From NCBI GenBank assembly GCA_030625775.1, contig DAOUQC010000009.1, positions 17,751 through 81,750 of the forward strand: 64,000 bases of DNA, in the 5' to 3' direction. Positions 1 to 64,000 of the stretch are shown here, one piece after another. Both the position numbers and the translations under genes were made by a program. Source of the DNA: Verrucomicrobiota bacterium. GTDB taxonomy: Bacteria > Verrucomicrobiota > Verrucomicrobiia > Verrucomicrobiales > DEV007. Each line of letters opens with the position of its first letter. The stretch's first letter is position 1. A model generated the notes under the pieces. That model was not told where the DNA came from. It was given only the letters and a program-made list of their open reading frames with translations, and made no database searches.

Positions 1-1860
1 CCTGAAACATACTCCAAACTGGTCACGACCATGCTGGAAGCCACCCGGAACCCAAGCCTGCCCGATACAGATGGCATCACCGCCCTGATGTGGTTAGCTG
101 CCTCAAACCGCTCTGACCTGCTTACCAAACTGATAGCCAAAGCAGCCAACCTGGATTCCCAGGCAACAGATGGTCGAACAGCAGCCATGTGGGCAGCCGT
201 ATCGGGAGCAGAGCATTCGCTTGCCACTCTCAAAAATGCCGGGGCCAATATGGCTATCAAGGACAAGGCCGGGCGAAGCGTAGAAGACTGGATTCAACTG
301 GGCCCCACAAACAGCCAGAGCACTCCACTTCTCCGCAAAACAAAAATATCAAACCAGAAACCTGAATCCCCGGCGGATGCCGTGGCACTAGGCGACAAAA
401 CCTACCTGAAGGACTGGCTAGCAAAAAACCCGGACAAAATCGATGGGGCCGATACCGAATTGCCCCTGCTGCAATTCGCTGCCATGCACGGCCGCACGTC
501 TATTGTGAAAATGCTTCTTGATGCGGGAGCCAATCCAAAATTACAATCTGAATCCGGCACTCAAGCTTTGCACTGGGCGGTTGCCAACGGGCATGTCGAA
601 GTGGTTAAACGGCTATTGGAAACCGATACCCTGGTTAATGCACTCAGCTCGGGATTTGCTGCTAATACGCTCACCTTGGCCATCCGCAACGGCCATGACG
701 ACATCTACCTGATGTTGATCAAAAAAGGAGCCAATCCCAGGATCAACAGCGGCTTGATGCTGCTCTCGGCGATGCAAACAGGCTCGATGGAGCAGCTCAA
801 AATGTTGCTCGCCCATGGAGCGGATCCACTGCAGAACTTTGATGAAAATAGCGATACCGCGATCAGTCATGCCGGACAAGTCGGCAAGCCGATATTCCTC
901 GAAGCCTTGCTGAAGAAATTACCCAAAAAACTCACCAAGGCTCGACAAAAACGATTTGATCGTTCGCTGACCAAGGCCATGTACAATGCCTGCCTGTATG
1001 GACGAGGAGAAATGGTTCGTTATTTAATCAACTCGCTCGACATCGATCCCAATCTGAAATTTTCCGATAATCCCGATAAAGGCTCAGAGCAGGATCCGGA
1101 TCCTTTTGCAGAAAAAGACCCTTTTGGAAGCCCGGAAAATCTCAATAAATACTCACCGTTTTCCCTCATGGTCGCCCACAACCAACCGGAGACCGTTCGC
1201 TTTTTGCTCGAATCCGGAGCCAGAATGCAAGGTCTGACCCGCAATCAGGACAACCCGTTTATCCGCGCCCTTGAAAATAACTATTCGGATATGGTTGACC
1301 TGTTATTGGAATACAAAACACCGCTGGAATTACACGCCGAATATGATGGCGAAACCCCGCTGATGAATGTCGCCCGACTGGGGAATCTTGCTCAGGCAAA
1401 ACGTCTGATCGCAGCGGGAGCCAAAGTGAATACCGTCAGTCTCTTGGATGAATCAAAAGATTTTAATGCCAAATACTTTCTGGCCTCTGACGGAGTCACC
1501 GCCTTCCTCATGAGTTGTTACGGCGGTCAGCCTGGAATGGCAGCTTATCTGATCGAGCAGGGAGCTGATTTGAAAAAAATGGACGGTCGGGGCCGGGGAG
1601 CCCTCCATGCCGTGGTGACCTCTAAGTGGACTCCTCCCAAGAAAAGGCTGGAAACCCTTAAGTGGTTGCTGGAACAAGGACTCAATGCCAATGAACCCAA
1701 TGCAAAAAACGGGGATCACCCCCTCGATGCCGCAGCCAGAAATGCTTCTACCGAAATCATCAAGCTGCTACTGGATCACGGAGCTGAAAAAAACAAATCT
1801 GCCCACGACATTGCCGTGAAAGCCAAGCGCAATGAGGCAATTCTAAGATTGCTGAAATAG
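1..1860 (+). CDS. Ankyrin-repeat protein, 5'-truncated by the window edge
   Basis: The reading frame is open from base 1, so the ATG at 31 is probably internal and the N-terminus lies outside the window. The protein is built almost entirely of ankyrin repeats: about ten units carry the usual TALMWAA, LHWAVANGH and LLLDHGA type signatures, from the first residues to the C-terminus. Ankyrin repeats form stacked helix pairs that bind partner proteins. No enzymatic domain is visible in the part seen here. An export signal cannot be judged without the true start. The last repeat ends directly at the stop codon. Confidence 0.85.
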   Translation, partial: PETYSKLVTTMLEATRNPSLPDTDGITALMWLAASNRSDLLTKLIAKAANLDSQATDGRTAAMWAAVSGAEHSLATLKNAGANMAIKDKAGRSVEDWIQLGPTNSQSTPLLRKTKISNQKPESPADAVALGDKTYLKDWLAKNPDKIDGADTELPLLQFAAMHGRTSIVKMLLDAGANPKLQSESGTQALHWAVANGHVEVVKRLLETDTLVNALSSGFAANTLTLAIRNGHDDIYLMLIKKGANPRINSGLMLLSAMQTGSMEQLKMLLAHGADPLQNFDENSDTAISHAGQVGKPIFLEALLKKLPKKLTKARQKRFDRSLTKAMYNACLYGRGEMVRYLINSLDIDPNLKFSDNPDKGSEQDPDPFAEKDPFGSPENLNKYSPFSLMVAHNQPETVRFLLESGARMQGLTRNQDNPFIRALENNYSDMVDLLLEYKTPLELHAEYDGETPLMNVARLGNLAQAKRLIAAGAKVNTVSLLDESKDFNAKYFLASDGVTAFLMSCYGGQPGMAAYLIEQGADLKKMDGRGRGALHAVVTSKWTPPKKRLETLKWLLEQGLNANEPNAKNGDHPLDAAARNASTEIIKLLLDHGAEKNKSAHDIAVKAKRNEAILRLLK

Positions 1861-1949
1861 GAAAGCGGGCTTCCTGAATGTAAAATGGATTGCCCCTCCG
1901 TTTCGTCGCTTTCCCCCAAACCTCACATATAAAAACACCGCCCCCCTCT

Positions 1950-1966
1950 ACGCAATGGCATTGTGT
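1950..1966. repeat. Small palindrome, ACGSAATG family
   Basis: ACGCAATG-G-CATTGTGT forms a 17-base near-perfect inverted repeat, with one pair that would be G-U in RNA. It lies between the ankyrin gene and the minus-strand secreted-protein gene. Related palindromes occur at 52384, near 55214 and at 56213-56260. The 3' ends of both flanking genes point towards it, so it could also act as a weak bidirectional terminator. Confidence 0.5.
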
Positions 1967-1996
1967 TTTACATACCACCTTCCTTTGCAGTCACCT

Positions 1997-2812
1997 TCAC
2001 TCTGCCTTGACGAACACAGTAATGATTTCACTGGTTCCGGGGTAGTCATGATCCACCGAACAGTGATAAGCCAAACACAAACGATCACCAATCACTGCCA
2101 TTGAAAGGTGTGAATTCCAATCCGCAGGGGCATCCATTACACGCTGCACAGTTTTCCCACTACCCGGCACCATGCTGCTCAACACCATCTCATACTCCTG
2201 CCCCTTCTTTTTTGGCTCCCTTGCCCAGGCGACCCAGAACCTGCCCTTTGCATACACCACATTGGAGGCCGTGGGGAAATCGTAAATCGTAGCCGGCTCG
2301 CCAATCAGAAAACGTTCCGGTTTGGCAAAACCCTCACGGGGGAAAAGATAAAGGAAAAAATCCTTCGGCCCCTCATCCAACTCTTCACTCGAATGCTTCA
2401 AGGCAACTGCAATGTGATTGGGCGTGATGCAGGAACCTTCTACCATGGTGACCACGGAATCCGTTGGCCACGCCAATGCCAACGTCTGTTTTTTTCCTCC
2501 CGGCAGAGAGATCACGGCATTTGGTTTCGTATTATTAAATCGATCCACGTTAATCACCGACTTTTTCACAGGTTTACTTTTGACCAAATGCCTCGGTGCC
2601 AGCAAACGTCCCTCCGGAGTAAACAGCATACGGAAAACCGGATGATCCCCCTCTAAATAATTATAACCAATAGAATTGGTGTTAAAATAAATCGCAAAAT
2701 TCCCCGACTCGATCAACACCCTCGGATGCACATCCCCTAGCGGATCAGAATGCGCCCGGACAGCCTCGGAAAGAAAAACCCAACAACAGATGGCTAAGGC
2801 GATTTTTTGCAC
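1997..2812 (-). CDS. Secreted protein of unknown function
   Basis: The 271-residue product starts with a classical signal peptide (MQKIALAICCWVFLSEAVRA) and is predicted to be exported. The mature part is rich in beta-strand-like segments and resembles a fragment of a beta-propeller (short hydrophobic strands separated by Gly/Asp turns). I recognise no named family. It stands alone, convergent with the ankyrin gene and about 110 bases downstream of the Rrf2 regulator on the same strand, so readthrough from that regulator is possible. Confidence 0.6.
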   Translation of the reverse strand: MQKIALAICCWVFLSEAVRAHSDPLGDVHPRVLIESGNFAIYFNTNSIGYNYLEGDHPVFRMLFTPEGRLLAPRHLVKSKPVKKSVINVDRFNNTKPNAVISLPGGKKQTLALAWPTDSVVTMVEGSCITPNHIAVALKHSSEELDEGPKDFFLYLFPREGFAKPERFLIGEPATIYDFPTASNVVYAKGRFWVAWAREPKKKGQEYEMVLSSMVPGSGKTVQRVMDAPADWNSHLSMAVIGDRLCLAYHCSVDHDYPGTSEIITVFVKAE

Positions 2813-2920
2813 AAAGCCAGGTTATCCAGAACTCATTTTGGGGACAAGACTAAATTCTCAACCATGGGAGAGTCCCTCCAAAAGCTCAAACCTCGATTCC
2901 TCCACCTGCCAAAAATTGAA

Positions 2921-3367
2921 CTACGAATCAGCGTGCAGCTTTTTGATAACCCCAACTGGTAGTTTTCCCACCGTATCCTGAAGATTGGTACTATCTGCCC
3001 ACTCGCGAAAATCGTCTGCGACCCCCACCAGAGAATCATGGAGTGGACAGGGATGTTCGCTATTACATGCCCCCCAACCAAAAGCGCAGCGATTTAGATC
3101 GGGATAGGCATCAACCGCTTTGAGGATATCAGAAAAAGGAATTTCCGAAGGATTGCGGGCAAGGGCAAATCCTCCGCCCAGGCCTTTCCGGGAGACCAAC
3201 AGGTCAGCGAGAACCAGGCGGCGCAAAACTTTTGATAAATAATGACTGGGAACTCCGCTACCTCTCGAGAGATCTTTAGCGCAAACCGAAGCATCGGGCG
3301 ACTCATTCACCAGCCAAACCATGGCTCGAAGGGCGTATTCCGAAGTCTGGGACAAAAATGGATGCAT
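2921..3367 (-). CDS. Rrf2-family iron-sulfur regulator (NsrR-like)
   Basis: This 148-residue protein has the Rrf2 N-terminal start (LSQTSEYALRAMVWLVNE), a winged helix with the recognition segment SHYLSKVLRRL, and the G-rich wing KGLGGGFALAR. Three cysteines, C94-x6-C101-x5-C107, match the cluster-binding triad of NsrR, IscR and RirA. Family members use an Fe-S cluster to sense NO, iron or redox state. The gene is divergent from the NO-reductase operon and shares a 152-base intergenic region containing an 18-base palindrome, so NO sensing and local control are the best inference. NsrR identity is not proven; IscR-type sensing remains possible. Confidence 0.85.
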   Translation of the reverse strand: MHPFLSQTSEYALRAMVWLVNESPDASVCAKDLSRGSGVPSHYLSKVLRRLVLADLLVSRKGLGGGFALARNPSEIPFSDILKAVDAYPDLNRCAFGWGACNSEHPCPLHDSLVGVADDFREWADSTNLQDTVGKLPVGVIKKLHADS

Positions 3368-3459
3368 CTATAAGAATCTCTGCAGCGTTATCTTTCTTTG
3401 GAGAGTTCATGGAGTGCAATGATTGCCCCACTTTTTTGAATTTCGCTGTTTCTTTTGGA

Positions 3460-3492
3460 TTGACAACTCTTTTAATAGACATAAATGTCCAT
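3460..3492 (+). promoter_or_regulatory. Divergent promoter with candidate Rrf2 operator
   Basis: A TTGACA hexamer at 3460-3465 is followed 15 bases later by ATAAAT, a plausible though short-spaced sigma-70-type promoter for the NOR operon. Overlapping the -10 element is the imperfect palindrome ATAGACAT-AA-ATGTCCAT at 3475-3492, with one mismatched pair. Its location over the promoter, between an Rrf2 gene and its probable target, is what a repressor operator would look like. The regulator-site pairing is inferred. Confidence 0.45.
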
Positions 3493-3519
3493 TATTGATA
3501 TCCGGATTAAAAAACCTGC

Positions 3520-4983
3520 ATGTCCACTAATTTAACAGAGGTAAATCTTGAGCCATCCACTGAAGTGATCACTTCATCGATGGACTCGGGAGCACTTGCA
3601 AAGGTGGTGCCACAAAGTGCCCGGCACTGGATTGGTCTTTCTCTAGGGGTATTGGTTCTCGCCGGGCTATTTGCCTTGGCAGTAGTGATTGGCCGTATGC
3701 CTCCATTTGATCGTTTTGTCACAGATCCACTTTTTTTCAAACGCTGCCTGGTGGGGCATGTGAATATGTCACTGGTGGTATGGTTCTACTCTTTTTTTGT
3801 AGGATTGCTATTTCTGATGCCGAGCGGGCAAAATGCCGGATGGTTGCGCCGACAAGCCGCAACCGTAGCGCTTGTGGGCGTCCTTATGATGTTGGTGGGC
3901 GCAATCATTCCAGGCACCCAACCGATTCTTTCAAATTATGTGCCCACTATTGATCACTGGCTCTTCCGATCCGGGCAGATTGTTTTTGGTATCGGCATTC
4001 TCCTCGGCCTGTTGGACATACGCCTCTTCCAAGCACCCCGTCCGGGCAATACAATGGCATTCAGCATGCCGGCCGCTACACAGGAAGGTCTACATATAGC
4101 CGTGATTGCTTTTGGGCTTGCCGCGATGACTTTGGGGATATCCTTTTTCAATCGCCCTATCGGTGTAGGGGTCGACGTGTTTTATGAGCTGGTGATATGG
4201 GGAACCGGTCACCTCTTGCAATTGGTGTCCACTATCGCCATGATCTCGGTCTGGATCATTTTACTCACCCGGGTCATCGGTAGATCTCCAGTAAGTGGAA
4301 GAGGAGCTCGCATTCTTTTCTGGGCCATGCTTTTGCCATGGGTTTACGCCCCCTTTCTTGCCATGCAGGGAACAACCACCAGCACCTACCGGGGCGGCTT
4401 CACCCACCTGATGCAATGGTGCATTTTCCCTGTAACGACAATTTTTCTCATCCTCTGTATCAAGAGTGTGGTGCACGCCTGGCGAGAGGGAATCATAAAT
4501 CGCAAAATTCTGGCTGATCCCTGTTTTACCGGGTTTGCAGTGAGTGCGGGCCTTACTTTACTTGGTTTTGGACTCGGGGCAGCCATCCGTGGCTCCAATA
4601 CTATGGTTCCCGCCCACTACCACGCTTCAGTTGGTGCGATCACCGTGGCTTTCATGGCCGTAACGGGGCCGATCCTGAAAGCCTTCGATTTTTCCCTGGG
4701 CACAAAAAAATTGCGCCGTGCTTTTGCATGGCAGCCTGCACTTTATGGAATCGGAATGCTCCTGTTTGCAGCAGGATTCGGATTTGCAGGTAGCCACGGG
4801 ATGGGGCGGAAAGTTTATGGGGCGGAACAGGCCGAGCGGGGATTTGCCGAAACGGTTGGACTTGGAATTATGGGGGTGGGTGGTCTGATCGCCATCGCGG
4901 GAGGTTTGCTTTTCCTATGGATTGCGGGTGCCGCCTGGTGGCGGGGATCCACAAAAAAAACACAAATACAACGACGACCTTAG
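3520..4983 (+). CDS. Heme-copper oxidase subunit I paralogue, CuB site incomplete
   Basis: This 487-residue protein has about twelve membrane helices and resembles the eNOR-like subunit encoded at 5720. Both share HxH motifs, AGS(H/Y)G segments and a GIMGVGG helix. Candidate heme ligands are H80 (CLVGHVNMS), H366 and H368 (PAHYHAS). A helix VI His is present (H231 in WGTGHLLQ), but where the catalytic subunit has its HH pair I see only APFLAM. CuB is therefore probably incomplete and this is more likely a structural or electron-transfer subunit than a second catalytic centre. It is the first gene of the operon. The ATG at 3520 has no strong ribosome-binding site. Confidence 0.75.
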   Translation: MSTNLTEVNLEPSTEVITSSMDSGALAKVVPQSARHWIGLSLGVLVLAGLFALAVVIGRMPPFDRFVTDPLFFKRCLVGHVNMSLVVWFYSFFVGLLFLMPSGQNAGWLRRQAATVALVGVLMMLVGAIIPGTQPILSNYVPTIDHWLFRSGQIVFGIGILLGLLDIRLFQAPRPGNTMAFSMPAATQEGLHIAVIAFGLAAMTLGISFFNRPIGVGVDVFYELVIWGTGHLLQLVSTIAMISVWIILLTRVIGRSPVSGRGARILFWAMLLPWVYAPFLAMQGTTTSTYRGGFTHLMQWCIFPVTTIFLILCIKSVVHAWREGIINRKILADPCFTGFAVSAGLTLLGFGLGAAIRGSNTMVPAHYHASVGAITVAFMAVTGPILKAFDFSLGTKKLRRAFAWQPALYGIGMLLFAAGFGFAGSHGMGRKVYGAEQAERGFAETVGLGIMGVGGLIAIAGGLLFLWIAGAAWWRGSTKKTQIQRRP

Positions 4984-5006
4984 TGTCGGTGAATCAAGCT
5001 AATACT

Positions 5007-5162
5007 ATGATCCCAGAAAAACCTGATAAAAAACATTGGCTTCAAAAGCTCATGGACAACCCGTGGATCCTATTGGTTCTGGGTGTCGTGGTTCCAACCC
5101 TTTCATACACTGTATGGGGATGGATTGAACTTCTAATGATAACAGAAGCAAAACTCCCTTAA
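5007..5162 (+). CDS. Small single-helix membrane protein of the NOR operon
   Basis: The ORF track begins this frame at 4917 inside the preceding gene, but the ATG at 5007 gives a 51-residue peptide. It has a charged N-terminus (MIPEKPDKKHW), one hydrophobic helix (ILLVLGVVVPTLSYTVWGWIELL) and a short tail. It lies 23 bases after the HCO paralogue and 17 bases before the CuA subunit. Its size and position recall the tiny accessory subunits (CcoQ/CtaF type) of oxidase complexes. No sequence family was recognised. Confidence 0.6.
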   Translation: MIPEKPDKKHWLQKLMDNPWILLVLGVVVPTLSYTVWGWIELLMITEAKLP

Positions 5163-5179
5163 TTCTACAAAAAAAGACA

Positions 5180-5707
5180 ATGAGTATCTCTCCACCACCT
5201 GATGATTGGTTCAAAGCACCCCACGGCAATGAAAAGCTCTGGCTGGGGCTGGCGATCGCCTGGTGTATTGTGATGTCGATTGCGATGCCTTACTGGCACT
5301 TCGTAGGAAAACAAAACAGTACCGGCGAATCCTACAAAGTTACACCTAAAGACTTCATCGCCCGGGTTCAGGAATTCGTGAAAACGAATCAAGTCGGCAC
5401 GATGAACAACTTTCCTGTAGTAGAGGGAACCCCTGGGGGTGACATCTACATGCAAGGCCAAATGTGGCTCTGGTATCCAGTTCTCAAACTGAAAAAAAAC
5501 CAGACCTACCGCCTACACCTTTCGTCGATTGATCTGCAGCACGGGCTGTCTATCCAACCGCTGAACATGAACTTTCATGTATTGCCCGGATATGACCACG
5601 TGCTGACTATCACTCCGACGAGTTCAGGAGAATTCCCTCTTATATGTAATGAGTTTTGCGGAATCGGCCACCATACGATGGCCGGCCGGATTATTGTTGA
5701 AGATTAA
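5180..5707 (+). CDS. CuA-containing subunit II of the HCO/NO reductase
   Basis: This 175-residue subunit has one N-terminal membrane helix (LWLGLAIAWCIVMSIAMPYW) and a cupredoxin domain. The CuA loop CNEFCGIGHHTM contains C-x3-C-x3-H-x2-M, and an upstream His in DLQHGLSI supplies the remaining ligand, so the binuclear CuA site looks complete. CuA takes electrons from a soluble or lipoprotein cytochrome c and passes them to subunit I. Only one transmembrane helix is present, rather than the two of mitochondrial-type subunit II. It is encoded 12 bases before the catalytic subunit. Confidence 0.88.
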   Translation: MSISPPPDDWFKAPHGNEKLWLGLAIAWCIVMSIAMPYWHFVGKQNSTGESYKVTPKDFIARVQEFVKTNQVGTMNNFPVVEGTPGGDIYMQGQMWLWYPVLKLKKNQTYRLHLSSIDLQHGLSIQPLNMNFHVLPGYDHVLTITPTSSGEFPLICNEFCGIGHHTMAGRIIVED

Positions 5708-5719
5708 CAAAAGATTTCG

Positions 5720-7459
5720 ATGTCAGAAAATAACACAAGTGAAACGTCAGATTCAGGATCCAGCGGAAATTACCTGAATAACAATATGCGGACCTGCGAT
5801 ACCACGGGTTTACCCGTGTGCATGGTTGCCCAGAAATTCATCAAGCTGCATGCTGTGCTAGCAGTTGTATTTCTGCTGGTAGGTGCCTGCGCGGCACTCC
5901 TGCTAGCCCTTACCCGGTGGCCGGCAGTTCATCTACTCAATCAGGTTTGGTACTACCGTGTGCTTACGCTGCATGGTCTCAACATGCTGATTTTCTGGAT
6001 CCTGTTTTTTGAGATAGCTGTTCTCTATTTTGTGGGAACAAGCTTGCTGAACACACGATTAGCATCGGCTAAAACAGCTTGGGCGGGCTTCCTCCTCATG
6101 TTCGTAGGGGCGATTCTCACCAATGTAGCCATCATGCAAGGGAGAAGTGATGTACTCATGACCTCCTATGTACCACTGAAGGCATCCCCGATGTTCTACT
6201 TTGGAATCATTCTGGTGGCAGTCGGCACATTGATAGGTGTGATCAATTTTTTCTGCACGATTTACATCGCCAAAAGGGATAAAACCTATAAAGGATCTGT
6301 TCCGCTAGTCGTGTTCGGTGGAATCGCCGCAGCGATCATTGCTGTAGTGACTCTTCTGCACGGTGCTGCAGTCATGATACCCACTTGGATGTGGGCCATG
6401 GGGTGGATCGATAATATTGATCCAGCCTGGTACCGGATTGTCTGGTGGGGCCTGGGACACAACTCACAGCAGGTCAATGTCTGCGCCATGGTGGCCGTCT
6501 GGTATTTCCTCGCAACCGTCACCGTAGGAGCCAAACCTCTCAACCAGGCCGTATGCCGGGGAGCCTTTGTTCTTTACATCCTGTTCATCAACCTCGCAGC
6601 GGCCCACCATCTTCTGGTGGATCCAGGTGTAGGTGCCGGTTGGAAAATTTGGAATACCTCATACGCCATGTATCTGGCAGTATTGGCTTCCATGATCCAC
6701 GGATTCACAGTGCCCGCCTCGGTCGAGGTAGGCCTTCGTGCCCATGGTTACAATCGGGGACTCTTTGGTTGGCTGGTCGCCGCTCCCTGGAAAAATCCAG
6801 GCTTTTCGGGCTTCTTCCTTTCGCTGGTGATCTTTGGATTTGGAGGAGGAATTACCGGTGTGGTACTGGGAATCCAACAAATCAATATCATGGCCCACAA
6901 TACCCTGCGTATTCCCGGTCACTTCCATGTCACCGTGGTGGGCGGAACGACCCTAGCTTTCATGGCGCTGACTTACTACGTGGTGCCCCTGGTGTTCCAG
7001 AAAGAATTTTATCTCAAGAGCCTGTGCCGTATCCAACCCTATGTTTTTGGTGGCGGCATTGTCATGATGGCGATGGGAATGTCATTTGCAGGATCCTACG
7101 GGGTACCTCGCCGCCATTGGGACATCGATCTGACCGGTGCCCCTTTCACCTCCAACTTTGATTCCGGTGCTCATACGATGCTGGGAATCATGGGAGTCGG
7201 CGGAGTAATCGCTTTCATAGGAGCACTGATGTTTATTCTCCTGGTCGTCTCAGCGGTATTTTTTGGTAAATCAAATGCTGGAAAAGCAATGAGCGAATGG
7301 AATGAGCCTCTGGGTGTTGCCGGAGCTGACGCGGTCGCAGATGATGGCAAAAGCAATACCCGGGGAACCTTTGTATTGGCCTTGATCTTCCTCGCTTGTT
7401 TTGCAATCTACTACTTTGCCAACTGGAAATGGCTGGCGGATGTGTGGGAAGTCAGATGA
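5720..7459 (+). CDS. Heme-copper NO reductase catalytic subunit (eNOR-like)
   Basis: This 579-residue multi-helix protein carries the full HCO ligand set: H85 (helix II), H247 (helix VI, WWGLGHNSQQVN), H296-H297 (helix VII, AAAHHLLV) and H401/H403 (helix X, GHFHVT). At the +4 position from H247, where oxygen reductases have the cross-linked Tyr, this protein has Gln251; the HPE Glu is also gone. Gln in place of that Tyr is the signature I recall for the eNOR family of NO reductases derived from A-type oxidases. The neighbouring Rrf2 regulator and nirS locus support NO as substrate. An unusual oxygen reductase cannot be excluded. Confidence 0.8.
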   Translation: MSENNTSETSDSGSSGNYLNNNMRTCDTTGLPVCMVAQKFIKLHAVLAVVFLLVGACAALLLALTRWPAVHLLNQVWYYRVLTLHGLNMLIFWILFFEIAVLYFVGTSLLNTRLASAKTAWAGFLLMFVGAILTNVAIMQGRSDVLMTSYVPLKASPMFYFGIILVAVGTLIGVINFFCTIYIAKRDKTYKGSVPLVVFGGIAAAIIAVVTLLHGAAVMIPTWMWAMGWIDNIDPAWYRIVWWGLGHNSQQVNVCAMVAVWYFLATVTVGAKPLNQAVCRGAFVLYILFINLAAAHHLLVDPGVGAGWKIWNTSYAMYLAVLASMIHGFTVPASVEVGLRAHGYNRGLFGWLVAAPWKNPGFSGFFLSLVIFGFGGGITGVVLGIQQINIMAHNTLRIPGHFHVTVVGGTTLAFMALTYYVVPLVFQKEFYLKSLCRIQPYVFGGGIVMMAMGMSFAGSYGVPRRHWDIDLTGAPFTSNFDSGAHTMLGIMGVGGVIAFIGALMFILLVVSAVFFGKSNAGKAMSEWNEPLGVAGADAVADDGKSNTRGTFVLALIFLACFAIYYFANWKWLADVWEVR

Positions 7460-7499
7460 CTTCCCCACTCTCTGCCTTCTGCCTGCTTGAAAACTTACC

Positions 7500-8456
7500 A
7501 TGTCTGAAAGTCCTTCTATACGATTAATAGAGCATTTACGGCGTTTTTTTGAAAACGGAGGATTTGCCGCATTTGCCTTATGTTTACTGCTGGGATTCGA
7601 CACCCTCTTACTGGGGTTGTTATTGACTCCGGGTGGAGACCACGGCATCGGAGCATTTGCGGATGAATTGCGGGTATGGTGTTTCGGACTTGATTCGGCA
7701 ACCGGAAAATTAGAATGGAGTTATGTTTTTTCCATGCTATTCCCCCCCCTCTTACTGTCCGGAGCGCTCCTTCTTTTCTGGGGCAAACCCGTGCGCCAGA
7801 TTTTTTCCCAACCGCGCTCCCTGGCCCTGCACCTTCTTCCCGCTCTGATCCTGGTTGCTGGTTGTGGTGCATCCTTTGCATTTTTGGCAAATCCATCCCA
7901 GGGCGACAAGCTGGAATTTCCTGCAGAGGAAATCAGGACGCACCTGCCTACACCAAATCTCAATCTAATCAATCAAGCTGGCGAAAAAGTCGATCTGGCT
8001 GACATGCGTGGCAAAGTAGTCGTGCTCACCGGGATTTACACTTGCTGCGTGCAAACCTGCCCATTAATTATCTTGCAGGCAAAATCAGCCATCGCGGATT
8101 TGCCGCCGGAGCTTCTCAAAGATCTGCGCTTCGTAGCAGTGACCATGGACCCCATTCGTGACACCCCTGAAAAGCTGAAGGAATTTGCGGAAATGCAAGG
8201 AATAGCCCCACCTCTCTATCAACTGGTTACGGGGGAGGTTGAGAAAGTTGAAGCCACTCTGGACGCTATGGGCATTGCTCGGGAACTGGATAAAGAAACC
8301 GGCATTATCAGCCATGTTAATCAATTCCTTCTGGTAGACAAAGACGGCAAAGTTGCCTATCGCCTGGGCTTGGGAGAGCGGCAAAAAAAATGGCTCAGCT
8401 CGGCAATGCAGGTTTTGCTCGAAGAAAATGGTGATGAAGAAAGGCTTGTCCACTGA
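7500..8456 (+). CDS. SCO1/SenC-type copper chaperone with membrane domain
   Basis: The 318-residue protein has three N-terminal membrane helices followed by a thioredoxin-fold SCO domain. The copper motif is CCVQTCP (CxxxCP), and the distal His is in GIISHVNQFLLVDKDGK. SCO proteins insert copper into the CuA site of subunit II, which fits the CuA gene two positions upstream. The usual SCO has one membrane helix, so the extra helices are noteworthy. Its TGA overlaps the ATG of the next gene (TGATG), indicating translational coupling. Confidence 0.85.
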   Translation: MSESPSIRLIEHLRRFFENGGFAAFALCLLLGFDTLLLGLLLTPGGDHGIGAFADELRVWCFGLDSATGKLEWSYVFSMLFPPLLLSGALLLFWGKPVRQIFSQPRSLALHLLPALILVAGCGASFAFLANPSQGDKLEFPAEEIRTHLPTPNLNLINQAGEKVDLADMRGKVVVLTGIYTCCVQTCPLIILQAKSAIADLPPELLKDLRFVAVTMDPIRDTPEKLKEFAEMQGIAPPLYQLVTGEVEKVEATLDAMGIARELDKETGIISHVNQFLLVDKDGKVAYRLGLGERQKKWLSSAMQVLLEENGDEERLVH

Positions 8457-10627
8457 TGTCCGGTACAACGCCCAGTGAAGACAAGCAGACTAGTTCAGAG
8501 AGTCAAGTGGGGGAAATCGAGTTAACCGTTCCGGATCTGACAGACCTCCTGCCCACTGCCTTTGACAACAACAACACCTCGACCGTCGATCCCCCGGTTC
8601 GTGGAGAAATAATCCTGCGATCTCTGGAAAAGTTGTTTCTACGCTTTGACCGCCTGATAGCCCTAGGGCTTCCAAAGGAATACAACCCCTTTCTACAAAC
8701 CGGCACCATCGCCATGGTTTCCCTGTTGATTGCTACGGCAACCGGCGTTCTGCTGCTGCTCTGGTATTCTCCCAGCGTAGTTCAGGCATTCGCCAGCGTA
8801 TCTGCGATGGATGCAGCACCGTGGACCAGCGGACTGGTTCGTTCACTTCACCGCTACAGTTCCGACATGTGCCTGTTTTTCACTCTGGCGCATGCCATCC
8901 GGCTGTTTTCCCAGCGGCTGTTCACCGGAGCCCGGTGGCTGGCATGGGTCTCAGGCATATCCATGATGGGAATCATCTGGTTTATAGGGTGGACAGGATA
9001 TTGGTTGGTATGGGATGAACGGGCGCAACATCTGGCCGTCGGCTCGGCAAAAGCTCTCGATATCTTACCAATATTCGCAGACCCCATGGGCCGGACCTTT
9101 CTGGTAAATGAAACCGTGAATTCATTGTTGTTCTTCGTCATCTTTTTCACCCACATAATGATTCCCCTGGTTTTCGGGATTGCCTCCTGGCTTCATCTTG
9201 CCCGGATTTCACGACCAAAATTTCTCACTGACAAGTGGATGTCTTACTGGGTAGTGGGCACCCTGCTGGCTATCAGCATTTTCTATCCCGCCACGACTGC
9301 TGAGCCGGCGAATATGACGGCCATCAACCAGAGTTTCACCATGGATGCATGGTATCTCTTTCCGATCACCCTGATGGACCGGTTGAGCGGAGGCGCTCTA
9401 TGGGGAGTCATACTGATAAGCGGCTCCCTGGCATTTTCGATTCCCTGGTTACTGGGAAGAGGACGCCCCCGCAGTGCCCTCGTGATCACTTCACGCTGTG
9501 ATGCCTGTGGCAACTGTTATAACGATTGTCCCTACAATGCCATCACCATGGTGTCGCGTAAGGGCAGCCTAAACGAACGCTACCCAACCGTTGCGCACGT
9601 AGACTCCAATCTGTGTGTTGGTTGCGGGATTTGTGGAGGATCCTGTGATACTGTCGGTAACGGATTGCCTTGGTTCGATACCACTGAAAAACGCAAAATC
9701 ATGCGTTCCTGGATAAAAGAAATGCAGGAAGCAGGAGAAAAACCCTTCATCGCTTTGGTTTGTGAAAACTCAGCTGGAATGGATTTGAAAGTCGATTTGC
9801 AATCCGGTGTGTGTGAAGAATTACCCGGCTATCGGGTTTTAAAAATTCCCTGTGCCGGGTGGATTCACCCACTGACAATCGAAGGCTTGGAGAGAAAAGG
9901 TGCGGAGGGTGTGCTGGTGGTGACCTGCGGCCCTGGTGAGTGCCGCTACAGAGAAGGAGCCAAGTGGACACAGCAGCGAGTCGATGGTGAGCGCTCTCCT
10001 GCATTACGCAACGAATATGCAGACCGCAAAAAAATCCTCATCCTCAATCTGGACAAAACAAGCCGGAAGAAAATGATTGTGCAAGGTTCGGCCTTTCAAC
10101 AGGGCGAACATGTGATAAACGATGTAAAACCTTCCAAGGCAGCGATGGGATTCACTGCAACCTTACTGACTTTGTTTATTGCCTGCTTGATTGCCGTGGG
10201 CAGTGACATCCCATACACCACTCCCGCTCAGACAGGCTCGACCCTGGTCGTCACCTTCCGGCATCCCGGTCAGGTTTCCGATGTAGTCAAAAGACTGACA
10301 AGTGAAGAACTGGAAGCTCTGCCCATGCATATGCGTCAGGAGGAGATACGGGAGAGAAAACGGATGCCCGTCCGGCTGCGCATCCGTATCGACGGACAAG
10401 TGATCCGGGAGGGAGTTTATACCCCCAAAGGTATATGGGAAGACGGACCCAGTGTCGCTGTAGAGAGCATTTCCCTTTCACCTGGCAGCCACAAGGTGGA
10501 GGTCTCTGTAGGAGACGGAAAAGATGAAAAAAAATGGCAGTTCAATAATGAAAAAGTCATCGAATTTACCAACGAAACAAGACGGGTGCTTATCTTTGAT
10601 CGAGTGAAAGGTTTTTCATGGTATTGA
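8456..10627 (+). CDS. Cytochrome b / 2[4Fe-4S] ferredoxin / MvhD fusion
   Basis: This 723-residue fusion has four parts. Residues ~70-340 form a cytochrome b domain with two H-x13-H pairs (LHRYSSDMCLFFTLAH and THIMIPLVFGIASWLH) for two b hemes. Residues ~345-400 carry two 4Fe-4S motifs (CDACGNCYNDCP and CVGCGICGGSC). Residues ~430-530 resemble the MvhD hydrogenase iron-sulfur subunit, with VTCGPGECRYREG. Then come a single membrane helix and a beta-rich tail ending at the stop. Such a protein could link a soluble or quinol donor to the CuA/cytochrome c side of the NOR. No Rieske or cytochrome c1 partner is seen. The physiological direction of electron flow is unknown. Confidence 0.82.
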   Translation: MSGTTPSEDKQTSSESQVGEIELTVPDLTDLLPTAFDNNNTSTVDPPVRGEIILRSLEKLFLRFDRLIALGLPKEYNPFLQTGTIAMVSLLIATATGVLLLLWYSPSVVQAFASVSAMDAAPWTSGLVRSLHRYSSDMCLFFTLAHAIRLFSQRLFTGARWLAWVSGISMMGIIWFIGWTGYWLVWDERAQHLAVGSAKALDILPIFADPMGRTFLVNETVNSLLFFVIFFTHIMIPLVFGIASWLHLARISRPKFLTDKWMSYWVVGTLLAISIFYPATTAEPANMTAINQSFTMDAWYLFPITLMDRLSGGALWGVILISGSLAFSIPWLLGRGRPRSALVITSRCDACGNCYNDCPYNAITMVSRKGSLNERYPTVAHVDSNLCVGCGICGGSCDTVGNGLPWFDTTEKRKIMRSWIKEMQEAGEKPFIALVCENSAGMDLKVDLQSGVCEELPGYRVLKIPCAGWIHPLTIEGLERKGAEGVLVVTCGPGECRYREGAKWTQQRVDGERSPALRNEYADRKKILILNLDKTSRKKMIVQGSAFQQGEHVINDVKPSKAAMGFTATLLTLFIACLIAVGSDIPYTTPAQTGSTLVVTFRHPGQVSDVVKRLTSEELEALPMHMRQEEIRERKRMPVRLRIRIDGQVIREGVYTPKGIWEDGPSVAVESISLSPGSHKVEVSVGDGKDEKKWQFNNEKVIEFTNETRRVLIFDRVKGFSWY

Positions 10628-10820
10628 ATGATGTTCAATACCAATATATGCGCACAAAAAACAGTAATGATGCAGGGCTGGCAGCAATTTTGTTTGTCAA
10701 TTCGTGTTAACATATTGAAATTGGCTATAGCAAAAGCCTGCCCGGGTTCAGGTCAATAAGCCCAGGCAAAACGGACCACCGAAAAAGTTAAAAGTTAGAA
10801 CAGTTCAAATCATAAAGCAG

Positions 10821-11375
10821 ATGAAAAATAAAACCCCCACTCAGAAAAAAATCGCTCGGAAAACAGCAGCCAGAAAAACCACTGCTCGGAAAACCACTGC
10901 TCGGAAAACTCCTGCGAAAAAAACCACTGCTCGGAAAACTCCCGCTCGGAAAACCCAGGTAAAAAAATCTGACAATACATTAAAATCACTCAAATCTGTT
11001 CTCAAGCGGATGATAGAGATCCGGGATAACATGGAAGAATTAAATGCTGAAATGAGGGAGCTCTATACTTATGCTGCACAGCTTGCTTCCGGTATCGAAA
11101 ACATAACAGCGGAAACAACCCCAGCCAGCCATCCCCTTTTCCAGTCCAAGCTGTGGAAATTTCTAAAAAAGGAAAAGCCAACTATCTTAATCCCCTCCAA
11201 AATAGCTAAAGAAAGGAAGTGGACCAATCAGGATGGTAAAACCATAGTTGCCACCTTGATTAGCATCACAGATGATGAGGCTGTTTTGAAAACCAAAGGG
11301 GGGGTGGAATACCGCTATCCCATCGAAGCTCTCTCAAGTGAAAACCAGGCAGAGATAGCAACGCTTACACCCTGA
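10821..11375 (+). CDS. Histone-H1-like tail plus SHD1-domain protein
   Basis: The 184-residue product starts with about 45 residues of Lys/Arg/Thr/Ala-rich repeats (TARKTTARKTPAKK), continues through a short helical segment (MIEIRDNMEELNAEMRELYTY), and ends in an SHD1-like domain (RKWTNQDGKTIVATLISI ... VLKTKGGVEYRYPIEALS). SHD1 domains are common in planctomycete and verrucomicrobial proteins; the basic tail suggests nucleic acid binding. It lies 193 bases after the cytochrome b fusion, so co-transcription is uncertain. A role in denitrification is not shown. Confidence 0.7.
   Translation: MKNKTPTQKKIARKTAARKTTARKTTARKTPAKKTTARKTPARKTQVKKSDNTLKSLKSVLKRMIEIRDNMEELNAEMRELYTYAAQLASGIENITAETTPASHPLFQSKLWKFLKKEKPTILIPSKIAKERKWTNQDGKTIVATLISITDDEAVLKTKGGVEYRYPIEALSSENQAEIATLTP
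10878..10952 (+). repeat. Five 15-base in-frame coding repeats
   Basis: Five consecutive 15-base units of the form ACCACTGCTCGGAAA encode the T-T/P-A-R-K pentapeptides of the basic tail. Three units are identical and two vary (ACTCCTGCGAAAAAA and ACTCCCGCTCGGAAA). A degenerate copy precedes them. Near-identity at the DNA level suggests recent slippage or unequal recombination. Confidence 0.75.
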
Positions 11376-11452
11376 AAAAAAACTTGAGCGCTCCCCACAC
11401 GTCGGATGACTCCTCCGACCAAAAATCCACTTGCTGACTCGAATTTATCTTA

Positions 11453-11938
11453 TTAAAAAAATTGGAACCCACGTGTTCCCGCCACGGCACCAACAATGGC
11501 TATCAAGCTCACGATCAGTAAAATTACATGCATGCGCTGGAGCCACTTGAACGCATTTTCTGAATCCTTGGCTGCCTGTTCACTGAACCAACGATGAAGA
11601 AAGGCCGGCTCCAGAACAAATAAAACCAGAGTAAATATAAACCACACAAAAGTCATTAAATGCATCCACCAGAATGAAGGATCGGCATACCTGCCCCAGG
11701 CATTCAAAAACCAGGTCATATAAAAACCCGACAGCCCTGTGATCGTCGTCGCCACTCTCGCCTGCATTGCAAAACGGCGCTCCAGCTTCTCAAAAAGTTT
11801 AAAGCGCTCTTTAGTATCAGATAAACTTCTAAGGGCAGGAATCAGTACCGTGGTCACAAAAGCCACTCCGCCGATCCACAATACCACCCCGATGACATGC
11901 AGAATGCGGGCAAGGATGAATAACTCGATACTTCTCAT
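11453..11938 (-). CDS. CopD/HemJ-like integral membrane protein
   Basis: This 161-residue protein has four predicted membrane helices. The first contains ARILHVIGVVLWIGGVAF, the His-containing start typical of the CopD/HemJ/DUF2269-like superfamily, whose members often bind heme or copper in the membrane. It is encoded on the strand opposite to both flanking denitrification operons, with a 78-base gap to the SHD1 gene and 146 bases to nirE. A function in heme handling is plausible by position but is not shown by the sequence. Confidence 0.6.
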   Translation of the reverse strand: MRSIELFILARILHVIGVVLWIGGVAFVTTVLIPALRSLSDTKERFKLFEKLERRFAMQARVATTITGLSGFYMTWFLNAWGRYADPSFWWMHLMTFVWFIFTLVLFVLEPAFLHRWFSEQAAKDSENAFKWLQRMHVILLIVSLIAIVGAVAGTRGFQFF

Positions 11939-12084
11939 ATTTATTCTTCAAGCTCCTGAGAGACCTTTGCAAGTGCTCTTCGATTGTTAATTCCACAAGT
12001 TCCAGTTGAAGTGAAGCCTTGTTGCGGCCACTGATGAAGTGTCTGAGTTACGATTAAACAAATCGCCTGTTAGCAAAAAAGATA

Positions 12085-12918
12085 ATGACGAAGCACTCTG
12101 GAAAAGTTTATCTGGTCGGTGCGGGTCCTGGCGACCCGGGTCTGGTCACTTTGCGTGCCAAGGAACTGATCGAATTGGCTGAAGTGCTGGTTTATGACAA
12201 TCTCGCCAATCAGCACCTTCTCGAATGGGCCAATTCCGATTGTGAAAAAATTTATGTTGGCAAAGAACCTGGTCGCCATGCAGTTGAACAGGATGAAATC
12301 GAAAACATACTGGTTGGGCATGCGGAAAAGGGGCGACAAGTCGTCCGCCTGAAAGGGGGGGATCCCTTTGTATTTGGGCGAGGTGGCGAAGAAGCCCGGA
12401 GACTGGAAGTCGCAGGCATACCCTTTGAAATCGTGCCGGGAATCACTGCGGCCCTGGCCGCTGCGGCCTATGCAGGCATCAGCTTGACCCACCGCGATTA
12501 CAGCTCTGCTATTAGTTTTATCACCGGACACGAAAATCCCGAGAAGAAGGAATTCCGAGTCGATTTCGAACGCTTCGCCAACAACGGCGGCACCCTTTGT
12601 ATCTACATGGGAATGGGTCAACTCCCCCGTATTGTCGGCGATTTGCTGACTGCCGGCCAGTCACCTGGCACACCAGTTGCGATTGTGCAATGGGCTACTC
12701 TCAGCAAACAACGCTCGGTTTTTGGTAAACTCGAAACGATAAATGATATCGTCACTGAGGCAGGTGTATCCTCCCCGGCCATGATCATCGTCGGAGATAT
12801 CGTTGCGCTGCACAAACAGGTTTCCTGGTTTGAAAAGCAGGACCCTCAAACCCTGGCTGAAGCTGAAAGCCGGTTTTTTGATGCTGAAAAAGGAACCGCA
12901 AAGGACCAACAGGAATGA
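12085..12918 (+). CDS. nirE: Uroporphyrinogen-III C-methyltransferase (NirE/CobA)
   Basis: The 277-residue protein is a stand-alone SUMT with the N-terminal VYLVGAGPGDPGLVTLRA loop, the VYDNLANQHLLEW segment, RLKGGDPFVFGRGGEE, and EIVPGITAALAAAAYAGI. It methylates uroporphyrinogen III twice with SAM to give precorrin-2, the precursor of siroheme and heme d1. No dehydrogenase/ferrochelatase (CysG-N) domain is attached. It is the first gene of the d1/nir operon and overlaps the next gene by ATGA, so it most likely serves heme d1 synthesis. Confidence 0.93.
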   Translation: MTKHSGKVYLVGAGPGDPGLVTLRAKELIELAEVLVYDNLANQHLLEWANSDCEKIYVGKEPGRHAVEQDEIENILVGHAEKGRQVVRLKGGDPFVFGRGGEEARRLEVAGIPFEIVPGITAALAAAAYAGISLTHRDYSSAISFITGHENPEKKEFRVDFERFANNGGTLCIYMGMGQLPRIVGDLLTAGQSPGTPVAIVQWATLSKQRSVFGKLETINDIVTEAGVSSPAMIIVGDIVALHKQVSWFEKQDPQTLAEAESRFFDAEKGTAKDQQE

Positions 12919-14609
12919 CCACTCCCGCTCACTTAATAAGGTTCACCCTCACCTGCATTTTTCCTTTGCTACTTCAATCTGTCCTTGAAGCAAAAGATGA
13001 GGCACCTCGCCCCGGACAAGCCCTTTATCTCCAGCGCTGTGCGGAATGTCACCACCCCAACCGGGTCGGTATCTCCGCCCCTCCCTTGCTGCCGGAATTT
13101 CTCCGTAAAAAATCAGATGAGGATCTCATCAAAGTGACTAGAGACGGCTTGCCCGCCACCAAAATGCTGGCCTATCCCGACCTGACGGATTCCCAGTTAA
13201 AAGATCTGGTGACGTTTATGCGTTCGGATCCGGGTGACATCCAATGGACCCATGAGGACATCAAAAAAAGCCTGCTGCTCGAAGCGCCTCCGGCAACGGC
13301 TCCCAAGGGCAGTAATGATCTAAAAAATCTAACCGCTGTTGTCGAACGAGGCACGGCAAAGGTCTGGATCATGGAGAACGAGAAGGTGCTCGACAAATTT
13401 CCCTTTGGCAATGTTCACGGAGGAATCAAATTTACCAGTGATGGAGAGCGCCTCTACGTGCCTTCACGTGATGGCTGGGTAGGTCGATATGATGTTGGCA
13501 AAGGGTATTTCGGACGAGTTCGCCCCTGCGTCAATTTGCGCAACATTGCATTATCCCATGACAACAAACACCTGATCGTAGCGAGCTGGCTCCCCCGCTC
13601 TTTGATCATTCTGGATGCAACAAGCTTGCAGGTGGTGAAGACCATTCCCATCGATGGCAAGATCAGCGCAATCTATAATCTGTATTCCCGCAATGAGATT
13701 ATTTTTACCCTGCGTGACAAAGCCCTCTTCGGCACTTTGGATACAACGGATTTTACCCTCAAGTGGACGGATCTGGAATACCCGGTAGAAGATTTTTTCA
13801 TTGGTCCTTTTGAAAAAGTCATCGTCGGCACAGCGCGACGTGGAACCGTACTGACCGCCTTTGACCTCAATACCCTGAAACCGGTCTTTTCCCATCCGGT
13901 CAAAGGATTCCCCCACCTGTTTTCATCGGCGCTGTGGTATAACAAGGGCGAGTTTTTCTTTGCCACCTGCCACATCAACAAAACTTACATCTCGGTCTGG
14001 AGAATGTATGACTGGAAAATGGTCAAACAGGTGGATATCGGAGGGAAGGGATATTTTGTCAGAACCCATCCGGCAACAGAACACCTTTGGGTTGACCGGG
14101 GGGATGACAAAGTCGCCCTGGTGAACAAAAAGGATCTCAGTCTGAAAACCATGCGCCCTGATCCAGGTGGCAGTGTCATTCATACTGAGTTCTCAGGAGA
14201 CGGACGCATTGCCTACATCAGTTTGTTTGATACGGATGGAGCCCTTTCCCTCTACGATGCGGCTACCCTACGTAAGATTGACGTACTGCCCGCCAGCTTT
14301 CCTGTTGGAAAATACAATTTTATCAACAAACAACGCCGCTTTGATCCGGTTAAGCTGGGCAGGGAAGTGTTCATGGCCCGTTGCTGGGGCTGTCACCATC
14401 CCACCAGCATGGCCTTTGGCCCGTCACTCAAATCGATTGCCAAAAAACGGAGCCGAGCCGAGATGATGGCACAGATTCTTGCCCCGGAACATACCAGCAA
14501 GCAACTCGGTTATAAGAACAACGCCATGCCTAAAATCCCTATGGGAGCCGAGGAATTAGAGGCTATTATAAGTTTCATCGAGGACACCGCTCATGCTAAG
14601 GATCAGTGA
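12915..14609 (+). CDS. nirN: NirN-like d1-propeller protein with N- and C-terminal cytochrome c domains
   Basis: The 564-residue exported protein has a signal peptide, then a cytochrome c domain with CAECH near residue 43, then an eight-bladed d1-type propeller (GGIKFTSDGERLYVPSRDGW, HLIVASWLPRSLIILD, HLWVDRGDDKVALV), then a second cytochrome c with CWGCH near residue 490 and a distal-Met region (NNAMPKIP). Known NirN, the dihydro-heme d1 dehydrogenase, has only the N-terminal heme c plus propeller. The C-terminal domain resembles a fused NirC-type cytochrome. It shares ATGA with nirE and overlaps nirJ by 17 bases. It could alternatively be a divergent NirS, but the genuine NirS is encoded downstream. 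Confidence 0.8.
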   Translation: MTTPAHLIRFTLTCIFPLLLQSVLEAKDEAPRPGQALYLQRCAECHHPNRVGISAPPLLPEFLRKKSDEDLIKVTRDGLPATKMLAYPDLTDSQLKDLVTFMRSDPGDIQWTHEDIKKSLLLEAPPATAPKGSNDLKNLTAVVERGTAKVWIMENEKVLDKFPFGNVHGGIKFTSDGERLYVPSRDGWVGRYDVGKGYFGRVRPCVNLRNIALSHDNKHLIVASWLPRSLIILDATSLQVVKTIPIDGKISAIYNLYSRNEIIFTLRDKALFGTLDTTDFTLKWTDLEYPVEDFFIGPFEKVIVGTARRGTVLTAFDLNTLKPVFSHPVKGFPHLFSSALWYNKGEFFFATCHINKTYISVWRMYDWKMVKQVDIGGKGYFVRTHPATEHLWVDRGDDKVALVNKKDLSLKTMRPDPGGSVIHTEFSGDGRIAYISLFDTDGALSLYDAATLRKIDVLPASFPVGKYNFINKQRRFDPVKLGREVFMARCWGCHHPTSMAFGPSLKSIAKKRSRAEMMAQILAPEHTSKQLGYKNNAMPKIPMGAEELEAIISFIEDTAHAKDQ

Positions 14610-15687
14610 ATACATCCGGGACACCCTGGCGGACAAACCTGTTCGTAAAACCACAGGCAAATCGATTCTGATCTGGAACCTGACTAACTTGTGCAATCTT
14701 TTTTGCGAGCATTGTTATGCATCCGCGACCCCCACCAGAGAGGGGGAGTTCAGCACCGAAGAAGCCATGGGCCTGATCCCTGAACTAAAAGAAGCCGGCA
14801 TAGGTTTTGCCATCCTTTCCGGCGGAGAACCCCTGACCTGGCCCGGCCTGTTTGAAGTTGCCACTGCTCTCAGGGAAACTGGCATTATTACTTACCTGAG
14901 CACTAACGGCTTGTTAGTCAGCGAAAAAAATGTCGAGCAGATTCGTGACCACTTTGACTATGTCGGCATCAGCATCGATGGACGCCCAGAAATCCACGAC
15001 GAATTCCGCGGAAAAAAAGGTGCCTATAAACAAAGCATGAAGGCCATCCGTCTCTGCCTTGAGCAGGACATAAAAGTCGGAATGCGCTACACCCTGACGC
15101 CGCAGACATTCGACTCACTGTCTTATATATTTGAGCTCGCCGAAACCGAAGGCATTCCAAAACTTTACATCTCCCATCTCGTCTATTCGGGTCGGGCAGA
15201 TGCCCTGAACCCTCTGGAGACAAAACAGGAACGGGAAGCTACCGAAAAAATCATTCAAAAGGCTTTCGAATATTGTGAAAACAATACCGCAATCGACATT
15301 GTCACCGGCAACAATGAAGCGGACAGCGTGCTTCTGCTTCAGGAATTCACCCGACGCCATCCTGAACGAAGTGATGCCTTGTTAGAAAGATTACGCAACT
15401 GGGGCGGCAATCAGGCGGGGGCGCGGATGCTCAACATCAATTACAAAGGAGAAGTCCGCCCTGACCCGTTTTTCCAACGAGCCCTTGGCAACGTATTGGA
15501 AACTCCATTCACCGAAATCTGGCGTTCGGACCCTTTTCTCAAAAAACTCCGGGAAACTCCACGACAACTGAAAGGAACCTGTAAAACATGCGAATACCTC
15601 GATATCTGCAACGGAAACTCACGGCCGCGAAGCCTCGCCATACACGGGGATTATTTCCAAGAAGACCCGGGTTGTTATTTTACCTAG
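14593..15687 (+). CDS. nirJ: NirJ radical SAM protein of heme d1 synthesis
   Basis: The 364-residue protein has the radical-SAM motif CNLFCEHCYASA (CxxxCxxC), the GGEPLTWPGLFE loop, and a C-terminal SPASM-like cysteine set (GTCKTCEYLDICNG). NirJ replaces the propionates on rings A and B of 12,18-didecarboxysiroheme with oxo groups. Placement between nirN-like and nirF genes makes the call strong. The start overlaps the end of the nirN-like gene by 17 bases. Confidence 0.92.
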   Translation: MLRISEYIRDTLADKPVRKTTGKSILIWNLTNLCNLFCEHCYASATPTREGEFSTEEAMGLIPELKEAGIGFAILSGGEPLTWPGLFEVATALRETGIITYLSTNGLLVSEKNVEQIRDHFDYVGISIDGRPEIHDEFRGKKGAYKQSMKAIRLCLEQDIKVGMRYTLTPQTFDSLSYIFELAETEGIPKLYISHLVYSGRADALNPLETKQEREATEKIIQKAFEYCENNTAIDIVTGNNEADSVLLLQEFTRRHPERSDALLERLRNWGGNQAGARMLNINYKGEVRPDPFFQRALGNVLETPFTEIWRSDPFLKKLRETPRQLKGTCKTCEYLDICNGNSRPRSLAIHGDYFQEDPGCYFT

Positions 15688-16733
15688 GCCTCACCATCCT
15701 GGTGACGGCTCCTGTTTGCAGCAGCGCCGAAACAATTTACGTGGTAGAGCGGGAGCGTCGTAGTCTGGCGGTGATCAAGGACGGCAAGTGGGCGGGCGAA
15801 ATCCCTGATCTCGGGGATACCAGCCACACAACAGTTAAATTTTCCGGAGGCTACGGCTTCGCCATCAGCAGGGATGGTTTTGTCTCCAAGATCGATCCCA
15901 AAACGAACAAGGTGATAAAAAAGGCCAAAGTCGGCAACAGCGGTATCGGACTCAACTTCATAAAAAATTACGTTGCGGTAGCCAATTACGATCCAGGCAC
16001 GGTAGTGATTCTGGACCTCGACTTGAATCTGGTAAAAACAATCAAAACGGGTTCCCGTAATGTCGGGATCAAAGCACTCGAAAACAAACTCATATTCGCC
16101 TTGATGGACAAAAACGAGATTTGGGTTCTCGATGCCGATCGTGATTTTTCGCCTATGAAAAAATTCACCAATGTGGGAGAATTACCCTTCGACGCCCTTT
16201 TGGCTGACCGGCGCTACATTGTTGGTTTTTTTAATGACACCCGCCTGGGAAGCGTCAACTTGGACAGCTTGGAATTCAAACCCATGGTTCTGGACCAGGG
16301 TGATCAGGAAACCGTACTCAAAATCCCACACTTCGGCCAGTGGGGGGTCGCAGGAGGATCTGTTTTCATTCCCGCCAACAAAGACAAAAAACTGCATGTC
16401 GTCTCTTTGACTGATTTCAAATACCAGGGCACTATCGACTTGATCGGAACTCCCGTCTTCGTAGCAGCATCTCCAGACGGGAAAACCCTGGCAGTCAACT
16501 ACAGCGGCGAAAAGGAAAATTTCATCACCATCGTGAACCCGGTTGAACAAAAAGTGGAGTTGGACATCCAAGCTGGAAAACGGGTCATGCACTTCCGCTT
16601 CTCCCCTTCAGGAAAAGAGCTTTACCTGTCCTCCTACTTTGACAATCAGATGAAAATTTTCAAAGTAGGATCATGGGGAAAAACGGGGCATGTGGATGTT
16701 GCCACCCCCTCGGGAATCTTTCTCGTTCCATAA
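15588..16733 (+). CDS. nirF: NirF, heme d1 biosynthesis propeller protein
   Basis: This 381-residue propeller protein matches NirF: TIYVVERERRSLAVI opens the first blade, SHTTVKF carries the conserved His, and VANYDPGTVVILD and FALMDKNEIWVLD follow. NirF is a periplasmic d1-precursor dehydrogenase or handling protein. The ATG at 15588 has AAAGGA about 11 bases upstream but overlaps nirJ by 100 bases and adds an Arg-rich leader before the hydrophobic stretch LLFYLGLTILVTAPVCSSA. A TTG at 15672 would give a compact signal peptide. APVC is a poor lipobox, so a soluble periplasmic protein is more likely than a lipoprotein. Confidence 0.88.
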   Translation: MRIPRYLQRKLTAAKPRHTRGLFPRRPGLLFYLGLTILVTAPVCSSAETIYVVERERRSLAVIKDGKWAGEIPDLGDTSHTTVKFSGGYGFAISRDGFVSKIDPKTNKVIKKAKVGNSGIGLNFIKNYVAVANYDPGTVVILDLDLNLVKTIKTGSRNVGIKALENKLIFALMDKNEIWVLDADRDFSPMKKFTNVGELPFDALLADRRYIVGFFNDTRLGSVNLDSLEFKPMVLDQGDQETVLKIPHFGQWGVAGGSVFIPANKDKKLHVVSLTDFKYQGTIDLIGTPVFVAASPDGKTLAVNYSGEKENFITIVNPVEQKVELDIQAGKRVMHFRFSPSGKELYLSSYFDNQMKIFKVGSWGKTGHVDVATPSGIFLVP

Positions 16734-16865
16734 GCTTTCCTAATCTCGAAAAGCCCTCGCAGTAGCACAGATAAAACAATCTGCTGCCAAGTTGAATACC
16801 CTCTGATAAAGAGCAAATGGCTAAGTGTGCCCAGCTTGCATCCCTCAAAGCCTGTTCCGGGTAAA

Positions 16866-16881
16866 ATGCAAAAATATGCAT
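16866..16881. promoter_or_regulatory. Inverted repeat ATGCA-N6-TGCAT upstream of nirS
   Basis: ATGCA-AAAATA-TGCAT lies about 135 bases before the chosen nirS start, in the 282-base gap after nirF. The ATGCAT half-site recalls the NsrR consensus of Gammaproteobacteria, although flanking bases do not match. No FNR/DNR-type TTGAT-N4-ATCAA site was found in this gap. It is a candidate operator only. Confidence 0.3.
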
Positions 16882-16919
16882 CCTTTTTCGCAATCCATAC
16901 GTAGTAAGTGTGGATCTAG

Positions 16920-19277
<2,358 letters not shown>

Positions 19278-19319
19278 GCTATAATAATAGCCGAAACCGG
19301 CTACATAATAAACTTAACC

Positions 19320-19352
19320 AAGCTCCCTGCTTCTCATTGAGGCAGGGAGCTT
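19320..19352 (+). terminator. Hairpin terminator after nirS
   Basis: AAGCTCCCTGC and GCAGGGAGCTT form a perfect 11-base-pair stem with an 11-base loop, 43 bases after the nirS stop. The following bases (GTCGTGTT) are only moderately T-rich, so termination may be partial, leaving some expression of the downstream nirD/L gene. Confidence 0.65.
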
Positions 19353-19443
19353 GTCGTGTTATAGGGGTAGCGATTAGGATGCCTGCACTTTACTGGGAAC
19401 CGCTGCAAGGTGACACCGCTGCTGAATTGAGATAAAACCAGAT

Positions 19444-20451
19444 ATGGATGATACAAGAGCACAATTAATCCGGGCTGTTCAAGGAGGCTTACCCTTTATT
19501 CAACGGCCGTTTGCTGCCCTGGCAGAAAAAGCAGGGCTTGGTGAAGCCGTCGTAATTTCCGGTTTGCAGGAACTCAGTGAAGAAGGTGTGCTGCGGGAAA
19601 TTTCAGCAGTACTCGAAGGCAGCGCCCTGGGATACGACAGTGCTTTAGTGGCGGGAACCGTGCCTGAATCAAAACTGGAAAAAGCCGTGGAAGCCATCAA
19701 CGCCCATCCGACTGTTACCCATAACTATCTGCGAGGGCATGAATACAATTTGTGGTTCACTGTCGCCGTGCCGCCAGAAATGAGTCTTGATCGCACTCTC
19801 GAACTTCTCGCCAAAGAATCTGGAATTGATCAATTTCATCCTCTGCGCAGAACCCACACTTTTAAAATCGGGGTCAACTTTGATCCCAAAAGCCTGAAAA
19901 ACAGCACCACTGAAATAGCGAGTGGGAAGGTCGAGTCGTTCACCGCAGATGCGACTTCAGCCAAAAAATTCAGGGCCTTGCAAACACCTCTTTCCTTTGT
20001 GAAGCAACCCTTCGAAATTCTGGCAAAACAAGCCGATTGCTCTGCTGAAGAACTTCTCGATTTTGCCAATCAACACCAGGGTGGGGCAATTCGGCGCTAC
20101 GTGGGCACCCTCCGCCATCGCAAGTTGGGCGTAAGGGAAAATGGCATGGTGGTTTGGAACCTGCCTGTAGAGAACATCGAGAAAATTGGCCAACAATTCG
20201 CCAATGCTCCGGAAGTGAGCCACTGTTATGCCCGCAATACCATCGAAGGTTTTCCCTATAATGTCTACAGCATGGTCCATGGCCCCAGCCAGGAAAGTTG
20301 CCATGAAATTGCCCGGGATCTTGCTGAACAATCCGACTGTAAAGACTACGCGGTTCTTTTCAGTGAGAAAGAATTCAAGAAACAACGCCTGCGCTATTTT
20401 CTGCCCGAACTCGATCAATGGTGGCAGCAGCGGACGATGGTATCAGGTTGA
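19444..20451 (+). CDS. nirDL: Siroheme decarboxylase, fused NirD/L type
   Basis: The 335-residue protein contains two Lrp/AsnC-like units in tandem. The first has QRPFAALAEKAGL, VTHNYLRGHEYNLWFTV and HPLRRTHTFKIGV. The second has KQPFEILAKQADCS, GGAIRRYVGTLRHRKLG and VSHCYARNTIEGFPYN. These are the hallmarks of AhbA/B and NirD/L/G/H siroheme decarboxylases, which produce 12,18-didecarboxysiroheme in heme d1 synthesis. One fused chain replaces the separate subunits found in pseudomonads. It is 166 bases after nirS, beyond a hairpin, so it may have its own promoter. Confidence 0.9.
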   Translation: MDDTRAQLIRAVQGGLPFIQRPFAALAEKAGLGEAVVISGLQELSEEGVLREISAVLEGSALGYDSALVAGTVPESKLEKAVEAINAHPTVTHNYLRGHEYNLWFTVAVPPEMSLDRTLELLAKESGIDQFHPLRRTHTFKIGVNFDPKSLKNSTTEIASGKVESFTADATSAKKFRALQTPLSFVKQPFEILAKQADCSAEELLDFANQHQGGAIRRYVGTLRHRKLGVRENGMVVWNLPVENIEKIGQQFANAPEVSHCYARNTIEGFPYNVYSMVHGPSQESCHEIARDLAEQSDCKDYAVLFSEKEFKKQRLRYFLPELDQWWQQRTMVSG

Positions 20452-20603
20452 TATTGATGCCTGAATAAATAGCGAAACAACAAAAAAACTGTGGGGCAGA
20501 TTTCCATATCTGTCAGTGCGATGCACACCTCTCTCAAATGACAGAACGGAATTGGGACAAGTTTTTTTTATTAAGCACTTACACATCCAGGCACTACACT
20601 AAC

Positions 20604-22622
20604 CTATTTACTATACTTATCAAACCACTCCACTATCCTCCGAACCTTATCCGCACGATGGCGAGGTTGACGAATGCCGTGGGACTCATTCGGATAAATA
20701 ACCAGTCCCGTTTCCACTCCCGCCCCGAGCAAGGCCTGATGGAAAGCGCGAGCCATCGGTATCGGGCAACGTCGGTCATCACGCGACTGTAGAATCAAGG
20801 TCGGCGTCTCCACCCGGCCCACATAAGTGATCGGGCTATGATTATCCATCGCATTGGGAACCTGCCAGGGTTTGCCGCCGAACTCCCACTCCGTCCAACT
20901 CTGTAAATCACTCAAGGCCCACATCATCGTCATATCGGTGACCGCATTTTCCGCCACCGCCGCACGGAAACGGATCGTCTGCCCCACCAGCCAGGATGTC
21001 ATGAACCCACCGTAACTGACCCCATAAACAAACAGCTGATCCTTATCAGCCACGCCTTCCTCGATCAGAAAATCAACCCCGCTCATGATGTCACGCATGT
21101 CACCTCCCCCCAAATCACCACGATCGGCATCGAGAAAAGCCAATCCATAACCGGTACTGCCACGGAAGTTGGGTTTGAAGGTTGCGTATCCTTTGGAAGC
21201 AAGGATCTGATCATTAAAACCAGCACCCAGTCCGGCACGGTGATGCGGGCCACCGTGGGGAAGCACGATCAACTTGTAAGGCGGCTTGGCGATATCCGGA
21301 TGCGGCTTGACCAGTGCCCCTTCAATTTCCATACCTTCCCCGTTATCCCAAACCACGCGTTCGCTGCTGGCATTGAGCCTAGACGGCAACTTCTTGCCCT
21401 TAACCGCGGGCCGGAAGCTGCTCTCGAGCTTGCGTTTTTTTGCATGAGCTGTTTCGCTGCCACTCCCATCGCTAATCTCACCGGTATCGACATTGATAAT
21501 GTAACGCTTGGTGGCCAGCCCGACGCTCGCATCGTAAAGCACATGTTTGTCATCCAACCAACAGTCCTCAAGCAAAGACATGCCGGGCGATGGTGTTTTC
21601 TGGAAATCAATATCCGGCGAACGAAAATTGGAAATAATCCGGGTTTCCGCTTTACCTCCATTCGTCACTATCGCCAAATTGTAAATATCCTGATGTGGTC
21701 CACGACGTGGTGAGGTCAGGCAGATCAACCGTGAACCATCCGGTGAAAAACGCGGCGAAAATTCCGGACCATATCCGTCTGTCAGTTGATGCATTTTTTT
21801 CGTGACCACATCAATTTCCCACAGGTCGTAATTTTTATTTATGCTGTAACGCACCGATTCCTGATCGTCCGTGCGGTTGGCATGCACCACCACTTTTTTC
21901 CCGCCAGCTGACCACTGCGGATCGCCATACCAGAACCCGTCATCAGTCAGCCGGGTGATTTTTTCAGCAACGTATTCGCCCGGTTTTTCAGCAAGGTCTG
22001 CAATCCAGATATCAGCCACGCCAAAGCCGGTGTATCCCTCCCCCTGGTCCTGCCGGACGACCTTGACTCCATTTTCAATCTCCGCTCTGGATCGTGGGTC
22101 CACTCCCTCATCTGCTGCAAACAGCAAACGTTTGCCATCCGGCGAAAATGACACATGACCATAAAAACGATCTGGATAAATGCGCCCGTAAGCCTTATTT
22201 GGGCCGCCCAGTGGAATCGCCTTGCCACCTGCAGCCGGGATGAGCCAGAGATCAACTGTTGGCTCGGAATACGGCGGTGCGGCAGGCGTCTGCTTCCAAC
22301 CCTTTGGACGTGGACGTGTTGACAAAAAAACGATCCATTTTCCATCCGGGGAAAACATCGGATTACGCGCATCCGGTTCACCGGCTTCCATTGCTTTGGA
22401 TTTCAAGGGGTTGCCTGTTGATCGCCACAGCGACTGGTGCTGGGTTTTATCTTTGGGGTCAATCCAGTTGTGGATCGCTGCACCAACTTTGCCATCGGGG
22501 GATACCGCAACAGGGTAAAAACTTTCAGCCTGGTAGAGGTCGTCAATTTCCCAAGGCCGAGGCTCCTGGGCGATGAGTGGTATCGACAATAATACAAACA
22601 AACAGATACTTATAAATCGCAT
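20604..22622 (-). CDS. S9 family serine peptidase (prolyl oligopeptidase-like), secreted
   Basis: Starting at the ATG ending at 22622, the protein begins with a signal peptide (MRFISICLFVLLSIPLIAQ); the longer ORF-track start adds 20 unlikely residues. The N-terminal half is a beta-propeller with TolB-like repeats (FSPDGKWIVFLSTR, SFSPDGKRLLFAADEG). The C-terminal half is an alpha/beta hydrolase with nucleophile GVSYGGFMTS, acid loop LQSRDDRRCP and catalytic His in YPNESHGI. It probably hydrolyses short peptides in the periplasm or outside the cell. It is encoded convergently to the nirD/L gene. Confidence 0.9.
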   Translation of the reverse strand: MRFISICLFVLLSIPLIAQEPRPWEIDDLYQAESFYPVAVSPDGKVGAAIHNWIDPKDKTQHQSLWRSTGNPLKSKAMEAGEPDARNPMFSPDGKWIVFLSTRPRPKGWKQTPAAPPYSEPTVDLWLIPAAGGKAIPLGGPNKAYGRIYPDRFYGHVSFSPDGKRLLFAADEGVDPRSRAEIENGVKVVRQDQGEGYTGFGVADIWIADLAEKPGEYVAEKITRLTDDGFWYGDPQWSAGGKKVVVHANRTDDQESVRYSINKNYDLWEIDVVTKKMHQLTDGYGPEFSPRFSPDGSRLICLTSPRRGPHQDIYNLAIVTNGGKAETRIISNFRSPDIDFQKTPSPGMSLLEDCWLDDKHVLYDASVGLATKRYIINVDTGEISDGSGSETAHAKKRKLESSFRPAVKGKKLPSRLNASSERVVWDNGEGMEIEGALVKPHPDIAKPPYKLIVLPHGGPHHRAGLGAGFNDQILASKGYATFKPNFRGSTGYGLAFLDADRGDLGGGDMRDIMSGVDFLIEEGVADKDQLFVYGVSYGGFMTSWLVGQTIRFRAAVAENAVTDMTMMWALSDLQSWTEWEFGGKPWQVPNAMDNHSPITYVGRVETPTLILQSRDDRRCPIPMARAFHQALLGAGVETGLVIYPNESHGIRQPRHRADKVRRIVEWFDKYSK

Positions 22623-22722
22623 AATGATGGGGGTTGCAAGGTAGATAACATGGGGTTGAGGCTGGCGAATCGAAAGCCTCAACCCCCTGTTATCTGCCTC
22701 ACCGTTCTGACTTCTTAACTCC

Positions 22723-24081
22723 TTATTTCTTCGCCTTCGCCTTCCTCACCTTTTTTTTCGCATCCCGCTTTTTCACATCCTTGGAATGTTTGGAGAAAGA
22801 TTCAAATACATCGCCGATCACCAGATCCGCCAGTTGACCCAGTTTGGTCAAAATAATTTGCTCGGCTTCCGGTTTCAGCTTTGAAGTGTTTGGTTCATAA
22901 CCTCCCACTTTATAAGAGTCCGCCGTGGCAATATATCCAATCCCCCCATTCGCATAGCCGACAATGATGGGAATCGCACGGTCGGCGATCGCGTGCTCCA
23001 ACTTAAACCCATACTCGACCATCGGCTCACCAGGCATGGTCAGCATCAGGTAGGGGCCGATTTTGAATGCCATCAACTCAGCACTGATCTCCCCTTCCTT
23101 TCCTGGAAGTGTGATGACTTCGCTTGCCACCTTGATTGGATAGTAATCCCCACGTTCCTTTAGCTTCTCCCGCGTTACATTGTGAGCCAGCGAACGAACC
23201 ACAGCACTACCCAAATCCCGACCAGCCCATTGGATATCGGCCTCGTCTGCACAGCGATAAGGATAACCCGGAAGATTCGGGCGGATATCCCCGGCACATC
23301 CTTGAATAAATAGAGCGCTGGTTTGATCTCCATAACACATCTCCACAAAAGACTGCGCCTCGCCGGGAAAGTCGGCGGTCATTTTCGGGTAACCGTTTGG
23401 ATAAGGGTGCGTGCCCTTGTCTCCCCAGGTGAAAAAACAGGGATGACAAACAGCGTGCATGATCACCGCCAGCGGGGTGAGTGATTTACCATCGTCAAAA
23501 CGTAAGACTTTCACCCGCTGATCATTGGGCCCATCCGGATTGAGGTTCACCACTGAGCGACCATCGATCACTTTGCGCCGATTGATGTTAAAAGCAATTT
23601 TATCCTCTCCGTAACCCACGGTCACCGTGCGCATATTTGCAGCGGCTTTTTTTGAAACAGCAGCCAGTTTATCAACCAGCTCCTTGCCCCATTTGCTCTC
23701 CGGGTCAAAATCCGGACCCGAGTGGTTATGCGACGCCGTGACCATGATATTTTCGGGTGGAACCCCGGTTTCCGCCGCAATGCGTTTGCGCGCCAGTGGC
23801 AGTAGGTCGTTCCAGACATTCACCACATCGATGGTGACGATGGCCGCTTTGCTCGAACCATCGTCGAACACCAAGACACCGGCTTTCAATGGATCACGCA
23901 CCCCATTCACCTTGCGCACATGACCCACCGTGGTCATGCCTTTCACATCGGAGGGAGTGATTTCAATTTTGGCAACTCCGGCCTTGAGATTGGAAGCAAC
24001 GGGGAATTGGCCGTCAACCACTTCGGCCACAGCCTGAGAGGTGAAGACCAGCAACACGAACGAAACGAGTCGATAGTTCAT
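22723..24081 (-). CDS. Secreted neutral/alkaline ceramidase-like protein
   Basis: The ATG ending at 24081 begins a signal peptide (MNYRLVSFVLLVFTSQAVA) and avoids overlap with the upstream gene. The mature protein has ceramidase-superfamily features: LKAGVAKIEITP at the N-terminus, ENIMVTASHNHSGPD for metal binding, an MHAVCHPCFF segment and FIQGCAGDIRPN. It ends in a Lys-rich tail (KKRDAKKKVRKAKAKK). In PVC bacteria many such proteins are annotated as neutral/alkaline non-lysosomal ceramidases, although substrates are mostly unknown. It is only 31 bases downstream of the TIM-barrel gene, so the two are probably co-transcribed. Confidence 0.75.
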   Translation of the reverse strand: MNYRLVSFVLLVFTSQAVAEVVDGQFPVASNLKAGVAKIEITPSDVKGMTTVGHVRKVNGVRDPLKAGVLVFDDGSSKAAIVTIDVVNVWNDLLPLARKRIAAETGVPPENIMVTASHNHSGPDFDPESKWGKELVDKLAAVSKKAAANMRTVTVGYGEDKIAFNINRRKVIDGRSVVNLNPDGPNDQRVKVLRFDDGKSLTPLAVIMHAVCHPCFFTWGDKGTHPYPNGYPKMTADFPGEAQSFVEMCYGDQTSALFIQGCAGDIRPNLPGYPYRCADEADIQWAGRDLGSAVVRSLAHNVTREKLKERGDYYPIKVASEVITLPGKEGEISAELMAFKIGPYLMLTMPGEPMVEYGFKLEHAIADRAIPIIVGYANGGIGYIATADSYKVGGYEPNTSKLKPEAEQIILTKLGQLADLVIGDVFESFSKHSKDVKKRDAKKKVRKAKAKK

Positions 24082-24112
24082 GGAGGGCTTGGGGCTTGCA
24101 TTGATGTCCGGC

Positions 24113-25072
24113 TCAAGCCAGACCAAATTCGCGATCAAGGTTGGCGGATACTTCCTGCAGACGTTCCAATCCACCACCTCCAACTTCCGCGGCCAGCCAG
24201 CCATGGTAATTGATCTCGATCAAAGCCTTGCGCACATCGGCAAAATCCAGATCTCCTTCGCCGATTTTCGCCCATTTGTCCTCTTTACGATTAAAACCTT
24301 TTACGTCTAATTTGATAACCCTCTTGCCCAGAGCGCGTATCCAGTCACCCATCGAACCGTATTTCCAGTGATTGCCAATGTCGAACTGCATGCCCACCCA
24401 GGGTGAATTGAATTCATCCACATAACGGACAAACTTATCTGCAGTCTGATCGTGTCCGCCCTCATGATCATAACAGAATTGATTCCACACGTTCTCGATC
24501 ACAATCGCCACGCCCAGCTCAGCTGCCAAAGGCACTGCTTTTTTGATATTATCCACCGAACGCTTCCAGATTTCCTCCTCTGTGCCATCCTTGCCGTGAC
24601 CCACCACCAACAAAACCGAATGCCCTCCCACCACTTTGGTTTCCCGCAAAGCAGCCTTGAGAGTTTCCAATGCTTCCGCTCGCACCTTGGGATCTGCATC
24701 CGTATGTTTGACCTGCCAATGTTTGGCACACACCGACCCGTCCACAATCAGCCCCGAATCAGCGATCGCTTTTTTCACATCCTCCACATCGCTGCCCGGG
24801 CAGCTCAATTCGATCCCCTGGAACCCCGCCTCTTTGGCAACTTTAAAACGCTCCGTCAGCGAAGCATCCTTCATTCTGACCATGCCAATTTTCAGCGTCT
24901 TGAAGATACGCCCTTTCAGCGGGTCTGACACGGTATCAGCGGCCAGAACCTGACTGCCTGAAGCTGCTGCGCCAATGGCAATAGCCGAAGCCGCAGAACG
25001 CTGCATAAATTGACGCCGGGAAAATTGCGCCTGTGAGTCGAGAGATTGAAGAGGGGTTTCGGAATTCATCAT
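24113..25072 (-). CDS. Tat-exported sugar phosphate isomerase/epimerase-like TIM barrel
   Basis: The start ending at 25072 has AAGGA seven bases upstream. The N-terminus carries a twin-arginine signal (SRRQFMQRSAASAIAIGAAA) ending at VLAA. The rest is a xylose-isomerase-like TIM barrel: FKVAKEAGFQGIELSCPG, VIENVWNQFCYDHEGG, VGMQFDIGNHWKYG and KIGEGDLDFADVRKAL, with Glu, Asp and His metal ligands placed as in AP-endonuclease-2 superfamily enzymes. Family members isomerise or epimerise sugars. The substrate is unknown; export suggests action on extracytoplasmic carbohydrate. Confidence 0.82.
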   Translation of the reverse strand: MMNSETPLQSLDSQAQFSRRQFMQRSAASAIAIGAAASGSQVLAADTVSDPLKGRIFKTLKIGMVRMKDASLTERFKVAKEAGFQGIELSCPGSDVEDVKKAIADSGLIVDGSVCAKHWQVKHTDADPKVRAEALETLKAALRETKVVGGHSVLLVVGHGKDGTEEEIWKRSVDNIKKAVPLAAELGVAIVIENVWNQFCYDHEGGHDQTADKFVRYVDEFNSPWVGMQFDIGNHWKYGSMGDWIRALGKRVIKLDVKGFNRKEDKWAKIGEGDLDFADVRKALIEINYHGWLAAEVGGGGLERLQEVSANLDREFGLA

Positions 25073-25121
25073 ACTAATCCTTAGACCCAACGCGTTTCAC
25101 CGTCCAGAAAATACTGCTCAT

Positions 25122-25214
25122 CCACGAAGCTCACTAAGGAACACTAAGGAACACTAAGATTTTTTATTTATTATCAACATCCGTCAACTTCGTGTGCCTT
25201 CGTGCCCTTAGTGG
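25122..25214. repeat. Modular inverted repeat of CACGAAG and CACTAAGG units
   Basis: The left part reads CCACGAAG then CACTAAGG then further ACACTAAG copies. The right part carries CTTCGTG twice and then CCTTAGTGG, the reverse complements of the left modules, separated by an AT-rich spacer. It lies in the 160-base gap upstream of the TIM-barrel gene and downstream of a small ORF. It could form a long hairpin or cruciform and looks like a dispersed genome repeat. Confidence 0.55.
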
Positions 25215-25232
25215 ACCCCATTCTTATTTTTC

Positions 25233-25496
25233 TTATTTTTTTGGCGGCGTCCGCCCCTCCCCAAAGTATTTCTCGCTGCGATAGCGCAACCACACCCTCA
25301 GCACCTGCGGCACCTTTTCCCGTTCCTCTTTGCTAAGGCTTTCGTAAAGCTCCATCGCCTTCTCCCTTTCCCACCGACAAGCCTTGTTATTGTGGTCATC
25401 CCAGCGGCTCCTGGCCAGGCGAATTCGCCGACAGACCTCCTTGATCAAAGCCTTACCTGTCAACGGTTTGCAATTTTTGTTCTTCTTTGCCGGCAC
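25233..25496 (-). CDS. Small basic protein of unknown function
   Basis: The 87-residue frame uses a GTG start and encodes a Lys/Arg-rich helical protein (LIKEVCRRIRLARSRWDD, REKAMELYESLSKEEREKV). No family was recognised. The regular helical heptads and absence of low-complexity DNA make it more likely real than a chance ORF. It is divergent from the phosphotransferase gene. Confidence 0.5.
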   Translation of the reverse strand: MPAKKNKNCKPLTGKALIKEVCRRIRLARSRWDDHNNKACRWEREKAMELYESLSKEEREKVPQVLRVWLRYRSEKYFGEGRTPPKK

Positions 25497-25542
25497 TACT
25501 GAAAAGAGTATTGGTTTTCGGTCGACTTATGTTACCATCCCG

Positions 25543-25583
25543 CCTTCCTAATTCCTAATTCTCTATTCCTAATTCTCTTCCCC
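25543..25583 (+). repeat. Repetitive pyrimidine-rich leader before a start codon
   Basis: The sequence just before the ATG at 25584 repeats CCTAATTC three times with short T/C spacers and contains no Shine-Dalgarno motif. Similar tracts precede the starts at 45556, 50092 and 58550, and the minus-strand start at 34837. Confidence 0.45.
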
Positions 25584-26693
25584 ATGTCCGCCGAAGAAGT
25601 CGCTAAAAAATTCCAGGTGCCTGGTCGTCTAGTCACCTTGAAAAGCATCACCACGGGTAATGTCAATGACACCTACCTGGCGATTTTGCGCACCACCTTT
25701 TCCGAAGAGCAATTCATTCTTCAACGCATCAATAAGACGGTATTTACTGACCCCGCCCTGGTGATGTCCAACATGAAACGTGTGACCGATCACGCGCATC
25801 GCCGGATCGAAAAAGAAGCCAACGGAGCCGACCGCATCTGGCAACTGCCTCGTGTCATTCCCGCTAAAGATGACAAGGATTATGTCATCGATGAAAAGGG
25901 GGAATACTGGCGGGCCCTCTCATTGATTGCCAGTACCACCTCCTATGATCGTGTCGACAGTATCGAACACGCAGTGGAAACCGGAGTGGTGCTCGGCCAT
26001 TTCCAACGCATCATTTCAGATTTTCCCGTCGATCAACTGGAAGACACCTTGCCGGGATTCCATATCACACCACAGTATCTTGCCAATTACGATGCCATCA
26101 TTGCCTCTCCTGAAGCCCGGGAACGCCTGGCATCTTCCGGTGAAGCTCGGCGACTTGCCCGCTTCGTAGAAGATCGCCGGAGCTTTTGTTCTGTTCTCGA
26201 GGATGCCGTTGTGCGGGGTGAACTCAAATTACGCCCCATCCACGGTGATCCGAAAATCACCAATATCATGATCGACAACCTGAGTGGCAAAGGAACTTCC
26301 ATTGTCGATCTGGATACCGTCAAACCCGGTCTGATTCACTACGATTTCGGTGATGCCGCCCGCTCGTGTTGTAACCCTGCCGGTGAAGAAACCACCGACT
26401 TGTCAGAAGTTTTCATTGATATGGATTTTTTTGAAGGACTGGTAAAAGGCTACCTGCGTCAGGCTAACTCTTTCCTAAGCGAAGCAGATCATGCCTACCT
26501 CTACGATTCCGTCCGCCTGATCGCCTTTGAACTCGGTCTGCGTTTTTTTACTGACTATCTGGCCGGTGACGTTTATTTTAAAACCAGCTATGACGCCCAG
26601 AATCTCAACCGGGCCCGGGTTCAGCTCAAGCTTTGTGACAGCATCGAGTCAAGGGAAAGCCTGATGCGACGAGCGCTGGAGAATAAGGGTTAA
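25584..26693 (+). CDS. APH-fold kinase, N-acetylhexosamine 1-kinase (NahK)-like
   Basis: The 369-residue protein belongs to the aminoglycoside phosphotransferase/choline kinase fold. It has the nucleotide-loop region TTGNVNDTYLA, the QRINKTVFTDP segment typical of NahK-like proteins, the catalytic loop PIHGDPKITNIMID and the metal motif SIVDLDTV. NahK phosphorylates N-acetylhexosamines at C1. Substrate identity here is inferred from those family-specific segments. It has no signal peptide and is cytoplasmic. Confidence 0.8.
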   Translation: MSAEEVAKKFQVPGRLVTLKSITTGNVNDTYLAILRTTFSEEQFILQRINKTVFTDPALVMSNMKRVTDHAHRRIEKEANGADRIWQLPRVIPAKDDKDYVIDEKGEYWRALSLIASTTSYDRVDSIEHAVETGVVLGHFQRIISDFPVDQLEDTLPGFHITPQYLANYDAIIASPEARERLASSGEARRLARFVEDRRSFCSVLEDAVVRGELKLRPIHGDPKITNIMIDNLSGKGTSIVDLDTVKPGLIHYDFGDAARSCCNPAGEETTDLSEVFIDMDFFEGLVKGYLRQANSFLSEADHAYLYDSVRLIAFELGLRFFTDYLAGDVYFKTSYDAQNLNRARVQLKLCDSIESRESLMRRALENKG

Positions 26694-26733
26694 GGCCACT
26701 GTCCTTAATCAAGAAGTGAGTCCAACACAGGCG

Positions 26734-29700
26734 CTACAAGGCTAATGACTCGATCAGCTCCTCCACTCGCTTCTCGGACACCTTCACTCTTCTCGGCAAA
26801 CTCGGAGCGAACTCAGCGACACGCCACTCCATCAACAACCAGCCGCTGCCCCATAACATCGTATTTCCCGGCTCCTCTTTCCAAGCTGCAAACCACTGAC
26901 TCCATAGCCGCTGGATGCGCTCGCGTTTCTCTTCATCCTTGAACAAGGGCAGACTCTTGAGTCGTTTGATCCGCTCTTCCATAGCGAAAAAATAGCGGGT
27001 ATAGCCGGTGAAGCGGTCATATCCAGCACGCCAGACAAAACCTGCGGCCAATAACCACTCGAGCTCTTGTGACAAATCATCCGCGACCAATTGCAAGTGA
27101 CGGTCATCGCGATGATCTTCGATCCAGTCAGATATACGCTGGTAAGTCTCGACCATGGTTTCAAAAGCACTCGTCACCTTGAGCGCGCATTCGTAGAGTT
27201 CTCCTTTACCCTGGGCAGCGGCAGCATCAAAACGAGCTGATGTTCTTGGCATCACTTTTCCCATCGCCCCCTCACAGGCCACCCTCAGTAGATCGACCAG
27301 CAATTCACCCGATCCAGAGTCCATTACGGGCAGCATCATCTTGCCTGCCATCCCCAAGGGGAATTTACGCTGCACGTAATCAAAGTGACCTTTTTCCACA
27401 ATCTGAAACAGCCGGACACAGCCCGCACGATGACTTTCATCCGCTTCGCTTCTGGCCAAAAATGCACGCATTCCGACCGCTTCCCCCTCATCCACCAAAG
27501 CGGGAAACACACCATCCTCAGTCACTTCAGGAATATCATCAAAACCCCATTCTTCACCTCCTGTCATCTCCCAGTCTTCATTCACCTGGATCTCCCGCCG
27601 CTCCCGCATCAGTCCGCTGAGTTGTTGTCGGATTTCATTAACATCCTCACTCAACCCCATCTCTTCCCCACCCTCACTCCACACCCGCACTTTAGGGCGC
27701 AGCTCAGCGGGCAGTCGATCAGGCTCAAACATAACAACATCAACCCGCTGCTCTATGCGTTTAGAAAGAAACTCCGCCAAGTCTTGCAACATAGACTGCG
27801 ATGGCTGCCAGCCGTCCCATTCTTCGACAAAATCCTGTGCTGCTTCACGCCCAGGCGAACAATGCTGACGCTGGGTCTTCGGCAGCGTGCGGATCAACAA
27901 ATACACCCGCTCCTCCAACAAAGCCGGCACAGCCCAGCTCGGCAAATAGTCGGGGAAATCAACGATTTCATCCACGCCAAGCTCAAACACCAGGCCATCC
28001 ATACGCTCACCGGGCGACTGATGGTAGCTGACCTGATAACTTTTTTCCCCATGCCAAACAGCATCGGGCAAACCTTCCAAATCATCGATCTCCCCCCACA
28101 CACAATCCTCCATCGTGATCATCAAGTACTTTTCATGATCCCCCGTTGTGCACCACTTTTGAAAAGCTTTGGCGGTACAAATATTTGCCGGGATTCGGTC
28201 GAGGAAAAAATCGTAAACCGCCTCATCCGACCACAAGCCGCCCGATCGGCGCAATTTGTGTTCGACCCTCTCAACCTGCTCGCGCATTTCTGCCAAATGA
28301 TACAAAAATGCGCCCTTAGTCCGCAAACCGCCACCCAACACCGCCTCGCGCACAAACACCTCATGTGCCTCATCCGGATCGACCCGACCATAAAAAACCC
28401 TGCGCTCATCCACCAAGGTGAGTCCCCCACAACGCACTGTTTCTTTCCCATACACCGCCCCCTGCTGTTCGTTCCAACGAGGCGAGTGGTAAGTTCGACG
28501 ACAAAGATGCGGCACCAGCTCCTCCACCCAGAGCACATCAATCTTGGTGACCTTACGCGCCCAAACCCGACTGGTTTCGACCAACTCAAAACCTAACAAC
28601 CATTCTGCTTTATGTTTACCAAAAAGTCCCGATCCTGGAAAAATAGCAAACTGCCTGCCACCGGTGCTGCAATAGGTTTTTTTTGCTTTATCCCAGAAGC
28701 CAAACTGCATCGGAATGCCCGCCATCAACGATTTGTGCATTTCGTCCTCATCCCCCCACTGGCCTCGCTCGGCAGGCAGAGTTTTTACTTTCACCTTGAG
28801 CGTATCACGCACCAACCTGCTGAGTTCGGCAACAATCTGATCCCACTCCATCACTCTCCGAAAGCTCAGGAAGTTCTGTTTGCAAAATTTACGCAATTGA
28901 TTGCGTTTGAATCGCCGTTTTTCACGAAACGCTCCCACCGCTGACCAAATATGCAACAGGGTGAGAAAGTCGGAGTCCTCATCGGTGAATTGCCTGTGCG
29001 CGTTATCGGCTTCAGTTTGTTTTTCCTGAGGACGCTCCCTCACATCCATCACACTCATCCCCCCCACCATAACCAACACAGCATCCAGCACCTCACGCCT
29101 GGAAGCTTCGATCAACATCCTTCCCAAACGAGGATCGAGAGGCAGTCGTGCGAGTTTATAACCCAAATCCGTCAACGAGCCCGCTGACCCCTTCGAAGCC
29201 TTTGTCGCCAATGACTCCATCGCCCCCAATTCTTCCAAGGTTCGATGCCCCTCACTGATCGCCGTCCCCGATGGAGGGCTGAGGAAGGGAAACTCACGCA
29301 CATCGGGCAGCCGCAGTGATTTCATCCGTAGAATCACTCCCGCCAAAGAACTGCGCCGGATTTCAGGATCGGTGTATTCATCAGCCAGATCCAAAACCTC
29401 TTCGCTGTAAAGTCGCACACACACACCCTCGCTGACCCGCCCGCAGCGTCCTCGCCTTTGTCGCGCACTCGCCTGACTGATCTGCTCGACTTGCAAACGT
29501 TGAATTTGCCGCGAAGGATTCCATCGACTGACTCTCGCTAGACCACTATCGATCACATACACAATGCCAGGGATCGTGACACTGGTCTCAGCAACATTGG
29601 TAGCCAGCACCACCCGGCGATTAACTCCGCCCAGTTTGAATACCCTCTCCTGCTCATCAAGTCCGAGCCGGGCGAACAACGGCAGAATGTCCGTGCCCGT

Positions 29701-30456
29701 AAATTTGCGCCCTTCCAGCATCTCCGTGCAGTCCCGGATCTCCCGTTCTCCGGGCAAAAAAATAAGCAGATCCCCCTGGTCATCGAGATCCGTCACCCAC
29801 TCGACCGCCCGGGTGACATGACGCGAGAGCTCCTCGCCATCCGTCAAAGGTGGCAAAAAGAAATCCTCCACCGGAAAAGTCCGCCCCTCCACATTCACCA
29901 CCGGCGCTCCATTAAAATAGTCAGAAAACTTACCCGCATCCAAAGTAGCCGAACTCACCACGATGCGCAGATCCTTCCTTCGTTTGATCAAATTTTTGAG
30001 ATAACCGAGAATGAAATCAATATTCAAACTACGCTCATGCGCCTCATCGATGATCAACGTATTGTATTGCGACAAATTTCGATCGCGCTGTGTTTCTGCC
30101 AGCAAAATGCCGTCGGTCATGAACTTGATCACCGTCTCCCGCTGCACTTTTTCCACAAAGCGCACCTGGTATCCCACCCGTTCGCCCAATTCAGAGCCCA
30201 TTTCCCCCGCCACCCGACGCGCCACCGTCACCGCTGCCAAGCGCCGGGGCTGAGTGCAGCCAACCCGCCCGCTCCGGCCCTCTTCACGCGCCAACTCGTA
30301 GGCCATCTTCGGCAGCTGGGTTGTTTTTCCACTGCCCGTCTCCCCGACCACAATCACCACCTGATGCTCACGCATCGCCTCGATGATTTCCTCACGCCGA
30401 TTTGCCACCGGAAGATCGGGGTATTTGAGATTGGGAACAGGAAGCGGCTTAGGCAT
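26734..30456 (-). CDS. hrpA: ATP-dependent RNA helicase HrpA
   Basis: The 1240-residue protein has the complete DEAH helicase core: Walker A GETGSGKTTQ, motif II IIDEAHERS, motif III VSSATLDAGKFS, and motif VI QRRGRCGRV. Helicase-associated and OB-like regions follow, and a long DUF3418-type C-terminus (PGERMDGLVFELGVDEI onward) identifies HrpA rather than HrpB. Length is close to that of E. coli HrpA (about 1300). HrpA acts on structured mRNA and stalled ribosomes. It is a single gene with no obvious operon partner. Confidence 0.93.
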   Translation of the reverse strand: MPKPLPVPNLKYPDLPVANRREEIIEAMREHQVVIVVGETGSGKTTQLPKMAYELAREEGRSGRVGCTQPRRLAAVTVARRVAGEMGSELGERVGYQVRFVEKVQRETVIKFMTDGILLAETQRDRNLSQYNTLIIDEAHERSLNIDFILGYLKNLIKRRKDLRIVVSSATLDAGKFSDYFNGAPVVNVEGRTFPVEDFFLPPLTDGEELSRHVTRAVEWVTDLDDQGDLLIFLPGEREIRDCTEMLEGRKFTGTDILPLFARLGLDEQERVFKLGGVNRRVVLATNVAETSVTIPGIVYVIDSGLARVSRWNPSRQIQRLQVEQISQASARQRRGRCGRVSEGVCVRLYSEEVLDLADEYTDPEIRRSSLAGVILRMKSLRLPDVREFPFLSPPSGTAISEGHRTLEELGAMESLATKASKGSAGSLTDLGYKLARLPLDPRLGRMLIEASRREVLDAVLVMVGGMSVMDVRERPQEKQTEADNAHRQFTDEDSDFLTLLHIWSAVGAFREKRRFKRNQLRKFCKQNFLSFRRVMEWDQIVAELSRLVRDTLKVKVKTLPAERGQWGDEDEMHKSLMAGIPMQFGFWDKAKKTYCSTGGRQFAIFPGSGLFGKHKAEWLLGFELVETSRVWARKVTKIDVLWVEELVPHLCRRTYHSPRWNEQQGAVYGKETVRCGGLTLVDERRVFYGRVDPDEAHEVFVREAVLGGGLRTKGAFLYHLAEMREQVERVEHKLRRSGGLWSDEAVYDFFLDRIPANICTAKAFQKWCTTGDHEKYLMITMEDCVWGEIDDLEGLPDAVWHGEKSYQVSYHQSPGERMDGLVFELGVDEIVDFPDYLPSWAVPALLEERVYLLIRTLPKTQRQHCSPGREAAQDFVEEWDGWQPSQSMLQDLAEFLSKRIEQRVDVVMFEPDRLPAELRPKVRVWSEGGEEMGLSEDVNEIRQQLSGLMRERREIQVNEDWEMTGGEEWGFDDIPEVTEDGVFPALVDEGEAVGMRAFLARSEADESHRAGCVRLFQIVEKGHFDYVQRKFPLGMAGKMMLPVMDSGSGELLVDLLRVACEGAMGKVMPRTSARFDAAAAQGKGELYECALKVTSAFETMVETYQRISDWIEDHRDDRHLQLVADDLSQELEWLLAAGFVWRAGYDRFTGYTRYFFAMEERIKRLKSLPLFKDEEKRERIQRLWSQWFAAWKEEPGNTMLWGSGWLLMEWRVAEFAPSLPRRVKVSEKRVEELIESLAL

Positions 30457-30665
30457 TGCATGAAAGTCAAGACTCCAGAGCCAGAGTCAAGGGGGAGCTG
30501 GGGACAAAGGAGCTATGAGACAAATTCACCTTCCCTCCCGAAAATACGGGACACTTCGATTATCGTTTTCACATTGACCAAAAATGCAATCCCCGCTTCT
30601 TATCAGGTAAAATGACTAGTAGATGCTATTCTGGCTGCCTGAATGAATGAATGACCCGACGTATC

Positions 30666-30684
30666 GGCAAGCGGAACGCTTGCC
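30666..30684. repeat. Palindrome GGCAAGCG-GAA-CGCTTGCC
   Basis: This is a perfect 8-base-pair inverted repeat with a three-base loop upstream of the TonB receptor gene. Its partner at 30718 shares the outer arm GGCAAGC/GCTTGCC but differs at the inner pairs in a compensating manner. Confidence 0.7.
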
Positions 30685-30717
30685 TTACAAAACCTATAAA
30701 CGTATCTACAATGGTAG

Positions 30718-30736
30718 GGCAAGCATTATGCTTGCC
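30718..30736. repeat. Palindrome GGCAAGCAT-T-ATGCTTGCC spanning a start codon
   Basis: This is a perfect 9-base-pair inverted repeat. Its right arm contains the ATG CTT GCC that begins the likely signal peptide of the TonB-dependent receptor, so any hairpin in mRNA would bury the start codon. Confidence 0.7.
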
Positions 30737-32830
30737 ATGATCTGTGTCATCAGCTGCCTTTCCGCTCAACTTCTTGCGGAAGAAGCTCCCACTCTGGTGA
30801 TCGACGATCTTGAGCCATACATCGTGACCGCATCACGAACCGCCGAGAGTACCCTGGATACTCCCTACATCGTCGAACGTATCGACGACACCGTGATGAT
30901 CGAACGCGCGGTGCGCTCGGTGCCCGAAGCACTCGAGCAAACCCCGGGCGTAGTCGTGCAAAAAACTTCCAACGGCCAGGGCTCGCCTATTATCCGTGGA
31001 TTCACCGGGTATCACAATCTATTCCTCATCGACGGCGTCCGGCTCAACAACGCTGGCTTCCGCTCCGGCCCCAATCAATACTGGAACACCGTCGACTCTC
31101 AGGGACTCAGTGCAATCGAACTGGTCAAATCCCAGGGCTCGGTCCTCTACGGAGCCGATGCCGTTGGAGGCACCCTGCAGGCCATCACCCGCGCGCCCGT
31201 TTACGCTGACTCAGGTTTCCTCGCCAGTGGACGTTCCTACAGCCGTTATGCTTCGGGTGAAAACAGTTTCATTCAACGCCTCGAAGCAGCGGTCAGCGAT
31301 TCGGATAAATACGGGCTGATCATCGGCGGCACTTACAAGGACTTCGGTGACATTCGTGCAGCCGGACTCGGGTGCTTGCCAAAAACCGCTTACCAGGAAT
31401 GGGACTTCGACGCCAAGCTTGAAATTTTTCTCAATCAGGACACGCGTCTGACTTTGTTTCACCAGCAAGTCGACGTCGACAATGCCTGGCGCACTCACAA
31501 AACCGTGTTCGGAAAAAGCTGGCGTGGCACGACCCTCGGAGATGAACGCGCCCGCATTCTGGATCAGGATCGCATGCTCTCTTACATCCAATTGGAGGGC
31601 GAAACGTCCAACGCATTTTTTGATCACTACATCGTCAGCCTTTCGCGACAAAAACAAAACGAAGATCGTTATCGCGAGCGCGCAGACGGCCGGGTTGATT
31701 TCCAGGGCTTCGATATCACTTCATACGGAGCCTGGGTGCAATTCGACCGTGAACTGGATCTCACCCGCATCACTTATGGTGCCAGTTATTATCAGGATCA
31801 ATCCGATTCCTACCGTCGTGATTACAATGCCGACGGTTCATTCAAAGGACGCAGCGTTCAAGGGCCAATCGGTGATGACGGCACCTATCATCTGGTCGGC
31901 GCTTTTGTGAATACGGCCACTCCAATTGGTGAGCGCCTGACCGCTGATCTCGGAGCGCGATACACCTACGCCAAGGCCAGCATTGGCAAAGTCGAGTCGC
32001 CGGCAACGGGGAAACAAATTTCCATCAATGACCAGTGGAGCAATGTGGTTGGCAGCGGTCGCCTTTCCTGGCAACTCGACCAGCAGAATCACTGGCGCAT
32101 TTTTAGCGGTATTTCACAAGCCTTCCGTGCTCCAAATTTTTCCGACCTGTCACGGCTGGATTCAAATCGCAGCAACGAAATCGAAACCCCGGTTCCCAAC
32201 CTTGAGCCGGAAAAATTCCTGACTTACGAAATCGGTATCAAGACGCAAAGCGAACGTCTGTCCGGAAGCCTGTCGTATTTTTATACCGACGTGCGCGATC
32301 TCATCCTGCGCACGCCGACCGGTCGCATGATCGACGGCCTCAACGAAGTCACCAAACAAAACATCGGCGACGGCTATGTTCACGGCATCGAAGTCTCCGG
32401 AGCTTTCCAAGTCACCGATATGATTTCCCTATTCGGCGGCTTCGCTTATCAGGACAGCAAGGTGTCCACCTTCCCGACCTCGCAGCCCGTCATCCGCGAC
32501 GAACCGCTCAGCCGTCTGATGCCTACTAATGGTTACGGCGGCATTCGACTTGATCTCGCCGACGGCCAATGCTGGCTCGAGGCCCTGATAACCGCAGTCG
32601 GACGCGGAGACCGCCTGAGCACACGCGACATCCGCGACACCCAACGCATCCCGCCCGGTGGTACCCCCGGATACTGGCTGGCAACCATCCGTAGCGGCTG
32701 GCAGGCGCGCGAAAACATTCTTATTACTGCCGCAGTGGAAAATCTTACCGATCAGGACTACCGTGCCCACGGTTCCGGACAAAATGAGCCCGGTATCAAC
32801 TTGATACTTGGCGCTGAAATCAGATTTTAG
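30728..32830 (+). CDS. TonB-dependent outer-membrane receptor
   Basis: With the ATG at 30728 the protein is about 700 residues and starts with a signal peptide (MLAMICVISCLSAQLLAEE). A second ATG at 30737 is possible; the ORF-track start at 30647 lies upstream of both palindromes and is less likely. The plug domain shows PYIVTASRT (TonB-box region), VPEALEQTPGVVVQ and IIRGFTGYHNLFLIDG. The barrel has ISQAFRAPNFSDLSR and a C-terminal strand ending in aromatic F (LILGAEIRF). Such receptors import siderophores, vitamins or glycans. A TonB-like gene follows immediately. Confidence 0.92.
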   Translation: MLAMICVISCLSAQLLAEEAPTLVIDDLEPYIVTASRTAESTLDTPYIVERIDDTVMIERAVRSVPEALEQTPGVVVQKTSNGQGSPIIRGFTGYHNLFLIDGVRLNNAGFRSGPNQYWNTVDSQGLSAIELVKSQGSVLYGADAVGGTLQAITRAPVYADSGFLASGRSYSRYASGENSFIQRLEAAVSDSDKYGLIIGGTYKDFGDIRAAGLGCLPKTAYQEWDFDAKLEIFLNQDTRLTLFHQQVDVDNAWRTHKTVFGKSWRGTTLGDERARILDQDRMLSYIQLEGETSNAFFDHYIVSLSRQKQNEDRYRERADGRVDFQGFDITSYGAWVQFDRELDLTRITYGASYYQDQSDSYRRDYNADGSFKGRSVQGPIGDDGTYHLVGAFVNTATPIGERLTADLGARYTYAKASIGKVESPATGKQISINDQWSNVVGSGRLSWQLDQQNHWRIFSGISQAFRAPNFSDLSRLDSNRSNEIETPVPNLEPEKFLTYEIGIKTQSERLSGSLSYFYTDVRDLILRTPTGRMIDGLNEVTKQNIGDGYVHGIEVSGAFQVTDMISLFGGFAYQDSKVSTFPTSQPVIRDEPLSRLMPTNGYGGIRLDLADGQCWLEALITAVGRGDRLSTRDIRDTQRIPPGGTPGYWLATIRSGWQARENILITAAVENLTDQDYRAHGSGQNEPGINLILGAEIRF

Positions 32831-32849
32831 TAAATATCCAGGTTCAAAA

Positions 32850-33605
32850 GTGAAGAAACTCCACACAGTCCCCCTCCCCAAGCAGGACGATCATCGCCCC
32901 ATTCAGGCGAAAGATCATCCGGCCGCGGCTCTGGTGACAAGTGTGCTATTCCATGCCCTGCTCGTTGGTATCCTCGCGCTGACCCCCTACACGATTAAAT
33001 CCCAGCGAAACTCTCCCGTCCCGCCACAGTTCACTCTTCATTATTCCAATGCTGAAGACCTGCTGGCAGAGATCCCTGATCCCCAGCCCACCGACGAAAT
33101 CATCGTATCCCGCCAGACTCTGCCCAAGGTGGCTTATTTAATTCCTAAAATCGTTATTTCCCATTTTTCTCCTTCACTGCCGATTGTCACCATTACCGCC
33201 ACCTTCGTGCAAAATGAAAAAGTCGATTCTCTTGTCGAATCCTTCTCTCCCAGCCTGGACTTCCCCAAACCCCCGGCTGAAACAGTAAAAAAATCCGACA
33301 AGCGCAGCTCCAGTCCCCCATCCCACACCTCCGGCCTCGTCGCCGCCCGCCCGCTGAAAAGACGCGCACCGGTTTACCCGACTCTTGCACGAAACAAAGG
33401 TTATGAAGGCACCTCGGTCTTCATCGCCACCATCAACCCCGACGGCACGATCAAGGACCTGCAGCTCTCCAAAACCTCCGGCCACACCATCCTCGACAAG
33501 GCCGCCAAAGAAGCCCTGCGACACTGGAAGTTCACTCCCGCCAAGCGCAACGGTATTACCGTCGCCTCGCAGTTACGCATCCCGATCATCTTCCGCTTGG
33601 GTTGA
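32850..33605 (+). CDS. TonB-like energy transducer
   Basis: The ORF-track start at 32808 is a TTG inside the receptor gene; the GTG at 32850 gives a 251-residue protein starting 19 bases after the receptor stop. It has a basic N-terminus, one membrane helix (AAALVTSVLFHALLVGILAL), a Pro/Ser-rich periplasmic stretch, and a C-terminal TonB domain (PVYPTLARNKGYEGTSVF, KEALRHWKFTPAKRNG, RIPIIFRLG). TonB couples inner-membrane proton motive force to the receptor. No ExbB/ExbD genes are adjacent, so those are presumably supplied elsewhere. Confidence 0.88.
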   Translation: MKKLHTVPLPKQDDHRPIQAKDHPAAALVTSVLFHALLVGILALTPYTIKSQRNSPVPPQFTLHYSNAEDLLAEIPDPQPTDEIIVSRQTLPKVAYLIPKIVISHFSPSLPIVTITATFVQNEKVDSLVESFSPSLDFPKPPAETVKKSDKRSSSPPSHTSGLVAARPLKRRAPVYPTLARNKGYEGTSVFIATINPDGTIKDLQLSKTSGHTILDKAAKEALRHWKFTPAKRNGITVASQLRIPIIFRLG

Positions 33606-33630
33606 AAGATTGATGCAGGCAGTCAAGTAT

Positions 33631-33650
33631 AACGATGTTCCAACATCGTT
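33631..33650. repeat. Palindrome AACGATGTT-CC-AACATCGTT
   Basis: This is a perfect 9-base-pair inverted repeat after the TonB-like gene. It is a compensating variant of AACGAAGTT-GG-AACTTCGTT found 40 bases away and at 36198. It might also serve as a terminator for the receptor/TonB operon. Confidence 0.65.
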
Positions 33651-33670
33651 TGTTTCTGTACCATTCGAAT

Positions 33671-33697
33671 AAACAAAGTTGGAACTTCGTTTTACAG
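33671..33697. repeat. Palindrome AAACAAAGTT-GG-AACTTCGTTT with one mismatch
   Basis: It is nearly identical to the element at 36198-36225, including the flanking TTTACAG, but has one arm substitution (A for G). It lies between the TonB-like gene and the convergent KDG kinase gene. Confidence 0.6.
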
Positions 33698-33739
33698 TTG
33701 GATTCTCTCCATCTCCCTCCTAAATGCCTACAGCCTTCT

Positions 33740-34837
33740 TCACCGCACCACTCTCGCTCCCCCGCCCCCCATCACCTTCTCAACTTCGCTGACCGTCACC
33801 ATCGTCGTATCACCCGGCGTGGTCATTGCAAGCGCTCCATGAGCCGCTCCATAATTCACTGCCTTCGCCGGGTCGTTATGAGTCAGGAATCCGTAGATCA
33901 ATCCCGATGCAAAACTGTCTCCCCCACCCACGCGATCCATGATCTCGAGTTTTGGAAAAGCATTCGCTTCATGGAACTCCCCATCGTGCCAGCAAACTGC
34001 TCCCCAGTCATTGACCGTAGCCGTATGCACTTCACGCAGAGTTGTTGCCGTCGCTTTAAAATTTGGAAACTCTTTCACTGCAGTGGAGATCATATTTTTA
34101 AAATTCTCCACATCTATTCCGCTGATATTGTCATCAACGCCTTCGACCTCAAAACCAAGGCTGGCAGTAAAATCCTCTTCGTTGCCGATCATCACATCGA
34201 CGTGATGGGCGATCTCGCGATTAACCTGTTGCGCCTTATCCAATCCACCGATTGCGCTCCATAATGACGGACGGTAGTTGAGATCGTAAGAAACAATCGT
34301 GCCATGTTTTTTAGCCGCCTTACAGGCTTCAATGGTGAACTCAGCCGCGCTTTCAGACAACGCTGCAAAAATACCACCGGTGTGAAACCAGCGAGCCCCC
34401 TGTCTGCCAAAAAGGTCATCCCAGTCGACATCACCCGGCTTGAGCTGTGAAGCCGCAGTGTTGCCACGATCCGGAACTCCATGAGCACCACGAATTCCGA
34501 ATCCACGCTCGGTGAAGTTCAGTCCATTGCGCACCGTGCGACCGATTCCATCATAATCACGCCAGACGATATGTCGGGTATCGACTCCGCCCTGCAGAAT
34601 AAAATCTTCAACCAGTCGCCCAATTTCATTGTCGGCAAAAGCGGTCACCACAGACGTATTCAATCCGAAACAGCGACGCAAACCACGGGTAACATTGTAT
34701 TCACCACCACCCTCCCAGGCCTGGAAATGACGCGCCGTGCGAATTCGTCCCTCACCAGGATCGAGACGTAGCATCACTTCTCCGAGAGAAATGCAGTCGT
34801 ATTCACAAGAGTCAGCAGATTTAATTTCGAGAGCCAT
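33740..34837 (-). CDS. kdgK: PfkB sugar kinase, probable 2-keto-3-deoxygluconate kinase
   Basis: The 365-residue protein is a PfkB/ribokinase-fold kinase. It opens with CISLGEVMLRLDPGEGRIRTA and EGGGEYNVTRGLRRCFG, carries the TIVSYDLNYRPSLW segment typical of KDG kinases, and ends with the anion-hole motif (RVGGGDSFASGLIYG). KDG kinase makes KDPG for aldolase cleavage in uronate or Entner-Doudoroff metabolism. It lies 71 bases downstream of a 2-hydroxyacid dehydrogenase gene on the same strand. A fructokinase or other sugar kinase activity is possible. Confidence 0.82.
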   Translation of the reverse strand: MALEIKSADSCEYDCISLGEVMLRLDPGEGRIRTARHFQAWEGGGEYNVTRGLRRCFGLNTSVVTAFADNEIGRLVEDFILQGGVDTRHIVWRDYDGIGRTVRNGLNFTERGFGIRGAHGVPDRGNTAASQLKPGDVDWDDLFGRQGARWFHTGGIFAALSESAAEFTIEACKAAKKHGTIVSYDLNYRPSLWSAIGGLDKAQQVNREIAHHVDVMIGNEEDFTASLGFEVEGVDDNISGIDVENFKNMISTAVKEFPNFKATATTLREVHTATVNDWGAVCWHDGEFHEANAFPKLEIMDRVGGGDSFASGLIYGFLTHNDPAKAVNYGAAHGALAMTTPGDTTMVTVSEVEKVMGGGGARVVR

Positions 34838-34839
34838 GA

Positions 34840-34895
34840 TTTGAGTAAGAAGTTAGGAGTGAGAAGATAGAAGATAGAAGATAGAAGAAAGGCGT
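34840..34895 (-). repeat. Repetitive leader of the KDG kinase gene
   Basis: Read on the minus strand this stretch is CT-rich, with repeated TCTTCTAT units followed by CTAACTTCTTACTC directly before the start codon. It resembles the leaders at 25543, 50061 and 58523 and lacks a Shine-Dalgarno sequence. Confidence 0.45.
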
Positions 34896-34908
34896 AAGCA
34901 TTCAGTGC

Positions 34909-35871
34909 TTAGAATTTATTCGATTGGATGAAGTCTTCGTCGCCGTTGAGGAAGTTGACAAGGTTGTTGGTGGAACGCATCGCCTGACGCACGACTGATT
35001 CGTAAGTCCGTGATCCGATATGCGGAGTGATCACACAATTCGGTGAAGACAAGAGCGGGTGATCAGCCGGCGGAGGTTCTTCGTCCAGCACATCCGCCCC
35101 ATAACCCCCGACTTTCCCGGAATGCAAAGCTGTCACCATGTCAGCGGTCTCAACCAGTTCACCACGGGCGCAGTTGAGAACAATCACGCCGTCTTTCATT
35201 TCGGCGATCTTGTCAGTGTTGATCATGCCGCGTGTTTCGTCGGAAAGAAAACAATGCAAGGAAACCACATCAGCCTGGGTGAGCACACCGTCCATGGTAT
35301 CACAACGTTTGACGTCATGCTCTTCGGCAAAAGCTTCATCCCAATAGGGATCAAATGCGATGACAGGCATGCCGAAAGCTTTCGCACGAGTGGCGACTTC
35401 CTTACCGATCCGACCGAGACCGATGATGCCCATCGTCTGCCCCATGATTTCATGACCGGTGAGACGTTTCCATTCCCCCTGACGAGCCGCCGATGCTGTC
35501 TCGACGATGGCCTTGGTGATACCTAGCAAGAGGCCAAAAGTATGCTCCGCCACCGTGGTGTGATTAACGCCCGGAGTGAACAACACTGGAATTTTCTTTT
35601 CCGTGGCATAATCAACGTCGATTTTATCGAGGCCGATGCCGTATTTGGAAATAACCTTCAACCGCGGCAATGATTTATCAATGACCGCCTGCGTGATCGC
35701 ATCATCTCCACAGAGGAAAGCGTCAAATTCACCTGCCAACTCGAGCATCTTCTCTTCAGGCAGTGGACCCCGCTCACGAACAATTTCATAGCCCTGGGAT
35801 TCCAGCAGCTCGTGGTGTGGACCAGGTATGTCCTGATAGGATGTGGTGGTGAGTAGGATTCGTGTTGTCAT
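34909..35871 (-). CDS. D-2-hydroxyacid dehydrogenase (phosphoglycerate dehydrogenase-like)
   Basis: The 320-residue protein has the NAD-binding Rossmann signature GIIGLGRIGKEVATRAKAFG. The catalytic Arg is in NCARGELVE, the Glu in DEEPPPADHP and the His in TPHIGSRTYES. Family members reduce 2-oxo acids or oxidise 2-hydroxyacids. The KDG kinase downstream suggests a role in sugar-acid catabolism (for example glyoxylate/hydroxypyruvate reductase) rather than serine synthesis. It also lacks the ACT domain of long SerA enzymes. Confidence 0.88.
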   Translation of the reverse strand: MTTRILLTTTSYQDIPGPHHELLESQGYEIVRERGPLPEEKMLELAGEFDAFLCGDDAITQAVIDKSLPRLKVISKYGIGLDKIDVDYATEKKIPVLFTPGVNHTTVAEHTFGLLLGITKAIVETASAARQGEWKRLTGHEIMGQTMGIIGLGRIGKEVATRAKAFGMPVIAFDPYWDEAFAEEHDVKRCDTMDGVLTQADVVSLHCFLSDETRGMINTDKIAEMKDGVIVLNCARGELVETADMVTALHSGKVGGYGADVLDEEPPPADHPLLSSPNCVITPHIGSRTYESVVRQAMRSTNNLVNFLNGDEDFIQSNKF

Positions 35872-35920
35872 ATGCGGACAATAGGATTAGCGGTGCTATG
35901 AAGCGGAATCAACCAAGAAT

Positions 35921-36184
35921 ATGACCACCAAGCCGAACGAAGAAAATCCCATGGAACTGGGGATCCAACCTCTGGATACCGTGATGGAGGAAATGAAGCT
36001 CTCTAATCATGATCTGGTGACGGCAACCGCTGAGCAACTGACTCATAAAACCGTGAATAAAGCACGTAAAGGCCGCCAATTGACCAAACGAAGCCAGCGC
36101 AAGGTGATCGACGCCATGAATGCGATGAAAGGCAAACGAGAGGCGTATCAGCTGGAAGATTTGTTCACCTACCGCGGCCGTTGA
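35921..36184 (+). CDS. Small helix-turn-helix-like protein
   Basis: This 87-residue protein (77 if the internal ATG at 35951 is used) contains a segment that looks like a Cro/LacI-type HTH (LVTATAEQLTHKTVNKARKG then LTKRSQRKVIDAMNAM). It could bind DNA. It is divergent from the dehydrogenase gene with only 49 bases between starts, so it may regulate the kdgK operon. No family was identified. Confidence 0.55.
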   Translation: MTTKPNEENPMELGIQPLDTVMEEMKLSNHDLVTATAEQLTHKTVNKARKGRQLTKRSQRKVIDAMNAMKGKREAYQLEDLFTYRGR

Positions 36185-36197
36185 ATTTAATCTTCAC

Positions 36198-36225
36198 GTA
36201 AAACGAAGTTGGAACTTCGTTTTAC
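36198..36225. repeat. Perfect 13-bp palindrome GTAAAACGAAGTT-GG-AACTTCGTTTTAC
   Basis: Two 13-base arms flank a GG centre, between the HTH-like gene and the M23 peptidase gene. It shares its core with elements at 33631 and 33671. The half-sequence CTGTAAAACG also occurs near 55167 and 58232, perhaps as decayed copies. Confidence 0.75.
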
Positions 36226-36253
36226 AGCGGAAATAACAAACCCTTTTTTATTC

Positions 36254-37729
36254 ATGAAAAAACTCCTCTGCCTATTTTTGTTAACCCTCCTCTGCCTCAC
36301 TGGTTCACTACACTCCGCAGAAATAACATCCCCCCTGCTGCGCACGGTGGATCTGGATATCGGAGAAAGCGTGAAGCTCAAACTTTCCGATGGAACTCCC
36401 GCCACGGTCAAACTGCTCTCTATAAAAGAAACAGCTGATACGATGAGCCAGGCGGTTCGCCGGGCAGAAGTCGCAGTTGAAGTGAACGGTGAGCAAGTCG
36501 ATCTGATATCTGCGAATTATCACCTGCCAACCACCGTGGCAGGAGTCCAGATCGATTGCCCTCTCACCCGGGGTTACGTTGCCAATTCAGGAGGAGATGC
36601 CTGGGGACTGAAAAAAGATGCGCGACTGCGCCTGTGGCCCAAAGGATCACCGTGGATAAAACCCGGCACTTTCCAATACCCCGCCAAACAGAGATGGTTT
36701 GCTACCTCAACCCAGATGGCCAACGAGCCGACTTTTGCCGATGGCGGCGACAAACCCTCACGGAAAAAAATCTACTACCACTACGGCCTCGACATTGGCG
36801 GAGCTGAAGGATTGATCGATATCGTCGCGGCAACCGACGGGCTGGTAGTTTCGCTCGGCAAAGAAGTAATGGAAAAGCATAAAGGTTCACCGGCCCACCC
36901 TCGCTACGACGTAGTCTATGTGCTGGATGAGCGTGGATGGTATTATCGCTACAGCCACCTCAATTCAATCGACCCAAGCGTCGTGCTCGGAAAACGCATC
37001 AAGATGGGAGCGCCGATCGGCGTGCTCGGAAAAGAAGGCGGCAGCGGAGGTTGGACTCACTTGCATTTTGGAATTAAATCCAAACAGCCTTCCGGCGAAT
37101 GGGGAACCCAGGAAGGTTACGCTTTTTTGTGGCAGGCGTATATCGAAGAGCATCAACCTGAAGTGATCGCAGTAGCACGTCCCCACCATTTTGTGAAAAC
37201 CGGTGAAAAAGTTCTGCTCGACGGATCAAAATCATGGGCAGCTAAGGGAGACATCAAGAGCTACGGTTGGAATTTTCACGACGGCACCTCGGCAAGTGGA
37301 GTTCAAGCCGAACGCAGTTATAAAAAAGCCGGCGTTTACAGCGAGATACTGAAGGTGAGCGATACAGACGGAGCGATTGATTACGATTTCACCATCGTGC
37401 AGGTGATCGACAGCAATCAACTCGACAAACTTCCGCCCACCATCCATGCGACTTATGCACCCACCTTCGGTATCAAAGCGGGTGATGAGGTCACCTTCAA
37501 AGTGCGAACCTTCCGCACCGCCATACCTGGAGAGATCTGGAACTTTGGCGACGGTACTGCCGAAGTGAAAGTGAAATCAGACGGCAACACCGTGAAGCTG
37601 GCCAAAGACGGCTATGCCGTAACCACTCATCGTTTTGAAAAAGCCGGACATTATGTGGTGAGCGTCCGGCATAGCAACGAACACGGCCTCACCGCCACCC
37701 AGCACCTGCAGGTGCGGGTGGGTGAATAG
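36254..37729 (+). CDS. Secreted M23-like peptidase with PKD-type domains
   Basis: The ATG at 36254 starts a clear signal peptide (MKKLLCLFLLTLLCLTGSLHSAE); the track start at 36209 lies inside the palindrome. The M23 (LytM-like) domain has HYGLD (HxxxD) and THLHFGI (HxHF), the zinc and catalytic residues. Two PKD-like beta domains follow (VLLDGSKSWAAKG ... GWNFHDG, and PGEIWNFGDGT ... HYVVSVRHSN). M23 enzymes cut peptidoglycan cross-bridges or related peptides; PKD domains mediate binding to surfaces or polysaccharide. Length is 491 residues. Confidence 0.85.
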   Translation: MKKLLCLFLLTLLCLTGSLHSAEITSPLLRTVDLDIGESVKLKLSDGTPATVKLLSIKETADTMSQAVRRAEVAVEVNGEQVDLISANYHLPTTVAGVQIDCPLTRGYVANSGGDAWGLKKDARLRLWPKGSPWIKPGTFQYPAKQRWFATSTQMANEPTFADGGDKPSRKKIYYHYGLDIGGAEGLIDIVAATDGLVVSLGKEVMEKHKGSPAHPRYDVVYVLDERGWYYRYSHLNSIDPSVVLGKRIKMGAPIGVLGKEGGSGGWTHLHFGIKSKQPSGEWGTQEGYAFLWQAYIEEHQPEVIAVARPHHFVKTGEKVLLDGSKSWAAKGDIKSYGWNFHDGTSASGVQAERSYKKAGVYSEILKVSDTDGAIDYDFTIVQVIDSNQLDKLPPTIHATYAPTFGIKAGDEVTFKVRTFRTAIPGEIWNFGDGTAEVKVKSDGNTVKLAKDGYAVTTHRFEKAGHYVVSVRHSNEHGLTATQHLQVRVGE

Positions 37730-37891
37730 ATCGGATCGCTTGAACTGATAGGTCCAATCTGGCTGATTACCAGCTTCATGCCCCTCATGCGCAAATTATA
37801 CCAAAAAAAACCAATGATCTACTAGATAAAATTGACGAATTCCAGCATATCTTACAGACTAAAGTTCATTCAACCCCGAACATCGTCTGCT

Positions 37892-40800
37892 GTGAATCTG
37901 CGTTTCCCCTCTCTTCCACTCCTTGCGCTTGGACTCATCCAAAGCTTCTGCCTCTCCACTGCAAACTCGGCCCCCTCCCAAACTGAGCCGGTTGATTTCA
38001 CCCGTGATATCCGCCCCATCCTTTCGACCGCATGTTTTCATTGCCATGGCCCGGACGAAAAAAATCGCGAAGCCGACCTGCGACTGGATAACGAAAAGGG
38101 AGCTTTCGCCAGTCTCGAAGGAGGTCACAAAGCTTTTGTCGCCGGCAAACCCGAACGCAGCGAAGCCTTCGCACGAATCACCACCAAAGACGCAGACGAA
38201 CTGATGCCACCCCCGGACTCAGGCAAAGAAATCACACTCGAGCAAGCCAAGCTGATCAAACGCTGGATCAAACAAGGCGCGAAGTGGGGCAAGCATTGGG
38301 CATTCGAAGCACCGAAGCGTCCAAAAACTCCCGTGCTCGCCGCTGCTAATGACAAAGCTCCGAATGGCCCCGCTGCCCGAGTAGCCAACCCCATCGATAA
38401 CTTCGTTTTTGATCGTTTGAACCGTGAAGGTCTGAGCCCATCGCCAGAAGCAGATCGCAGCACCCAACTGCGCAGACTGAGCCTCGATCTGGTCGGCCTC
38501 CCTCCAAGCGCTAAAGAACTCAATACTTTCCTCACCGATAAGAGTTCCACTGCCTGGGACAAACAAATCGACCGACTGCTAAAGTCCCCACATTTTGGCG
38601 AACGCTGGGGGCGCGTCTGGCTCGATGCAGCGCGTTACGCGGATTCGGACGGTTATGAAAAAGACAAACCACGCGAGGTGTGGTTTTACCGTGACTGGGT
38701 GATCTCAGCCATGAACAAGGACATGCCTTACAATCAATTCGTTATCGAACAGATTGCTGGTGATCTTTTACCCAACGCGACCCAGGACCAAATCGTTGCA
38801 ACAGGTTTTCTGCGCAACTCGATGCTCAATGAAGAGGGTGGAATCGACCCAGAGGAATTTCGTATGATCGCCATGTTCGACCGCATGGATGCCGTCGGTA
38901 AGGCAGTGCTCGGATTCACCATGCAGTGTGGCCAGTGTCACACTCACAAATACGATCCGCTGACGCAGGAGGATTATTACCGAACTTTTGCTTATCTGAA
39001 TAATTCGCACGAAGCCCAACCTATCGTCTATACGGCCAAGCAAAGAAAACAACGGGACGAGTTGTTTGGAGCGATCGCGAAAATCGAAGAAACCTTGAGA
39101 GTCAAACATGCCGATTGGCCGGCTCGCATGGCAGCCTGGGAGGAAACGGTGCGCAACAACCAACCGAAATGGGAAGTGCTTAAACTCAAAAACAGCTCAG
39201 GCAATAACGGACAACGCTATTACGAACAGAAAGATGGATCCTATCTGGCCCAGGGGTACGCATCAACCAAACTCACGGCCCCTTTTGCCGCGACCACCAA
39301 AGCTCCAAAGATCCGCTCCTTTCAATTAGAAGTTCTCAACCACCCGAACCTGCCGGGCGGCGGGCCCGGACGTGGCTTGCTCGGACGTTATTCGATCAGC
39401 GAGTTCCAAGTAAAAGCACAAAGCATCAAGGACTCAAAAATGAGCAAGACGGTGAAATTTTCCCGCGCCACAGCCGACTACGACAATGAAAAAACCAAGA
39501 TGAAAGCGCCTTACCTCGACAAGCGGGATGGTGAAAGCTCCGGGCAGACAGGTCCTATCAGTTTTGCCATCGACGGTGACAACAAAACGGGCTGGGGCAC
39601 CGACGGCGGGCCCGGTCGCCACAATGAAGAACACCGTGCAGTGTTTGTTGCCGACAAAGATGTGGCCTTTCCCGGAGGAACCAAACTGACGGTGACTATG
39701 GTTCAACGTCAGGGTGGCTGGAACAGTGATGACAACCAGACCATGAATCTCGGACGCTTCCGGATTTCGATTAGCGGCAAGGAAGTAGATGCCGATGCCC
39801 TGCCGTCCGATGTCAGAAAAATCATCAATACCGTTCCGGCAGACAACCGCAGTCCGGAACAAAGCAAAAAAGTATTCACTTACTGGCGCACAACTTTACC
39901 CGAGTGGAAAGCAGCCAATGCAAAAATCGAAACGCTGTGGAAAAAACATCCGGAAGGGACGACGCAATTTGTGTATCAGGAAATGGAACAAGGCAGAAAA
40001 ACCCACATGCTGAAACGCGGTGACTTCCTCAGCCCGGAAAAAGAAGTCACTTCGGGCATCCCTTCTTTTCTCCATGCCATGCCCAAAAACGCCGGGACCG
40101 GACGACTGGCCTTTGCTCGCTGGCTGACTGATCGCCAATCCCCGACAACTGCTCGAACCGTCGTCAATCGGATCTGGCAGGCTTATTTTGGATCGGGACT
40201 TTTTGAAACCGCAGACGATCTGGGGTCAACCGGTTCGTCACCATCGCATCAGGAACTTTTGGACTGGCTGGCAGTCGAGCTGATGGAAAACAACTGGTCG
40301 CTCAAACACATCCATCGACTGGTCGCGCAATCCGCCACCTATCGGCAATCATCGTCAGTCAGCGAAACGATGGCAGCATGCGATCCCGACAATCGCCTGC
40401 TCGCCCGCGGACCTCGTTTCCGGGTCGACGCCGAAATCGTGCGCGACATTTTCCTTTCCGCCAGCGGACTGCTGAACCCTAAAGTGGGTGGCCCCAGTGT
40501 GTATCCACCAGCGCCCGCCTTCCTGTTTGAAAAGCCCGCAAGTTACGGCCCCAAACACTGGGGGCACGACACCGGTCCGGAAAAATACCGTCGTGCTTTA
40601 TACACCTTCCGTTTTCGCTCTGTTCCCTACCCTGCCCTGCAGACCTTTGATGCGCCGAGTGGAGAATTTGCCGTGGTCAAACGGGTCCGCTCCAACACTC
40701 CCTTGCAGGCTTTGACCACTCTCAACGAACCACTGTTTGTCGAATCGGCCCAGGCCCTGGCTCGTCTAGCGGTCACCAACGGCGGCAAGACTGACGCTGA

Positions 40801-41071
40801 TCGCTTGAACTATATCTTCCGCCGCTGCGTCGCCCGTCGACCAAATGGCGAAGAATCCTCCCTGCTACTGAAACTGCTGACGGCTCAAATCGCAAGATTC
40901 AACAAAGGCGAACTCGATCCGGAAAAAGTGCTGACTCCACCGCTCGGCCCCGATGGCAAAGCACCAGCCACTCCAGCACAACCGAAAGGTATCACCCCCG
41001 CGCAACTCGGCGGCTGGATCGTTGTCAGCCGCGTTATTTTGAACATGGATGAAACCATTACGAAGGAATGA
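37892..41071 (+). CDS. Planctomycete-type PSCyt1 / DUF1549 / DUF1553 protein
   Basis: The track start at 37832 is a TTG; the GTG at 37892 gives a clean signal peptide (NLRFPSLPLLALGLIQSFCL to NSA). The protein has PSCyt1 with CFHCHGPDEKNREADLRLD, then DUF1549 (NPIDNFVFDRLNREGLSPSP, SPHFGERWGRVWLDAARYAD), a middle beta domain, and DUF1553 (GRLAFARWLTDRQSPTTARTVVNRIWQAYFG, LLARGPRFRVDAEIVRD). The family is abundant in PVC bacteria, secreted, heme-c-containing and suspected in polysaccharide or sugar oxidation. It pairs with the DUF1501 gene 62 bases downstream. Confidence 0.92.
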   Translation: MNLRFPSLPLLALGLIQSFCLSTANSAPSQTEPVDFTRDIRPILSTACFHCHGPDEKNREADLRLDNEKGAFASLEGGHKAFVAGKPERSEAFARITTKDADELMPPPDSGKEITLEQAKLIKRWIKQGAKWGKHWAFEAPKRPKTPVLAAANDKAPNGPAARVANPIDNFVFDRLNREGLSPSPEADRSTQLRRLSLDLVGLPPSAKELNTFLTDKSSTAWDKQIDRLLKSPHFGERWGRVWLDAARYADSDGYEKDKPREVWFYRDWVISAMNKDMPYNQFVIEQIAGDLLPNATQDQIVATGFLRNSMLNEEGGIDPEEFRMIAMFDRMDAVGKAVLGFTMQCGQCHTHKYDPLTQEDYYRTFAYLNNSHEAQPIVYTAKQRKQRDELFGAIAKIEETLRVKHADWPARMAAWEETVRNNQPKWEVLKLKNSSGNNGQRYYEQKDGSYLAQGYASTKLTAPFAATTKAPKIRSFQLEVLNHPNLPGGGPGRGLLGRYSISEFQVKAQSIKDSKMSKTVKFSRATADYDNEKTKMKAPYLDKRDGESSGQTGPISFAIDGDNKTGWGTDGGPGRHNEEHRAVFVADKDVAFPGGTKLTVTMVQRQGGWNSDDNQTMNLGRFRISISGKEVDADALPSDVRKIINTVPADNRSPEQSKKVFTYWRTTLPEWKAANAKIETLWKKHPEGTTQFVYQEMEQGRKTHMLKRGDFLSPEKEVTSGIPSFLHAMPKNAGTGRLAFARWLTDRQSPTTARTVVNRIWQAYFGSGLFETADDLGSTGSSPSHQELLDWLAVELMENNWSLKHIHRLVAQSATYRQSSSVSETMAACDPDNRLLARGPRFRVDAEIVRDIFLSASGLLNPKVGGPSVYPPAPAFLFEKPASYGPKHWGHDTGPEKYRRALYTFRFRSVPYPALQTFDAPSGEFAVVKRVRSNTPLQALTTLNEPLFVESAQALARLAVTNGGKTDADRLNYIFRRCVARRPNGEESSLLLKLLTAQIARFNKGELDPEKVLTPPLGPDGKAPATPAQPKGITPAQLGGWIVVSRVILNMDETITKE

Positions 41072-41133
41072 AGAAGGCTGTAGGCCCCTGAAACGTCCAC
41101 TTAATATAATTCGATCGATTACTTTTTACTGCT

Positions 41134-42579
41134 ATGAAAAATCCTCTTACTTCCCACCAAGCTGCTGCCACTGACCTCTCCCGCCGATGGTTTTTGAAAG
41201 ACTGTGGTGTCGGTCTCGGCTCGATCGCCATGACCCATCTGCTCGCCGATCAAAGTCAGGCTGCACTGTCCGCCAAGTCCGGGCCGGTCGATCCACTCGC
41301 GGTAAAACGTTCACACTTCCCAGCGAAAGCAAAAAACGTCATCTACCTCTTCATGGGCGGTGGCCCCAGCCATTTGGAGATGTTCGACAACAAACCGATG
41401 CTGAGCAAATTTGATGGCACCCTTCCTCCGGCGGATTTGCTCAAAGGTTACCGCGCCGCTTTCATCAATCCCAGTTCGACTCTCCTAGGACCCAAATTCA
41501 AATATGCCAAACACGGCCAATCAGGCATCGAAATGTCCGAGTTGCTACCAAATCTGGCCACCGTCGCTGACGACATCGCGGTGGTGAAGTCGATGAAAAC
41601 CGACGCCTTCAATCATGCCCCGGCGCAGATCCTGATGAGCACCGGTAATACCCAGTTCGGCAAACCGAGCCTCGGTGCCTGGGCAACTTACGGCCTGGGA
41701 TGTGAAACCCGTGACCTACCGGCTTTTGTTGTTCTCAGTTCCGGCAAAAAAGGCCCCAGTGGAGGCAACGCCAACTGGGGCAGCGGCTTTTTGCCCACCG
41801 TGCATGCGGGCGTTCCTTTCCGCAGCACTGGTGATCCCGTGCTCTATTTATCCAACCCCTCGGGAGTGGATGAAAAGCTCCAGCACGACTCACTCGGCGC
41901 GATCAATCAACTGAACCGTATCCGCCAGAAAAAAGTAGGTGACCCTGAGATTTCGACACGCATCAATTCTTTTGAAATGGCCTTCCGTATGCAAAGCAGT
42001 GCGCCGGAACTGATGGATTTATCAGATGAGCCGCAACACCTGCTCGACCTCTACGGAGCCAAACCCGGTGAATCGTCTTTTGCCAACAACTGTCTGCTCG
42101 CCCGACGCATGATTGAACGCGGCGTACGTTTTGTAGAACTGTTTCATGAATCCTGGGATCAACACGGCGGATTGGTCAATGGCATGAAAAAAAACTGTGC
42201 CGACACCGAGCAGGCCAGTGCGGCATTGATCAAAGATCTCAAACAACGCGGCCTGCTCGACGACACCCTGATCGTTTGGGGCGGAGAATTCGGCCGCACC
42301 CCGATGGTTCAGGGCAGCACCGACGGACGCGATCACCACCCCAACGCATTCAGCATGTGGATGGCCGGTGGAGGAATCAAAGGCGGCGTCACTTACGGCG
42401 AAACCGATGATTTCGGATTCAACACCGTGGAAGACCCGGTGCACGTGCGCGACCTGCACGCCACTATTTTACACTTGCTCGGATTCAATCACGAGCGCCT
42501 GAACTTTTCCTTCCAAGGCCTAGACCAACGACTCACCGGCGTCGAACCCGCCCATGTCGTCCATGACTTGATAGCGTGA
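41134..42579 (+). CDS. DUF1501 family protein with Tat signal
   Basis: The 481-residue protein has a twin-arginine-like signal (SRRWFLKDCGVGLGSIAMTH) and the DUF1501 core: KNVIYLFMGGGPSHLEMFDN, WGGEFGRTPM, and DGRDHHPNAFSMWMAGGGIKGG. DUF1501 belongs to the alkaline-phosphatase/sulfatase-like fold. The usual PVC pairing with a PSCyt1/DUF1549/DUF1553 gene upstream supports a common complex or pathway. The enzymatic reaction is unknown. Confidence 0.9.
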   Translation: MKNPLTSHQAAATDLSRRWFLKDCGVGLGSIAMTHLLADQSQAALSAKSGPVDPLAVKRSHFPAKAKNVIYLFMGGGPSHLEMFDNKPMLSKFDGTLPPADLLKGYRAAFINPSSTLLGPKFKYAKHGQSGIEMSELLPNLATVADDIAVVKSMKTDAFNHAPAQILMSTGNTQFGKPSLGAWATYGLGCETRDLPAFVVLSSGKKGPSGGNANWGSGFLPTVHAGVPFRSTGDPVLYLSNPSGVDEKLQHDSLGAINQLNRIRQKKVGDPEISTRINSFEMAFRMQSSAPELMDLSDEPQHLLDLYGAKPGESSFANNCLLARRMIERGVRFVELFHESWDQHGGLVNGMKKNCADTEQASAALIKDLKQRGLLDDTLIVWGGEFGRTPMVQGSTDGRDHHPNAFSMWMAGGGIKGGVTYGETDDFGFNTVEDPVHVRDLHATILHLLGFNHERLNFSFQGLDQRLTGVEPAHVVHDLIA

Positions 42580-42589
42580 GACAAAAATC

Positions 42590-42607
42590 CTGCTTGAACC
42601 GAAGCAG
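42590..42607 (+). terminator. Possible terminator hairpin after the DUF1501 gene
   Basis: CTGCTT-GAACCG-AAGCAG forms a 6-base-pair stem starting 10 bases after the DUF1501 stop, followed by CTTTGAG. The short T run makes it a weak call. Confidence 0.3.
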
Positions 42608-42629
42608 CTTTGAGTAAAGCATAATATCC

Positions 42630-42956
42630 ATGCTAATCATCAAACGCTTACTCACGGCCGCCGGATGTCTAATTCCAACTGTGCTCATTATCTTTTTTAC
42701 CTTGAGTTGCGTCGGCGGCGCTGTCGTTGGCGCCATAGCAGGAGGAAAAATGGAAGACCAGACTGATAGCTACGAAGCAGGAAAGCTTGCCGGCGAGCAA
42801 TTTGGTGAGGAATTCCTTATCTGGATACTTATTGGATCCATTGCGCTGTCAGCAATCATATCTCTCATCGTCGCTTTCAGCGGACTCTTGCCGTGGTGCC
42901 GTAAACCAGTGGATCCCCATGCTTTGGCAAACCCCTCCCCACCAGCCGAGCAATAA
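42630..42956 (+). CDS. Small two-helix membrane protein
   Basis: The 108-residue protein has an N-terminal helix (LIPTVLIIFFTLSCVGGAVVGAIAGG), a short acidic loop (MEDQTDSYEAGKLAGEQFGE) and a second helix (FLIWILIGSIALSAIISLIVAF). No family was recognised. It lies 50 bases downstream of the DUF1501 gene and convergent to the hydrolase gene. Confidence 0.55.
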   Translation: MLIIKRLLTAAGCLIPTVLIIFFTLSCVGGAVVGAIAGGKMEDQTDSYEAGKLAGEQFGEEFLIWILIGSIALSAIISLIVAFSGLLPWCRKPVDPHALANPSPPAEQ

Positions 42957-42966
42957 CGAGAAACCT

Positions 42967-44787
42967 CTACTGTTTCTGCTCTTTATCGCAGCTTGGATCC
43001 AGCGGCGTTGCTTTACCGACTTGATCAACCGGGTGGGTGAACAAGTAGCGCCAGACGTTTTCGTGAACAAAATTACCTTCGGCATCCTTGCGTGCACTTC
43101 CCCCGGGCTGAACTGATGAATGCGCTCTCCTCACATCACCCTTCACATCAAAATCGGTGATCAGGCGCCGACTGTTTTCAAAAGGTGGTTTCGTTTGATC
43201 CACATTCACGATCGGACCAAATCTATTCAAACCGATCAGCTCCCACGAGCGACAATAGTGATCGCCGGTCCAGCCCCCGTCGAGCACATGCGAAAAACCA
43301 AAATAACGATTCTCCGGAGTCGCTGAAGGCAATTTCTGCCAAACCTGATGTTGATCACGTGGGCCACACAACATCACCACCCGGCTGACTTTTTTGTGTT
43401 TGGCAAATCGAGCCGAAGTCGTCGAACCGTGGGAGCTGCCTGCCATGATCACATCATCCCAACGCAGATCCTTGCCATCAGCTGTGAGGAAATAATCCCA
43501 GCCGCCCTGAGGATTCTCTTTAGCCAACCAGGTCACGAACTGTCGCGCACGCTCCATCATTCCGTCAGGCTTGGCAAGATCGACATCCTTACTGAAATCC
43601 TCCCCGGTCGCCGCTTCTATCCTGACGTTGCCTCGACAGTTCTCACCAACCGGCTTCTCAAGACAGACCTTGCCAAACCACTGCTTGGCGTAAGCGATCT
43701 GAACCGCATGCAAACCGTAGTCAGCCAGACGCTCAAACAATCGTGAGTTGTGCCCCATCATCCAGATCACCAGTTTCCCTCTCGGTGCAACACTGGTATC
43801 GACAATGGCGTTCTCCAGATCCTGAGGTTTTTTATCATCCCCAAAAACAAAACCAATCTTCGGGTATTCCTTCGTCCGCGAGTCCAACTTGCTCGCACGA
43901 GCTGAGAGTTTGTAACGCTGCGGCTTTGCATCCTTGTAGGCAAACTTCGTCGACGAGCCTGGAAGCTGCGATGAAATACTCTTTGCCACCTGCTGCCCGA
44001 GCACGGTGTACCCACTGCTTTTGAAATGCACATCCTTAGGGTTTTGAAGCTCTGCCAATTTAGGAAGAACCAAGGCATACAAATCATCAATCGCGATCTT
44101 TTGCTCCTTCATCACCCGTGCAGCGACTGTATTACGTTCCACGATCGACTTCGCCCATTTTGCATCATCCTGCCAATCTTCCGGGATCGGTGTGGTGCTG
44201 GCCCAGATCAGCGTATTCCCCCTCGCCTTGAGACGTTCAATGATTGTTCTCAATCGTGATTCATAATCCTCCAGAGGCGTCCGGCGGTCATGAATGCCGA
44301 AGTTAAAATGAATCACATCCCAATCCCCTACGCCCAACCACACATCCAGTTTCTTTAAAGCCGTGGCGGTTGGACCACAATTTGCCGGTGCCCGATGCAC
44401 ATTGGCTTTCCCTGCCAAAGCCTTGCGTGTCGCAGAGGTGTAACCCCTCGAAACCGAATCGCCGATCAGTAGAATGCGGGGCAGCTTGGGATCATCTTTC
44501 ACAAAGTCCCAGGCAGTGGTCCCTCCTTTTACTTTCGCTTTTTTATAGATCGGCAAGTAAAAGCCACCGAGATTTTCTTCCAACACACTCTCCCATGCTT
44601 GCTGCTCTGGTGACAAGGTCGCTTTCCAAACCGCAAATTTTTTACTGATGACGGCATCTTCTTCGGCCTTCTTCGCTTTTTGAGCTGCAGCCTCCTTGGC
44701 GTTGGTTGGCTCACCGGCACTGTTCCCGGTATATGGACCCCATAGTAGAACGGCAAAAAGAAAATAGTAAGTGGATGGGATTTTCAT
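42967..44787 (-). CDS. Secreted SGNH hydrolase fused to an alpha/beta-hydrolase-like domain
   Basis: The start ending at 44787 gives a signal peptide (MKIPSTYYFLFAVLLWGPYTG). Residues ~110-280 form an SGNH/GDSL esterase: block I LLIGDSVSRGY, block III HFNFGIHD, and block V KDVHFKSSGY with Asp and His. Residues ~320-600 have alpha/beta-hydrolase features (KLVIWMMGHNSRLFE, a nucleophile elbow AGSSHGSTTS, and a late His in DFDVKGDVRRAHSS). Both halves could be carbohydrate- or lipid-ester hydrolases. The fusion is unusual; the second half resembles BPSS1187-type proteins, from memory. Confidence 0.75.
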   Translation of the reverse strand: MKIPSTYYFLFAVLLWGPYTGNSAGEPTNAKEAAAQKAKKAEEDAVISKKFAVWKATLSPEQQAWESVLEENLGGFYLPIYKKAKVKGGTTAWDFVKDDPKLPRILLIGDSVSRGYTSATRKALAGKANVHRAPANCGPTATALKKLDVWLGVGDWDVIHFNFGIHDRRTPLEDYESRLRTIIERLKARGNTLIWASTTPIPEDWQDDAKWAKSIVERNTVAARVMKEQKIAIDDLYALVLPKLAELQNPKDVHFKSSGYTVLGQQVAKSISSQLPGSSTKFAYKDAKPQRYKLSARASKLDSRTKEYPKIGFVFGDDKKPQDLENAIVDTSVAPRGKLVIWMMGHNSRLFERLADYGLHAVQIAYAKQWFGKVCLEKPVGENCRGNVRIEAATGEDFSKDVDLAKPDGMMERARQFVTWLAKENPQGGWDYFLTADGKDLRWDDVIMAGSSHGSTTSARFAKHKKVSRVVMLCGPRDQHQVWQKLPSATPENRYFGFSHVLDGGWTGDHYCRSWELIGLNRFGPIVNVDQTKPPFENSRRLITDFDVKGDVRRAHSSVQPGGSARKDAEGNFVHENVWRYLFTHPVDQVGKATPLDPSCDKEQKQ

Positions 44788-44847
44788 AGAAGGGAGCTTA
44801 AATAAATGGAAAAATAATACGATCCAAAATTTGATCGCTCTGAATAA

Positions 44848-44893
44848 CAAAACAAAAAAACACCCACCCCTGACAAAGTAAAGGGCAGGTGTT
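44848..44893 (-). terminator. Rho-independent terminator of the cytochrome c'-like gene
   Basis: On the minus strand AACACCTGCCCTT pairs imperfectly with AGGGGTGGGTGTT across a nine-base loop, followed by TTTTTTGTTTTG. It begins about 40 bases after the stop of the cytochrome gene at 44934. Confidence 0.75.
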
Positions 44894-44933
44894 GTCACTT
44901 GCCGGTTTTTAATCGGCAGCCAACTAAAGAAAA

Positions 44934-45377
44934 TTATTTCTTTTTCTTGTGAGCCTTATGGCAGGAAGTACAGGATTCTGTCATTTTTTTGAAAGCTTTC
45001 TCCACCGCCGCAGCATTTTTAGCTTTGGCTGCAGCAATCACTGCATCGCTGCCATTGCGCAAAGTCTTCGATGCGGCATTGGCCCAGATTCCATCCGGAC
45101 AGCGTTTGTCCTCCATCAGGATATAGCTGGTTTCATTCAGGATTTCTGCGTGCTCAATCAAAGAAGCCCAGTCATCCTCTGTCTTCGGACCTGCCGCGAT
45201 TTCTTTTTTCAATGCCCCGCAATTGGGTTTCATCACATTTTTCATCCAGGTTGCCGTATTCAAAGGACGGGTGTCCCCCTTTTTCACTTTGGCAAATCCA
45301 TCTGCCATCAGTCCCAGAGCAATTGCCATTGTTCCAGCGATCATCGCCACCATCCATTTTTTATTATTTTGAATCAT
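44934..45377 (-). CDS. Cytochrome c'-like four-helix heme protein
   Basis: The 147-residue protein has a signal peptide (MIQNNKKWMVAMIAGTMAIALGLMADGFA), a helical body (WASLIEHAEILNETSYILM, AVEKAFKKMTESC) and one C-terminal heme c motif, CTSCHKAH, followed by a Lys tail. The C-terminal CxxCH after helices is the architecture of cytochrome c' and c556. Cytochromes c' bind NO, which would fit the upstream nitrite/NO reductase loci, but an electron-transfer role is equally possible. It is monocistronic with its own terminator. Confidence 0.75.
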   Translation of the reverse strand: MIQNNKKWMVAMIAGTMAIALGLMADGFAKVKKGDTRPLNTATWMKNVMKPNCGALKKEIAAGPKTEDDWASLIEHAEILNETSYILMEDKRCPDGIWANAASKTLRNGSDAVIAAAKAKNAAAVEKAFKKMTESCTSCHKAHKKKK

Positions 45378-45555
45378 TTTTTTGGGTTTTTTTGTTTTTA
45401 ATTCAGACTCAGCAGCAAAGCTTTAAATACGATAAAATCCTCCCCCTAAGTGTCAATCCTAAAATCATCTACCTCCATACCGCATGATGAATACTGGACG
45501 TGCCAGTAAAAATATTGCACCATACACCTGCCCTCACTTCTCCCCTAACTCCCCC

Positions 45556-46866
45556 ATGAGCAACAAAACCGAAAATCCGTCAATGCCGGAATCCGATCCC
45601 GCCACCGTTCGCCGTGTTGTCATCGCCAGTTTCATGGGAACCATGATCGAATGGTATGACTTCTTTCTCTACGGCACGGCTGCCGCGCTTGTCTTCGGTG
45701 AACTTTTTTTTCCGGACCTCGACCCCACCACCGGGGACATTGCTGCTCTGGGAACTTTCGCTCTCGGTTTTTTTGCCCGGCCGATCGGCGGTGTGTTTTT
45801 TGCCCACTTCGGAGATCGGGTGGGCCGCAAGTCAGTGCTCATCACCACTCTCATGCTGATGGGGGTCGCCACCTTCCTCATCGGCGTCTTGCCGACCTAC
45901 GAAACCGCCGGCATCTGGGCACCCGTTCTACTGGTCACTTTGCGTTTCATCCAAGGCTTCGGCGTGGGTGGCGAATGGGGCGGTGCGGTGCTCATGGCTG
46001 TCGAGCACGGCCACAAAGGCAAACGTGGCTTCTACGGCTCCTGGGTACAGGCAGGTGTTCCGGTCGGATTATTGCTTGCGACTGGGGTATTTTCACTTTG
46101 CACGCTGATGCCAGAGGAATCCTTTCTGGCCTGGGGGTGGCGCATCCCTTTTCTTCTGGGAATCGTGCTACTGGCCGTGGGCATGTTTATTCGTCTCCAA
46201 ATCACGGAAAGCCCCTTGTTCACCAGGATGAGTGAGGAAGGAACTCAAGCCAAAATCCCTGTCATCGAAACCCTGAAACGTCATCCAAAAAACGTCGCCC
46301 TGGCGATGGGCATGCGCTTTGCCGAAAATGCCGGTTATTACATTTTTACTGTCTACTCTCTTACTTATGCCACCCAGCAACTTGGGCTGCCAAAATCAAC
46401 CATCCTCAACGGGGTGATCCTGGCTGCCTTCGCGCAACTGATTGCCATTCCCTACTTCGGCGCCTTGTCGGACCGCATCGGACGGCGACCGGTTTACATG
46501 GCGGGCGCTCTGGCGATGCTCGTATTCCCCTTCCTCTTTTTTGCCCTGCTCGACACCCAATCCACAGTACTCATCTGGCTGGCGATTGTATTAGCTCTCA
46601 TCATCCATGCCTCGATGTATGGACCACAAGCCGCCTTCTTTTCCGAACTGTTCGGCACCAACGTCCGCTACAGCGGAGCATCGCTGGGTTATCAGCTCGC
46701 TGCCCCCTTTGCCGGTGGACTCGCTCCGATGATCGCCGCGGGACTGCTGTTATGGGCCGATGGAAAACCCTGGCCAATCGCAGTTTATCTCGCTCTGACC
46801 GCCGTTATCACCATCGTCTCGGTGTGGTTCGCTGAAGAAACCCACAAGGCCAACATGGATCACTGA
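45556..46866 (+). CDS. MFS transporter, metabolite:H+ symporter (MHS) family
   Basis: The ATG at 45556 is preferred over 45484 because the extra 24 residues have no membrane or family character. The protein has 12 predicted membrane helices. Family marks include ASFMGTMIEWYDFFLYGTAAAL in helix I, HFGDRVGRKSVL in the loop 2-3 motif, RFIQGFGVGGEWGGAVL, and GALSDRIGRRPVYM. MHS proteins import organic acids or osmolytes such as alpha-ketoglutarate, citrate, proline or betaine. The substrate cannot be read from the sequence. Confidence 0.9.
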   Translation: MSNKTENPSMPESDPATVRRVVIASFMGTMIEWYDFFLYGTAAALVFGELFFPDLDPTTGDIAALGTFALGFFARPIGGVFFAHFGDRVGRKSVLITTLMLMGVATFLIGVLPTYETAGIWAPVLLVTLRFIQGFGVGGEWGGAVLMAVEHGHKGKRGFYGSWVQAGVPVGLLLATGVFSLCTLMPEESFLAWGWRIPFLLGIVLLAVGMFIRLQITESPLFTRMSEEGTQAKIPVIETLKRHPKNVALAMGMRFAENAGYYIFTVYSLTYATQQLGLPKSTILNGVILAAFAQLIAIPYFGALSDRIGRRPVYMAGALAMLVFPFLFFALLDTQSTVLIWLAIVLALIIHASMYGPQAAFFSELFGTNVRYSGASLGYQLAAPFAGGLAPMIAAGLLLWADGKPWPIAVYLALTAVITIVSVWFAEETHKANMDH

Positions 46867-46890
46867 CGAGCATTTCAGAGAAGGGAGAGA

Positions 46891-47253
46891 TCAAGGTTTC
46901 TTTTTCACTGCGCCCGATTGCGGCTTGCCGGAAGTCTTTCTCCCTCCGGTCTTCGTTTCCTGATTTCCGCTACAAAGAAAAGCCACCAGGTCCTGCAATT
47001 TTTTTGCCCAGAGCTTCAAAACCATCCGACATCAGCGAAACCGGCAGGGCATGGATCTCCTTAATATCATCCCTCTGACCGTGTGAGACTGGGAAACCAC
47101 ATCAACCAGTGCGACCTCCTTTTCATCAGCTGATGAAAACAGCCCGACAAAACCCCCTCCATCACGTGTGGTAACAATGTAGCTGATATACTCGGGATTG
47201 ATCGATGCCCCAGGGTCGATGATGCACCTCGCGGAACAACCAATGAAAGTCAC
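46891..47253 (-). pseudogene. Frameshifted C-terminal remnant of a PVC heme-binding-domain protein
   Basis: Read on the minus strand, three frames join into a recognisable tail: CIIDPGASINPEYISYIVTT, then DDIKEIHALPVSLMSDGFEA, then LQDLVAFL. This is the C-terminal pattern of the large planctomycete/verrucomicrobial heme-binding (CxxCH) proteins. One frameshift lies near 47065-47085 and one at a seven-T run at 46999-47005. No CxxCH is left. The fragment starts immediately after the stop of the H1-like gene, so most of the original gene has been deleted. Confidence 0.7.
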
Positions 47254-47552
47254 TTGGCTTTCAACTTGGCAGCGATTTGTTTTTCCGCCTTGGCCCAGTG
47301 GTCACCGGTGTTCCCGGAAAAATCGGCCTTTTCAGCTAGATAGTAGGCCGCATCCTGAATCATTTTGTAACGCTGTTCCGCACTCACCGCCTTTTTAGCT
47401 CTCTTTTTTGCAGCTGGTTTTTTCTTCACCGCGGCTGTTTTCTTCACCGCAGCTGTTTTCTTTGCAGCTACTTTCTTCTCTGCCGGAGCTTTCTTTTTAG
47501 CCACTGCCTTTTTCTTTGCCGCTTTTTTTGCCGCAGTCTTTTTCACAGTCAT
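47250..47552 (-). CDS. Histone-H1-like Lys/Ala tail with DUF2934-like domain
   Basis: The ATG ending at 47552 is preferred to the track start. About 55 residues of Lys/Ala repeats (KKTAAKKAAKKKAVAKKK) precede a short domain, EQRYKMIQDAAYYLAEKADF and then HWAKAEKQI, that matches the DUF2934 pattern. Such proteins are thought to bind DNA through the basic tail. The coding DNA has near-repeats (ACCGCAGCTGTTTTCTT type on the plus strand). It is a second protein with a histone-like tail in the window, after the one at 10821. Confidence 0.75.
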   Translation of the reverse strand: MTVKKTAAKKAAKKKAVAKKKAPAEKKVAAKKTAAVKKTAAVKKKPAAKKRAKKAVSAEQRYKMIQDAAYYLAEKADFSGNTGDHWAKAEKQIAAKLKAK

Positions 47553-47582
47553 GATCGTGTCAGGTTTAGGATTAAAATACAA

Positions 47583-47904
47583 CAGCAGGACAAGCTATTG
47601 ATTTGCAACATCAATGCCTACTCATAATAAGAAACCCCGCCCCTGAGTCAAGTCCCCACCTTTCTTTCTTTAGTGTCACTTCCGTGACATTATCGCGCAA
47701 AGCTCTTTTGCTCCCACAAACACCAAATACCACTACTAAAAAACTGAAATAAAAGCATCAAAATCCAGCTCAGAGGCAAGCAGCTACGGATCCAAAATTC
47801 CTAATTGCCTTCGGACAATCTCCTTTGGATGCTCCGTTCGATCTTTCAGATGCCTGTCTTGCTTCGCTGCGGCTGGCTGTCTCGTCTTCGCCTCAGCTCC
47901 TAAT
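47583..47904. other. 322-base gene-free stretch with an operator-like palindrome
   Basis: No credible ORF is present. The part next to the H1-like gene should hold its promoter. A perfect inverted repeat TGTCAC-TTCC-GTGACA lies at 47674-47689 and could be a regulator site. The rest includes simple CT-rich sequence and no RNA gene that I can recognise. Confidence 0.5.
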
Positions 47905-48645
47905 TCACTTCACACCCCACGCACCTACTTTGGATTTTTTAGCTTGAGCCTCCAGTTTGTACAAACGCTTTTGCCTCCCTTTCCCCTGTCCTTGCTGGCC
48001 CGACTTTAATTTGGAATCCCCTGGCTGCATGAGACCCGATCCGTAATCATTTTTCCTGCCCGGTCCTTTGGTGTGGATACGAGCCAAACCATTTTCAATC
48101 AATTGCTCACACAAGAGGATCGGTTTTTCCTCTGTGGAACCCGGCAGCAATATGAAAGCGTAAAAACGCTCCCCCCCATACACGCTTTCCCATGTTGTAA
48201 GTGCGGTGAAAGATTTACCCTTCAATTGTTCTTCAGTGAAGGATTTGGCCTGCAAACCGACCTCTACCGTTTGCTGCGATGTAAGGCCACCGAAATACTT
48301 GCCCTGTTGCGCCACCCTTTTACGCTGATCCTCGTATCGATCTGACAGGTATTTCTCCGGAGCATCTACAAAATACAGCCTGAAGGTGTAATCATTCTTA
48401 CCATGTTTAACCAGAAAGCTATCCCCATCATTGCCCTTGTCCTCAACCCACTGACAATTTTCCATAATCTCATAGTTCCCCTTGTGTTTGGTCTGCGAAC
48501 TCGTTGATGGCTTGCTGTCTGCAGTCGAAAAATATTCCTCCTTCAAAGAGCTGCCGAATTTGGCCAATACGATAAAGGCCGCCGCAATTAAAATGGCGTA
48601 GGGCCGGATTTTTCTAGCAAAGTTGCTCTGACTTGATCTTGGCAT
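47905..48645 (-). CDS. Membrane-anchored staphylococcal-nuclease-like protein
   Basis: The 246-residue protein has a basic N-terminus and a membrane helix (PYAILIAAAFIVLAKFGSSL), then an SNase-like OB fold: GNDGDSFLVKHGKNDYTFRL, FVDAPE, and FYAFILLPGSTEEK followed by LCEQLIENGLARI. The acidic and Arg positions of thermonuclease are partly recognisable (DGDSF, RLYFVDAPE). A Lys/Gln-rich segment (KSGQQGQGKGRQKR) precedes the end. It probably acts on nucleic acid outside the cytoplasm. Catalytic competence is not certain. Confidence 0.78.
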   Translation of the reverse strand: MPRSSQSNFARKIRPYAILIAAAFIVLAKFGSSLKEEYFSTADSKPSTSSQTKHKGNYEIMENCQWVEDKGNDGDSFLVKHGKNDYTFRLYFVDAPEKYLSDRYEDQRKRVAQQGKYFGGLTSQQTVEVGLQAKSFTEEQLKGKSFTALTTWESVYGGERFYAFILLPGSTEEKPILLCEQLIENGLARIHTKGPGRKNDYGSGLMQPGDSKLKSGQQGQGKGRQKRLYKLEAQAKKSKVGAWGVK

Positions 48646-48700
48646 GGTTCCAAAAATCGACTACTGTGGCAAATTCCTTCAATCAAAGCGAGCAAAGATA

Positions 48701-49312
48701 ATGAAAAAAAACCCGACTGACTGGGAGCAACATTACCAGAACAAAGATACCCCTTGGGATAAAGGACTGGCGGCTCCTGCTCTGACTGCTTTTCTGAAGG
48801 CAAAACAAATCCTGTACGGGCGAATCCTGGTTCCCGGCTGTGGGCTGGGACACGATGTGCGGGAATTGTCTGCAGCGGGAGGGAAGGACACCGAAGTCAT
48901 TGGACTCGACCTGTCCCCGACCGCCATGGAGCAGGCAAATGCCTTCACTAAAGTCGGTCGGGAACAATTTGTCGCAGGTGATTATTTTGATCTACCCGAA
49001 AAACTACTCGGCAGCTTTGATTGGATTTGGGAGCACACCTGCTTCTGTGCCATCGATCAGGATATGCGCGAAGAATATGTGAAAGCCTCGGCCAGCGCCT
49101 TGAAAACGGGTGGAAAATTGCTCGCCGTGTTTTATCTCAACCCCTACGATGAGGAGCACCCTCCCGGCGAAGGCCCCCCTCATGGCTGCACACGCGAAGA
49201 ACTGGAGGAACGGTTTGGCCTGTATTTTAAAATTACCGAACACTGGCAGCCTGATAAATCTTATCCGGGCCGTGAAGGCAAAGAATTGATGATGATTTTA
49301 CAAAAAAAATGA
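48701..49312 (+). CDS. TPMT-family SAM-dependent methyltransferase
   Basis: The ATG at 48701 starts the conserved region (DWEQHYQNKDTPWDKGLAAP). The SAM motif is ILVPGCGLGHDVRELSAAG, followed by VIGLDLSPTAMEQA and WEHTCFCAID. These are hallmarks of the thiopurine/thiol methyltransferase family in bacteria, some of which methylate halides, thiols, selenium or tellurium compounds. Its stop overlaps the ATG of trpF (ATGA), but a shared pathway is not obvious. Confidence 0.85.
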   Translation: MKKNPTDWEQHYQNKDTPWDKGLAAPALTAFLKAKQILYGRILVPGCGLGHDVRELSAAGGKDTEVIGLDLSPTAMEQANAFTKVGREQFVAGDYFDLPEKLLGSFDWIWEHTCFCAIDQDMREEYVKASASALKTGGKLLAVFYLNPYDEEHPPGEGPPHGCTREELEERFGLYFKITEHWQPDKSYPGREGKELMMILQKK

Positions 49313-50010
49313 ACTTTTCAAATTGCCAGAACTCAACTGCCCTCGTCAAAATTTGCGGTATCACCCAGAGTGAACAAGCCCATCAAATTGTCGAGCTTGG
49401 AGCAGATGCCATCGGCATCAATTTCTGGCCAAAGTCAAAACGTTTTATCGAATTTGATGACGCCCAGGTATGGCTCGACGAACTGTCAAATAAAGTCATC
49501 CGCATCGGAGTTTTCGTAAACGCCGACCATGATCTAATCGCCCGCATGCTGGAGAGCAGCACCATCGATTACGCCCAGCTGCATGGAGACGAAAGCCCTG
49601 AAGAAGTGGATAGCTTACTGCAAAAAGGTCTGCCGGTTTACAAAGCTCTCGGCATCAAGGACACTGCCGATCTGGACAAAATTGACCGTTATCCAGGAGA
49701 GTTCATCCTGCTCGACGCTTACGCCCCCAGTGAATACGGCGGCACCGGCAAAGCCTTTGACTGGAATCTCGGACGCCTGGCCGTCGAACGTTTTGCGGAT
49801 CAGAAAAAAATTATCCTGGCAGGAGGCCTGACCCCTGACAATGTCGCCGAAGCCATCCAGCAAGTGCGCCCCTTCGCCATCGACACCGCCAGCGGCGTGG
49901 AATCCGGGACACCCGGCATCAAGGACCTAGACAAGGTCAGACAGTTTATTAACGCCGCAAGAGAAGATAACCATAGCCGAGCGGAGCGAACCGGAATAAA
50001 ATGGAGATAG
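49309..50010 (+). CDS. trpF: Phosphoribosylanthranilate isomerase
   Basis: The 233-residue TIM barrel has the TrpF signatures VKICGITQ (catalytic Cys), DYAQLHGDE, LLDAYAPSEYGGTGKAFDW and ILAGGLTPDNVAEAI, with the catalytic Asp in IDTASGVESGTPGIKD. It carries out the Amadori rearrangement in tryptophan synthesis. No other trp genes are nearby. It is translationally coupled to the TPMT-like gene. Confidence 0.93.
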   Translation: MNFSNCQNSTALVKICGITQSEQAHQIVELGADAIGINFWPKSKRFIEFDDAQVWLDELSNKVIRIGVFVNADHDLIARMLESSTIDYAQLHGDESPEEVDSLLQKGLPVYKALGIKDTADLDKIDRYPGEFILLDAYAPSEYGGTGKAFDWNLGRLAVERFADQKKIILAGGLTPDNVAEAIQQVRPFAIDTASGVESGTPGIKDLDKVRQFINAAREDNHSRAERTGIKWR

Positions 50011-50060
50011 ACGGAGGCAAATGCGCCAATAAACACTAATAAGAAAGGATTGACATATTC

Positions 50061-50091
50061 TATCTCCTAACTTCTAACTCCTCAATTCTCT
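50061..50091 (+). repeat. Pyrimidine-rich repetitive leader
   Basis: TCTCCTAACTTCTAACTCC and AATTCTCT lie directly before the ATG at 50092, matching the CTAAYTC repeat style of the leaders at 25543 and 58523. No purine-rich ribosome-binding site is present. Confidence 0.45.
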
Positions 50092-50394
50092 ATGTACATT
50101 GCAATGAACCGTTTCCGTATCGCACCTGGTTTTGAAGAAGCCTTCGAAGAAATGTGGCGCACTAGAAAATCCTATCTGGATGAATTACCCGGCTTCAAAG
50201 CTTTCCATTTCCTGCGTGGCCCTAAGGATGACGACTGCACCCTTTATGTCTCACATTCAGTCTGGGCATCTCATGAAGCCTTCGAAGCCTGGACCAACTC
50301 CGACAGTTTCAAACAAGCCCACTCCAAAGCCAAATCCCCCGAAGGCATGCACCTCGGTCATCCCAATTTCGAGGGCTTTGAGGTGGTGGTGTAG
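50092..50394 (+). CDS. ABM-domain monooxygenase-like protein (HmoA-like)
   Basis: The 100-residue protein has the antibiotic-biosynthesis-monooxygenase fold signature MYIAMNRFRIAPGFEEAFEE, LPGFKAFHFLRG, and YVSHSVWASHEAFEAWTNSD. This pattern is shared with heme-degrading HmoA/IsdG-like proteins as well as quinone monooxygenases. The HmoA-like WxxxEAFxxW region is well conserved; the substrate is not proven. Confidence 0.8.
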   Translation: MYIAMNRFRIAPGFEEAFEEMWRTRKSYLDELPGFKAFHFLRGPKDDDCTLYVSHSVWASHEAFEAWTNSDSFKQAHSKAKSPEGMHLGHPNFEGFEVVV

Positions 50395-50444
50395 AGCTCT
50401 TCCTCCGTGTCTCCACGCCTCTGTGAGAACCTCTTATTCTTTTC

Positions 50445-51359
50445 CTATTTCATGCCTTTCGTGGTTCCCTCCATCTTCTCCCTGACCTCCCTCAAGTCGG
50501 GCAAAGCCTCACGATTCCCTCTTCTCCCGCACTTCAAAGCTGCTGCCGCACAGGCGAATCTCAATCTTTTTCCAATCACCCACTCCTGCATCGTCGCAAA
50601 GATCATCGCGCCAGCAAACACATCCCCTGCGCCATTCGTGTCGACAGCTTCCACCTTGAATGCTGGCTGCTCAATTTGCTCATCCCTGGAAAAATAACAT
50701 ACCCCTTCGGCACCACGCGTAATCGTCACCTCCTGTGGCCCCATTTCGAGTAATCGTTGTGCCCCTGATTCCAGATCATCCGTCCCAAACAAACGCGGAA
50801 CCAAACTCTCCGGACAGTTCAGTGTATCAACTCCGCTCAGTAATTTATCCAGGTCAGGCTTCGGTGATCCCAGATCCATGAACACCCGACCACCCGATTC
50901 CCTCATGACCCGCATCGCTTTGATCCCCGCTTCACCTGACCATCCATCCGAATGAAGGCAGTCATGCCCAGCAATAATTCTCTCATCAATTTCATCAGCC
51001 TCGATCACATGACTGCCACGATAACCGGCAACCGTACGCTTGCCGGTTTTCTGCTCAAGCCAGACATGGGCAAAACCCGTTCGCGAATCGCTGTGGCACA
51101 GCGGCACCTCAAAAACGACACCCTGCTCCCTCAAGTCCTCTTCGATCATTCCTCCATACTGATCCGCCGCCCACTTCCCTTGAAAAGTCGTCTCCATTCC
51201 AAACTTACGTAGCAGACACAAAGCTGTCGGCACCGGCCCTCCCACCTGGTAACGATCTTCCAGCACCTCCCCCTTGTGATCGTCCTTCGGCAGATGCTCG
51301 AGCACCACCTGATGATCAACCACGATCGTACCCAGTCCAAATATCGAAAACTTTTTCAC
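50445..51359 (-). CDS. PfkB family carbohydrate kinase
   Basis: The 304-residue kinase has the N-terminal GLGTIVVDHQ start, the GGPVPTALCLLRKFG segment and the C-terminal catalytic motif DTNGAGDVFAGAM. A GTG start overlaps the queA stop (GTGA). The sugar is unknown; it differs clearly from the KDG kinase at 33740. Confidence 0.87.
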   Translation of the reverse strand: MKKFSIFGLGTIVVDHQVVLEHLPKDDHKGEVLEDRYQVGGPVPTALCLLRKFGMETTFQGKWAADQYGGMIEEDLREQGVVFEVPLCHSDSRTGFAHVWLEQKTGKRTVAGYRGSHVIEADEIDERIIAGHDCLHSDGWSGEAGIKAMRVMRESGGRVFMDLGSPKPDLDKLLSGVDTLNCPESLVPRLFGTDDLESGAQRLLEMGPQEVTITRGAEGVCYFSRDEQIEQPAFKVEAVDTNGAGDVFAGAMIFATMQEWVIGKRLRFACAAAALKCGRRGNREALPDLREVREKMEGTTKGMK

Positions 51360-52327
51360 AAGATCAGCATGCAGTCCCCGTAACTATAAAAACGATAGCG
51401 TTCTTCGATTGCCCGGGCATAAGCTTCATCCATCAGCTCCTTACCCGCAAAAGCACTCACCATCATCAACAATGTCGAACCCGGGAGATGAAAATTGGTC
51501 AACATCACATCAACCACACTAAACTTGCACGGCGGGTAAATAAAAATATCCGTCTCTCCCTGCATTGCCATCAAACCTCCCTGACGGCCGCAATGTTCCA
51601 ACACCCGTGCCACTGTAGTTCCAACTGCCACCACTCTCTGCGCCTTGGCAATCTGTTCCACCGCTTCAGCTCCCAAAACAAAGTTTTCAGAATGCATCAC
51701 ATGATCCTCCACCTCATCCACCCGCACCGGTTGAAAAGTGCCCACTCCCACATGCAAGGTCACAAAAGTATGGGCAAAGCCCTGCAAAATTTCAGGAGTG
51801 AAATGTAAGCCCGCTGTTGGCGCGGCAATCGCACCCTCGTAACGATTGTAAACGGTTTGATAGCGCTCCCGGTCCATCTGATCATCATCGCGCCCCATGT
51901 AGTGAGGCAGAGCCAGGTGGCCAAAATTTACCTCGTCCACCTCCTTATCAAATTGTATCAAGCGATCCCCGCTTTCCAGAACCTCCTCCACCACCCCCGT
52001 CGACTCACCGATCTCGATCCTGCGTCCCATCTTCATCCTCTTACCCGGCTTCACCATACAGATCCACTTCGTCGCTGAAAGCTTTTCCAACCTTAACAAC
52101 TCAATCTTCCCGTCATTGGAAAAATAGCGTGCGGGAACGACCCGGGTATCATTCAATACCAATAGATCTTCATCACCCAGGTAGTCCGGCAGGTCGGCAA
52201 AACTCCGATGTTCAATCGTTCCCTGACTTCGATTCACGATCATCATGCGGGACTGCCCCCGCTCATCAGGTGGACGATCGGCGATCAATTCCGCCGGCAG
52301 TTCATACTCAAAATCACTGGTTCTCAT
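51356..52327 (-). CDS. queA: S-adenosylmethionine:tRNA ribosyltransferase-isomerase
   Basis: The 323-residue protein matches QueA throughout: FEYELPAELIADRPPDERGQSRM, LVLNDTRVVPARYF, AAPTAGLHFTPEIL, HVGVGTFQPVRV and TNFHLPGSTLLMMVSAF. It transfers the ribosyl part of SAM to preQ1 in tRNA to give epoxyqueuosine. It is encoded directly upstream of the PfkB kinase with overlapping stop and start. Confidence 0.95.
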   Translation of the reverse strand: MRTSDFEYELPAELIADRPPDERGQSRMMIVNRSQGTIEHRSFADLPDYLGDEDLLVLNDTRVVPARYFSNDGKIELLRLEKLSATKWICMVKPGKRMKMGRRIEIGESTGVVEEVLESGDRLIQFDKEVDEVNFGHLALPHYMGRDDDQMDRERYQTVYNRYEGAIAAPTAGLHFTPEILQGFAHTFVTLHVGVGTFQPVRVDEVEDHVMHSENFVLGAEAVEQIAKAQRVVAVGTTVARVLEHCGRQGGLMAMQGETDIFIYPPCKFSVVDVMLTNFHLPGSTLLMMVSAFAGKELMDEAYARAIEERYRFYSYGDCMLIL

Positions 52328-52383
52328 AAAAAACTATCCCTCACCCCCCGGGCGAATCACCGGACAGACACTCCGGAATGTAA

Positions 52384-52400
52384 GACGGAATGCCATTCCC
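52384..52400. repeat. Palindrome GACGGAATG-C-CATTCC
   Basis: GGAATG-C-CATTCC is a perfect inverted repeat in the gap between queA and the glycosyltransferase gene. Compared with the GCAATG/CATTGY copies at 1950 and 56213, one arm pair has changed on both sides (G-C for C-G). Confidence 0.55.
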
Positions 52401-52497
52401 TCTATTTTCACAACATACGATTCAAAGGATTGGCAAGGCCTTCTACCGTGTTTACACAAACTCGGAAATACATTCCAAACCTATTCATCACTTCCAG

Positions 52498-54999
52498 CTA
52501 AGCATCAAGTGCCTTGAAACCCAAAGTTTGTGCCACTTCTTTAATCCGCTTCTTCACCCGCGACAACTGTATTCGCCTCGCCACAGTCGGAGCCATGAAA
52601 AGCAGTAACAAAACCAGGCCCACCCAAAGGTTCAAGCCCTCAAAACGCCACATCAATCCCGCAGCCAGAAAAACCGCAAAACGTGCGGCGCTGGTCAAAA
52701 AATTGGAGCGTCCTTCAAGTCTCACCCAGGTGAGGCATTTCTCGTCTGCATGATATTCCGTAACCGTCACCACGCGGATCGACCACAGCACACTGGAGAG
52801 GATTTCCAGATCCCATGAACGCCAACCATCGCCCACCGAAAACTGGGTTCCTTCTTCTGCCCACGTGTTTTGCAGATTCGATAACAAATCATCCCTGAGC
52901 AAACCTTCCTCACTCCAGAAACCAAAACGAAGTGGACGCCGCCACCATCCCAGGCGGGGAAAAAACAATGGTTTATTTAATGGCGGCAGGCCACTGGGCA
53001 GGCGGGCATAACGCAGACTGCCCAGATAACGCCTCATGCCTCGATTCAGCGGCTGGATCAAAGCCAGCCCACTCACCACGATCCGAGCAGACAAACAATC
53101 AAAGGGAGCAGTGATTTTTGCCTTCACCCCGAAACGCAAGGCGGTGATCACAGTTGCCGCCAACATCAAAAACGACAACAATGCCGCCAGGGGAAAAATA
53201 AACCCAAGCACACCGGCAACCAAAGCCAGCAACACCCACTGGAAGCTGCTCACCACGTAACCCCAGCCCCAGGTTCCGCTGGTATAGATCGACTGAAAAG
53301 GCGCGTAACCAAAAGGTCCCTGGTAAATTCTCGCCGACCGCCCGATGTCAGCAGCAAAAGTCTGGTCGTAAACAAACCCCTTCCACCTCGCTCCTCCTAT
53401 CGTCCCGAAACGATCCGGATGACGGGGGATCAACATCGCCTCAGCTCTACCATAACCTGCTTGTTGGCGCAAATAGTCCCTGACCCTGAAACGACGATAA
53501 TGCCACACCATCGCTGCCCCGTGGAATCCTATACGATAAGCGTGATTCTGAAGACGCCAGCAAAAATCCACATCATCACCCGCCGTCCTGAACTCCTCAC
53601 GAAAACCTCCGATTGACTCAAAAGCCTCTTTCCTAACGGCCAGATTGCAGCCCGGAATATGCTCCGCCTGCTCATCACTCAGCAACACGTGTGCAGGTCC
53701 ACCCGGTGATGCCACCACACAGGCCTGCTCCTGGGTAAGCGGCCGGGGTGATATATTAGGCCCCCCCATGGCCGCAAAATCCCCCCCGGCAAAACCTTCC
53801 GCCAGATATAGCAACCATTCTTCATCCGCCGCGCAATCATCATCAGTATAAACCAGCACATCACCAGTGGCCTCTCGTGCACCCAGGTTACGGGCCGCAC
53901 TCAGCCCGCTATGCTCCATCCCGACGTGACGCACCGATGGGAATTTTTTCGTAATTTTTTCAACCCCCTCATCTGCCCCGTCATTGATCAGTAAAATCTC
54001 GTAATCAGGGTAGCTGATCTTAGTCAGCGAAAGCAGGCACTCTTCAAGTGTGCGAAACCCCCGATAGGTGCAAACAATCACCGAAAACCGCAAGCCCGAA
54101 TCCCGCCCGATACCATCACCTGGTGATTCAATACCCCCCCAGGCAGCTTGCAACTGATCAAAAGCCGCTTTGCGGCTTCCGTCGCGTCGGAGCAAACCGA
54201 AATCCCAGTCCATGATCTCTTTCCCACCTCGATACCAGCGATCTGAAAAAGCAAAAACCGTTGTGCCCGCCACTCCAGCCCGGCAGCAGGCCTCCACATG
54301 CCACGATAGAATTTCAGCTTGCCTGGATTCTCCATGATGCTGGGAATCCACACCAAACTCAGTGACCAACAAAGGCAGGTCGCCCGCCACATTTTGCAAA
54401 TGCCTGAGATAGTGAGTGAAAACTTCACGGTCCTCCAGATAGATGTTAAAGGCAGAAAAATCCGCATTCCTCACCATCAGGTATTCACTGGTTGGATAGT
54501 TTGCGTAGGCAAACATGGCTCCAGAATCCACAGCTCTACCACTCGTTATCAAATGCTCGAGCGCTCTTCTGACCTTTTCTGCTCCCATCCACCTCACCAG
54601 AGTTGCAGGAATTTCATTGCCCACAAGATAAGCCAACACCCCGGGATGCCCATGAAACAACTCAACAGTCGACAGCAGGGAGTCCCGTGCATCCTTCAAA
54701 ATCTCTTCATTCTCCAGAAAATCCACATGCTGCGCCCAGGGAATACCGATGATCACCCGCAGGCCCAGATCCATACAACTGTCTACAAAATCCAGCGGGG
54801 GCACTTCGTAAACACGCAGGGTATTGGCACCCACATCGACCACCGATTGCAAATACTCCGCCAAGTCCTGCCCCACCGGAAGGGTGCGACCTTCTGCATC
54901 GGGCGGAAAAGGGCCAAAACTCACCGCTTTGACAAAAAAACGACCATCGCCGTCACGGAAAAACTTGCCCGACGCGGCGATCCGGTTCACACCGGGCAC
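52498..54999 (-). CDS. Glycoside-hydrolase-like TIM barrel fused to a GT2 glycosyltransferase
   Basis: The 833-residue protein (GTG start) has three parts. Residues ~1-290 are a GH2/GH5-like TIM barrel with candidate acid/base and nucleophile Glu in YLVGNEIPA and LLVTEFGVDS. Residues ~300-540 are a family 2 glycosyltransferase (SVIVCTYRGFRTLEECL, ILLINDGAD, VYTDDDCAAD, and an ED-like EEFRTAGDDVDF). The rest has two or more membrane helices and a soluble tail. A secreted glycan could be synthesised and trimmed by one polypeptide. The two catalytic domains would normally act on opposite sides of the membrane, which is puzzling. It has no adjacent polysaccharide operon. Confidence 0.8.
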   Translation of the reverse strand: MPGVNRIAASGKFFRDGDGRFFVKAVSFGPFPPDAEGRTLPVGQDLAEYLQSVVDVGANTLRVYEVPPLDFVDSCMDLGLRVIIGIPWAQHVDFLENEEILKDARDSLLSTVELFHGHPGVLAYLVGNEIPATLVRWMGAEKVRRALEHLITSGRAVDSGAMFAYANYPTSEYLMVRNADFSAFNIYLEDREVFTHYLRHLQNVAGDLPLLVTEFGVDSQHHGESRQAEILSWHVEACCRAGVAGTTVFAFSDRWYRGGKEIMDWDFGLLRRDGSRKAAFDQLQAAWGGIESPGDGIGRDSGLRFSVIVCTYRGFRTLEECLLSLTKISYPDYEILLINDGADEGVEKITKKFPSVRHVGMEHSGLSAARNLGAREATGDVLVYTDDDCAADEEWLLYLAEGFAGGDFAAMGGPNISPRPLTQEQACVVASPGGPAHVLLSDEQAEHIPGCNLAVRKEAFESIGGFREEFRTAGDDVDFCWRLQNHAYRIGFHGAAMVWHYRRFRVRDYLRQQAGYGRAEAMLIPRHPDRFGTIGGARWKGFVYDQTFAADIGRSARIYQGPFGYAPFQSIYTSGTWGWGYVVSSFQWVLLALVAGVLGFIFPLAALLSFLMLAATVITALRFGVKAKITAPFDCLSARIVVSGLALIQPLNRGMRRYLGSLRYARLPSGLPPLNKPLFFPRLGWWRRPLRFGFWSEEGLLRDDLLSNLQNTWAEEGTQFSVGDGWRSWDLEILSSVLWSIRVVTVTEYHADEKCLTWVRLEGRSNFLTSAARFAVFLAAGLMWRFEGLNLWVGLVLLLLFMAPTVARRIQLSRVKKRIKEVAQTLGFKALDA

Positions 55000-55328
55000 C
55001 TTCGCTGGCTCTGCAGGTTTTTTTTCTGGATGAAAGGATTCGATAATGACTTACCTAAAAGACGCCAATCTACCCCTGTTTATTCATCATCCAAGCACCA
55101 CATGAGGCATTTTCTTCACCCACCCCTGTCCTTCCCTTTGGCGCATTAGTCTAATTGGAATGTTCCCCTGTAAAACGGGTTGCCTATTCTGTTTACTCGA
55201 ATGCCCAGGAAACAACGGAATGCCATTGACTTTGTCTATCTACTCTCCGCTCCGGCCCCATTCGACAATAGCCCATCGTTTCGCAAGTATTGAAAAGCAC
55301 AGGCAAAGGCTGCAAACCCTTCCCCCCT
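55000..55328. other. 329-base gene-free stretch with palindromes
   Basis: No credible ORF was found. It contains ATTAGTCTAAT, the sequence CCCCTGTAAAACGGG (possibly a decayed copy of the palindrome at 36198) and ACGGAATGCCATTGAC near 55214, a member of the ACGSAATG family. Promoter elements for the minus-strand fusion gene should be at its left end. Confidence 0.45.
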
Positions 55329-55997
55329 TCAACAAACCGCCATCATCGGCTCACGCAGTTTAATCATGCCCCGCCGGATCCGGGCTTTGATCGTACCCAC
55401 CGGGTGCCCGAGATGCCTGGCAATTTCGTTCTGGGTCATGCCTTTGAAAAAGGCCAACTCAATCGCTTCCCGTTGATCTTTTGACAATTTGTTCACTTCC
55501 TCTCTCACCGCCCGGCATTTTTCACGCCTGTCGGCAAGCTCATACCCATGCACCTGTTCTTCTCCTCTTTCCGGAACCAAAGAGCGATCCTCCCGATACT
55601 CTTTAACCCAGCGACTACGGCGCTGTTTTGCCCGCAAACGATCAATGGCGCAATTCCTCGCCATCGAAACCAACCAGGTGATCACCCGGCCTTTGTCCGC
55701 CCGATACTGATGCGCACATACCCAAATCCGAGTACTCACATCCTGAAAAACATCCTCGGTTTCATCAGAGTCATTCAACACCTTGTAAACCGTTGAGCAA
55801 ATCAGACCCTTATAACGTGCCAACAAGCGCTTAAAATCCAACCGATCTCCATTAGCGATATTTTCCAGCCAATCCCCGTCTTCCCTGTTCACTCCTGTCT
55901 CACGACGCGGCGATCTTCTCGGGGAAACTCCCTCATTTGTTTTGATTCCAATTATTTCCGGAGCTCCGGCATCCAGCAGCGAGTAGATTGTCCTCAT
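55329..55997 (-). CDS. ECF-type RNA polymerase sigma factor
   Basis: The 222-residue protein has sigma region 2 (FKRLLARYKGLICSTVYKVL, DETEDVFQDVSTRIW, VITWLVSMARNCAIDRLRAK) and region 4 (LSKDQREAIELAFFKGMTQN then VGTIKARIRRGMIKLR). Between them is a charged linker. The N-terminal 45 residues precede region 2 and include an Arg-rich stretch. No anti-sigma factor is encoded next to it. The upstream gap is very AT-rich, with long T/A runs that may contain its promoter. Confidence 0.9.
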   Translation of the reverse strand: MRTIYSLLDAGAPEIIGIKTNEGVSPRRSPRRETGVNREDGDWLENIANGDRLDFKRLLARYKGLICSTVYKVLNDSDETEDVFQDVSTRIWVCAHQYRADKGRVITWLVSMARNCAIDRLRAKQRRSRWVKEYREDRSLVPERGEEQVHGYELADRREKCRAVREEVNKLSKDQREAIELAFFKGMTQNEIARHLGHPVGTIKARIRRGMIKLREPMMAVC

Positions 55998-56212
55998 ATT
56001 ATATTTAATAATATAGATATGAGTTATTTATCAATAAATTTCTTTATAAGAGTTTCTTATGTAGGAGTTATTAACTTGTGCTATTTCTAATACCCTACTA
56101 TTTCTCAAGGAAAATCCGTCACTGATTGCGAAATGCCGCCCCATATCAACCAGAATATCACCTCTCTTCACCGCAAGGAATGTCTATCCGTTTATCCCAA
56201 TGCCTCGAAACC

Positions 56213-56260
56213 ACGCAATGCCATTGTGCTCTACTACTACGCAATGCAAAGCATTGCTCT
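56213..56260. repeat. Two adjacent palindromes of the ACGSAATG family
   Basis: ACGCAATG-C-CATTGTGC (56213-56229) is followed by ACGCAATGC-AAA-GCATTGCTCT (56239-56260). They sit in the 292-base gap between the sigma factor and sulfatase genes, the rest of which is AT-rich with no ORF. They are just downstream of the sulfatase stop and could help terminate its transcript. Confidence 0.6.
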
Positions 56261-56289
56261 CGATCTTGATCTCGGAACCTCAATCCAAT

Positions 56290-58074
56290 TCAGTCTTGGC
56301 GCGTCAACATGATCAGGCGAAAATCCATCACTTGGGAACCGGGGATTTTCAGCGCGCGCAGGGTCAACTCACCTTTACCCTTCTCAAGGCGCATGGTACC
56401 CAGCTTCAGGGACTTGAAGTACTTCACGTCCCCTTCCGTATTATCAATCTTGTTGTGCTTCGCTCCGTGCAGGGGAGGATCATGGGCCTCACTGATCTTT
56501 CCCGTGAGCTTATTGTCATTGAAAGCCAGTTCGATGATCGATCCCACATCTGCCACCGGGCAGGTATAGAGTATCTCAACTTCAAAATTTCCCGTAGCCG
56601 GCACCTCCGCATCCCAGGTGATTTTGTCATCCAGCTTCGTCCAGTTTTTAAAATACGAGCAATTCGGCGGACGTGCCGAACGCTCAATACCTCCATGCGC
56701 AATTCCGTCGCGGGCGGGAATCTGGGTATATTTGTAATCCGGGTGACCGATCAAAAACGGCCGCCCTCCCTTTTTATAAGTCGGCACGGTTGCCTCACGC
56801 CAATCCTTCGCCACCTTGCGTAAACGCGCGGCCTGCTGCGGGTATTGATCCGCCACATCCTGATCCTGTCCTGGATCTTTCTCTATCTCAAAAAGCTTGT
56901 CTTTATGATCCAGGCGAAATTTCTGCGAGCGCACACTCACACGTTCTCCGTTTTTCCCGCCCCATTGATTGATTAGAATCCGATCCTTCCAGCTTACCGG
57001 CTTCCCCATCAACAGCGGCTTCAAACTGATCCCATCGAGCGGCTTTTCACTCACCATTTTAATGCCTGCCAGATCGGTCAAAGTCGGCAACAGATCAATC
57101 GCCGCCCCGATCTGCTCGATTTTTTTACCCTTGGCAATTTTTCCCGGCCACCGAATTAATAAAGGAGAGCGCACCCCGCCTTCATCCGTCGAACCTTTTT
57201 TTCCCCTCATGCCTCCGTTCCAACGCCAGCCATTGGGGCCATTGTCACAGAAATACAGGACGATGGTATTTTCCGCCAGCTTGAGATCATCCAACTTCTT
57301 CAGCAGACGCGCCACATTCCAATCAATATTTTCACACATCGCCAATGCCGCCTGCGTATGCACGATCTTTTCTTTTTCCGGATCCCTGTTCTTCAGACCC
57401 AAGTTCTGATCCTTGTGTTTGTCCCAGAATTTATCCGGGACCTGCATCGGCGAGTGCGGTGTATTAAAAGGGATATAAGCAAAAAACGGCTTGTCCTTGT
57501 TCTTTTCGATGAAGGCCATCGCCTTATTGGTGAAGTCATCAATGATGAAACCTTCCCCACGCACCAACTGGCCATTATGCTCCAGCATCGGGTCAAAATA
57601 ATTGCCCCAATGCCCCGAGCAAAAACCGTAATATTCGTCAAATCCGCGACCATTGGGATGATAGGGGTACTGCATGCCATTGTGCCACTTACCAAAAGCG
57701 CCGGTTGCATAACCCGCAGCCTTGAAACTGTCGGCGATTGTTTTTTCATCGAGATTCAAGCGCTCCCCCCCAGCCGAAGTACTGTAAACACCACCTCGCG
57801 CATGATAACGCCCGGTCAGGAATTCCGCCCGTGTGGGAGAACAGACTGCACAGACAAAAAAGCGCTCAAAGCTGGCACCATCCCTTGCCAATCCGTCAAT
57901 GGTCGGCGTCTTCAGGTTGCTGTTACCATTCAGGCTCAAGTCACCCCAACCCTGGTCATCGGTCAATATAACCACGATATTTGGTGGTTTATTCTCCGAA
58001 TAAGAACTCGTCACCAAAAATAAAACTGCCAGAATGGACAAACAGAATCTCACTAAAAAAAAGGGGGTTTTCAT
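56290..58074 (-). CDS. Secreted arylsulfatase-type sulfatase
   Basis: The ORF-track start is a TTG; the ATG ending at 58074 gives a signal peptide ([20 protein letters not shown] to SYS). The active-site signature [17 protein letters not shown] contains the CxPxR motif whose Cys is converted to formylglycine. Metal residues are in [14 protein letters not shown] and [12 protein letters not shown]. The C-terminal ~130 residues form a beta-rich, CBM-like domain ([18 protein letters not shown]). It probably removes sulfate from polysaccharides. No formylglycine-generating enzyme is in the window. Confidence 0.92.
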
Positions 58075-58250
58075 TATTATCAATCAGCTTGAATTACAGG
58101 CCTTAAACGGTCACAATATATGAACTCGAATATTCATCAACTTTGTTGCGTGGCGCAATCAGGCCATCTCTGTAATAGACTCAACGGAAAATTGATGCCC
58201 CATTAGAGCCAGAAATAGAGTAATTTAAAAAACTGTAAAACGAAAAGATC

Positions 58251-58523
58251 ATGGCAAAAGCAATGATGGACCCCGAAGAGGTAAGACGTTTCGCTGAGGA
58301 GCTGAAGCGTTTCAATGGTGATCTACAACACCGGCTGACCTCGCTGCAAGCCCGCTTCTCCTCCCTCGGTGAGAGCTGGCAGGATCAGGAAAATGAAAAA
58401 TACAGTGAAGAATTCAAAGTCACTGTAAAAGCCCTCAAAAAATTCGTCGAAGCCTCCAACCAACACGTGCCCTTCCTGCTGCGAAAGGCGCAACGCATCG
58501 AGGATTATCTCGAGCAACGCTGA
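58251..58523 (+). CDS. WXG100-like small helical protein of a T7SS-like operon
   Basis: The 90-residue protein has the size and helix-turn-helix hairpin of WXG100/EsxA proteins: helix 1 to about residue 40, a turn with ESWQDQENEKY, then helix 2 (SEEFKVTVKALKKFVEASNQ). The W-x-G motif appears as W-Q-D. It has no signal peptide. WXG100 proteins are substrates or activators of FtsK/EssC ATPases, and such an ATPase is encoded three genes downstream. The YxxxD/E-like export tail seen in actinobacteria is present only loosely (IEDYLEQR). It is the first gene of the operon, 26 bases before the next. Confidence 0.8.
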   Translation: MAKAMMDPEEVRRFAEELKRFNGDLQHRLTSLQARFSSLGESWQDQENEKYSEEFKVTVKALKKFVEASNQHVPFLLRKAQRIEDYLEQR

Positions 58524-58549
58524 TTCCTAATTTTTAATTCATAATTCTA
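58523..58549 (+). repeat. AATTC-repeat leader before the GTG start
   Basis: GATTCCTAATTTTTAATTC and ATAATTCTA precede the GTG at 58550, matching the repeated CTAATTC style of the leaders at 25543 and 50061. There is no Shine-Dalgarno motif. Confidence 0.4.
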
Positions 58550-59089
58550 GTGCCCGGCCCCCAAGCTAAAGTCACCTCAATCGAAACTCTGGACTCGTTC
58601 CGGAGTTCATTGGTGGTATACCTGGAAAAAGCAGGAACCACTCTGGATGAGATTAATCACGAAGTGCGCCGCACCCGTCACCAGCTCCAGAATGAAAAAC
58701 TGCTCCTCTGGAAAATGGAATTACGTAAGCGTACCAAAGCTCTCGACCTGGCCCGCAGTGAATATTTTTCTGCCCGACTCGTCAATACCGGCACCGGAGT
58801 CACCGGCAAACAAGTCGCCGTGAGACGTGCGACCGAAGCCAAACGGGAAGCTGAGGACAAATTGCGCAAAATCAAAAAATGGTGCCGGGATTACGACAGT
58901 GAGATCGAGCCCCTGGCGAAAAAAGTTGAGAATCTTCGCCAGTCTCTGCTCTACGAATTGCCAAACGCTGTAGCCTTTCTGGAACAAGCCGCCAAATCCC
59001 TCAGTGAATACGCAAGCATGCGCCCGGCGGGAACAGCTGCCCCGGCACTGACCCCAAACCCTGAAGATGAAGAAGGGAGCAAGTCATGA
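58550..59089 (+). CDS. Coiled-coil component of the T7SS-like operon
   Basis: The 179-residue protein starts with GTG. Its N-terminus (VTSIETLDSFRSSLVVYLEK) is followed by a long charged coiled coil (DEINHEVRRTRHQLQNEKLL through LARSEYFSARLVNTG and ATEAKREAEDKLRKIKKW) and an acidic, Pro-rich tail. I recall similar N-termini next to WXG100/FtsK genes in planctomycetes, but no named family. It may be an LXG-like substrate, a chaperone, or a structural part of the export apparatus. Its stop overlaps the next start (ATGA). Confidence 0.7.
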   Translation: MPGPQAKVTSIETLDSFRSSLVVYLEKAGTTLDEINHEVRRTRHQLQNEKLLLWKMELRKRTKALDLARSEYFSARLVNTGTGVTGKQVAVRRATEAKREAEDKLRKIKKWCRDYDSEIEPLAKKVENLRQSLLYELPNAVAFLEQAAKSLSEYASMRPAGTAAPALTPNPEDEEGSKS

Positions 59090-59298
59090 GCCTGGTTTCC
59101 AACCGAACTCGATTAGCCACATTAACCAAAATACTGGTTAACGACTGGCACAACACCAAGGAGTATTGGCAGGACAAACAGGCCGGGTATTTCGAAAAAC
59201 ATTACATCGATGACCTCACACACAATGTCAGTTCCACCATAGAGGTTATTGAAAAACTCGATAAACTAATCACCCGGGTAAAAAAAGATTGTGAGTAA
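59086..59298 (+). CDS. Second W-Q-D small helical protein of the T7SS-like operon
   Basis: The 70-residue protein is helical and shows WHNTKEYWQDKQAGYFEKHY, whose W-Q-D followed by an aromatic at +7 parallels SWQDQENEKYSEEF of the first small protein. It may be a WXG100-like partner or a short adaptor for the ATPase. Start overlaps the preceding stop (ATGA) and its stop overlaps the ATPase GTG start by eight bases, so translation is tightly coupled. Confidence 0.7.
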   Translation: MSLVSNRTRLATLTKILVNDWHNTKEYWQDKQAGYFEKHYIDDLTHNVSSTIEVIEKLDKLITRVKKDCE

Positions 59299-62200
59299 AC
59301 AGAATCCATTAGGTATACAGGCAAGCCTAGAACTTCTCGATCATCTGCAGGAGACGATTGTAGATACGGTCGAAAAAGAGACACTGCTCAATCGCTCAAT
59401 CAGCTTGAGCACCTACACTCTCGAAAAACAACAGGACGAATCACTCGAAGCTGGCAGCGCTCAATTTGAAGCCGGCATCGAGCAGCTGGATGAGCAACTG
59501 GACCTAGCTAAAAAACAAGCTCAGGCCAAATCCGAGCAACGCCAACAATGGATTGACCGTGCCTGGAAAAACAGCAAACAAAGCTTTCTGCAAAAACTCG
59601 AAGAATCCGAAGGGCACCGCAAATACAGCATCCAGAAAACGATGCTGGATAGCGAAAAAAGCCACAAAGCCGCCTTGTCGCAAAGCGAATCAGATTTTGA
59701 GGAATTTCAGACAGCCCTGGCAAGCGACCGCAGAATCTTCAAATCCCTGGCTGCCCTGGCAAGCAAGTCCTTTCGTGGTTATCCGGTTTTTCTAAAAAAA
59801 CAATCCTCCGCATTAAAAAACGAGGAAGCCAATCATTCACCCGCCCAAAAAAGCGCAGCTGAAAACCGCAGTGATCTGCACCAGGAGCTGCAACTCACCG
59901 ATGCCGGATTGCTGGACTTTCGCAAACATTTCCTGCCCCGATTTTTCAGTATTTTGCCATTGTCGCTGCTGTGTGTCCTGATCATTATTCTCCACTTGCC
60001 GCTGATTCCTGTGCTCACACATTTCGGCATCGAAAAATCCATCTGGGAAACACTGGCAACATCGGCAATTGCTTTCATGATAGGCGGCGGCATTTTACAC
60101 TTGATTGGCAGAATTTGCTGGCAAAATGAAGCCTCTGCCATCATCGCCAGCCTTGCCCAATCTCGACGAATGCTCACTCACTGTGAGCAAGCCCTCGGCA
60201 ACTTCCATGAGCAAGTCCGTGAGCAGATAAAGGAGGAGCATCAGAACACTACTACGGAACTCGATAATAAGTGGAATGACGTTCTGACAAGTTCCGCACA
60301 AACCCGGCAAGCCAAACCCGAAGCTGTAATCGATGATAAAAAACAACGTGCCCTCGCTACTCTTACCCGTCGCCACCAAACGCAAATTCAACAAATCGAA
60401 AGTGCACACGACAAAACAGTCAAACGGCGGCAACAGGAATTCGATGACCTGACCCGGCAAAGTAGTGATACCTGCCACAGTGCGATTCAACAAGCTGAGG
60501 CCGAACACCGGAAAAACCATCAAACCTTGATTAAAGAATGGAAAGAAACCGTCGAGCCAATTTACGCCATCATCTCGACCAGCCAAAAAACAGCCACCGA
60601 ACAATTCCCTTATTGGACATCCGCTCATTGGCAGAACTGGAATGCCCCGCAATCTTTCTACCATTTTGCCAAACTCGGTGAGCTGGAAGTGGACTTGACC
60701 GAACTGTGCGACAAGTTACCGAAAGACGAACAACTCGCTCTTCCCGGACCGACACAGTTTTCGCTACCCCTGTTACTGGATCTCCCCAATCACGGCTCTC
60801 TGCTACTCGAAACAAGCGAGCGCGGGCATGCTGAAAGTGTCTCCACCCTCAACCACCTGATCCTCACCCTTTTGACGGGAGCCCCTCCCGGCAGAGCCAG
60901 TTTCACCATCATTGATCCGGTCGGTTTGGGCGAAAATTTTTCCAGTGTCATGCATCTGGCGGATTACGAAAACAATCTCATCAATGATCGCATCTGGACG
61001 CAGACCGAACACATCGACCAACGACTCGCGGAACTGAACGAGCACATGGAAAAAGTGATCCAGATGTATCTACGCAACGAATACGAAACCATCGCAGAAT
61101 ACAATCAGCAAGCTGGCAACATTGCAGAGAAATATCACTTTTTAGTAGTCGCTGATTTCCCCAGCGGTTTCAGTGACATGGCTACCAAACGGCTCCTGAG
61201 TATCGCCGCCAGTGGAGCACGTTGCGGCGTTTACACCCTCATCCACTGGGATACACGACGCACCCTGCCCCAGGATTTTGTTGCTGCGGAACTGCGCAAA
61301 AGCAGCACCTGCATCAGCTGTGATGAAAATGGCTTCACCCTTGCCGGTTATTCACCAGTCGGAACTAACCTTGACCTCGATACCCCGCCGGACCCAGAAA
61401 TTTTCACCCAATTGATTCAGAAAATCGGCGAGGGCAGCAAAGACGCCAACCGCATCGAGGTTCCCTTTTCCCATGTCACTCCTGCCGATGATGAACTGTG
61501 GACCGGAGATACCACCACCGAACTGCGTGTCGCCATCGGACGCAGCGGCGCCACCAAACTGCAATACCTGGCGATCGGCAAAGCCACCCGCCAGCACACC
61601 CTGATTGCCGGTAAAACCGGTTCGGGCAAGTCCACGCTCTTTCATGTCATCATCACCAATCTGGCTCTCGGCTGCAGCCCGGATGAAGTTGAGTTCTACC
61701 TCATCGATTTCAAAAAGGGTATCGAGTTCAAATGTTACGCCACCTACAAACTCCCTCATGCGCGGGTGATTGCCATCGAAAGTGACCGTGAATTCGGCCT
61801 GAGCGTACTCCAGCGGGTAGACGAAGAATTAAAACGCCGCGGTGATATGTTTCGCAAACTTGGGGTTCAGGATCTCGCTGGATACAAAAAGGCAGGAGGT
61901 AGCGAAGCCGTTCCCCGCTCCTTACTGATGATCGACGAGTTCCAGGAACTGTTTGTCGAAGACGATCGTATTTCACAAAGCGCCTCCATGCTGCTCGACC
62001 GCATCGTGCGTCAGGGGCGGGCCTTTGGCATCCACGTCATCCTCGGGTCCCAGACCCTCGGCGGGGCCTATACTCTGCCCCGAACCACGATGGGGCAAAT
62101 GGTGATCCGTATCGCCCTGCAATGCAACGAGGCCGACGCCTACCTCATCATGGATGACAGCAATCCGGCACCACGGTTGCTCTCCCGGCCAGGGGAAGGC

Positions 62201-63226
62201 ATCTACAATGACAGTGCCGGAGCCATCGAGGGCAACAGCCCCTTCCAAACCGTCTGGATCTCGGACGAAGAGCGTGATGAAGCCTTGAAAAAAATAGCTC
62301 GACTGGCTGAAAAAAGTGACCATGATTTCCCCGCAACTGTCGTTTTTGAAGGCAATGCCCCGGCAGACGTTCGCGAAAATACCAAGCTCGCACAATTACT
62401 TCATTTGCCCTCGGCCGCGACCTCCTCAACCAGCTGCAAAGCCTGGTTGGGAGCCCCCAACTCCATCAAGGGACCGACCGAAGCCGTTTTTCATCGTCAG
62501 AGCGGCAACCACCTGCTCATAGTCGGCCAGAACGATGAAGCCGCACAAGCCATCACATCGGTTTCGCTGATCAGCCTGGCTGCACAGCAGGATCCGGAAC
62601 GCAGCCATTTTTACCTGATCGACAGCAGTCCGCCCGACTCACCCCAACGCCTCCTGTTTGAGTCGATCACCCGGGACCTCCCTCACCAGGCTTCTACTAT
62701 CAACGGGGGCAGCATTCCCGACACCCTCAACAAAATCACCCGGGAATTGGATCGAAGATCTGATGACAGCTCAGGTGGCGACCTCCCTGGCAATATTTTC
62801 CTGATCATCAACGGCCTGCAACGTTTCAAGAAACTGCGTTACGAAGAAGACTTTGGCTTTTCGATGGATGACTCCGACACCCCGGCCAATCCCGGAGCAC
62901 AGCTGGATCGAATCATTCAGGACGGTGCCAGCCTCGGTATCCACCTGATCGTGATCTGTGATACCTACAACAACGTGAATCGATTCCTCAGTCGCAAAGC
63001 CGTCAGCGAATTCGAAATGCGGGTGCTTTTCCAAATGAGCGCCAACGATTCAGCCAGCCTCATCGACACCCCGAAAGCCAGCCAACTGGGCCTCAACCGC
63101 GCCCTTTTTTACAACGAACAGGAAGGCTATCTGGAAACCTTTCGCCCCTACGCCCTGCCTGCTCAGGAATGGTTCAAAGAGGCCCTTGAACAACTCAACA
63201 GCGCACGACTCACCACAAGTTCGTGA
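59291..63226 (+). CDS. EssC/EccC-like membrane ATPase with three FtsK/SpoIIIE domains
   Basis: The 1311-residue protein (GTG start) has a long coiled-coil N-terminus (~1-210), two membrane helices (~218-242 and 253-275), another coiled coil (~280-430), and then three P-loop modules. D1 (~490-720) lacks a Walker A. D2 (~740-1000) has Walker A GKTGSGKS at about 774 and Walker B LLMIDEF at about 879. D3 (~1050-1300) is degenerate (LIVGQNDEAAQAI, IFLIINGLQRF). Three tandem domains with this order are the mark of T7SS motor ATPases. The forkhead-associated domains of EssC are replaced here by coiled coils. FtsK itself, the chromosome translocase, has one motor domain and a gamma domain, so it is a poor fit. 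Confidence 0.88.
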   Translation: MSKQNPLGIQASLELLDHLQETIVDTVEKETLLNRSISLSTYTLEKQQDESLEAGSAQFEAGIEQLDEQLDLAKKQAQAKSEQRQQWIDRAWKNSKQSFLQKLEESEGHRKYSIQKTMLDSEKSHKAALSQSESDFEEFQTALASDRRIFKSLAALASKSFRGYPVFLKKQSSALKNEEANHSPAQKSAAENRSDLHQELQLTDAGLLDFRKHFLPRFFSILPLSLLCVLIIILHLPLIPVLTHFGIEKSIWETLATSAIAFMIGGGILHLIGRICWQNEASAIIASLAQSRRMLTHCEQALGNFHEQVREQIKEEHQNTTTELDNKWNDVLTSSAQTRQAKPEAVIDDKKQRALATLTRRHQTQIQQIESAHDKTVKRRQQEFDDLTRQSSDTCHSAIQQAEAEHRKNHQTLIKEWKETVEPIYAIISTSQKTATEQFPYWTSAHWQNWNAPQSFYHFAKLGELEVDLTELCDKLPKDEQLALPGPTQFSLPLLLDLPNHGSLLLETSERGHAESVSTLNHLILTLLTGAPPGRASFTIIDPVGLGENFSSVMHLADYENNLINDRIWTQTEHIDQRLAELNEHMEKVIQMYLRNEYETIAEYNQQAGNIAEKYHFLVVADFPSGFSDMATKRLLSIAASGARCGVYTLIHWDTRRTLPQDFVAAELRKSSTCISCDENGFTLAGYSPVGTNLDLDTPPDPEIFTQLIQKIGEGSKDANRIEVPFSHVTPADDELWTGDTTTELRVAIGRSGATKLQYLAIGKATRQHTLIAGKTGSGKSTLFHVIITNLALGCSPDEVEFYLIDFKKGIEFKCYATYKLPHARVIAIESDREFGLSVLQRVDEELKRRGDMFRKLGVQDLAGYKKAGGSEAVPRSLLMIDEFQELFVEDDRISQSASMLLDRIVRQGRAFGIHVILGSQTLGGAYTLPRTTMGQMVIRIALQCNEADAYLIMDDSNPAPRLLSRPGEGIYNDSAGAIEGNSPFQTVWISDEERDEALKKIARLAEKSDHDFPATVVFEGNAPADVRENTKLAQLLHLPSAATSSTSCKAWLGAPNSIKGPTEAVFHRQSGNHLLIVGQNDEAAQAITSVSLISLAAQQDPERSHFYLIDSSPPDSPQRLLFESITRDLPHQASTINGGSIPDTLNKITRELDRRSDDSSGGDLPGNIFLIINGLQRFKKLRYEEDFGFSMDDSDTPANPGAQLDRIIQDGASLGIHLIVICDTYNNVNRFLSRKAVSEFEMRVLFQMSANDSASLIDTPKASQLGLNRALFYNEQEGYLETFRPYALPAQEWFKEALEQLNSARLTTSS

Positions 63227-63329
63227 GTGCCATTATGATTAAGGGCTGGGGTGAAGAGGTGAGTTAATCAAGAGGTAAGTTGAACAGTTGCCATTGCGAT
63301 AGAATTCTGGTACTTTTCAGGGATCACAT

Positions 63330-64000
63330 ATGCGTTACGTAATTTTTTCAGACGTCCATGCTAACCGCCAGGCGTGGGGAGCTGCCTTGGCGGACATCCG
63401 CCAGGCAAAAGTGGAAGTGGTTGTCTGCCTGGGCGATACCGTCGGCTACGGGCCTATGCCGGAAGAAGTCCTGAGAAGTGTACAACAAGAAACCGACATC
63501 ATGGTTCTTGGCAACCATGATGCCGCCGCCTTTGGTGGGCTCGACGTGAATATGTTCAACGATGAAGCCAAGGAAGCGATCGAATGGACTCAAAGTCGCC
63601 TGAGCAAAAAATCCCTGGATGCCCTCCGCAAAACCCCACTCACCGCCGAAAGGGAAAACATTTTTTTTGTTCACTCCGAAGTCGTTAATCCCGCAAGCTG
63701 GGGATACATCAACACCCTGGACGAAGCAAAAGTGAATTTTGCCTTGTCCGACCATTTTATCACTTTTGTCGGCCACACCCACCGCCCCACGATTTTTGAT
63801 CAAAGCAATACCACCGGCTTTATCCGCGAACACCCCGACAAAAATGTCAGCCTGATCGAAACCCACCGCTACATCGTCAACGTCGGTTCCGTCGGCGACC
63901 CCCGTAACCCGGACGACTTGCGAGGCCGCTACGTGATCTACGAATCTGATACCCGCACTGTCTACTTCCGCAAATTCACCTTCGACACCGATCTATACCG
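63330..64000 (+). CDS. Metallophosphoesterase, truncated at the window end
   Basis: The frame from the ATG at 63330 is open to the end and is missing from the ORF track because no stop lies inside the window. The sequence MRYVIFSDVHANRQAW, CLGDTVGYGP, LGNHDAA, FVHSEV, GHTHRP and NVGSVGDPRNPDD contains every conserved calcineurin-like block (DxH, GDxxGYG, GNHD, GHTH). It is similar to single-domain YfcE/DUF-type phosphodiesterases. It begins 103 bases after the ATPase stop, so membership in the T7SS-like operon is uncertain. Confidence 0.9.
   Translation, partial: MRYVIFSDVHANRQAWGAALADIRQAKVEVVVCLGDTVGYGPMPEEVLRSVQQETDIMVLGNHDAAAFGGLDVNMFNDEAKEAIEWTQSRLSKKSLDALRKTPLTAERENIFFVHSEVVNPASWGYINTLDEAKVNFALSDHFITFVGHTHRPTIFDQSNTTGFIREHPDKNVSLIETHRYIVNVGSVGDPRNPDDLRGRYVIYESDTRTVYFRKFTFDTDLY

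Follow-up and report, generated by a model that had tools for sequence, protein, structure and literature searches.

The window, by which we mean the whole 64,000-nucleotide stretch of DNA that was analysed, carries an operon for a heme-copper enzyme of the eNOR family and, downstream of it, a nirS locus. The operon genes follow one another in the order CuB-less paralogue, one-helix protein, CuA subunit, eNOR subunit I, SCO protein and cytochrome b fusion, preceded by a divergent Rrf2 gene:

2921 to 3367, reverse strand: divergent Rrf2-family regulator (Pfam Rrf2, 89.9 bits) with C94, C101 and C107, of the Fe-S type (NsrR/IscR-like).
3520 to 4983, forward strand: CuB-less heme-copper paralogue ("HCOX") of 487 aa, keeping H80, H231, H366 and H368 (COX1, 41.8 bits).
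5007 to 5162, forward strand: small one-helix protein of 51 aa (MIPEKPDKKHWLQKLMDNPWILLVLGVVVPTLSYTVWGWIELLMITEAKLP).
5180 to 5707, forward strand: CuA subunit II of 175 aa, with H121, C156, E158, C160, H164 and M167; its best PDB match is ba3 subunit II.
5720 to 7459, forward strand: eNOR subunit I of 579 aa, with an ATG start, 12 or more TM helices, six His ligands and Q251 in place of Tyr.
6455 to 6478, forward strand: helix VI motif GHNSQQVN (aa 246-253) of subunit I, in which H247 is a CuB ligand and Q251 stands at the Tyr position.
7500 to 8456, forward strand: SCO1/SenC protein (Pfam SCO1-SenC, 73 bits) with CVQTC (CxxxC).
8456 to 10627, forward strand: fusion of cytochrome b, 2x[4Fe-4S] and a FlpD-like domain, recognised by Pfam and motifs.

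Subunit I matches Pfam COX1 over aa 41-496 (219.8 bits), and the NCBIfam oxidase models score far under their cut-offs, the best of them being CtaD (68 bits, cut-off 671). As the earlier note had described, the six His ligands are all present (H85 in helix II, H247 in helix VI, H296 and H297 in helix VII, and H401 and H403 in helix X), Gln occupies the position +4 from the CuB His of helix VI, and a complete CuA subunit with all CuA ligands lies directly upstream. When subunit I is aligned with named relatives, Q251 stands where A- and B-family oxidases have their Tyr and where cNOR and qNOR have Glu. In cbb3-type oxidases, the cross-linked Tyr comes from another place, six positions ahead of the His pair of helix VII; eNOR subunit I has Ile290 there in place of a Tyr. 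The active-site Tyr of oxygen reductases is therefore absent from both the helix VI and the helix VII position (Q251 and I290), and a Tyr elsewhere filling the site, which had been named beforehand as grounds against the eNOR reading, is ruled out for the cbb3 route.

The homologue set comprised 84 sequences, namely 80 loci from a single scan of a collection of bacterial and archaeal genomes (62-77% identity to the window subunit I), three plasmid homologues from Defluviimonas, Thermomicrobium roseum and Thermus thermophilus (44-50% identity), and the window copy. The sequence GHx[S/A]QQ[V/I]N is read in all 84 of these bacterial homologues and is a fixed family signature; Q250, Q251 and N253 are invariant throughout, so that the Gln is not a matter of chance. 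The six His are likewise kept across the set, one Thermus plasmid protein excepted: in this T. thermophilus plasmid eNOR (L088:8983-10668), helix X reads HFK for HFH, by which the low-spin heme His has apparently become Lys, and the CuA motif of the same locus has Asp for Glu. The loci are distributed over at least 11 named phyla, chiefly Verrucomicrobiota and Myxococcota. Literature on the family reportedly includes Hemp and Gennis in 2008, Hemp et al. in 2015 and Murali et al. in 2024. Gln in place of Tyr is the diagnostic feature of eNOR (PMC8756737), and the identification made earlier from the Tyr-to-Gln change agrees with this published definition. The family is B-family-related and biochemically characterised (PMC11388526), in Ardenticatena its gene shares an operon with NirK (PMC4653789), and an eNorAB pair was reported in 2026 for an isolated species of Verrucomicrobiota (PMC13274419). 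The gene at 5720-7459 is a further member of this known, characterised family and not a new kind of enzyme.

The enzyme had at first been called A-type-derived, a view with which CtaD, as the best NCBIfam model, is in line, although its score is so far under the cut-off. A PDB sequence search with subunit I returned ba3-type oxidases at 135-145 bits (139 bits for ba3) against 29.6 bits for caa3. A fold predicted from an alignment of the window and genome loci (mean pLDDT 79.5) gave, in a fold search, 21 best matches that are all B-family structures and rank ahead of any A-family structure. A tree was built from eNOR, cNOR, qNOR and members of the A, B and C families, without the named eNOR references (Natronomonas, Ardenticatena and Rhodothermus marinus) and without bNOR (CuANOR), sNOR, gNOR and nNOR; in this tree, in which long branches meet, eNOR groups with the B-family (100/98) and forms a clade of its own (100/100), the Tyr-bearing B-family relatives form a separate group, and the Gln-bearing proteins of T. 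roseum, the T. thermophilus plasmid and Defluviimonas fall together with the window eNOR (100/100). A grouping of eNOR with the A-family was rejected (AU test, p = 0.010), so that a relation to the B-family was found and a closest relation to the A-family was not. The tree sets eNOR apart as distinct and the test rejects an A-type origin, the probability of which is practically nil; since sequence, fold, tree and literature (PMC11388526) all place the protein with the B-family, "A-type-derived" was wrong and "eNOR" right. We conclude that eNOR derives from B-family (ba3) oxidases and not from the A-family. In the same tree, the window eNOR groups with sequences of Myxococcota and Pseudomonadota (98/97), and in a second tree so does the window paralogue (100/99). 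This placement of both proteins outside the host phylum, Verrucomicrobiota, whose other eNOR genomes match loci of Opitutaceae, suggests that the operon (3520-10627) was acquired by transfer.

No difference from published eNOR was found among the catalytic-subunit features compared, and the Gln, the six His, the CuA subunit II, the B-family affinity and the link to denitrification genes are all alike. For subunits I and II, the best PDB sequence and fold match is the ba3 oxidase of T. thermophilus (7deg), which also has a small one-helix subunit nearby but differs in carrying Tyr237 where eNOR has Gln251. Tyr244, Tyr248, Ser309 and Thr312 are residues that we take to have roles in the K-channel of ba3. 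In eNOR, two of them correspond to polar residues (Tyr248 to Y262 and Ser309 to T313), whereas Tyr244 and Thr312 are replaced by Val258 and Ala316. Further polar residues of eNOR (N253, N312, S314 and Y315) are invariant or nearly so, and E18 of subunit II, in an EKxWL stretch near the N-terminus, resembles the ba3 channel entrance; a modified K-channel in eNOR is plausible on these correspondences. The same reaction is expected of cNOR and qNOR, which differ from eNOR in being C-family-related, in having Glu at the Gln position, in lacking CuA and in being distant in the tree. Among other NO reductases, bNOR (CuANOR), sNOR, gNOR and nNOR are also filed with the B-family (PMC11388526), and a cupredoxin-type second subunit is predicted for sNOR and gNOR (PMC8756737); by description, the site residues of CuANor, sNOR and gNOR are Asn/Asp, as against Gln here (PMC8756737, Table A4).

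The accessory genes were counted at loci whose contig extends far enough, so that the denominators differ per gene. The CuA subunit gene is present at all 78 loci with room for it, and of 82 homologues 81 keep the motif C.E.C...H..M, from which only the Thermus plasmid protein departs, with Asp for Glu. Upstream of the CuA gene, the DNPWLLL...SYTxWG motif of the one-helix protein is found at 72 of 79 loci, and the product of 5007-5162 is likely a small subunit resembling ba3 subunit IIa. A SCO gene (72/75 loci), whose product at 7500-8456 is a probable CuA assembly factor, and the cytochrome b/4Fe-4S fusion gene (64/67 loci) follow, and SCO and cytochrome b genes also lie downstream of eNOR on the Defluviimonas plasmid. 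Since the cytochrome b part of the fusion protein contains two bis-His pairs (H132/H146 and H233/H247), the protein could relay quinol electrons and is a likely candidate for the electron donor module; no study of such a cytochrome b/4Fe-4S/FlpD-like fusion was found in the literature searched. In a search of the window for FNR/NNR boxes, five matches with at most one mismatch were obtained against 3.2 expected, and none lies upstream of the operon.

The nirS locus reported by the earlier note is real and extends from 12085 to 20451, with NirS and the heme d1 genes arranged as follows:

12085 to 16733, forward strand: heme d1 genes, for SUMT/CobA, a cytochrome c-d1-cytochrome c protein, a NirJ-like radical SAM protein and a d1-propeller (NirF-like).
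16920 to 19277, forward strand: NirS, cytochrome cd1 nitrite reductase, of 785 aa (Cytochrom_D1, 499 bits), with CxxCH at aa 137 and 289.
19444 to 20451, forward strand: AhbA-AhbB siroheme decarboxylase fusion (NirDLGH-like) in a single ORF, with both NCBIfam models above cut-off.

The cytochrome c-d1-cytochrome c protein is encoded at 12915-14609; its d1-propeller has a cytochrome c domain on either side, with CxxCH at aa 42 and aa 490, which is an unusual arrangement of NirN/NirS-like type. In NirS, two c-heme domains precede the d1 domain; a C1-C2-NirS layout has been called unique to Chloroflexi (PMC8756737), and the likeness to that description is one of layout.

Elsewhere in the genome, which is 96.4% complete and in 158 contigs, a TAT-type NosZ was identified (913.7 bits, cut-off 625), together with a nitrate reductase candidate (L130) that scores under the NapA cut-off. 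Five COX1-like proteins are encoded: an aa3 oxidase (HPEVY), a cbb3 CcoNOP fusion, a degenerate cbb3-like protein, eNOR and the paralogue. The degenerate protein (L004, G000:C29:34768-35934, reverse strand) has no helix VI/VII His and is located in an aa3/ActF (alternative complex III) cluster. None of these COX1-like proteins is a cNOR or qNOR, although at this completeness and number of contigs a cNOR may have been missed. With NirS and NosZ present and no cNOR or qNOR visible, eNOR is, judged from gene content, the sole visible respiratory NO reductase of the organism. Of the earlier proposal that NO is reduced here by a CuA-fed, A-type-derived enzyme rather than by cNOR or qNOR, the CuA subunit, the nirS locus and the absence of a visible cNOR or qNOR have stood, and the A-type ancestry has fallen.

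Taken together, the locus very probably encodes an eNOR-type NO reductase that would take up the NO formed by the NirS encoded nearby and turn it into N2O, which NosZ would then reduce to N2. Electrons would pass from CuA in subunit II to the low-spin heme (H85/H403) and on to the heme-CuB centre (H401; H247, H296 and H297), where two NO would be joined. By analogy with the family, Gln251, in place of the cross-linked Tyr that O2 splitting requires, would tune the site to NO over O2. Protons would probably be taken up through a modified B-type K-channel, SCO would load CuA, and the cytochrome b/4Fe-4S protein would probably supply electrons.

Two other functions have to be weighed against this one. 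The protein could be a B-family oxygen reductase that tolerates Gln, lacks the Tyr cross-link and still uses O2 as its true substrate, as its full CuA subunit, its B-family fold and the name cytochrome oxidase that annotation pipelines give to its homologues would have it; this is quite improbable, given that the Gln is invariant across the phyla sampled, that no Tyr takes the cbb3 position, that the Tyr-bearing relatives form a group apart, that the organism already possesses aa3 and cbb3 oxidases, and that eNOR has been characterised as an NO reductase (PMC11388526). Alternatively, the enzyme could detoxify NO under an NO-sensing Rrf2 regulator, outside respiratory denitrification. An Rrf2 gene whose product has three clustered Cys does adjoin the operon, Rrf2 genes occur at 26 of 62 eNOR loci, and NirS is within reach at only 8 of the 43 loci with enough flank, so that many members of the family are not tied to nirS. 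We regard detoxification as unlikely, though deserving some weight, in view of the complete d1-heme/NirS cluster that follows 5-13 kb downstream, read from the same strand, the NosZ in the genome, and the CuA subunit and cytochrome b module, which point to a link with the respiratory chain. Respiratory NO reduction by eNOR remains the preferred reading.

Plasmids of T. thermophilus bear on the same function. Among the records listed, eNOR is found in 10 and cNOR in 8, with no overlap. The flanking proteins of the NO reductase are identical in both versions (WP_124105678.1 and WP_014511217.1), and each version has a nirS-type nitrite reductase gene nearby. The simplest reading is that one NO reductase was exchanged for the other, the nirS island having cNOR in some records at the place that eNOR takes in others, although the strains compared may be close kin and the swap may represent few events. 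Such an exchange would be an independent hint that the functions of eNOR and cNOR are equal.

The first gene of the operon, upstream of the CuA and subunit I genes, was not flagged in the earlier note. Its product, the paralogue, is encoded first in the eNOR operon at 60 of 69 testable loci from many phyla. A PDB sequence search with it gave no match, and its AlphaFold model (pLDDT 90.5) has 12 helices in the heme-copper subunit I fold and best matches ba3 subunit I (TM 0.70, prob 1.00). NnrS is a heme/copper protein that spans the membrane with many helices and is linked to genes under NO control. The likeness of the paralogue to NnrS is one of analogy only, since the paralogue matches COX1 rather than NnrS and folds as a heme-copper subunit I. 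In the second tree it stands on a long branch beside eNOR, and the two share a clade (100/99). In an alignment of 65 orthologues, four His never vary, namely H80 (helix II), H231 (helix VI), H366 and H368 (both in helix X), whereas the helix VII His-His pair is missing from all 65; one of the three His of a CuB site is thus left (H231). From this pattern, the protein could bind two hemes, whereas a normal CuB could not be formed.

The loss of the helix VII pair and a divergence faster than that of eNOR subunit I (mostly 28-55% against 63-76% identity to the window copy) might indicate a decaying, functionless duplicate of subunit I. This is highly improbable: the reading frame has stayed open in at least 8 named phyla, comparisons of close pairs give dN/dS values of 0.09-0.35, which indicates constraint by purifying selection, the four His are conserved and Q234, T295 and R430-K431 are invariant or nearly so, and the first place in the operon and the confident fold also speak against decay.

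The paralogue is nearly confined to eNOR genomes. Among 289 Verrucomicrobiota genomes surveyed, all five that carry it have an adjoining eNOR, and one eNOR genome is without it; in the class to which Fodinibius belongs, the two genes occur together in 9 genomes, the paralogue alone in 2 and eNOR alone in 4 (Fisher p 4e-11 for co-occurrence in that class, due in part to shared ancestry). It is not an essential eNOR subunit, being absent from four eNOR genomes and from three plasmid eNOR loci (L086-L088), nor is it strictly bound to eNOR, since in at least two genomes it is present and no eNOR was seen next to it. Stand-alone copies (L138:7875-9278, L139:7162-8559 and L140:7742-9262), which have no adjoining eNOR, retain the same His residues, and their neighbourhoods include Rrf2, CopD, a DUF2249 protein, a cytochrome P450 and a putative NDH-2. 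No description of the paralogue was found in the literature searched, the main eNOR paper (Murali et al., 2024) lying outside it.

Our best guess is that the paralogue is an accessory heme-b membrane protein of NO metabolism that usually works with eNOR. Tentatively, and with a little less than even confidence, we propose that it arose from the eNOR/B-family line, probably still binds hemes and serves as a dedicated non-catalytic partner of eNOR, as a pseudo-enzyme that might act in electron or quinol entry, in NO handling or in heme/copper assembly. In the scheme given above, its place is the weakest step: it would most likely be a heme-b membrane partner of eNOR, or else a subunit for assembly or NO handling.

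Where eNOR is annotated as a cytochrome oxidase, as it usually is, such genomes seem to make NO by NirS without removing it, and correct naming alters the N2O output inferred for the organism. As eNOR itself belongs to a known family, the main interest lies in its conserved CuB-less partner, which suggests that the usual description of eNOR by its subunits I and II may lack a component. If the proposed partnership is true, a heme-copper pseudo-enzyme would have been kept together with its catalytic sister across phyla.
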